A stretch of 32,147 nt of DNA, taken from NCBI GenBank assembly GCA_022826185.1, contig JAJDVH010000223.1, forward strand, positions 1-32,147. Direction: 5' to 3'. This document shows, in pieces, positions 1 to 32,147 of this stretch. Origin of the DNA: Alphaproteobacteria bacterium. GTDB taxonomy: Bacteria; Pseudomonadota; Alphaproteobacteria; Bin95. Below the pieces are notes generated by a model, which made no database searches, was not told where the DNA came from, and saw only the letters and a list, made by a program, of their open reading frames with translations. The position numbers and the translations under genes were made by a program. Position 1 is the stretch's first letter. Each line of letters starts with the position of its first letter.

Positions 1-189
1 CCCCGGCGGGAACGGACGGGCGAGGTGCGCCCTGCGTCTCGCGCGCGCAATCAGGTGCGCGAACCGCGCCGGCGCCGACACCCGCCCGCGCCCGCCCGCG
101 ATACGCGCGAAACAGGGACACCCCTGTCCCGCCCTTTGCCCCGAAGGAGGCACGCATGACCGTGAACGACCCCGCACCGCACCGGCGGC

Positions 190-215
190 GGAACATGACA
201 TTTCACGACAGTTCC
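190..215 (+). repeat. 26-bp imperfect direct repeat, copy 1
   Basis: This copy begins GGAACATGACATT and matches the copy at 461-486 at 22 of 26 positions, with three of the four differences being transitions. The two starts are 271 bp apart, both upstream of the ABC operon. The palindromic part is weaker here than in copy 2. It may be a second binding site for the same regulator, which is inference. Confidence 0.55.
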
Positions 216-458
216 GCAGGGGCGCCCCTCGACAAGCGGGGACAGGCCCCCGATACGCGGCCGGCGCCGTTACCCGGCATGAGGGGTCCGTCGTCTGGCG
301 CGCGGTGCGGGACGGGTTGTGCGCATGCGGCGGGGCCCGGAGGCCGGGCGACGGTTGGGGCCATGCAGCACGAAATCGGCAATCGCAATTATCTGAATCC
401 GGGAGGCTGTTATGCGGGAACGGAATATTGGCGGTGCGTAATGCGCATGGGAAACATG

Positions 459-477
459 ACGGAACATGACATTCCGT
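459..477. promoter_or_regulatory. Operator-like palindrome upstream of the ABC operon
   Basis: ACGGAA (459-464) and TTCCGT (472-477) form a perfect 6-bp inverted repeat around a 7-base spacer, the size expected for a dimeric helix-turn-helix regulator. It sits about 95 bp before the start of the ABC substrate-binding gene. No regulator gene is adjacent, so the protein that would bind is unknown. Confidence 0.4.
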
Positions 478-486
478 GACAGGTCC
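461..486 (+). repeat. 26-bp imperfect direct repeat, copy 2
   Basis: This copy begins GGAACATGACATT and matches 190-215 at 22 of 26 positions. It overlaps the palindrome at 459-477. The heptamer ACATGAC also occurs just before it (454-460), so the heptamer is present twice in tandem here. The copy ends about 85 bp before the first ABC gene. Confidence 0.55.
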
Positions 487-571
487 GTGGAGTGTGGGGG
501 CCTCGCCGTGTTATCGGGTTTCTGTATGATTGGGACGAGCTTGAGGGACCTTTCAGGGGAAGGATGGAAAC

Positions 572-1603
572 ATGCTGACAAGAAAATTTGCCGCCGCGGT
601 CCGACGGTCGGCGCTGGCGGTGCTGGCGGGAGCGACGGCCTTTGCGGGCGCGGCGGTTGCAGCGGACGACAAGATCAAGGTGGGGGCGCTGCGCTTCACC
701 TCCCACTCCGCGAGTTTCATCGCCTTCGAGAAGGGCTACTTCAAGGAAGCCGGGCTCGATGTCGAGTTCGTGTATTTCCAGGCCGCCGCGCCCATGGCCG
801 TCGCCATCGCCTCCGGCGACATCGACTATGGCGTGACCGCGATTACCGGCGGGCTCATCAACCTCGCCGACAAGGACGCCATCAGGATCGTCGGCGGCGC
901 GCTGCACGAGGAGGAGGGGATCGACGGGTCCGCGATCCTCGTTTCCGATGCGGCGTTCAAGGACGGCGTGACATCGCCGGACAAGCTCGCCGGGCGCAGC
1001 TTCGGCATCACCCAGACCGGGTCCTCCTTCCACTACATGGCGTCGCGCATCGCCGAGAAGGAAGGCATCCCGATGTCCGAGATCAAGCTCAGGCCGCTGC
1101 AGAAGGTGGGCGCGATCATCGGCGCGCTCAAGTCCGGCCAGATCGACGCCTGGGCGATCGTTCCCCATATCGCCAAGGCGCTCGCCAAAGGCGGCGCGGT
1201 CCACATCATCGGCTGGGTCAACGACTATGCGCCGGACTACCAGGTGACGACCGTGTTCACCTCGGCGGAGAATGCGGCGAACAGGCGGGACCTGACGGAG
1301 CGCTTCCTTGCGGCCTTCTCGCGCGGGGCGGCGGATTTCAACGCCGCGCTGGTGGACAAGACCGCAGGCGAGGACGTCGCGGAAGCGACGGTCAGGCTCA
1401 TCCACAAATATGTCTATACCAGCCGGCCCTACGAAAAGGCCGCGCCGTCGATCCGCAACGGCGCCATGCGGCTCAACGAGGGCGCCAGGCTGAACCTGTC
1501 GAGCGTCCAGGCGCAGCTCGACTGGTTCAAGGCCGAAGGGCTGGTCAAGGGCGGGATCGGCATCGACAAGCTGGTGGACGGGAGCTACGTCGAAACCTAC
1601 TGA
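572..1603 (+). CDS. ABC transporter substrate-binding protein, NMT1/TauA type
   Basis: This is the periplasmic binding protein of an ABC importer, 343 residues long. It starts with a Sec signal peptide (Arg/Lys-rich start, hydrophobic core, probable cut after AVA near residue 30). The mature part shows the features of the NMT1/THI5-like and nitrate/sulfonate/taurine binding family: a phrase like FEKGYFKEAGLDVEFVYFQ, a GDIDYGV segment and a SGQIDAWAI segment. The start is supported by GGGGAAGGA seven bases upstream. The ATPase and permease follow directly, so the three genes form one importer. Family members bind small anions, sulfonates or pyrimidine precursors. The hydro-lyase genes downstream suggest a hydroxy-dicarboxylate here, but that is inference. 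Confidence 0.9.
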   Translation: MLTRKFAAAVRRSALAVLAGATAFAGAAVAADDKIKVGALRFTSHSASFIAFEKGYFKEAGLDVEFVYFQAAAPMAVAIASGDIDYGVTAITGGLINLADKDAIRIVGGALHEEEGIDGSAILVSDAAFKDGVTSPDKLAGRSFGITQTGSSFHYMASRIAEKEGIPMSEIKLRPLQKVGAIIGALKSGQIDAWAIVPHIAKALAKGGAVHIIGWVNDYAPDYQVTTVFTSAENAANRRDLTERFLAAFSRGAADFNAALVDKTAGEDVAEATVRLIHKYVYTSRPYEKAAPSIRNGAMRLNEGARLNLSSVQAQLDWFKAEGLVKGGIGIDKLVDGSYVETY

Positions 1604-1625
1604 CCCGCCGGGCGGGGGCGGCGCG

Positions 1626-2385
<760 letters not shown>

Positions 2386-2393
<8 letters not shown>

Positions 2394-3183
2394 GCGCGGC
2401 GGCCGGCCGGTGGCCTTCCGGGGCGGCGGCTTCTCGCCAAGGCCGCTCGGTATTGTCGGGCCGCTGGTGTTCATTGCCGTCATTGCATTGTGGGAGGCGG
2501 GGTGCCGCACGGGCCTGATCCCGCCATTGGTGCTGCCGGCGCCGTCCGAAGCGCTGGCCGCGCTTGCGCATCTGGTGGAGACCGGCCTGCTCTGGAAGCA
2601 TCTCGGCGCCTCGCTGCAGCGCCTGCTGGTCGGCTGGACGCTCGGCACGCTGCTCGGCATCGCCGTCGGCTTCTCCATCGGGCTGTTCTCGCTCGCCCGG
2701 GCCGGGCTGGCGCCGGTGGTCGCGGCCATCTTCCCGATCCCGAAGATCGCGCTGCTGCCGCTTTTCGTGGTCTGGTTCGGCATCGGCGAGGGGTCGAAGG
2801 TGGCGACCATCCTCTTCGGCACCTTCTTCCCGACCGTGGTTGCGACCTACGGGGGCGTGGACAATGTGGACCGGAACCTGATCCGCATGGGCCAGTCCTT
2901 CGGGCTCTCCTGGCTCTCCATCGTGCGCAAGATCATCCTGCCGGGCGCGCTCCCGGCGATCCTGCCGGGCTTCCGCATTTCGGCCGCCATCGCCATCGTG
3001 CTGCTTGTCGCGGCGGAGATGATCGGCGCCGAATTCGGGGTCGGCGCCTACATCCTGCTCGCCGGCAGCCTCATGGCCCTGGACGAGCTGCTGGCCGGCG
3101 TCGCGATCCTCTCCGTCATGGGATTGACCGTGAACTGGCTGATCGCGCGCCTCGAGCGCTTCCTGCTCAGATGGCGGACATGA
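2386..3183 (+). CDS. ABC transporter permease, SsuC/TauC type
   Basis: This is the inner-membrane permease of the importer, 265 residues. The chosen ATG at 2386 overlaps the ATPase stop by 8 bp and gives the normal family length. A longer frame reading back to 2179 lies inside the ATPase and was rejected. Hydrophobic helices span the protein, and the EAA-type coupling loop is visible around GQSFGLSWLSIVRKIILPGA. The phrase LPAPSEALAAL near residue 50 is typical of this subfamily. It is the third gene of the operon, and the hydro-lyase alpha gene starts 46 bp after it. Confidence 0.92.
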
Positions 3184-3229
3184 GCCCCGGCGGTTGACGC
3201 CCGCAAGCGCCCGGCCTATTCCGACCGTC

Positions 3230-4192
3230 ATGTCCGAGATCGCCCGGGACCTGCTGCACGAGGCCGCCTCAGAGATCATGGCGCGGGCCGCCATCGAAAT
3301 CCCGCGCGACTACCGCGACGGCATACGCGGCATGCTGGGGCAGGAGCAGCACGAGCTGTCCCGCTTCGTGCTGGAGGCGATGCTGGAGAACTGGGAGGCG
3401 GCGGAGGCCGACCGCCGCGCCATGTGCGCCGACACGGGCGTGCCGCGCTTCTATGTGAAGGCCGGCAACGAGGCGCGGCCGGAAGGCGGGTTCGTGGCGC
3501 TGGAGGAGGCGGTCCGCGCGGCCACCGCCGAGGCGACGCGCAGCGTGCCGCTCCGTCCGAACCGGGTGCATCCGCTCTGGCGCACCGACCACGACAACAA
3601 TGTCGGCATCAACGCGCCGGAGATCGAATACAGCTTCGAGCCGGACGCGGACTGGATCGAGCTCACCACCGTCCACAAGGGCGGGCTGTTCGGCACCGAC
3701 TACCGGATGCTCTTTCCCGCCGACGGCATGGACGGCATCAAGCGCTTCTTCCTGGACACGCTGGTGCAGTTCGGGCGGCGGGGGCTCGCCTGCCAGCCGG
3801 CCATCGTCGGCATCGGGCTCGGCGGCTCCAAGGACACCTCCATGACGCTCGGCAAGCAGGCGGCCTGCCTGCGGCCCGTAGGCGAGCCCAACCCCGATCC
3901 CGGCATCGCGAAGCTGGAGGCGGAGCTGAAGGAGCTCGGCAACAATATCGGCATGGGGCCGATGGGCTTCGTCGGTTCCTCCATGGTGATCGACTGCCAT
4001 GTGGAGGTCGGCTACACGCATACCGGCGGCATGCCGATGAGCGTGCATTGCTTCTGCCTGTCCTCGCGCCGGGCGACGGCGCGGGTCCATGCCGGCGGCG
4101 AGGTCGAATATCGCAGCGACCCGCGCTGGTTCACGCCCTATATGCGCCGGGAGACGGTCGGGTGGCCCACGCGCCTCGCACGCACCGCCTGA
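3230..4192 (+). CDS. Fumarase/tartrate dehydratase type Fe-S hydro-lyase, alpha subunit
   Basis: This is the N-terminal-domain subunit of a class I fumarase or L(+)-tartrate dehydratase type enzyme, which uses a [4Fe-4S] cluster to remove water from a hydroxy-dicarboxylate. From the ATG at 3230 it has 320 residues. A TTG at 3194 would add 12 residues and is possible. Likely cluster cysteines are Cys66 in MCADTGVP, Cys188 in ACQPAIVGIGLGG and one of Cys274/Cys276 in VHCFCLSSRR. The glycine-rich part, NIGMGPMGFVGSS, differs from the GPQGLGG form usual in fumarases, so the substrate may not be fumarate. The beta subunit overlaps its 3' end, and it follows the ABC importer closely. Confidence 0.85.
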   Translation: MSEIARDLLHEAASEIMARAAIEIPRDYRDGIRGMLGQEQHELSRFVLEAMLENWEAAEADRRAMCADTGVPRFYVKAGNEARPEGGFVALEEAVRAATAEATRSVPLRPNRVHPLWRTDHDNNVGINAPEIEYSFEPDADWIELTTVHKGGLFGTDYRMLFPADGMDGIKRFFLDTLVQFGRRGLACQPAIVGIGLGGSKDTSMTLGKQAACLRPVGEPNPDPGIAKLEAELKELGNNIGMGPMGFVGSSMVIDCHVEVGYTHTGGMPMSVHCFCLSSRRATARVHAGGEVEYRSDPRWFTPYMRRETVGWPTRLARTA

Positions 4193-4833
4193 GCACGCCG
4201 GTCTCGCCCGGGGCGCTCGCGGAGCTCGCCATCGGCGACATCGTCTATCTGGACGGCGTGATCTACACCGGCCGCGAGGGCCTCTACCGCCGGATGGTGG
4301 ACGAAGGCATGGTCCCGCCGGTCGATCTCAGGGCGCTCAGCAACGTCAACTTCCACTGCTCGCCCGCGGCCAGCGTGGCCGAGGACGGCAGCCTGAACCT
4401 CGGCGCGGTGACGGCGACGGCGAGCTTCCGCTTCTCGCGCTTCATGGAGCGCTTCTTCGAGCTTTCCGGCGCCAAGGTCATCGTCGGCAAGGGCGGCATG
4501 TCGGAAGCCGACTACCGCGACCTCTTCGTGCCGAACGGGGCGGTCTATCTCACCACGGTCGGCTACGGCACGGGCGCGCTGCTCGGGCGCGGCGTCACGC
4601 GGGTGCAGGCGGCGCACTGGCTGGAGGACCTCGGCATCGCCCAGGCGGTCTGGGTGCTGGAGGTCAGCCGTTTCGGCCCGCTGCTGGTGGAGAGCGACCT
4701 CGCCGGCAACAGCCTGTTCGAGCGCGAGAACCGCGCCACGGCCGAAGCCGTCGAGCGCGCCTATGCCGGCCTCAAGCCGCCCTCCCTCTCCCGCTACGGC
4801 GAAACCGTCTCGCGCGGCGACGAGGTGCTTTAG
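4162..4833 (+). CDS. Fumarase/tartrate dehydratase type Fe-S hydro-lyase, beta subunit
   Basis: This is the C-terminal swivel-domain subunit of the same hydro-lyase, 223 residues. The frame is open far upstream inside the alpha gene, but GTG at 4162 is the best start: it follows GGGAG at about seven bases and gives a length close to the TtdB family. It overlaps the alpha gene by 31 bp. The core shows VYLDGVIYTGREGLYRRM, the HCSPA segment and VIVGKGGMS, which match the substrate-binding swivel domain of class I fumarases and tartrate dehydratases. Together with the alpha subunit it should form a heterodimer or heterotetramer. Fumarate, tartrate or another hydroxy acid cannot be chosen from sequence alone. 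Confidence 0.85.
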   Translation: MAHAPRTHRLSTPVSPGALAELAIGDIVYLDGVIYTGREGLYRRMVDEGMVPPVDLRALSNVNFHCSPAASVAEDGSLNLGAVTATASFRFSRFMERFFELSGAKVIVGKGGMSEADYRDLFVPNGAVYLTTVGYGTGALLGRGVTRVQAAHWLEDLGIAQAVWVLEVSRFGPLLVESDLAGNSLFERENRATAEAVERAYAGLKPPSLSRYGETVSRGDEVL

Positions 4834-4852
4834 GGTGGGGTCTTCGCGCACC

Positions 4853-4881
4853 TTGACACGGCGATATTCTCTACCTATACA
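4853..4881 (+). promoter_or_regulatory. Near-consensus sigma70 promoter
   Basis: TTGACA (4853-4858) and TATACA (4876-4881) are separated by exactly 17 bases. A perfect -35 and near-perfect -10 are uncommon in this GC-rich window. Transcription would start near 4888 and give a leader of about 210 bases before the gene at 5098. The leader holds no clear hairpin terminator. Confidence 0.75.
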
Positions 4882-5097
4882 AGGACTTGCTTTCCCTTCA
4901 ATCGTGCCTCTTCGTGCGGGGAAAGCCGAATCGTCCGGCGCGGACTCCTCGATAGCACCTACTTGCCGGGTTCTATCGGAGCGGTTCGCATCAAGGCCCA
5001 GCGGTTCTTTCGCGGCAAGGAGATATTCTGGCAAACGGGTGCAGAGAGCAACATTTTGCTCGCCCCGTTTGCACGCCTTCAGATTGAGTAATGCGGC

Positions 5098-5895
5098 ATG
5101 ACCGATTGGAAGACGCTTGCCGTTCGGGCGCTCAGAGACCTTGATGGCGCCTCGAAAATGGTGCCCGGCGCCAAATTGCGGCAGCAGATGGCCCTTCTCG
5201 GCGAAGAGTCCGGTTTCGATGTCGCCGGGCACGTCAAGCGTTCGGGCAAGCAATTTTCAGAGTTGGTAGCCCAGGTCGAAGGAATAAGCATCAGAAAACG
5301 CACCGGCAGTGACATGCTCGTGGGTCTATCCGGAGCGAAGACTCCTGAGGAACCGCCGCGTCCAGAGGAACGCCATGAACCTGCCGAGGGGTTGCGCAGC
5401 GATGTCTTTCAGGCATTTACGCGCATCACGCCGGTTCCCTTCTCGTATTTGCCGGGCTCGGACAGATTTGTTCCTCAAGACCAGGCCAAGGGTCAATCTA
5501 TCGAGGTCCCGCCCTCGACATTGGGCGAGGCGATCGAGGACCGTCGCAGATTCGTGGACACGCTGGATACAGATCGTCGGAAGCCGTTCCTCGATGCGCT
5601 GCAGGCTTCGACATCGCCACTGGCGGAGTTTCGTAAAGTCGTTGCGGAGCAAGGAAGCGGCCATCAATGGGCGCGCGCCTTGACGGAAGCGGTAGGAACG
5701 CGCGTCAGGAGTTGGGCAACCCGGAACGGGGTGATTCCTCGCGATGACTGGTTCAGGCGCGAGCGAAGCAGTGCTTCTTTGTCCGCCCACGCCGCTCTCG
5801 CACGGCTGGCGCCCTATCTCACGGCCGATGAAATTCGAGGGCTTCATGTTCCATTTCGGGCGGTCGAGGCCCTGCTGAAAGACTCGAAAAGATAA
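5098..5895 (+). CDS. Orphan protein with LOTUS/OST-HTH-like N-terminus
   Basis: This protein has 265 residues. Residues 1-77 resemble the LOTUS/OST-HTH fold, a winged-helix RNA-binding domain: a GAKLRQQM helix, a GFDV.GHVKRSGKQFSELV segment, and a final strand pair ending in RTGSDMLVGL. The middle (80-130) is Pro/Glu/Arg-rich and probably a flexible linker. The rest (130-265) is mostly helical and not recognised. It lies 210 bp behind a strong promoter, lacks a clear ribosome-binding site, and overlaps the next gene by one base (TAATG). Base composition is lower than its neighbours (35 of 60 bases G/C at 5101-5160). The LOTUS call is pattern recognition only. An RNA-related role is inference. 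Confidence 0.7.
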   Translation: MTDWKTLAVRALRDLDGASKMVPGAKLRQQMALLGEESGFDVAGHVKRSGKQFSELVAQVEGISIRKRTGSDMLVGLSGAKTPEEPPRPEERHEPAEGLRSDVFQAFTRITPVPFSYLPGSDRFVPQDQAKGQSIEVPPSTLGEAIEDRRRFVDTLDTDRRKPFLDALQASTSPLAEFRKVVAEQGSGHQWARALTEAVGTRVRSWATRNGVIPRDDWFRRERSSASLSAHAALARLAPYLTADEIRGLHVPFRAVEALLKDSKR

Positions 5896-6659
5896 TGGCC
5901 GACCCGGCGGCGATCGTTGCCGGTATCGCTGCCGGAAGGTATCGGCGTGCCGGGAAGCCGCCCCCTTACGAGGGTTGGATCATCAAGGTGTTGCCAGGCA
6001 GCAACCCCAAACACGATGATCTTGCAGGTATATGGAAACGAACTTTGAGCGAGGCTGACCGGACGGGTGAAGCCGGGGTTCACCTCCTTCTCGCTCATCA
6101 CCGCGGCAGCGACCGCCCGCGCTTCAACGAATACATGCGTGACAGGTGCTATCGTGCCGTCTGGCTGTCGCCGGAGATTTCCAGACAATACGGGACAGAA
6201 TCATTCTGGGAGGAATTGGGTAGCCTGCTGAAATTCGAGGATGCGTGGCGTAAGGAAATCAGGCCGAATGCGGATTCGCCCCTGAACCTACCGGCAATTT
6301 CGTTTTCGGCGCATCCTTCTGTCAAGGACTTGTGGCGAAGGGCAGGCTCTATAGACCGGAGGCGCGACAGCCTGGAAGCCGTCCGCCATACGATCGGTCG
6401 TTTCCGGCAACAGCATCGCGGGGCAGACGGCTGGCGCGACGCCGAACAGCTTATTTTCGATCGCGGCGCCGCTCATGGAGACCATGGTCTCGAGCCGTGG
6501 CGTCGCAATAAGTTCACCTTCCGACTACCGGACGGTTTCCACTTCGATGTCAGGCATATGCGAAATCGCAGTTTCAATGTACCCGGCCGTGACGGAATCC
6601 GCAGTTTCAGAACCTATACAAACATCGATCCGCACGGGTTCGTTCGCGGCGGGCATTGA
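5895..6659 (+). CDS. Orphan protein coupled to the LOTUS-like gene
   Basis: This 254-residue protein is not recognised. Its ATG overlaps the upstream stop codon, so the two products are probably made together. It has no signal peptide and no membrane segment. The N-terminal half contains GWIIKVLPGSNPKHDDL and a tryptophan-rich middle. The C-terminus is the most motif-like part: PDGFHFDVRHM, then SFRTYTNIDPHGFVRGGH at the very end, with several histidines and aspartates that could bind metal or form an active site. It ends 7 bp before the convergent MFS gene. A nuclease, toxin or effector role is possible but not shown. Confidence 0.65.
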   Translation: MADPAAIVAGIAAGRYRRAGKPPPYEGWIIKVLPGSNPKHDDLAGIWKRTLSEADRTGEAGVHLLLAHHRGSDRPRFNEYMRDRCYRAVWLSPEISRQYGTESFWEELGSLLKFEDAWRKEIRPNADSPLNLPAISFSAHPSVKDLWRRAGSIDRRRDSLEAVRHTIGRFRQQHRGADGWRDAEQLIFDRGAAHGDHGLEPWRRNKFTFRLPDGFHFDVRHMRNRSFNVPGRDGIRSFRTYTNIDPHGFVRGGH

Positions 6660-6666
6660 GAATGGC

Positions 6667-8211
6667 TCAGCCAGCGGTCGCCGCGGTCGGCCTGCGGACG
6701 AAGAGAAGCAGGGGAATGCAGACGAAGGCGGTGGCCGCGAAGAAGTAGAAGGCGTTGACGTAGCCGATCATCTGCGCCTGGCGGCCGATCTCGCGCACCA
6801 GCGCCGCCATGCCGGCCCCGCCCTCCAGGCTCCACGGTCCTTCCGACGCCACCCGGTCGAGCGCGGCATTGTACGGGGTCGCGAAGCTGGAAAGCTCCGA
6901 GTAGCTCATCTTGGCGGTGTGGATCACCAGCGCCACCGACAGCGAGATGTGGATCGACGAGCCGATATTGCGCATCAGGTGGAAGAGCGCGGTGCCTTCG
7001 GTCATGTCCCGCGGCGCGAGCGTCCAGAACGTCGCGATCGAAAGCGGCACCCAGATCAGCCCGACGCCGAAGCCCTGCAGCATCGAGGTCCAGGCGACCC
7101 CGAATGTGGTGAGGTTGATGTCGAACTGCGCCATCGCCAGCCCCGAAACGCCCTGGGTGAGGAAGCCGGCGAGCAGCAGCAGGCGCGGGTCGATGCGCTG
7201 GCCGTAGAACATGATGAACAGGAAGCCGCAGAGGGTGCCGAGGCCGCGCACGGCAAGCAAATAGCCGATGATGCCGTCGGGATAGCCGCGCAGGCCCTGG
7301 AGGAGCGACGGGAACAGCACCATGGGCGTGAAATTGAGCAGGCCGAACACGAAGGTGAGCGCCAGGCCGATGACGAAATTGCGGTTGGTGAGGATGCGCG
7401 GCTGCAGGAAGGGCCGGTCGGTCGTGAAGATGTGCGCGACGAAGACGTAGAAGGCGAGGCAGGCGACGAACGCCTCCAGGATGATCTCGTTGGAGTTGAA
7501 CCAGCCGAGCCGCTCGCCCCGGTCGAGCATCAGCTGCAGCGCGGCGATGGCGAGCGAGAGCGCGATGAAGCCCGTCCAGTCGAGCGTGGTCGGATGGCGC
7601 TGCGCCCGGCGGCGCACGAAGGCCGCGGCGCAGAGGAACGCCACGATGCCCACCGGCACCAGCAGGAAGAAGATCCAGCGCCAGTTGTAGAGTTCGGTGA
7701 CATAGCCGCCGAGCGTCGGCGCGATGATCGGCCCGATGGTGACGCCGATGCCCCAGACCGCAAGCGCGGTGCCGTGGCGCTCGCGCGGGAAGATCGTCAT
7801 CACGATGGCCTGGCTCACGGGCACCAGCGGCGCGCCGGCGAGGCCCTGCAGGATGCGGAAGAAGACCAGCTGCTCCAGGCTCTCGGCGAGGCCGCAGCCG
7901 GCGGAGACCAGGGTGAAGACCGCGATGCCCCAGACCATGACATTGCGCCGCCCGACCTTCTCCGCCAGCCAGCCGGTGGCCGGCGTCATCACGGCCGTGG
8001 CGATGATGTTGAAGGTGACGACCCAGGCGATCTCGTCCTGCGTCGCGCCGAAGGTGCCCTGCATCTTGGGCAGCGCGACATTGGCGATCGTCACCGTCAT
8101 CGCGTAGAGCGTGGTGGCGAGCGTGACCGTTATCAGCGTCAGCCAGCGCTGCAGCTCGGTGTATTCGGGCTGCGCGGCGGCGGGCGCGGCGGGGGCGGAA
8201 CTATCGGACAT
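6667..8211 (-). CDS. DHA2-family MFS multidrug efflux protein, EmrB/QacA type
   Basis: This is an inner-membrane proton-driven efflux protein of 514 residues with about 14 hydrophobic helices, the size of the EmrB/QacA subfamily. Family marks are TVTIANVALPKMQGTF in the first helix, TGWLAEKVGRRNVMVWG (motif A region) and GIGVTIGPIIAPTLGGYVT (motif C, the antiporter motif). EmrB proteins often pair with an EmrA membrane-fusion protein, but none is present here. The start at 8211 lacks a clear ribosome-binding site. TATAAG lies just upstream on this strand and could be a -10 element. The gene is divergent from the lactonase-like gene, with 65 bp between them. The exported compound is unknown. 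Confidence 0.9.
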   Translation of the reverse strand: MSDSSAPAAPAAAQPEYTELQRWLTLITVTLATTLYAMTVTIANVALPKMQGTFGATQDEIAWVVTFNIIATAVMTPATGWLAEKVGRRNVMVWGIAVFTLVSAGCGLAESLEQLVFFRILQGLAGAPLVPVSQAIVMTIFPRERHGTALAVWGIGVTIGPIIAPTLGGYVTELYNWRWIFFLLVPVGIVAFLCAAAFVRRRAQRHPTTLDWTGFIALSLAIAALQLMLDRGERLGWFNSNEIILEAFVACLAFYVFVAHIFTTDRPFLQPRILTNRNFVIGLALTFVFGLLNFTPMVLFPSLLQGLRGYPDGIIGYLLAVRGLGTLCGFLFIMFYGQRIDPRLLLLAGFLTQGVSGLAMAQFDINLTTFGVAWTSMLQGFGVGLIWVPLSIATFWTLAPRDMTEGTALFHLMRNIGSSIHISLSVALVIHTAKMSYSELSSFATPYNAALDRVASEGPWSLEGGAGMAALVREIGRQAQMIGYVNAFYFFAATAFVCIPLLLFVRRPTAATAG

Positions 8212-8276
8212 GGGCGCGGGCGGCTTATACGCCTCGCGCCCGGCGCGCGCTATGCTGGCGGGAGGGAGGAGCCTGC

Positions 8277-9074
8277 ATGACCCCGGACTACGAGATTTAC
8301 GGCCTGCGCTACGGACGGGAGGGTTTCCGCCCGGAGAGCGAGATGTATCTGGACGGCGACCCGGCGAAGCAGGCGCCCGGCCTCGACTTCTACTTCTGGG
8401 TCATACGCGGCGGCGGGCGGGTCTGGGTGGTCGATTGCGGCTATGCGGTGCGCGTCGGCGACCGGCTCGGCCACGACACGCTCTACGACCCGGCCGACGG
8501 CCTGCGCCGGCTCGGCATCGACCCCGCGACCGTCTCCGACGTCATCGTCACCCATTGCCATTACGACCATGTCGGCAATCTCGAAGCGTTCCCGCAGGCG
8601 ATGTTCCATATCCAGGACCGCGAGATGCTGACCGTGACCGGCCGGGACGTGACCCATCCGGCGCTCAAGATGTACGGCAAGCGCAACACGCTCACCCTGG
8701 TCGGGCTGAACTATGACGGGCGCTGCCGGTTTTACGACGGCGACGGCGCGCTCGCGCCCGGCCTTTCGCAGATCCTGGTCGGCGGCCATTCGCGCGGCCA
8801 GATCGCGCTGGAGGTGGCGACCCGGCGGGGACCCGTGATCGTCGCCTCCGATGCCGTGCATCTCTACGAGGAGATGGAGCAGGTGCGGCCCTTCCGCGTC
8901 TTCTACGACCTGCGCGAAATGCTGGAGGGCTACCGGACGCTCGGCGCGCGCATGCTCTCCCGCGACCACCTGATCCCCGGCCACGACCCGGAGCTTGCGC
9001 GGCGCTTCCCGGCGGCCGGGCCGGAGTTCGAGGGCGAGATCCTGCGCTTCGACCTGGAGCCGGCGCGGGCATGA
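8277..9074 (+). CDS. Metallo-beta-lactamase fold hydrolase, N-acyl homoserine lactonase-like
   Basis: This is a soluble zinc hydrolase of 265 residues. The di-zinc motif HCHYDH is at residues 93-98, with further ligands His171 (VGGHSRGQ), Asp192 (ASDAVH) and His236 (IPGHDPEL). The overall order and the HSRGQ segment match the AttM/AiiA-type lactonase group. It starts with ATG after GGGAGGGAGGAG. Its last four bases overlap the acyl-CoA synthetase start. Family members open lactone rings, including N-acyl homoserine lactones, but many uncharacterised members act on other esters. The neighbouring CoA ligase suggests the acid product is activated next, which is inference. Confidence 0.88.
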   Translation: MTPDYEIYGLRYGREGFRPESEMYLDGDPAKQAPGLDFYFWVIRGGGRVWVVDCGYAVRVGDRLGHDTLYDPADGLRRLGIDPATVSDVIVTHCHYDHVGNLEAFPQAMFHIQDREMLTVTGRDVTHPALKMYGKRNTLTLVGLNYDGRCRFYDGDGALAPGLSQILVGGHSRGQIALEVATRRGPVIVASDAVHLYEEMEQVRPFRVFYDLREMLEGYRTLGARMLSRDHLIPGHDPELARRFPAAGPEFEGEILRFDLEPARA

Positions 9075-10681
9075 TCGTCGAGCGCCGCGAAAGCTGGGAG
9101 GCGGTGCGCGCGGCGTTCCGCTGGCGGGTGCCGGCCCGCTACAACATCGCGGAGCACGCCTGCGAGCGGCATGTCGGGAGCGACCGCCCGGCGATGATCT
9201 GCCCGGACCCGGCGGGCGGCGAACCGCGCCTCTGGTCGTTCCGGGAGCTCTCGCGGCTTTCCAACCGGCTTGCCAACGCGCTCGCCGCCGCGGGCGTCGG
9301 CCGCGGCGACCGGGTCGCGGTGCTGCTGGGGCAGGGCGTCGAGACCGGGCTTGCCCATCTCGCCGCCTACAAGCTCGGCGCGGTCGCGCTGCCGCTGTTC
9401 ACGCTCTTTGGCGAGGAAGCGCTGGCCTACAGGCTCGGCCATTCCGGCGCGAAGGCGCTCATCACCGACGCGGAAGGCCGCGGGAAAGTGGCCGCGCTCG
9501 ACCTGCCGGCGCTCTCGACCGTGATCGCGGAGGACTTCTGGGACGTGGTCGAGCGGGCCTCCGACCGCTTCGAGACGGTCGATACGGGGCCCGACGACCC
9601 GGCCCTGCTCATCTACACCTCCGGCACCACCGGCCCGCCCAAGGGCGCGTTGCACGGCCACCGGGTGCTGCCGGGGCACTTGCCGGGCGTGGCGCTGCCG
9701 CAGGAGTTCTTCCCTCAGCCGGGGGACCTGTTCTGGACGCCGGCGGACTGGGCCTGGGCCGGCGGGCTGCTGGACGTGCTGCTGCCGGCCTGGGCGGCGG
9801 GCGTGCCGGTGCTGGCCTCGCGCGCGGGCAAGTTCGACCCGGAGCAGGCGTTCGCTCTGATTGCGCGTTACGAGGTCCGCAATGCGTTCCTGCCGCCGAC
9901 GGCGCTCAAGATGATGCGCCAGGCGTCAGAGGCCGCGCAGCGCACGCCCGGGCTCGCCATGCGCAGCATAGGCAGCGGCGGCGAGAGCCTGGGCGAGGAG
10001 TTGCTCGGCTGGGGTCGCGACGTGTTCGGCCTCACCATCAACGAGTTCTACGGGCAGACGGAATGCAATCTCGTGGTCGGCAATTGCGCGAGCCTGTTCC
10101 CGGTCCGGCCGGGCTGGCTCGGGCGCGCGATTCCGGGCCATGAGGTCGCGGTGCTGGACGGCGCCGGCAATCCGCTGCCGCCCGGCGAGTCGGGCGAGAT
10201 CGCCGTCCGCCGTCCTGACCCGGTCATGTTCCTCGGCTACTGGCGGGACGAGGAGGCGACGGCGGCCAAGTTCAACGGCGATTGGCTGCTGACCGGCGAT
10301 CTCGGCGTCATGGACGAGGACGGCGCGTTGCGCTTCGTCGGGCGCGAGGACGATGTGATTTCCTCCGCCGGCTACCGCATCGGCCCCGGCGAGATCGAGG
10401 AATGCCTGATGGGCCATCCGGCGGTCGCCATGGCCGCGGCCGTCGGCGCGCCGGACCCGGTGCGCGGCGACATCGTCAAGGCGTTCGTGGTGCTGCGCGG
10501 GGGCGAAGAGCCGGCGGAAGCGCTGGAAGCCGCGCTCCGTGCCCATGTCCGCGAGCGCCTGTCCGCCCACGAATATCCCCGCGCGGTCGAGTTCGTGGAC
10601 GAGCTGCCGATGACCGCCACCGGCAAGATCCGCCGCTGCGACCTGCGCCAGCGGGAACGCGAGAAGGCGGGCCTCGCGTGA
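9071..10681 (+). CDS. AMP-dependent acyl-CoA synthetase/ligase
   Basis: This enzyme activates a carboxylic acid as an acyl-adenylate and then joins it to coenzyme A. It has 536 residues. The P-loop IYTSGTTGPPKG is near residue 180, the YGQTECN motif near 327, the TGDLGVMDEDG motif near 407, and the catalytic C-terminal lysine in TATGKIRR near 520. This layout fits the acetyl- and medium-chain acyl-CoA synthetase group. It overlaps the lactonase-like gene by four bases (ATGA), so the two are probably coupled. The MFS gene follows 44 bp later. The substrate cannot be read from the sequence. Confidence 0.92.
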   Translation: MIVERRESWEAVRAAFRWRVPARYNIAEHACERHVGSDRPAMICPDPAGGEPRLWSFRELSRLSNRLANALAAAGVGRGDRVAVLLGQGVETGLAHLAAYKLGAVALPLFTLFGEEALAYRLGHSGAKALITDAEGRGKVAALDLPALSTVIAEDFWDVVERASDRFETVDTGPDDPALLIYTSGTTGPPKGALHGHRVLPGHLPGVALPQEFFPQPGDLFWTPADWAWAGGLLDVLLPAWAAGVPVLASRAGKFDPEQAFALIARYEVRNAFLPPTALKMMRQASEAAQRTPGLAMRSIGSGGESLGEELLGWGRDVFGLTINEFYGQTECNLVVGNCASLFPVRPGWLGRAIPGHEVAVLDGAGNPLPPGESGEIAVRRPDPVMFLGYWRDEEATAAKFNGDWLLTGDLGVMDEDGALRFVGREDDVISSAGYRIGPGEIEECLMGHPAVAMAAAVGAPDPVRGDIVKAFVVLRGGEEPAEALEAALRAHVRERLSAHEYPRAVEFVDELPMTATGKIRRCDLRQREREKAGLA

Positions 10682-10725
10682 GGGCGGTCATCCGCCATTC
10701 GGCCGGCGTCTAGCGGGCCTGCCCG

Positions 10726-11961
10726 ATGAACACGACGGCCCTCATCGTCACCGTCTGCTTCGCCCAGTTCATCGGGCAGATGGGCTCCACCACGTTCAAC
10801 GGCCTGCTCCCGGTTCTCAGGGACGAGTGGGGGATGAGCAACACCCAGGGCGGTCTGATGTCGGGCATCATCTTCGGCGTCTATGCGCTCTCGGTGCTGG
10901 TGCTGGTGACGGCGACCGACCGCTACCAGGCCCGCCGGATCTACATGATCGGCGTCCTGGCCAGCACGGTCAGCCATCTGGGCATGGCCTATGTGGCCCA
11001 CGATTTCGTCACGGGCATGATTTTCCGCGCGATTGCCGGTTTCGGCTGGGCCGGGACCTACATGGTCGGGCTCCGGGTGCTGAGCGATGAGCTGGAAGGG
11101 CGGGTCCGGTCGCGCGGCGTCGCCTTTCACGCCGCCGCGATGGGCACGGGCGGCTCGCTCTCCTTCTTCCTTGCGGGCGAGATCGACCGGTGGCTCGGCT
11201 GGGAGGCGGCCTTCCTTGTCAGCGCCGCCGGCACGGCAGGCGCCTTCCTTGTCGCGCTGCTGCTCTTCCCGCGCCGCGAGCCGACGCCCTCCGGCACCAA
11301 TCCGCTCGCCGATTTCGGGCATGTGTTCCGCAACCGCTCCGCCATGGCCTATATCGCCTGCTACGGCGTGCATACCTGGGAGATGTTCGCGGTGCGCTCC
11401 TGGGCGGTCGCGTTCCTGACCTTCGCGGCGATGCGCGCCGGCTACGGGCCCGAATACTGGTTTGCGCCAACCGTAGTCGCCATGCTGATGGAGCTTCTCG
11501 GGACCGCGAGCAGCATCGCCGGCAACGAGCTCGCGATCCGCCTCGGGCGCCAGCGCTGGGTATTGCTTGCGATGAGCGTGTGCATGGTGCTCGCCTGCGC
11601 CACGGGCTTCATCTCCGGTTGGGGCTACTGGGCGGCGGCGGTGCTCTGCATCCTTTACAATATGGCGATCTACGCGGATTCGGCGTCGCTCACGGCCGGC
11701 ACGGTCGGCGCCTCGGAGCCCGAACGGCGCGGCGCCACCCTCGCCGTCCACTCGCTCTGCGGCTACGGAATGGGCTTCGTCGGGGCGGTGGTGCTGGGCG
11801 GCATCCTCGACCTCATGGGCGGCGAGAGCGTGCTGGCCTGGGGCGTGGCTTTCGCGCATATAGCACTGGTGATGGCGCTCGGGCCGCTGGCGCTGTTCTT
11901 CCTGAAGCCGGCGGACCTTGCGGGCGACCGGGCGATCCGTCCCGGACCGGGAGGGACATGA
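10726..11961 (+). CDS. Major facilitator superfamily transporter
   Basis: This is a 12-helix inner-membrane transporter of 411 residues. The N-terminal half begins with a helix containing CFAQFIGQMGSTTFNGLLP, and an arginine-rich cytoplasmic loop (DRYQARRIYM) sits where motif A would be. GFGWAGTYMVGLRVLSDE matches the fifth-helix region of sugar- and acid-type MFS carriers. Its stop overlaps the SnoaL-like gene start by four bases. No strong ribosome-binding site is seen before ATG 10726, so it may be read through from the ligase gene. Its place in the cluster suggests it moves the ligase substrate or a product, but direction and cargo are unknown. Confidence 0.85.
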   Translation: MNTTALIVTVCFAQFIGQMGSTTFNGLLPVLRDEWGMSNTQGGLMSGIIFGVYALSVLVLVTATDRYQARRIYMIGVLASTVSHLGMAYVAHDFVTGMIFRAIAGFGWAGTYMVGLRVLSDELEGRVRSRGVAFHAAAMGTGGSLSFFLAGEIDRWLGWEAAFLVSAAGTAGAFLVALLLFPRREPTPSGTNPLADFGHVFRNRSAMAYIACYGVHTWEMFAVRSWAVAFLTFAAMRAGYGPEYWFAPTVVAMLMELLGTASSIAGNELAIRLGRQRWVLLAMSVCMVLACATGFISGWGYWAAAVLCILYNMAIYADSASLTAGTVGASEPERRGATLAVHSLCGYGMGFVGAVVLGGILDLMGGESVLAWGVAFAHIALVMALGPLALFFLKPADLAGDRAIRPGPGGT

Positions 11962-12332
11962 CGGCCATGCGCGAAGACGAGGCGCTTGCCGCGAACGAGG
12001 CCTTCTACCGCGCCTTCGACGACGGCGACCGCGAGGCGATGCGCCGGCTCTGGGCCGAGCGCGCGCCCGTCGTCTGCGTCCATCCGGGCGGCGCGGCGAT
12101 CATCGGGCGCGAAGCCGTGCTCGCAAGCTGGGACGCGATCCTGGGCGCGCCGACCCGGCCGGCCATCGTCTGCCTCTCGCCGAACGCGCTGTGCTATGAC
12201 GGTTTCGCTCTGGTAAGCTGCGTGGAGCGGCTGTCCGGCGGCGTTCTGGTCGCAACCAACGGGTTCGTGCTGGAAGACGGCGTCTGGCGGATGGCGCTCC
12301 ACCAGGCCGGCCCGGCGCCCGGAGGCCGCTGA
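11958..12332 (+). CDS. SnoaL-like/NTF2-fold small protein
   Basis: This is a soluble protein of 124 residues. The start EALAANEAFYRAFDDGDREAM, then LWAE, VCVHPGG and an IIGREAVLASWDAIL helix follow the SnoaL-like NTF2 fold pattern, and it ends with a VLEDGVWRMALHQAG strand pair. The ATG at 11958 overlaps the MFS stop (ATGA) and follows GGGAGG. Members of this fold act as isomerases, cyclases or ligand-binding proteins, and many are uncharacterised. In-frame extension upstream into the MFS gene was rejected because of the good ribosome-binding site. The function in this cluster is unknown. Confidence 0.8.
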   Translation: MTAMREDEALAANEAFYRAFDDGDREAMRRLWAERAPVVCVHPGGAAIIGREAVLASWDAILGAPTRPAIVCLSPNALCYDGFALVSCVERLSGGVLVATNGFVLEDGVWRMALHQAGPAPGGR

Positions 12333-12371
12333 CACGGCCGCCCCGTTTCCGCGTGGAGGAGAACGCGCACC

Positions 12372-13199
12372 ATGCCGACCGCCCATGTCAACGGCACCGA
12401 TATTTTCTATTCCCTCGAGGGGCCGCAAACCCGCCCGGTGGTGACGCTCTCGCACTCGCTGATGGCGAACCACCGCATGTGGGACGCGCAGATGCCCGCG
12501 CTCCGGGACTATTGCGTGCTGCGCTACGACACGCGCGGCCACGGCGCCTCGGCGGCCCCGGAAGGCCCCTACACGCTGGAGATGCTGGCCGACGACGCCA
12601 TCGCGCTGCTGGAAGAGCTGGGCATCGAAAAGACGGTGTTCTGCGGGCTCTCGATGGGCGGCATGACCGCGCAGACGCTCGCGCTCAAGCGCCCGGACCT
12701 GTTGCGCGGGCTGATCCTTTGCGACACCTCCAGCCGCTACGACGCCGAGGCGCGCGAGCAATGGCGGGAGCGCATTGCGGCGGCGGAGGAGAACGGCATC
12801 GAATCCCTGGTGGAGGCCACCATCGACCGCTGGTTCTCGCCGGAGTTCTGCGAGCATCACGGGCAGGAGGTGGATGCGGTGCGCGCCATGATTCGCTCGA
12901 CGCCGCTTGCCGGCTACAAGGGCTGCGCGGCGGCGATCTCGCAGCTGGACCTGACCGACCGGCTGCACGCGATCCACGTGGCGACCCTCGCCATCGTGGG
13001 CGAGAACGACCCCGGCACGCCGGTTTCCGCGCATGAGGTGATCGCGGCCAGGATCCCCTCGGCGGACCTGCTGGTGCTGCCGCGCGCGCGCCATCTCTCG
13101 AACATCGAGGACTCGCTCGGCTTCAACACCGCGCTCCGCGCCTTCCTGATGGAGCACTCCGGCGCCCGCAGCAAGGCGGGGGAGATGTACGGGTTCTAG
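12372..13199 (+). CDS. Alpha/beta hydrolase, 3-oxoadipate enol-lactonase-like
   Basis: This is a soluble hydrolase of 275 residues. The nucleophile elbow GLSMGG puts the catalytic serine at residue 94. Asp213 (VGENDPGTP) and His241 (ARHLSNIE) complete the triad. The segment RYDTRGHGAS, followed by YTLEMLADDAIALLEELGI, is close to the PcaD 3-oxoadipate enol-lactonase group of the beta-ketoadipate pathway. None of the other pca genes are in this window, so the name is a family resemblance only. It starts after GGAGGAG and is the last plus-strand gene of the cluster, converging with the HigA-like gene 12 bp away. Confidence 0.87.
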   Translation: MPTAHVNGTDIFYSLEGPQTRPVVTLSHSLMANHRMWDAQMPALRDYCVLRYDTRGHGASAAPEGPYTLEMLADDAIALLEELGIEKTVFCGLSMGGMTAQTLALKRPDLLRGLILCDTSSRYDAEAREQWRERIAAAEENGIESLVEATIDRWFSPEFCEHHGQEVDAVRAMIRSTPLAGYKGCAAAISQLDLTDRLHAIHVATLAIVGENDPGTPVSAHEVIAARIPSADLLVLPRARHLSNIEDSLGFNTALRAFLMEHSGARSKAGEMYGF

Positions 13200-13211
13200 G
13201 CGGCTCTCGTC

Positions 13212-13490
13212 CTAAGCCGCGACCAGGGATTGTATGGAATCGGTGCTGACCGAATTCCGCGCGCAATCGAGATCGTAGGCAGCCTGTAGATTCAGCCAGA
13301 ATTCGGGTGTCGTGCCGAGGGCTTTTCCTATGCGCAGGGCCGTGTCGGCCGTTACCGACCTGCGCCCGAGCACGATCTCGTTTATCCGCCGCGGCGCGAC
13401 GCCGATCGTCTTGGCCAGGCGGTATTGGCTGATATCGAGTTCGTCCAGGAACTCCGCAAGGTGTTCGCCGGGGTGACTTGCAGCTATCAC
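13212..13490 (-). CDS. HigA/VapI-family HTH regulator, antitoxin-like
   Basis: This is a small DNA-binding protein of 92 residues in the XRE helix-turn-helix class. The phrase HPGEHLAEFLDELDISQYRL, then GVAPRRINEIVLGRR and GTTPEFWLNLQAAYDL are hallmarks of HigA antitoxins. The start chosen is GTG at 13490, which has AAGGAGG five bases upstream. A TTG at 13529 would add 13 residues with no such site. HigA normally follows a HigB toxin gene, but the DNA before it holds only a terminator and then metY. It is therefore an orphan: a leftover antitoxin, or a regulator reused for another job. Confidence 0.85.
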   Translation of the reverse strand: MIAASHPGEHLAEFLDELDISQYRLAKTIGVAPRRINEIVLGRRSVTADTALRIGKALGTTPEFWLNLQAAYDLDCARNSVSTDSIQSLVAA

Positions 13491-13548
13491 GCATGCCTCC
13501 TTGGCACGGAAGAACAGTTTGGCGGACAATCAACTCCGGCGAAAAGAT

Positions 13549-13578
13549 AGCCCCAAGACCGAAACCAGTCTTGGGGCT
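13549..13578 (-). terminator. Rho-independent terminator of metY
   Basis: An 11-bp perfect inverted repeat (AGCCCCAAGAC and GTCTTGGGGCT) encloses an 8-base loop. On the minus strand the stem is followed by ATCTTTTC, giving a short T-run. It lies about 85 bp after the metY stop and before the HigA-like gene, so it separates the two. Confidence 0.7.
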
Positions 13579-13664
13579 AACCAACTTTCACGGTCGTGCA
13601 ATGCCCTCGTCTTTCATTCAGGTGCCGGGAAAACCGTACGGGTCTCCACGGCCCTTAATTTGCC

Positions 13665-14963
13665 TCAGCCGGCTGCGGCCAGCGCCTGGTCGAGGTCGGC
13701 GAGGATGTCGTCGATATGCTCCAGGCCGATGGAGAGGCGCACATAGCCGGGCGTGACGCCGGTGGCCGCCTGCTCTTCCTCCGAGAGCTGCGAATGGGTG
13801 GTCGTCGCCGGGTGGATGGCGAGGCTGCGCGCATCGCCGATATTGGCGACGTGGAAGAGCAGCTCCAGCGCGTCGATGAACGCCCGCCCGGCCTCGCGCC
13901 CGCCCGCGAGCTCGAAGCCCACCAGCGCGCCGTAGCCGCCGTCCAGATAGGCGTCGGCGCGGCGCCGCGCCTCGCCGTCCATCAGGCCCGGATAGATCGT
14001 CTTCGCGACCCTGGCGTGGCCGTTCAGGAAGTCGGCGACGGCCGCGGCATTGGCGTTGTGCCGCTCCATGCGCAGCGGCAGCGTCTCCAGCCCCTGCAGG
14101 AACAGGAAGGCGTTCATCGGCGTGGTCGCCGCGCCGAGGTCGCGCAGGAGCGTCGTCCGCGCCTTGATGATGTAGGCGATGGGCCCGAGCGGCTTCACCG
14201 CCTCGGTCCAGACCGCGCCGTGATAGCTCGGGTCGGGTTGGTTCAGATAGGGCTGGCGCTCCGGGAAGGCCTCCCAGTCGAAATTGCCGCCGTCGATCAG
14301 CAGGCCGCCGATGGAGGTGCCGTGCCCGCCGATATATTTCGTCGTTGAATACATGACGACCGCCGCCCCGTGGTCGAAGGGCCGGCAGATCAGCGGCGCG
14401 GCGGTGTTGTCCATGATGAGCGGGATGCCGTATTCGCGCCCGATATCGGCGACTTCCCTGATCGGAAACACTTCGAGCTTCGGGTTCGGCAGCGTCTCCG
14501 CGTAGAAGGCGCGCGTCCGGTCGTCGATGGCGCGGCGGAAGTTCTCCGGGTCGGCCGGATCGACGAACCGCACCTCGATGCCCTGGTCCTTCAGCGTGTT
14601 GGCGAACAGGTTCCAGGTGCCGCCATAGAGGTCGGTGGAGCTCACCACATTGTCGCCGGCATGGGCGACATTCTGGAGCGAGAACGCCGTCGCCGCCTGG
14701 CCCGAAGCCAGCGCCAGCGCCGCGACCCCGCTCTCCAGCGCCGCCATTCGATCCTCGAACACGGCCTGGGTCGGATTCATGATCCGGGTGTAGATATTGC
14801 CGAGTTCCGAGAGCGCGAACAGGTTCGCGGCGTGTTCGGTGTCCCGGAACTGGTAGGACGTGGTCTGGTGGATCGGAACGGCGACCGAACCGGTATTGGG
14901 GTCGCCCCGGTGGCCTGCATGGAGCACGATGGTCTCCGGATGCAGGCTGCGGTTGCTTGACAC
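13665..14963 (-). CDS. metY: O-acetylhomoserine sulfhydrylase/aminocarboxypropyltransferase
   Basis: This is a PLP-dependent enzyme of the Cys/Met metabolism family. MetY members join O-acetylhomoserine with sulfide or methanethiol to make homocysteine or methionine. The 432-residue length is typical of MetY rather than the shorter MetB/MetC/MetZ. The start HPETIVLHAGHRGDPNTGSV, the cofactor lysine Lys209 in YSTTKYIGGHGTS, and the C-terminal VRLSIGLEHIDDILADL are diagnostic. The start is GTG at 14963, with AGGAG ten bases upstream. An ATG at 15005 would add 14 residues and is possible. It is divergent from the dehydrogenase gene with 88 bp between them. O-succinylhomoserine could also be the substrate. 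Confidence 0.92.
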   Translation of the reverse strand: MSSNRSLHPETIVLHAGHRGDPNTGSVAVPIHQTTSYQFRDTEHAANLFALSELGNIYTRIMNPTQAVFEDRMAALESGVAALALASGQAATAFSLQNVAHAGDNVVSSTDLYGGTWNLFANTLKDQGIEVRFVDPADPENFRRAIDDRTRAFYAETLPNPKLEVFPIREVADIGREYGIPLIMDNTAAPLICRPFDHGAAVVMYSTTKYIGGHGTSIGGLLIDGGNFDWEAFPERQPYLNQPDPSYHGAVWTEAVKPLGPIAYIIKARTTLLRDLGAATTPMNAFLFLQGLETLPLRMERHNANAAAVADFLNGHARVAKTIYPGLMDGEARRRADAYLDGGYGALVGFELAGGREAGRAFIDALELLFHVANIGDARSLAIHPATTTHSQLSEEEQAATGVTPGYVRLSIGLEHIDDILADLDQALAAAG

Positions 14964-15051
14964 TGGCAGGGAACTCCTCTCTTGCCTGAGCGGGCGCGCG
15001 AACATAGGCGAGCGGCCAACGAAATCAAATCGGACGGGAGGCGAATTCCAG

Positions 15052-16116
15052 ATGCAGGTGCTGATTCTGCCGGGCGACGGCATCGGTCCCGAGATCGCGG
15101 CGGCGGCGCGGCGCGCGCTGGAGGCGCTGGACGCCCGCTTCGGGCTCGGATTGCAACTCTCGGAAGGCCGCGTCGGCCTCGATGCGCTGGAGCGGGACGG
15201 GACGACGTGGCCGGATGCCGCAGAGGCGGCGGTGCGCGCCGCGGACCTCACCATTCTGGGGCCGGTCGATACGGCTGCTTATCCGCCGCCGGAGGAGGGC
15301 GGCGTCAATCCGAGCGCCGCCGTCCGAACGCGGCTGGAACTCTACGCCAATATGAGGCCGAGCCGGGCGCTCAAGGGCGTGCCGGCGCTGGCGCCCGGCA
15401 TGGACCTGCTGGTGGCGCGCGAGAACACCGAGGGCTTCTACGCCGACCGCAACATGTTTGCGGGGACGGGCGAGTTCATGGCGACGGAGGATGTCGGCCT
15501 CGCGGTCCGCAAGATCACCCGCAAGGGCTCGGAGCGCATTGCGCGCGCGGCCTTCGCCGCGGCGCGCGACCGGCGGCGCAAGGTGACGATCGTCCACAAG
15601 TCCAACGTGCTGAAACACACGGACGGCCTCTTCGAGCGCACCGCCTATGAGATCGCCGCCGAATGGCCCGATGTCGAGACGGACGATGTGCATGTCGATG
15701 CGGCCGCCGCGCTGCTCGTGCGCGAGCCCGAGCGGTTCGACGTGCTGCTCTGCACCAACATGTTCGGCGATATCCTGTCCAACCTCGCCGCGGAGCTTTC
15801 GGGCGGCCTCGGGCTCGGCGGCTCGATCAATGCGGGCGACCGGGTGGCGGTGGCGCAGGCCGCGCATGGCAGCGCGCCGGACATCGCCGGCAGGGACGAG
15901 GCCAATCCGAGCGCGCTGCTGTTCTCGACGGCCCAGCTGCTGGCATGGAAGGGCGTCCGGGAGCAGAACAACACGCTGATGGAAGCGTCGCGGGTGCTGG
16001 AAGGCGCCGTCGAAACGCTGCTCGCCTCGCCCGAAACGCGCACGCCCGACCTCGGCGGCCCGCTCGGCACACGCGCCTTCGCCGACAGGGTGGTTGCCGG
16101 CGTTTCCGGGGGATAG
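15052..16116 (+). CDS. Isocitrate/isopropylmalate dehydrogenase family protein
   Basis: This is a metal- and NAD(P)-dependent beta-decarboxylating dehydrogenase of 354 residues. The N-terminus LILPGDGIGPEI, the substrate segment RLELYANMRPSRALKG, VARENTEGFYADR, VHKSNVLKHTDGLF, NMFGDILSNLAAELSGGLG and AHGSAPDIAG are the standard family blocks. The ATG at 15052 follows GGGAGG at ten bases. Family members act on isocitrate, 3-isopropylmalate, homoisocitrate, malate or tartrate. The serine in NPSAAVRTRLELYANMRP is reminiscent of isocitrate-type enzymes, but the substrate is not settled. It is the last gene before the AT-rich island. Confidence 0.88.
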   Translation: MQVLILPGDGIGPEIAAAARRALEALDARFGLGLQLSEGRVGLDALERDGTTWPDAAEAAVRAADLTILGPVDTAAYPPPEEGGVNPSAAVRTRLELYANMRPSRALKGVPALAPGMDLLVARENTEGFYADRNMFAGTGEFMATEDVGLAVRKITRKGSERIARAAFAAARDRRRKVTIVHKSNVLKHTDGLFERTAYEIAAEWPDVETDDVHVDAAAALLVREPERFDVLLCTNMFGDILSNLAAELSGGLGLGGSINAGDRVAVAQAAHGSAPDIAGRDEANPSALLFSTAQLLAWKGVREQNNTLMEASRVLEGAVETLLASPETRTPDLGGPLGTRAFADRVVAGVSGG

Positions 16117-16204
16117 GATGCTGTTGTGATGGAGTCTGCGACGAGATGTTCGCCGACCGCATTTGTGAACAGACCGAAGTATCGGTTAACGCTTGGGGCG
16201 AAGG

Positions 16205-16549
16205 ATGAAACGGGTAGGCTTTGTTGTAGCGGCGTGGCATAACGGTCGGCCAAGAAAGACAGGAGCAGGCTATGGGCTGAAGGTGTCAGCCACGGATCTG
16301 GACTGGTTCTTCGATAAGAGTTGGGAGTCCGTCAAATTAAGACTTACAGCGGCAGACAGCGGCGGGATGGTAGCGGTCAATGTCGCCAAACGCTCATTCC
16401 GTGACGGCACATGTCGGGAATTAATTGGCAAGGAGATTGGGCAGTGGTTTCTTTACAATAAATTCGCGCCATGGCAGAAGGGCCGTCCACCACGATTTCA
16501 GATTATTCCAATCCGAAATCAGGAATTCGAGATAAAGCCACTCATCTAG
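16205..16549 (+). CDS. Small orphan protein
   Basis: This protein has 114 residues and no signal peptide or membrane segment. It is not assigned to a family. Visible features are VAAWHNGRPRK near the N-terminus, a GYGLKVSATDLDWFF segment, alternating hydrophobic strands, GTCRELIGKEIGQW, and FAPWQKGRPPRFQ near the end. The compact strand-rich pattern suggests a single small beta-rich domain. ATG 16205 is preferred; a TTG four codons upstream (16193) is possible. It is 10 bp before the secreted protein gene, so the two probably share a transcript. Its base use is intermediate between the island core and the chromosome. Confidence 0.6.
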   Translation: MKRVGFVVAAWHNGRPRKTGAGYGLKVSATDLDWFFDKSWESVKLRLTAADSGGMVAVNVAKRSFRDGTCRELIGKEIGQWFLYNKFAPWQKGRPPRFQIIPIRNQEFEIKPLI

Positions 16550-16559
16550 GGAGTTCATC

Positions 16560-17159
16560 ATGTTGAAATTTGTCATCCACGCAGCACTTTTTGGTATCTT
16601 GTTTGGTGTCTTTAATCCCCTTTATGCTCAGGAGAAATCCAATACGTTGTCTATCGAAAAAGAGCGTCAAAAGGCCTTGAAAGAGTTCGATATGACCGAA
16701 GTTCCAGATTTGGACGCAATTCGGTCATTTGCTTCTGAGTTACTCTCTAAGCCGATAGAACAACAAGAAAAAACACAATTGAGCAAATTAGCCATGGAAG
16801 CTAATCGAGCCGCGAATTTGGTAAATTATATTTATGGAGAATATGATAATTACTATCGAGATAATTACAAGTATGACTTTGTTCAAGAAAAAGTCATTGG
16901 CTCTGCTAAGGAATATGGTAGGATTTTCAATGAATTTGTTAAAATCAGGAATGAAGCATACTTCAATCTTGGGATAATTTCTAGGAACAATGGAGAAACA
17001 ATGGAAGCTTTTCTGTACTTTAGAGACGCATTCAGGCTTAGCGGATTCGATTGTGGCCCTGGGAACAATCCCGAATCTTGTCTACGCTGGCGAGCTGAGC
17101 AAGAGTTACAGAGTCTCTTGGGATTGTCCCACATAAAGGCTTATGTCAGTTGGAAATAG
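16560..17159 (+). CDS. Secreted orphan protein, AT-rich
   Basis: This 199-residue protein begins with a clear Sec signal peptide (basic start, hydrophobic stretch FVIHAALFGILFGVF, probable cut after YAQ or just before it, near residue 24). The mature part is highly helical and rich in Glu, Lys, Asn and Tyr. The C-terminal AYFNLGIISRNNGETMEAFLYFRDAFRLSG looks like one TPR-type hairpin. Two late cysteines (in DCGPG and ESCLRW) could form a disulfide. AGGGAG lies six bases before the ATG and overlaps the previous stop. Codon use is strongly A/T-ending, unlike all neighbours, which points to horizontal acquisition. The function is unknown. Confidence 0.7.
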   Translation: MLKFVIHAALFGILFGVFNPLYAQEKSNTLSIEKERQKALKEFDMTEVPDLDAIRSFASELLSKPIEQQEKTQLSKLAMEANRAANLVNYIYGEYDNYYRDNYKYDFVQEKVIGSAKEYGRIFNEFVKIRNEAYFNLGIISRNNGETMEAFLYFRDAFRLSGFDCGPGNNPESCLRWRAEQELQSLLGLSHIKAYVSWK

Positions 17160-17202
17160 GATATTTTCTTTTAAATAAAATCTAGAAAGGATACACTGAT
17201 AT

Positions 17203-17208
17203 AGGAGG
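17203..17208 (+). promoter_or_regulatory. Orphan Shine-Dalgarno at island edge
   Basis: AGGAGG (extended to AGGAGGT) lies in TA-rich DNA but is followed by ACAATTCCG, with no ATG, GTG or TTG at normal spacing. The minus-strand racemase gene ends at 17220, immediately beyond. This could mean that the gene it once served was cut off at the right edge of the island, or it could be chance. Confidence 0.35.
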
Positions 17209-17219
17209 TACAATTCCGT

Positions 17220-17930
17220 TCAACGATCCTCGGCGAAGCCGGAATGCACCCAGGTGATGAAGCTGTAGATGTCGTGGACCGGAAGACCCGTCTCGCGGCG
17301 CACTGCGGCGGCGTAGGGAGCCATGTTGGCGCATTCCAGCACGATGGCGCCGACCTCCGGGCAACGCGCCGCGAGGCGGCGGGCGGCGGCCGTGACATCG
17401 GCTTCGGCGGCGCCCATGTCGAGCCAGGGCTGGTTGCCGATCAGCACGCGGGTGAGTTCGCGCCCTCCCTCGGTGCCTTCGACCGGCGTGTCGGTGGGCG
17501 CGCCGACGGCGGTGAAGTGGTCGTCCCAAAGGCTCTCGCGGCTGACCGTGATCACACCCGTCCGCTTTCCGGGCGGGAGCATGCGGTCCAGCGCCGCCAC
17601 CTGCATCAGGGTCGATGAGGCGACCGGCACGCCGGCATGGGCGGCGAGCTCCGGCTGGAAGAGCGACAGGAAGCCGCAAACGGTGGTGACGGCCGCGGCG
17701 CCGCGGTCCACCAGCCGCCGGGCGGCGTCGAGGAAGTCGCCGTCCAGCCCTTCGGCGCGGCGGCGCACGACCCGCTCCGGCGTGGCGCCGCGCACGATCT
17801 CGTAGAGCACCGGGAAGGGCCAGGTGTCGCCATTGCCCATGTCGCCCGGCACGCGCGGGAAGCGGGCGTCCAGCATGAGGATGCCGAGCGCCGCCCCGCC
17901 GACGGGCGCGCCTCCGACCGCAACCGTCAT
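17220..17930 (-). CDS. Aspartate/glutamate racemase family protein
   Basis: This is a cytoplasmic protein of 236 residues in the Asp/Glu/hydantoin racemase superfamily, which uses two cysteines as acid and base to invert or transform alpha-carbon centres. Both are present: Cys85 in VTTVCGFLS and Cys200 in VLECANMAPY. The start GILMLDARFPRVPGDMGN and the end VHDIYSFITWVHSGF are typical of the less-studied branch of the family rather than MurI. Its ATG overlaps the stop of the upstream paralogue by four bases. The substrate is unknown. A maleate isomerase or decarboxylase-like activity is also possible within the superfamily. Confidence 0.85.
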   Translation of the reverse strand: MTVAVGGAPVGGAALGILMLDARFPRVPGDMGNGDTWPFPVLYEIVRGATPERVVRRRAEGLDGDFLDAARRLVDRGAAAVTTVCGFLSLFQPELAAHAGVPVASSTLMQVAALDRMLPPGKRTGVITVSRESLWDDHFTAVGAPTDTPVEGTEGGRELTRVLIGNQPWLDMGAAEADVTAAARRLAARCPEVGAIVLECANMAPYAAAVRRETGLPVHDIYSFITWVHSGFAEDR

Positions 17931-18568
17931 CGCGGAAAGACCCTCGGCGCGAGGCTCGCATGGAACCAGGCGAGGAAGCGGGTCCGGTCATAGACGGGCC
18001 GGGCGGTGGCGGCGCGGACATCGGAGGCGAAGGGGCCCATCTCCGGCTCTTCCAGCAGCCAGGCGGCGATGGCGGGCCGGTTGGATGCCGCCTGCGTCGC
18101 CGCATCCAGGAGGCTGTCCCGCGCGCGCTCGATGTCGAGCCTGTCCTCGTCCGCCGCCACGGCGTCGGCCAGATAGCCGGGCGCCGCGATCCTGTCATTG
18201 TCCCCGGAGAAGGCCAGCACGCCGACCTCGGCATCGGGCGGGAGCATGGCTTCGACGAGGCTGCGCTGCGCGGCAAGTCCGCCGGCGAAAGGCGCATCGA
18301 GGGCGTCCGCCAGGTCGAATTCGGCGTTGAAGGCGAGGCCGATGCCTTCCGCGCCTTCATCCAGCAGGCGTTCGGCGGCTTCCAGCGCCACCGTCCGGTC
18401 CGTCTGCTCCAGCACCGCATGGCGCACGCTGAAAGGGAAGCTGCGGGCATTGGCCGGGTCGCCGGGAAGCCGGGGAAAGCGCGTCGGGCGCACCAGCAGC
18501 CCGAGCCGGGCGCCGTAGAAGCTCTTTCCGCCGGATGCGACTGCGCTCACGGTTTCGTTGCCTTCCAT
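17927..18568 (-). CDS. Cysteine-less paralogue of Asp/Glu racemase family
   Basis: This 213-residue protein aligns along its length with the downstream racemase-like protein: GARLGLLVRPTRFPRLPGDP matches the partner's N-terminus, and LLEEPEMGPFASDVRAATAR matches its second active-site region. It contains no cysteine at all. The partner's Cys85 aligns with Phe80 and Cys200 with Glu174. It therefore cannot use the normal two-cysteine mechanism. The reading frame is intact, starts after GAGG, and overlaps the partner gene by four bases, so it is not an obvious decaying pseudogene. A regulatory or structural partner of the active enzyme is the likeliest role, by inference. Confidence 0.8.
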   Translation of the reverse strand: MEGNETVSAVASGGKSFYGARLGLLVRPTRFPRLPGDPANARSFPFSVRHAVLEQTDRTVALEAAERLLDEGAEGIGLAFNAEFDLADALDAPFAGGLAAQRSLVEAMLPPDAEVGVLAFSGDNDRIAAPGYLADAVAADEDRLDIERARDSLLDAATQAASNRPAIAAWLLEEPEMGPFASDVRAATARPVYDRTRFLAWFHASLAPRVFPR

Positions 18569-18660
18569 TCCTGCCTCGCAACGGCCCGCCAGCTTACGGG
18601 GCGCCGCCGGCTCATGCTATAGCGGCTCAGGCGGGTCTGCGGGATCGGAAAGAAGGGCGG

Positions 18661-19866
18661 ATGGCGGACGGCATACCGGGGCGGTCGTCGCGGTTCGAGG
18701 GCCGGCGGGGCCCGCTGGCGGGGCTGCTGCTGCGCAACCTGCTGTTCTCCATCCTGACGCTCGGCATCTACCGCTTCTGGGGGCGCACGCATGTCCGCCG
18801 CTTCGTCTGGCGTCATACCGTGCTGCTGGACGACGCGCTGGAATATCTGGGCACCGGCGGGGAGCTGTTCATCGGCTTCCTGATCGCCGTCGCGGTCCTC
18901 CTGCCCGTGTTCGCCGCCTACTCGCTGCTGCAATTCCTGTTCGCGGACGGGCCCGGCTATGCGCTGCTCGCGCTCGAAATCCTCTACTACCTGGTGCTGT
19001 TTTTCCTGATCCAGATTGCCATCCACCGCATGCGCCGCTACCGGCTGACGCGCACGGCCTGGCGCGGCGTCCGTTTCGGGCTCGGCGGCTCGTCGCTCGC
19101 TTATGCGCGCATCGCCTTCGGCTACGGCCTGCTGACGGCGGCGACGCTCGGGCTTGCCTATCCGTGGATGCGGAGCGCGACTCTCCGTTACTTCGCGCAA
19201 CATGCCTATTTCGGCACGGCGGGTCTCGGTCTTGCACCGAATCCCGTCTGGCTGTTGCGGCGCTGGGCAGCCGTCCCCGGGTCGTTTGCCGGGGCGTTGG
19301 GGCTTTTTGCGATCCTGAATTTCGAAAGCCTCGAAACGATTGCGTTCTTCATCGATCAGGAACTTTATGAGACAACGGATATTGTCCTCGCTTCCATGAC
19401 ATACTGGCCGCTGTTTCTGTTGTTGACGAGCTTTTTCCTCTGGATTTGGTACCGAGCGGTCGAATTCCGGCATATGGTAGGGTGCTTGACTGTCGGCGAT
19501 ACAAACTTGTCGTCTGCGGTCCGGAGCCAATTCGTTTTTGGCCGCTTCTTTGTCTTTTCCCTTGTCATGTTTGCGTTGGGTGCGTTACTCGGTACCGTTG
19601 CATTTTTGATCGCGTTTGTCTCTGTAAGTACCGGGGAGATAGAAGGCGTAATTGCCGTTATGATTGTCTTTGTCCCAGCTCTGTTAGTGCTGCTGTTCTC
19701 CGGAATAGTCCGAATCCTGTTCCTGGACATCCCTCTGTTGAAGCATGCATGCGAGACGCTGGACATCTTGAACGCCGGGGCGCTGGAAGAGGTCGTGCAG
19801 TCCTCCGCCGCCGTGCCGAGCTACGGCGAGGGGACGGCGGAGGCCCTCGATGTCGGCGGGTTCTAG
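18661..19866 (+). CDS. YjgN/DUF898 family membrane protein, copy 1
   Basis: This is an inner-membrane protein of 401 residues with several hydrophobic helices. RNLLFSILTLGIYRFWGRTH near residue 22, GTGGELFIGFLIA, and HRMRRYRLTRTAWRGVRFGL are hallmark blocks of the YjgN (DUF898) family, whose role is not established. A second copy follows directly, with strongly matching N-terminal half and C-terminal tail. The segment from about 19330 to 19750 is AT-richer and much more divergent. ATG 18661 follows AAGAAGGG. A longer frame from 18535 was rejected because it begins in leader sequence. The gene is divergent from the racemase pair. Confidence 0.85.
   Translation: MADGIPGRSSRFEGRRGPLAGLLLRNLLFSILTLGIYRFWGRTHVRRFVWRHTVLLDDALEYLGTGGELFIGFLIAVAVLLPVFAAYSLLQFLFADGPGYALLALEILYYLVLFFLIQIAIHRMRRYRLTRTAWRGVRFGLGGSSLAYARIAFGYGLLTAATLGLAYPWMRSATLRYFAQHAYFGTAGLGLAPNPVWLLRRWAAVPGSFAGALGLFAILNFESLETIAFFIDQELYETTDIVLASMTYWPLFLLLTSFFLWIWYRAVEFRHMVGCLTVGDTNLSSAVRSQFVFGRFFVFSLVMFALGALLGTVAFLIAFVSVSTGEIEGVIAVMIVFVPALLVLLFSGIVRILFLDIPLLKHACETLDILNAGALEEVVQSSAAVPSYGEGTAEALDVGGF
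19789..19866 (+). repeat. Near-identical 3' tail of YjgN copy 1
   Basis: These 78 bases encode the C-terminal tail EEVVQSSAAVPSYGEGTAEA and the final DVGGF, plus the stop. Before the stop they differ from 21080-21157 at three silent positions out of 75. The stop codons differ (TAG here). Confidence 0.85.
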
Positions 19867-19912
19867 CGTGGTTTCCGACACAGGAGCGGCCGTGGCGCCG
19901 GAGCGGCCCGCG

Positions 19913-21157
19913 ATGGCTGACGGCACACCGGCGACGGCATTGCAGGACGCGCGCCAGCCCGCGGCGCGGTTCGAGGGCAAGCTCGGCGATCTGGGCTGGC
20001 TGCTGCTGTGCAACTGGCTGTATTCGGTCCTGACGCTCGGCATCTACCGCTTCTGGGGCCGGACGCATGCGCGGCGGTTCGTCTGGCGCCACACCGTGCT
20101 TCTGGGCGATACGCTGGAATATCTCGGCACGGGCAGGGAGTTGTTCGTCGGATTCCTGATCGCCGTCGCGGTGCTGCTGCCGGTATTCGCCGTCTATACG
20201 CTCCTGCAGTTCGTTCTGGAGGACGCGCCCCGATCCGCTTTCTGGCTGCTCGAAGCACTGTATTTCCTCGTGCTGCTGTTCCTCATCCAGATCGCGATCC
20301 ATCGCATGCGGCGCTACCGCCTCACGCGCACTGCCTGGCGGGGCGTGCGCTTCGGGCTTGGAGGCTCGTCGCTGCGCTATGCCTGCATCTCGTTCGCCTA
20401 TGGCCTGCTGACGGTGGCGACGTTCGGTCTTGCCTATCCCTGGATGCGGGCCGCGACGCTCGGATATTTCGCCCGGTGCGCAAATTTCGGCGCTGCGGAA
20501 ATCGCGCTGGCGCCGAACGCCGGATGGCTCTTTCGACGCTGGCTGGCGGTGATCGCATCGCTGATTGCGGGGGTGGGAGTCTTTACAGCGTTCAATACGA
20601 CGTTCAATCCTGAAGAACTGTGGTCTATCCTGTCCTTCATCGCGCAGGCAAACACCGTAAATTTGGTCCTTGCGTTCGACCGCTTGGCGCTGTCGCCTCT
20701 TGCGGCGTTGGCGCCGGTTCCCCTTGCCTGGGTCTGGTACAGAACGGTGGAATTCCGCCATCTGATCGCCTGCTTGAGAATCGGGGATACGGAATTCCGA
20801 TCGTCGTTCCGGGTCCGATTCGCTTTTTCGCAGGTCGCTATCTTCCTGGTTTTGCTTGTCATGGGAATCGGTCTTCTAATTTTGGTGTTTTTGCTTTTCA
20901 TGATGTTTATCGGGGTTGCATTTGGGACAAATTCGATATTCTTGAACGTGGTGATTATTCTAATTCCTGTCCTTATGCTTTTGTTTTTGCCCGGCATTGT
21001 AAAGACGCTGTATCTGGATATCCCGATGCTTGAACATGCCTGCGAGACGCTGGAAATCTCGAATGCCAGAGCGCTCGAAGAGGTCGTGCAGTCCTCCGCC
21101 GCCGTGCCGAGCTATGGCGAGGGGACGGCGGAGGCGCTGGATGTCGGCGGGTTCTGA
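19913..21157 (+). CDS. YjgN/DUF898 family membrane protein, copy 2
   Basis: This inner-membrane protein of 414 residues is a tandem paralogue of the previous gene. The blocks LTLGIYRFWGRTHARRFVWRH and HRMRRYRLTRTAWRGVRFGL are nearly identical to copy 1. The ATG at 19913 is preferred because the following MADG aligns with the start of copy 1 and GGAG lies nine bases upstream. GTG 19892 or ATG 19850 would add residues that have no counterpart. Its middle and late part is divergent and AT-rich (21 of 60 bases G/C at 20881-20940). The M48 peptidase gene begins three bases after the stop, which suggests one functional unit. Confidence 0.85.
   Translation: MADGTPATALQDARQPAARFEGKLGDLGWLLLCNWLYSVLTLGIYRFWGRTHARRFVWRHTVLLGDTLEYLGTGRELFVGFLIAVAVLLPVFAVYTLLQFVLEDAPRSAFWLLEALYFLVLLFLIQIAIHRMRRYRLTRTAWRGVRFGLGGSSLRYACISFAYGLLTVATFGLAYPWMRAATLGYFARCANFGAAEIALAPNAGWLFRRWLAVIASLIAGVGVFTAFNTTFNPEELWSILSFIAQANTVNLVLAFDRLALSPLAALAPVPLAWVWYRTVEFRHLIACLRIGDTEFRSSFRVRFAFSQVAIFLVLLVMGIGLLILVFLLFMMFIGVAFGTNSIFLNVVIILIPVLMLLFLPGIVKTLYLDIPMLEHACETLEISNARALEEVVQSSAAVPSYGEGTAEALDVGGF
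21080..21157 (+). repeat. Near-identical 3' tail of YjgN copy 2
   Basis: This is the second copy of the 78-base tail, ending in TGA. It encodes exactly the same amino acids as copy 1, although the DNA just upstream of it is strongly diverged. This suggests strong selection on the tail, gene conversion, or both. Confidence 0.85.
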
Positions 21158-21160
21158 GGC

Positions 21161-22291
21161 ATGGCCCGCTACCCCGCGCGCTACTATGACGGGCTGACGG
21201 CGCGGTCCCGGCCGGTCGAGGTCGAGATTGCGGCGACCGGGCTGGCGATCTTCGACGAAGCCGGCCCCGTGGTCGGGTCCTGGCCGGGCGACGGCGTCCG
21301 GCTGGTGGAACGGCCGCGCCCGGGCGAGCCGGTGCGGCTCGGGCTGGCCGGCACGACGGCGCGGCTCATCGTGGACGATCCGGGCGTGGTGGACGCGCTC
21401 CGGCCGGTGGCGCCGCATTTGAATCGTCGCACGCGGACCTCCGGAAGGGCGGTCGCGCGGATTGCGATCTGGGCCGTGCTGGCCGCCGGGTCGGTTGCCG
21501 GGATTGTGCTGGTGCTTATTCCGCTGCTGTCGGCGCAGCTTGCGGCCGTTACCCCGGACTCCGCGAAGTTCCGGCTGGGGCGGGAAGTTCTCGTGCAGGT
21601 CGTCGAGTTGCTGCCGGGGCCGGCGGGGCCGGCAAGCCGCCAGCGCTACTGCTCCTGGGAAGACGGGCGTGCCGCGCTGCAGCGTCTTGCGGACCGTCTC
21701 GCCGCTGACTTGCCGGACCCGCCGACGGTGCGGGTGGTGGTGGTGAATACCCTCCTGGTCAACGCCTTCGCGCTGCCGGGCGGAATCATGGTCTTCACCC
21801 GGGGACTGCTGGTCCAGGCCGACAGCGCGGAGGAAATCGCGGGCATTGCCGCGCACGAGCTCGGCCATATCGCGCACGACCATTCGACCCGCGCCCTCTA
21901 CCGGTCCTTCGCCGTTGCGCTTCTGGTCGGCGTGCTGTTCGGCGACCTGACGGGCGGCACGCTGGCGGGCGGACTGGCGGAGTGGCTGGTCAACACCGGC
22001 TACTCCCGCGATGCCGAGCGCGATGCGGACGCCTTTGCGCTGGCGCGCCTTGAGGCTGCGGGATTCGGCACGCAGGGGCTCGCGGATTTCTTCGCCCGTT
22101 TGAGGGAACGGGAAAAGGACGGGGACGGGCCGCTGGCCCGCATGCTCTCCACCCACCCGGCCACCGATGAGCGCCTGGCGCATATCCGGCGCGCTGAACG
22201 CCGGAGCTTTCGACCTGCCATGAGCGAGGAAGACTGGACAGACGCCCGGAAGGCATGTCTCACGCTTCAAATGAAACCGCCGCTGCCGTAG
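21161..22291 (+). CDS. M48-family membrane metallopeptidase
   Basis: This is a zinc protease of 376 residues anchored in the inner membrane. Residues 1-90 form a strand-rich N-terminal domain, residues 100-124 a single transmembrane helix, and the rest is the peptidase domain. The zinc motif HELGH is at residues 232-236, with the third ligand Glu286 in ERDAD. NAFALPGGIMVFTRGLL and STHPATDERLAHI are standard M48 blocks. The domain order implies the protease faces the periplasm if the N-terminus is inside. Spacing of three bases after the second YjgN gene suggests co-translation. M48 proteins next to YjgN genes are, as I recall, common in alphaproteobacteria. The substrate is unknown. Confidence 0.9.
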   Translation: MARYPARYYDGLTARSRPVEVEIAATGLAIFDEAGPVVGSWPGDGVRLVERPRPGEPVRLGLAGTTARLIVDDPGVVDALRPVAPHLNRRTRTSGRAVARIAIWAVLAAGSVAGIVLVLIPLLSAQLAAVTPDSAKFRLGREVLVQVVELLPGPAGPASRQRYCSWEDGRAALQRLADRLAADLPDPPTVRVVVVNTLLVNAFALPGGIMVFTRGLLVQADSAEEIAGIAAHELGHIAHDHSTRALYRSFAVALLVGVLFGDLTGGTLAGGLAEWLVNTGYSRDAERDADAFALARLEAAGFGTQGLADFFARLREREKDGDGPLARMLSTHPATDERLAHIRRAERRSFRPAMSEEDWTDARKACLTLQMKPPLP

Positions 22292-22334
22292 TAATCGGGC
22301 TCTGAAAAGACCGCCGCCAGCGGGAGAACGGTCG

Positions 22335-23486
22335 ATGACGGAGCCGGGACTGACGTTCACGTTCGGCATTGAGGAAGAGTTCTTCCTGGTCGATCCGGAA
22401 ACGCGCGACCTCATCGCCGACCCCGACCCGGGGATCATGGAGCGTTGCGAACGGGAAAGCGGTGCGCATACGGTGGTGCCGGAGCTGCTGCGCTCCCAGG
22501 TGGAGACCAACACGCGGGTCTGCTCCTCGATAGCGGACCTGCGCACGGCGCTTGCCGAGACGCGCCGCCTGGTCGTCGAGTCGGCGGAGGCCCACGGCGC
22601 GCGGGCGATGGCGGCCTCGACGCACCCTTTCGCAGCCTGGCGGGAGCAGCGGGTGACGCCGAAGGCGCGTTACCGCGACTTCGAGATCGCGATGCAGGAG
22701 GCCGTGCGCCGCTTCCTGGTGGCCGGCATGCACATCCATGCCGGCTTCGGCGACCCGGATTCTCGCATCCGCGTGATGACGGCGATCCGGCGCCATCTGC
22801 CGGCGTTCATCGCGCTCTCGGCGTCCTCGCCCTTCAATGCCGGCGGCTTTACCGGCTACAAGTCCTACCGCCCCGTCATCATCGGGGCGCTGCCGCGCAC
22901 CGGGCTTCCCCGCCCGTTTCGTTCGCGGGCCGAGTTCGACGGCCTGGTGGAGGACTACCGGCGCATCGACGCGATCCGGGACAGCAGCGAGATGCGCCCG
23001 GATATCCGTCCCTCCCACGCCTATCCGACGATCGAGCTCAGGAGTTGCGACATCTGCCCGCGCATGGACGAGTCGATCGCGCTCGCCGCCCTCTATGCCG
23101 CGCTGCTGCGCAGGCTGTTGCGGCAGGACGAGGAGGAAGGGCTGCCGCCCGAGCCGCCGACCGAGATCATCGCCGAGAACTGCTGGCTGGCCCAACGCTA
23201 TGGAACGCTTGCATTCATCGGCGATGCGGAGCGGGGCGGGCGGGTCGATATCGCGGACTGCGTCGAGGCGCTGGTGGAGGATGTGGCGGAAGATGCCCGT
23301 GCGCTCGGCTGCGAGGAGGACCTCCGCCGGATTTCGGCGATCCTCTATGACGGACCATCGGCCGACCGGCAGATCGAGCGCTACGAGCTTTGCCGGATCG
23401 AGGGCGCGGACCACCGCGAGGCGCTGTGCGCCGTGGTGGACCAGGTGCTGGAGGAGACGCGGACCGGAGCGGTCGGACGCGATTGA
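22335..23486 (+). CDS. ybdK: YbdK-family carboxylate-amine ligase (GCS2-like)
   Basis: This is an ATP-dependent ligase of 383 residues in the glutamate-cysteine ligase GCS2 group. The diagnostic start FTFGIEEEFFLVDPETRDL, then VETNTRVCSSIADLR, AGMHIHAGF, SASSPFNAGGFTGYKSYRP and HAYPTIELRSCDICPRMDE all match YbdK proteins. E. coli YbdK has weak glutamate-cysteine ligase activity, and the true substrates of most members are unsettled. GGGAG precedes the ATG. The gene stands alone between the M48 gene and the convergent dioxygenase-family gene. Confidence 0.9.
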   Translation: MTEPGLTFTFGIEEEFFLVDPETRDLIADPDPGIMERCERESGAHTVVPELLRSQVETNTRVCSSIADLRTALAETRRLVVESAEAHGARAMAASTHPFAAWREQRVTPKARYRDFEIAMQEAVRRFLVAGMHIHAGFGDPDSRIRVMTAIRRHLPAFIALSASSPFNAGGFTGYKSYRPVIIGALPRTGLPRPFRSRAEFDGLVEDYRRIDAIRDSSEMRPDIRPSHAYPTIELRSCDICPRMDESIALAALYAALLRRLLRQDEEEGLPPEPPTEIIAENCWLAQRYGTLAFIGDAERGGRVDIADCVEALVEDVAEDARALGCEEDLRRISAILYDGPSADRQIERYELCRIEGADHREALCAVVDQVLEETRTGAVGRD

Positions 23487-23523
23487 TTGACTGGCCTGCC
23501 GGGGCCGCGCGGCGTTGCGGGCC

Positions 23524-24336
23524 TCAGCCGATCCCGGTGGCCCGCTCGTACAGCGCGCACGCCTTCCTGTGGGCCGCAATCGCCTCGGCGCTCTCCGACT
23601 CGTTCAGCCGCCGCTCGGGGTGGAAGTGGCCGAACCGGTCCTCGCCGCGCACCAGAAGCGCGCTCGAACAGGGCGTCGTCTGCGGCCTGACATGCGCGGG
23701 AATGTAGCTGACGCCGACGCCGATGCGCCGATCGGTGCTGCGGTTCGGGCCGGAGCAATGCGGCGTGTGGGTATGGTGCAGGGACATGGAGCCCGCGGGG
23801 ACGGGCACCGGCACGCCGTCATCGGGACCGAACCGGCCGTGGATTCCCTTGCCGAGCCTGATGAGATGCTCGGGCCGGGGGTCCTCGACATGCGCGATCA
23901 GGCCTTCCTTGTAAGCGCCGGGCACCATGCGCATGCAGCCGGACTCGCCGTCCGCTTCGGACAGCGCGACCCAGGCCGTCACATGCTCCGCCGGCGTGAG
24001 ATGGAAATAGTCGTCGTCCTGGTGCCAGACGACGTGATGGTCCGTCTGCGGCTCCTTGATATGCATGGTGAGGTGGTAAACGAGGATGTCGGGGCCGATC
24101 AGGTCTTCGACCGCGTCCAGCACCTCCGGGTGATGAACGATGGAATCGGCCCAGTCGAACAACAGGTAAGTCTTCGACCGCTCCGGGAAATCCATCTTCG
24201 CGCCTTTGCGCCGTTCGAAGGCCTCCAGACCGGCCCGGAATGTCCGGACTTCCGTCCCGGTCAGCACGGGCACGGGACTGACGAAGCCGTCGCCGCGATA
24301 ACGCCCGATCTCTTCCGGGGTCAGTTTCTTCGGCAT
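23524..24336 (-). CDS. Phytanoyl-CoA dioxygenase (PhyH) family protein
   Basis: This is a probable Fe(II)/2-oxoglutarate oxygenase of 270 residues. The iron triad is likely His105 and Asp107 in VWHQDDDYF, plus His193 in THTPHCSGPNRS, with an arginine near 203-204 for 2-oxoglutarate. The intact HxD motif favours hydroxylation. SyrB2-type halogenases lack that aspartate. TAWVALSEADGESGCMRMVPG is the family's central block. ATG 24336 is preferred; a TTG at 24366 would add ten residues. It is divergent from glnE. PhyH proteins act on many small molecules, such as phytanoyl-CoA, ectoine and phosphonates, and the substrate here is unknown. Confidence 0.88.
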   Translation of the reverse strand: MPKKLTPEEIGRYRGDGFVSPVPVLTGTEVRTFRAGLEAFERRKGAKMDFPERSKTYLLFDWADSIVHHPEVLDAVEDLIGPDILVYHLTMHIKEPQTDHHVVWHQDDDYFHLTPAEHVTAWVALSEADGESGCMRMVPGAYKEGLIAHVEDPRPEHLIRLGKGIHGRFGPDDGVPVPVPAGSMSLHHTHTPHCSGPNRSTDRRIGVGVSYIPAHVRPQTTPCSSALLVRGEDRFGHFHPERRLNESESAEAIAAHRKACALYERATGIG

Positions 24337-24526
24337 CGTTTGCGAAAACTCCGCCTGTTGGGGCAATGCGGAAGCCCGCGCTTGCGCAGATTGCGGTTGT
24401 AGGTCCTGGCGAGAGGCCGCGCAAGCGACCGCGGGCAGACAGGAGCATGGCGGCCGTCAGGCGCTTGACGCCGGAACAAAAAGGCGCAGCCTTCCGGAAA
24501 CCCCCTCAATCGTGGATCGGCCTTGC

Positions 24527-27500
24527 ATGACAGGTCTGGCGGGAGAATGGATCGGCGGCGGCGGAGGCCTGCCGGTCGTTGCCGATGCCGAGGCGGCGGA
24601 GACCTGCTGGCAGCGCTGGCGCGAGGCGGCAGACGAGGCCGAAGACGACGGGCTCCGCGCCTTCATGCTGGAGGCGGAGGAGGATGCGGCGGTCGGGCGG
24701 CTTCTCTCCTCGGTGTTTGCGAACAGCCCCTATCTCAGCCACGGGCTGATCTCCGATCCCGGTTTCGCGCGGCTGCTGCTCGAGGCCGGCCCGGACGCGG
24801 CCTACCGGGCGGCCTATGAAGCGGCCGCGGACCGGACAGGTTTCGCGGAGGAATCCCTCGCCGATATCATGCTCCGCCTGCGCCGGGCGAAGCGCCGCGC
24901 CGCGCTCGCCATTGCGCTGGCCGACATCGCGTCCGTCTGGCCGCTGGAACAGGTGACCGGCGCGCTCTCCGGGTTCGCGGAGGCGGCGCTGGGCTCGGCA
25001 TTCCGGCATTTGCTGCGGGGCCTGCACGAGGCGCGCGAACTGGAACTGCCGGACCCTGGCGACCCCGAGCGCGGGTCGGGGCTGTTCGCGCTTGGCATGG
25101 GGAAGCTCGGCGCCTCGGAACTCAACTATTCGAGCGATATCGACCTGATCCTCTTCTACGACCAGGACCGGTCGCCCTATGTAGGAAGACGCGGCGTGCA
25201 GCGGGTCTTCGCGCGGCTCGCGCAGGAGCTGGTGCGCATCATGGGCCAGCAGACCGCGCAGGGCTATGTGTTCCGCACCGACCTCAGGCTGCGCCCCGAC
25301 CCGGGCTCGACACCGCCCGCCGTCGCGGTCCGCTCCGCGGAGCATTACTACCGGACCGCCGGGCGCAACTGGGAGCGGGCGGCCATGATAAAGGCGCGCC
25401 CGGTCGCAGGCGACATTGCGGCGGGCGAGGCGTTTCTGGAGACCCTGCAGCCCTTCATATGGCGCCGCCATCTGGATTTCGCCGCGGCGCAGGACATAAG
25501 GGCGATCAAGGAGCAGATCGACGCCTCGCGCGGGGCGGGCGGGGACGGGCTGGAGGGGCACAATGTCAAGCTCGGCCGGGGCGGCATCCGCGAGATCGAG
25601 TTCTTCGTCCAGGCGCAGCAGCTCGTCTGGGGCGGACGCGATCCGGGCCTTCGCGGATGCGGCACGCTGGAGGCGCTGGAGGCGCTTGTGTCGAAAGGTC
25701 ACGTCCATCCGGATGCGGCGGTAGAGCTCCGGGCGGCATACGGCTTCCAGCGCGGCGTGGAGCACCGGCTGCAAATGGTGGAAGACCGGCAGACGCACAG
25801 CCTGCCCGACAGCGAAGCCGGCATGGCGGGTATCGCCGCGTTTCTGGCCTTCGCGTCCGCCGGGGCATTCGAGGACCGGCTCAACGGCCATATCGCGGCG
25901 GTGGAACGCCATTACGGGGCGCTGTTCGAGGACCCGCTGGATGCGCCGGGCGCCGAGGGCGTGGATTTCTCGCAGGAGGGCGAAGGCGAGGCGGCGCTCG
26001 CGGCCATGGGCTATGTCGATGCCGGGCGGGGCGCGGCGACGGTTCGGGCCTGGCTGGCGGGCGGCGCGCCCGTCCTGCGAAGCGCCGGGGCGCGCGAGCT
26101 TCTGGCGCGGCTGCTGCCGAAGATTCTGGCGGCGCTAGCAGCGGCGCCCGACCCCGACGCGGCCCTGTCGCGCTTCGACCGCTTGCTTGCCGGGCTGCCG
26201 GCCGACAGGCGGTTGCTGTCCCTGCTGGCGGCCCGGCCCGAACTGCTGGAGATCGTGACGGACATAGCCGGTTCCGCGCCTCTGCTCGCCGCCCGGCTGA
26301 CCCGCCGCCCGCTCCTGCTGGAAAGCGCGCTCAGCCGCGACTTCACGGATCTCGACCTGCCGGATGAGGAAGGCCTGGAGCCGGAAATCGCGGAGGCGGC
26401 CCGCCGGGGCCTGGTGCGGCTCTTCTATGCGCGGGAGTTCGGCCGCGCGGAAATGCAGGCGGAGCTGGAAGAGGCGGCGGGCCGCGCGGGCGATCTTCTG
26501 GACCTGCTGGAGGCCGTGCGGCGCTGGGCCAACGACCGGTCGTTCCAGATCGGGACCCATATGCTGCGCGGGCGGCTTTCGCCTGTAGAGGCTGCGCCGC
26601 CGCTTGCCGACATCGCCGATGCGTGCATCGGCGCGCTCGCGCCGGCCGTGCAGGAGGCGTTTGCGGCCGCGCACGGGCGCGTGCCGGGCGGCCGGGCCGC
26701 GGTACTGGCCTTCGGCGATCTCGGCAGCCGCGAGATGACGGTGAACTCCGAACTCGACCTCATGCTCCTCTACGATCACGAAGGCGCGGACTCCGACGGC
26801 CCCCGGCCGCTGGACCCCGACACCTACTATGCGCGCCTCTGCCGGCGCCTGACGGCTGCGCTGACCGCCGAGACGGCCGAAGGCGGCCTCTACCGCATCG
26901 ACATGCGGCCGCGCGAGACGGGAAGCAGCGGCCCGCTGGCCTGTTCGCTCCGGGCCTTCCTGGACTACCCGCACCATGACGCCGGCGCGCCGGAGCTGGC
27001 GGCGTTGCGGCGTGCGCGGGCCGTGTGGTCCGAAGGGGGACTGGGTGACCGCTTCGAGGAAGCGAGGCGGGCCGTGCTCGCCGCGCCCCGGCAGACGGGC
27101 CCGGTGGCTGCCGGGCTCGCCGGCATGCGCGGCAGGCGGGACGGCGCCGGCCCGGACCTCTGGGCCATAGAGCACATGGCCGGCGGCCTGCGCGATGTGG
27201 CCGCCGCCGCCGACTTCCTGCGATTGGTCCATGCAGCGGACCGCCCGGACATCCTCGACGGAGATGCGCCCGCCGCTTTCGAAGCCGCGCAGGCGCTCGG
27301 GGCCATAAGCGCCGGGGCGGCGGAGGAACTCGGCGAGGCTGCGCGGCTCTGGCGCAACCTCTGGGGCCTCATGCAACTGGCCGCGGACGGGGACCCGGTG
27401 GAGGAGGGGGCCGGGCCGGCTCTCGCCGGCGTGATCGGCCGGACGGGAGGCGGGCTTGTCCTCGAAGCGCTGAGCGAATCGGTGCGCGACGTCGCTGCCC

Positions 27501-27547
27501 GCGCTGCAGGACATGTCGACGCAATTCTGGGTGCGGACGCGCCGTGA
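24527..27547 (+). CDS. glnE: Glutamine synthetase adenylyltransferase/adenylyl-removing enzyme
   Basis: This bifunctional enzyme adds AMP to glutamine synthetase or removes it, under control of PII and glutamine. It has 1006 residues from ATG 24527 (1011 from a GTG at 24512), close to the usual GlnE length. The first nucleotidyltransferase domain shows MGKLGASELNYSSDIDLILF near residue 191 (de-adenylylation side). The second shows FGDLGSREMTVNSELDLMLL near residue 728 (adenylylation side). Helical regions lie between and after them. No strong ribosome-binding site separates the two possible starts. The ammonium channel gene follows closely, which fits nitrogen control. Confidence 0.93.
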   Translation: MTGLAGEWIGGGGGLPVVADAEAAETCWQRWREAADEAEDDGLRAFMLEAEEDAAVGRLLSSVFANSPYLSHGLISDPGFARLLLEAGPDAAYRAAYEAAADRTGFAEESLADIMLRLRRAKRRAALAIALADIASVWPLEQVTGALSGFAEAALGSAFRHLLRGLHEARELELPDPGDPERGSGLFALGMGKLGASELNYSSDIDLILFYDQDRSPYVGRRGVQRVFARLAQELVRIMGQQTAQGYVFRTDLRLRPDPGSTPPAVAVRSAEHYYRTAGRNWERAAMIKARPVAGDIAAGEAFLETLQPFIWRRHLDFAAAQDIRAIKEQIDASRGAGGDGLEGHNVKLGRGGIREIEFFVQAQQLVWGGRDPGLRGCGTLEALEALVSKGHVHPDAAVELRAAYGFQRGVEHRLQMVEDRQTHSLPDSEAGMAGIAAFLAFASAGAFEDRLNGHIAAVERHYGALFEDPLDAPGAEGVDFSQEGEGEAALAAMGYVDAGRGAATVRAWLAGGAPVLRSAGARELLARLLPKILAALAAAPDPDAALSRFDRLLAGLPADRRLLSLLAARPELLEIVTDIAGSAPLLAARLTRRPLLLESALSRDFTDLDLPDEEGLEPEIAEAARRGLVRLFYAREFGRAEMQAELEEAAGRAGDLLDLLEAVRRWANDRSFQIGTHMLRGRLSPVEAAPPLADIADACIGALAPAVQEAFAAAHGRVPGGRAAVLAFGDLGSREMTVNSELDLMLLYDHEGADSDGPRPLDPDTYYARLCRRLTAALTAETAEGGLYRIDMRPRETGSSGPLACSLRAFLDYPHHDAGAPELAALRRARAVWSEGGLGDRFEEARRAVLAAPRQTGPVAAGLAGMRGRRDGAGPDLWAIEHMAGGLRDVAAAADFLRLVHAADRPDILDGDAPAAFEAAQALGAISAGAAEELGEAARLWRNLWGLMQLAADGDPVEEGAGPALAGVIGRTGGGLVLEALSESVRDVAARAAGHVDAILGADAP

Positions 27548-27624
27548 CGGCGGAGCCGGGTCCTCGATTCGGTGCGCCCCCAGGCTATGTTGCGGGCCAT
27601 GATGCTTCCGGGAGGGGTGCGACG

Positions 27625-28911
27625 ATGCCGCGCCGCATCGGCCTCGCAATAGCGCTCTGGGCATTGCCCTTGCCGGCCGTGTCGGCCGACACGGCGACGA
27701 GCGCCGGCGACACGGCATGGGTTCTGGCGGCGAGCGCGCTGGTGCTGCTGATGACCCTGCCGGGGCTGGCCATGTTCTATGCGGGCCTGGTGCGGGCGCA
27801 GGCCGTTCTGTCGGTCGTGATGCAATGCTTCGCCATTGCCTGCCTCTCCAGCGTTCTCTGGCTCGCCGCGGGCTACAGCCTGGCGTTCGGGGACAGCGCG
27901 GGCGGACTCATCGGGGGCTTCGGCAAGGCCTTCTTCGCCGGCGTGGGACCGGACCCGGTCAGGGGCGCAATCCCGGAGATCGTCTTCGCCGTCTTCCAGA
28001 TGGCGTTCGCGGTCATCGCGCCCGCGCTCCTGGTCGGCGCCTGGGTCGAGCGCATCCGCTTTCCCGCCGTGCTGATCGTGAGCGGGGCCTGGCTGTTGCT
28101 GGTCTATGCCCCGGTCTGCCACTGGGTGCGGGGCGGCGGGTGGCTGGCGGAGCTCGGCGTCATGGACTTCGCCGGCGGCCTCGTCGTCCACGTCTCCGCC
28201 GGCGTGTCGGCCCTCGCCATTGCAAAGGTTCTGGGAGGCCGGCGGGGCTTCCCCGGCAGCGTTCATCCCCCGCACAGTCCCGGCATGACGGCCGTCGGCG
28301 CCGCGCTGCTCTGGGTCGGCTGGTTCGGGTTCAACGGCGGCAGCGCGCTGGCGGCCGACGCCGCGGCCGGCATGGCGGTCGCCGCGACGCATATCGCAGC
28401 GGCAGCGGCCGCCATGACATGGGCCGCAATCGAATGGATCAGACACGGCAAGGCGTCGCTTGTCGGCGCGGTGACGGGCGCGATTTCGGGCCTTGCCGCC
28501 GCGGCGTCGGCATCGGGCTTCGTCGGGCCCGCGGGCGCTCTGCTGCTGGGCGCCGTCGCGGGCGCGGTGTGTTGCGCCGCCACCGATGCGGTCAAGAAAG
28601 CGTGGAAAATCGACGATTCGCTGGATGTGTTCGCCGTGCATGGCATCGGCGGCGCGGCAGGCGCGTTGCTGGTCGCGGTGCTGGCGTCGAACACGGTCGG
28701 CGGGCCGGGTTCGGGGGAAGGCGTAACGGCGGGCGGTCGAATCGGGGTGCAGGCGCTCGGCGTTGCAGCGGTCGCGGCATGGTCCCTGATTGCCACCTTC
28801 CTGATCGTCAAGGCCACCGATGCGCTGATCGGCGGCCTCAGGGTCGATGAGGAGGACGAACTGGTGGGCCTCGACCTTGCGGCCCATGGCGAGCGGGGCT
28901 ACGACCTTTAG
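27625..28911 (+). CDS. amt: Ammonium transporter, Amt family
   Basis: This is an inner-membrane ammonium channel of 428 residues with an N-terminal signal peptide (probable cut after VSA) and about 11 transmembrane helices. Family marks are LPGLAMFYAGLVRA, DFAGGLVVHVSAGVSALA with the first pore histidine, LWVGWFGFNGGSALAAD, and VHGIGGAAGALLVAVLAS with the second pore histidine. The C-terminal GLDLAAHGERGYDL is the PII-responsive tail. ATG 27625 is chosen because GGAGGGG lies seven bases upstream and the signal peptide starts there. A GTG at 27544 overlapping glnE was rejected. No glnK/PII gene follows, unlike the common glnK-amtB pair. Confidence 0.92.
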   Translation: MPRRIGLAIALWALPLPAVSADTATSAGDTAWVLAASALVLLMTLPGLAMFYAGLVRAQAVLSVVMQCFAIACLSSVLWLAAGYSLAFGDSAGGLIGGFGKAFFAGVGPDPVRGAIPEIVFAVFQMAFAVIAPALLVGAWVERIRFPAVLIVSGAWLLLVYAPVCHWVRGGGWLAELGVMDFAGGLVVHVSAGVSALAIAKVLGGRRGFPGSVHPPHSPGMTAVGAALLWVGWFGFNGGSALAADAAAGMAVAATHIAAAAAAMTWAAIEWIRHGKASLVGAVTGAISGLAAAASASGFVGPAGALLLGAVAGAVCCAATDAVKKAWKIDDSLDVFAVHGIGGAAGALLVAVLASNTVGGPGSGEGVTAGGRIGVQALGVAAVAAWSLIATFLIVKATDALIGGLRVDEEDELVGLDLAAHGERGYDL

Positions 28912-29048
28912 AAGCAGCCGTTTGCAATCATCAATGGCTGTATGGGGCGGCAGGATCGTGTAAGAATGCAGCAGACAGCGATGCCGGTTGCGGAAACCGG
29001 CGCTCGGGCCGCGCCGGTCGCCGGCGGACAAGGACAGGAGGCATAAGG

Positions 29049-29387
29049 ATGGAAGTAAGGATGGAGCGGCGCGACGGTGCCCTGCTTGCAGTGCCGGAAG
29101 GCCGCATCGACAGTGCAACGGCCCGCGATTTCGAGAGCAAGATGAAGGCGGCGATTCAGGACGACGACCGGGCCGTTGTCGTCAATCTGTCCCAGCTGTC
29201 CTACATCAGCAGCGCCGGGCTTCGCGCAGTCCTGGTGATCGCCAAGGGTCTTTGGAGGCGCGACGCGAGCTTCGCGCTGTGTGCGCTTCCCGACACCGTC
29301 CGGGAAATCGTCCAGCTGTCCGGTTTCGACAAGATCATCCAGATTCACGGCACCGAAGGCGAGGCGCTCGACGCGGTCGGGAGCTGA
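29049..29387 (+). CDS. Stand-alone STAS-domain protein, anti-sigma factor antagonist type
   Basis: This is a small cytoplasmic protein of 112 residues made of one STAS domain. LLAVPEGRIDSATARDFE and VVVNLSQLSYISSAGLRAVL are the two defining blocks. Ser55 in YISSAGLR is the expected phosphorylation site that switches binding to an anti-sigma kinase. AGGAGG lies six bases before the ATG. No kinase, phosphatase or sigma gene is nearby, so its partner must be encoded elsewhere. The 5' region has a GC-rich hairpin (28983-29001), and a good terminator follows the gene. Confidence 0.88.
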   Translation: MEVRMERRDGALLAVPEGRIDSATARDFESKMKAAIQDDDRAVVVNLSQLSYISSAGLRAVLVIAKGLWRRDASFALCALPDTVREIVQLSGFDKIIQIHGTEGEALDAVGS

Positions 29388-29484
29388 CGGACCGGCCGGC
29401 GGCCGTCCTGTCCGGGCGGCCCGGGATCGTTTCGAGGTTGTGGACATGACGCCTGAAAGGGCGCGGTAAACCTGTATTGAGAGT

Positions 29485-29520
29485 GCGGCGGGGGCTCTCC
29501 GCCGCCTTCATTTTGTCTTT
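29485..29520 (+). terminator. Rho-independent terminator after the STAS gene
   Basis: GCGGCGG (29485-29491) and CCGCCGC (29499-29505) form a 7-bp all-GC stem with a 7-base loop, followed by CTTCATTTTGTCTTT. It lies about 100 bp after the STAS stop and isolates that gene from the ABC operon. Confidence 0.75.
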
Positions 29521-29610
29521 CGTTCGCATCGCGCATGGTTCCGGCTTGGCAGAGCGGAACGGGACCGACATAATCCCTGCGGCGTCATGCTAACCGGGAG
29601 GGATACAAGC

Positions 29611-31209
29611 ATGGGTTATCTGACACGCGCCGCGGCGCTCGGCCTCGGCGTGGCAATGCTCGCGGGCTATGCCGGGACGGCGCTCGCGCAGAAGGACGGC
29701 GGCGTCCTGAAATTCTACCATCGCGGCACCCCGCCGAGCGGGTCGATCCACGAAGAGGCGACCAACTCGACGCTCTCGCCTTACATGGGCGTCTTCAACA
29801 ATCTCATCATGTACCGGCACGATGTAGCCCGGAACAGCCTCGACACCATCATTCCGGACCTTGCCGAGAGCTGGAGCTGGAGCGAAGACGGCACCGAGCT
29901 CACCTTCAAGCTGCGCCAGGGCGTCCAGTGGCACGACGGCAAGCCGTTCACCTCGGCGGACGTGAAATGCACCTGGGACCTGGTGCTCGGCAAGCGCAAG
30001 GCCAAGCTGCGCAAGAACCCGCGCAAGGCCTGGTACAAGAACCTCGAGGAAATCACCACGAACGGCGACCATGAGGCGACCTTCCACCTGAAGCGCCGCC
30101 AGCCGGCCTTCATCGCGCTGCTGGCCTCGGGCTACTCGCCGGTCTATCCCTGCCATGTGCCGCCGAAGAAGATGCGGACGAACCCGATCGGCACCGGCCC
30201 GTTCAAGTTCGTCAGCCTCAAGCAGAACGAGCATGTGAAGTTCACGAAGAACGACAACTACTGGAAGGAAGGCAAGCCGCATCTCGACGGGCATGAGTGG
30301 ACCATCATCAAGAGCCGCTCGACCCGCGTGCTGGCCTTCATCGCCGGCGAGTTCGACATGACCTTCAACGTCGATGTCAGCATTCCGCTGCTCAAGGATG
30401 TCAAGGCTCAGGCGCCGGATGCCGTGTGCGAACTCGTCACGACCAATGTCAGCACCAACCTGATCGTCAACCAGGACAATCCGCCCTTCGACAATGCGGA
30501 TGTCCGCAAGGCCATGGTGCTGACCATCGACCGCCAGGCCTACATCGATATCCTGGGCCATGGCGAGACGGTGCAGGGCGGCGCGATGATGCCGCCGCCG
30601 TCGGGCGTCTGGGGCATGCCTCCGGAATTCCTGAAGACCGTTGCGGGCTACAATCCCGATGTCGAGGCGAACCGGGCCGAGGCGCGCAAGATCATGGAGG
30701 GCCTCGGCTACGGGCCGGACAACCGGCTCAAGGTCAAGGTCTCGACCCGGAACATCGCCACCTATCGCGACCCGGCGGTCATCCTGATCGACCATCTGAA
30801 GCACATCTACATCGACGGCGAGCTCGACACGGTCGAGACCAGCAACTGGCACGCCAAGGTCGCCCGCAAGGACTACATGGTCGGCCTGAACCTGACCGGC
30901 ATCGGCGTGGACGATCCGGACGCCAACCTCTACGAGAACTACTCCTGCGGCTCGCAGCGCAACTATACGGGCTACTGCAAGGAGGAGATGGAGGCGCTGT
31001 TCAAGAAGCAGTCGATGATGACCGACCAGGAAGAGCGCAAGAAGCTCGTCTGGGAGATCGACAAGAAGCTCCAGGAGGACGCGGCCCGGCCGATCATCTT
31101 CCACGGCAAGTCGGCGCAGTGCTGGCAGCCCTATGTCAAGGGCTTCGTCACGCATGTGAACAGCCTCTACAACAACTGGCGCCTGGAAGACGTCTGGCTC
31201 GACAAGTAG
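29611..31209 (+). CDS. Peptide/nickel-type (family 5) ABC substrate-binding protein
   Basis: This is the periplasmic binding protein of a DppA/OppA-type importer, 532 residues. A Sec signal peptide ends at TALAQ near residue 28, with no lipobox cysteine. LAESWSWSEDGTELTFKLRQGVQWHDGKPF is the classic family-5 signature region (about residues 90-120), and NPIGTGPFKF and FDNADVRKAMVLTIDRQAY are further marks. ATG 29611 is chosen because GGGAGGG lies eight bases upstream. An ATG at 29587 precedes that site and was rejected. The permease gene follows after a terminator-like hairpin. The ligand may be a peptide or another solute; it cannot be told from sequence. Confidence 0.92.
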   Translation: MGYLTRAAALGLGVAMLAGYAGTALAQKDGGVLKFYHRGTPPSGSIHEEATNSTLSPYMGVFNNLIMYRHDVARNSLDTIIPDLAESWSWSEDGTELTFKLRQGVQWHDGKPFTSADVKCTWDLVLGKRKAKLRKNPRKAWYKNLEEITTNGDHEATFHLKRRQPAFIALLASGYSPVYPCHVPPKKMRTNPIGTGPFKFVSLKQNEHVKFTKNDNYWKEGKPHLDGHEWTIIKSRSTRVLAFIAGEFDMTFNVDVSIPLLKDVKAQAPDAVCELVTTNVSTNLIVNQDNPPFDNADVRKAMVLTIDRQAYIDILGHGETVQGGAMMPPPSGVWGMPPEFLKTVAGYNPDVEANRAEARKIMEGLGYGPDNRLKVKVSTRNIATYRDPAVILIDHLKHIYIDGELDTVETSNWHAKVARKDYMVGLNLTGIGVDDPDANLYENYSCGSQRNYTGYCKEEMEALFKKQSMMTDQEERKKLVWEIDKKLQEDAARPIIFHGKSAQCWQPYVKGFVTHVNSLYNNWRLEDVWLDK

Positions 31210-31234
31210 CCGGACCCTTGCACCATGCGATGAG

Positions 31235-31264
31235 CCGGGGCGTCCTCCGAGGCGCCCCGGTTTT
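31235..31264 (+). terminator. Intercistronic terminator between binding protein and permease
   Basis: CCGGGGCG (31235-31242) and CGCCCCGG (31253-31260) form an 8-bp stem, extendable by two inner pairs, followed at once by TTTT. It sits between the highly needed binding protein and its permease. Partial termination here would set their expression ratio. Confidence 0.7.
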
Positions 31265-31311
31265 CCTGCCGTAGATTTGCAGCCGGAAGCACGGGAAAGA
31301 GGAGGCAAGCC

Positions 31312-32147
31312 TTGAGCGCGTATATCGTCAAGCGCTTCCTGCTGATGATCCTGACCCTGGTCGGGATGTCGATCATCATCTTCGTGCTGCTGCGGCTGAT
31401 GCCCGGCAACATCGCCGACATCATGTTCGACTCCGCCGGGTTCGTGGACCCGGAGGAGAAGGCCAATATCGAGCGCGAACTCGGCCTCGACCAACCGATT
31501 CCGGTCCAGTATTTCGAATGGATTCGGGGCCTGATCGTCTGGGACCTCGGCTTCTCCTATGTGTCGGAGATGCCGGTGGTGGACGAGCTGCAGCCGCGTA
31601 TCCCGATCACCGCCAAGCTCGCCGCGCTCTCGCTGTTCTTCTCGGTGCTGTTCGGGCTGCCGCTCGGGGTCATCAGCGCCGTGCGCCAGAACTCGGCGAT
31701 GGACTACATCCTGCGCTGCATATCGCTGAGCGGCCTTTCGCTGCCGTCCTTCTGGCTCGCCCTGCTGATCCTGATGGCCTTTGTACAATATACAGGCACG
31801 ATCCCGATCTACATGGATCCGCCGGACAATCTCTGGGACGAACTGGTGCTTTACAGCATCCCGGCGGCCGCCGTCGGTTTCCGCTCTTCTGCGCTTATCA
31901 TGCGGCTCACCCGCTCTTCCATGCTGGAGGTGATGCGCCAGGACTATATCCGCACGGCGCGCTCCAAGGGGGCGACCGACAACTCCGTCAACTACCACCA
32001 CGCGCTCAAGAACGCGGTGCTGCCGGTAACGACCATCATCGGCATCGAGGCCGCCTTCCTGATCGGCGGGCTCATCATCACCGAGACGGTCTTCAACATA
32101 CCCGGCGTCGCCCACTTCCTGGTCGAGGCGATCCTGATGCGCGATTA
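31312..32147 (+). CDS. Peptide-type (DppB/OppB) ABC permease, 3' truncated by window
   Basis: This is the first permease of the family-5 importer, with 278 codons present before the window ends. It starts with TTG at 31312 after AGAGGAGG about six to seven bases upstream, and begins with a membrane helix (YIVKRFLLMILTLVGMSIII). ELGLDQPIPVQYFEWI and the EAA-type coupling loop RTARSKGATDNSVNYHHALK match DppB/OppB permeases. The final visible part, ETVFNIPGVAHFLVEAI, is near the usual C-terminus, so only some 30-40 residues are probably missing. The DppC-like permease and ATPases should lie beyond the window. Confidence 0.9.
   Translation, partial: MSAYIVKRFLLMILTLVGMSIIIFVLLRLMPGNIADIMFDSAGFVDPEEKANIERELGLDQPIPVQYFEWIRGLIVWDLGFSYVSEMPVVDELQPRIPITAKLAALSLFFSVLFGLPLGVISAVRQNSAMDYILRCISLSGLSLPSFWLALLILMAFVQYTGTIPIYMDPPDNLWDELVLYSIPAAAVGFRSSALIMRLTRSSMLEVMRQDYIRTARSKGATDNSVNYHHALKNAVLPVTTIIGIEAAFLIGGLIITETVFNIPGVAHFLVEAILMRD

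Follow-up and report, generated by a model that had tools for sequence, protein, structure and literature searches.

A conserved cysteine-less paralogue encoded directly upstream of a two-cysteine Asp/Glu racemase-family protein is a candidate pseudoenzyme subunit

An overlapping pair of racemase-family genes

The window analyzed here is a stretch of 32,147 nucleotides from an alphaproteobacterial genome (assembly GCA_022826185.1, contig JAJDVH010000223.1). On its minus strand gene A is followed directly by gene B, with an overlap of four bases (ATGA). The pair consists of the following genes and features.

17927..18568, minus strand: gene A, cysteine-less PRK07475 paralogue, 213 residues from the ATG at 18568
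17220..17930, minus strand: gene B, PRK07475 Asp/Glu racemase-family protein with Cys85 and Cys200, 236 residues
17927..17930, minus strand: ATGA overlap, stop of A and start of B, kept in 7/7 pair-bearing genomes
17941..17945, minus strand: GAGGG within the end of A, a possible ribosome-binding site for B, found by eye
17676..17678, minus strand: codon of B Cys85 in TTVCGF (family mostly TTNCGF), placed by alignment
17331..17333, minus strand: codon of B Cys200 in LECANM, placed by alignment
18047..18049, minus strand: codon of A Glu174 in EPEMGPFA, in the Cys200 column, invariant in 7 genomes
18329..18331, minus strand: codon of A Phe80, whose match to Cys85 depends on the alignment
18509..18532, minus strand: N-terminal GGKSFYGA of A, family-conserved and kept in A; B has GGAPVGGA
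17930..17968, minus strand: C-terminal WFHASLAPRVFPR of A, retaining the tail conserved in the family; the C-terminus of B is WVHSGFAEDR

The first ATG of A (18568) is not common to its relatives, which share a start at codon 7 (GTG or ATG; here GTG at 18550) that yields 207 residues, and hence 207 residues is probably the true length of the protein.

The sequence-only reading of this locus had described two overlapping paralogues, a description borne out by the ATGA overlap, by the match of both proteins to PRK07475 and by their mutual identity of 36–37%. Gene B scores 288.5 bits against the NCBIfam model PRK07475 (NF005679), above the curated cut-off of 231 bits, and 39.8 bits against Pfam PF01177 (cut-off 31), and is a member of the family by score and motifs. 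Gene A scores 95.3 bits against NF005679, below the cut-off, and has no Pfam match; a profile–profile comparison (hhalign) nevertheless identifies it as a clear whole-length homologue of the PRK07475 family (probability 99.9% over 205 columns, E 9e-38). The AlphaFold models of A (pLDDT 42) and B (pLDDT 54) are too poor for structural comparison. From that of B only the superfamily was read: its best PDB matches belong nearly all to the Asp/Glu racemase superfamily, at low TM-scores, with arylmalonate decarboxylase (AMDase) among them. Searches of the PDB with the single A and B sequences (phmmer) returned nothing relevant, and a profile search gave weak matches to hydantoin and aspartate racemases.

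PRK07475 is described as the bacterial subfamily closest to the algal dimethylsulfoniopropionate (DMSP) lyase Alma1, and as having no DMSP lyase activity (PMC10349084). The Alma1-type lyases of algae and corals share the two-cysteine layout of PRK07475 but are distinguished by D/NCGF and ECTE/Q motifs (PMC10349084); B has VCGF and ECAN and does not match the Alma1-type DMSP lyases in these motifs. Neighbouring genes in the genus encode a DUF898 protein, a carboxylate-amine ligase, an isocitrate/isopropylmalate-type dehydrogenase and an O-acetylhomoserine sulfhydrylase, all in other transcription units, and do not point to a substrate for A or B. On one side of the pair, positions 18658-21157 hold two tandem overlapping DUF898 membrane-protein genes and then an M48 peptidase gene. 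On the other, B is separated from the isopropylmalate-type dehydrogenase gene by an A+T-rich stretch (16193-17159; 38–53% GC, in surroundings of about 70%) that contains two short, unnamed ORFs on the plus strand. As B directly abuts the dehydrogenase gene in the relative L021, this stretch looks like an insertion in the present genome.

Loss of the catalytic site in A and reciprocal losses in B

The two catalytic cysteines that characterize PRK07475 (NCGF and ECTN motifs) are present in sequence and alignment of B as Cys85 and Cys200, as had been claimed, and they occur in all seven genomes carrying B (TTVCGF and LECANM). The residue before Cys85 is Val84 instead of Asn (17676-17681) in 7/7 B proteins and in no other collected homologue, the family having mainly Asn, and rarely Ser, Thr or Glu, at this position. 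Because of this unusual valine beside Cys85, the activity of B is not certain.

The A protein of the window contains zero cysteines, in agreement with the earlier reading, and its orthologues have no cysteine at either catalytic site in 7/7 genomes, with an unrelated cysteine in one relative. Single-copy members of the family, in contrast, all carry both cysteines. The placement of Glu174 at the Cys200 position is upheld by every alignment, and the residue is invariant across the seven genomes. The proposed replacement of Cys85 by Phe80 is less secure, as it holds only under a gapless alignment; both MAFFT and hhalign delete the Cys85 segment in A and leave Phe80 beside or opposite Phe87. Neither can A be called full length, since it is missing two conserved stretches that are present in B and in the family, namely ∼12 residues that follow the PFP motif, together with 14–17 residues of the TEGGRE(F/L) segment. 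His138, Thr128, Ser106 and Asn202 are absent as well.

The positions that A has lost and those that B has lost are largely complementary. The reference set was drawn from 35 single-copy Cys+ homologues and comprised the 80 positions at which at least 90% of them agree, 10 of these positions being terminal and 70 internal. A retains 10/10 terminal positions and 28–29 of the 70 internal ones, and B retains about 63 of the 70 internal positions and 6/10 terminal ones, with the losses Y11G, F228V/A, L232F and P234E/D/I. No single-copy homologue among the 35 has lost more than three terminal positions or shows the four-loss set of B; the nearest case is the single-copy L012, in which part of the tail is also lost. 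Fisher tests give p values of 0.0004 (A) and 0.03 (B) at the 90% threshold and of 0.0001 to 0.04 at other thresholds, values that are descriptive because the test was devised after inspection of the alignment, and that concern one clade. These reciprocal losses are what is new here, and they fit the splitting of one homomer into an A:B heteromer in which A would be non-catalytic.

Conservation, selection and distribution of the pair

The pair is adjacent, with the same overlap, in seven of eight genomes of the genus. In the eighth, A and B are both missing, as is the DUF898 gene next to them, and the protein most similar to the neighbouring dehydrogenase shows just 36% identity. No lone A or lone B was seen in these eight genomes, the cysteine-less member being paired with B in 7/7 genomes that have it. 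A is absent from all six genomes of the family's other genera; G010, from another genus of the same family, carries one single Cys+ homologue. The bacteria of the genus are largely sponge-associated, and records of these same loci include metagenome bins from two sponges, namely Ircinia (jk18x bins; PMC9531527) and Aplysina aerophoba (MPNF, bin95; PMC5649159).

Pairwise dN/dS ranges from 0.14 to 0.25 for A (median 0.21; dS up to 0.85) and from 0.10 to 0.22 for B (median 0.17; dS up to 0.67). Variable bases are concentrated at third codon positions in both genes (54/43/126 for first, second and third positions in A; 36/26/127 in B). Given these ratios and this codon-position variation, A is a protein under purifying selection. 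Stops and frameshifts were looked for in close relatives, and none was found in A or B of the seven genomes, which together with the purifying selection indicates that A is not decaying. With seven orthologous pairs, dN/dS of about 0.2 and a conserved overlap, the pair is more than a chance arrangement, and the earlier notion of a pseudoenzyme encoded just ahead of an apparently active paralogue stands, the former being linked in 7/7 genomes, intact and constrained.

No genus but this one yielded the cysteine-less member; Cys+ homologues in single copy are widely distributed across Alphaproteobacteria. Among 64 aligned proteins of the class and phylum, a catalytic cysteine is missing solely in the seven A proteins, with one incomplete row (L045) not scorable at the first cysteine site. 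No other cysteine-less homologue was detected in 385 genomes of the class and 398 of the phylum, and conserved peptides of A, searched against 84,980 species genomes in a scan that reaches close relatives only, matched no more than six loci, all from this genus. In the phylogenetic tree A and B each form one clade (100/100 each), A branching near L028 on a very long branch and B near L009. A sister relationship of the two clades is unsupported, yet the AU test does not reject it (p 0.21). The stem of A spans ∼2.3–2.4 changes per column and is followed by slow evolution, a pattern expected for a change of role with later constraint. Tandem arrays of a related Asp/Glu racemase subfamily are found in other Alphaproteobacteria (three genes at L102:667-3000, two at L103:1490-3001); they resemble the A/B pair as adjacent same-strand paralogues of the superfamily but differ in that every copy has both cysteines (SSDCGF/DCGF and ECSM(L)-like motifs).

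Explanations for the cysteine-less copy

The best explanation of these observations, to which we give an even chance, is that A and B form, as its two subunits, a heteromeric enzyme of the PRK07475 type within the Asp/Glu racemase superfamily. Enzymes of the superfamily can be homodimers of pseudosymmetric monomers, as in OpaE (PMC12661438). The single gene of an ancestral homomeric enzyme would have undergone duplication, or another member of the family would have come to lie beside it; B would have kept the two-cysteine proton-transfer site while its N-terminal YG and C-terminal WF..L.PR.F elements changed, and A would have kept these elements and lost catalysis. The two proteins may then be produced by coordinated translation of a shared message and form a complex in which B supplies the active site and A stabilizes or regulates B. 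The conservation of a dead copy in this arrangement suggests a partner subunit of a live one; complex formation, the dependence of B on A and the activity of B itself are inferred here from sequence. Translational coupling would also be compatible with A and B acting as separate proteins in the same pathway.

A less probable reading makes A an independent protein without catalysis that binds a ligand or regulates, either as a sensor of what B consumes or produces or as the partner of something else, and not a stoichiometric subunit of B. Variation in A is lowest in the segment around Glu174, formerly the second active-site segment (2/16 sites vary against 66/204 overall), as if the cleft were still in use, and co-transcription suits a sensor. 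Yet A shows neither an extra domain nor a DNA-binding motif, most of the family's substrate-binding residues have disappeared from it, and the terminal losses of B would go unexplained. Those losses are accommodated by a further account, which we regard as somewhat improbable, in which pure drift after duplication led B to need A for assembly, and A was retained with no functional gain. Duplication, degeneration and complementation predict reciprocal losses of the observed kind, and such neutral increase of complexity after duplication has been modelled (PMC11066126). The resulting complex would, however, be the same as that of an adaptive heteromer with a different history, and the present data do not separate the two.

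A new non-cysteine chemistry in A had also been raised by the sequence-only reading and now appears improbable; in it the invariant Glu174, perhaps joined by Glu176 or Asp37, would do the work of the cysteines. The EPEMGPFA segment with Glu174 is invariant across the seven genomes despite dS up to 0.85, and some superfamily members, such as AMDase, work with one cysteine. Against this stand the loss of both cysteine motifs, of all four other residues named above and of the TEGGRE segment, and two deletions inside the conserved core; with only 29/70 conserved core positions retained, a simple exchange of Glu for Cys is unlikely. It is slightly less probable still that carboxylate-based proton transfer or elimination replaces the cysteines in the broader sense that either A is catalytic or Glu174 is lent to a shared A:B site. 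That A is a pseudogene, an over-called ORF or an ORF on the wrong strand, as its score below the NCBIfam cut-off and lack of a PF01177 match might suggest, is ruled out by open frames in seven genomes, the low dN/dS of every pair, third-position variation and the whole-length profile match.

The heteromer of A and B would find its closest functional parallels in pairs where a dead paralogue activates its live counterpart, as in AdoMetDC/prozyme (PMC5201418) and DHS/DHSp (PMC3663545). The likeness to these trypanosomatid pairs, AdoMetDC/prozyme and DHSc/DHSp, lies in a dead paralogue needed for the activity of the live one and is a comparison of how they work only, as they have other folds and other chemistry, are eukaryotic and are not encoded by an overlapping gene pair. 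As with prozyme, A is conserved and co-occurs with its live paralogue. Such paralogous pairs of dead and live enzymes are best studied in eukaryotes. To our knowledge, no pseudoenzyme partner has been described in the cofactor-independent racemase superfamily, and a limited search of the open literature returned none. If A and B form a heteromer, A would be, as far as we know, the first pseudoenzyme partner in this superfamily. An overlapping pair confined to one genus, with single-copy two-cysteine relatives as the ancestral state, would then offer a test of the transition from a homomer to an obligate heteromer.
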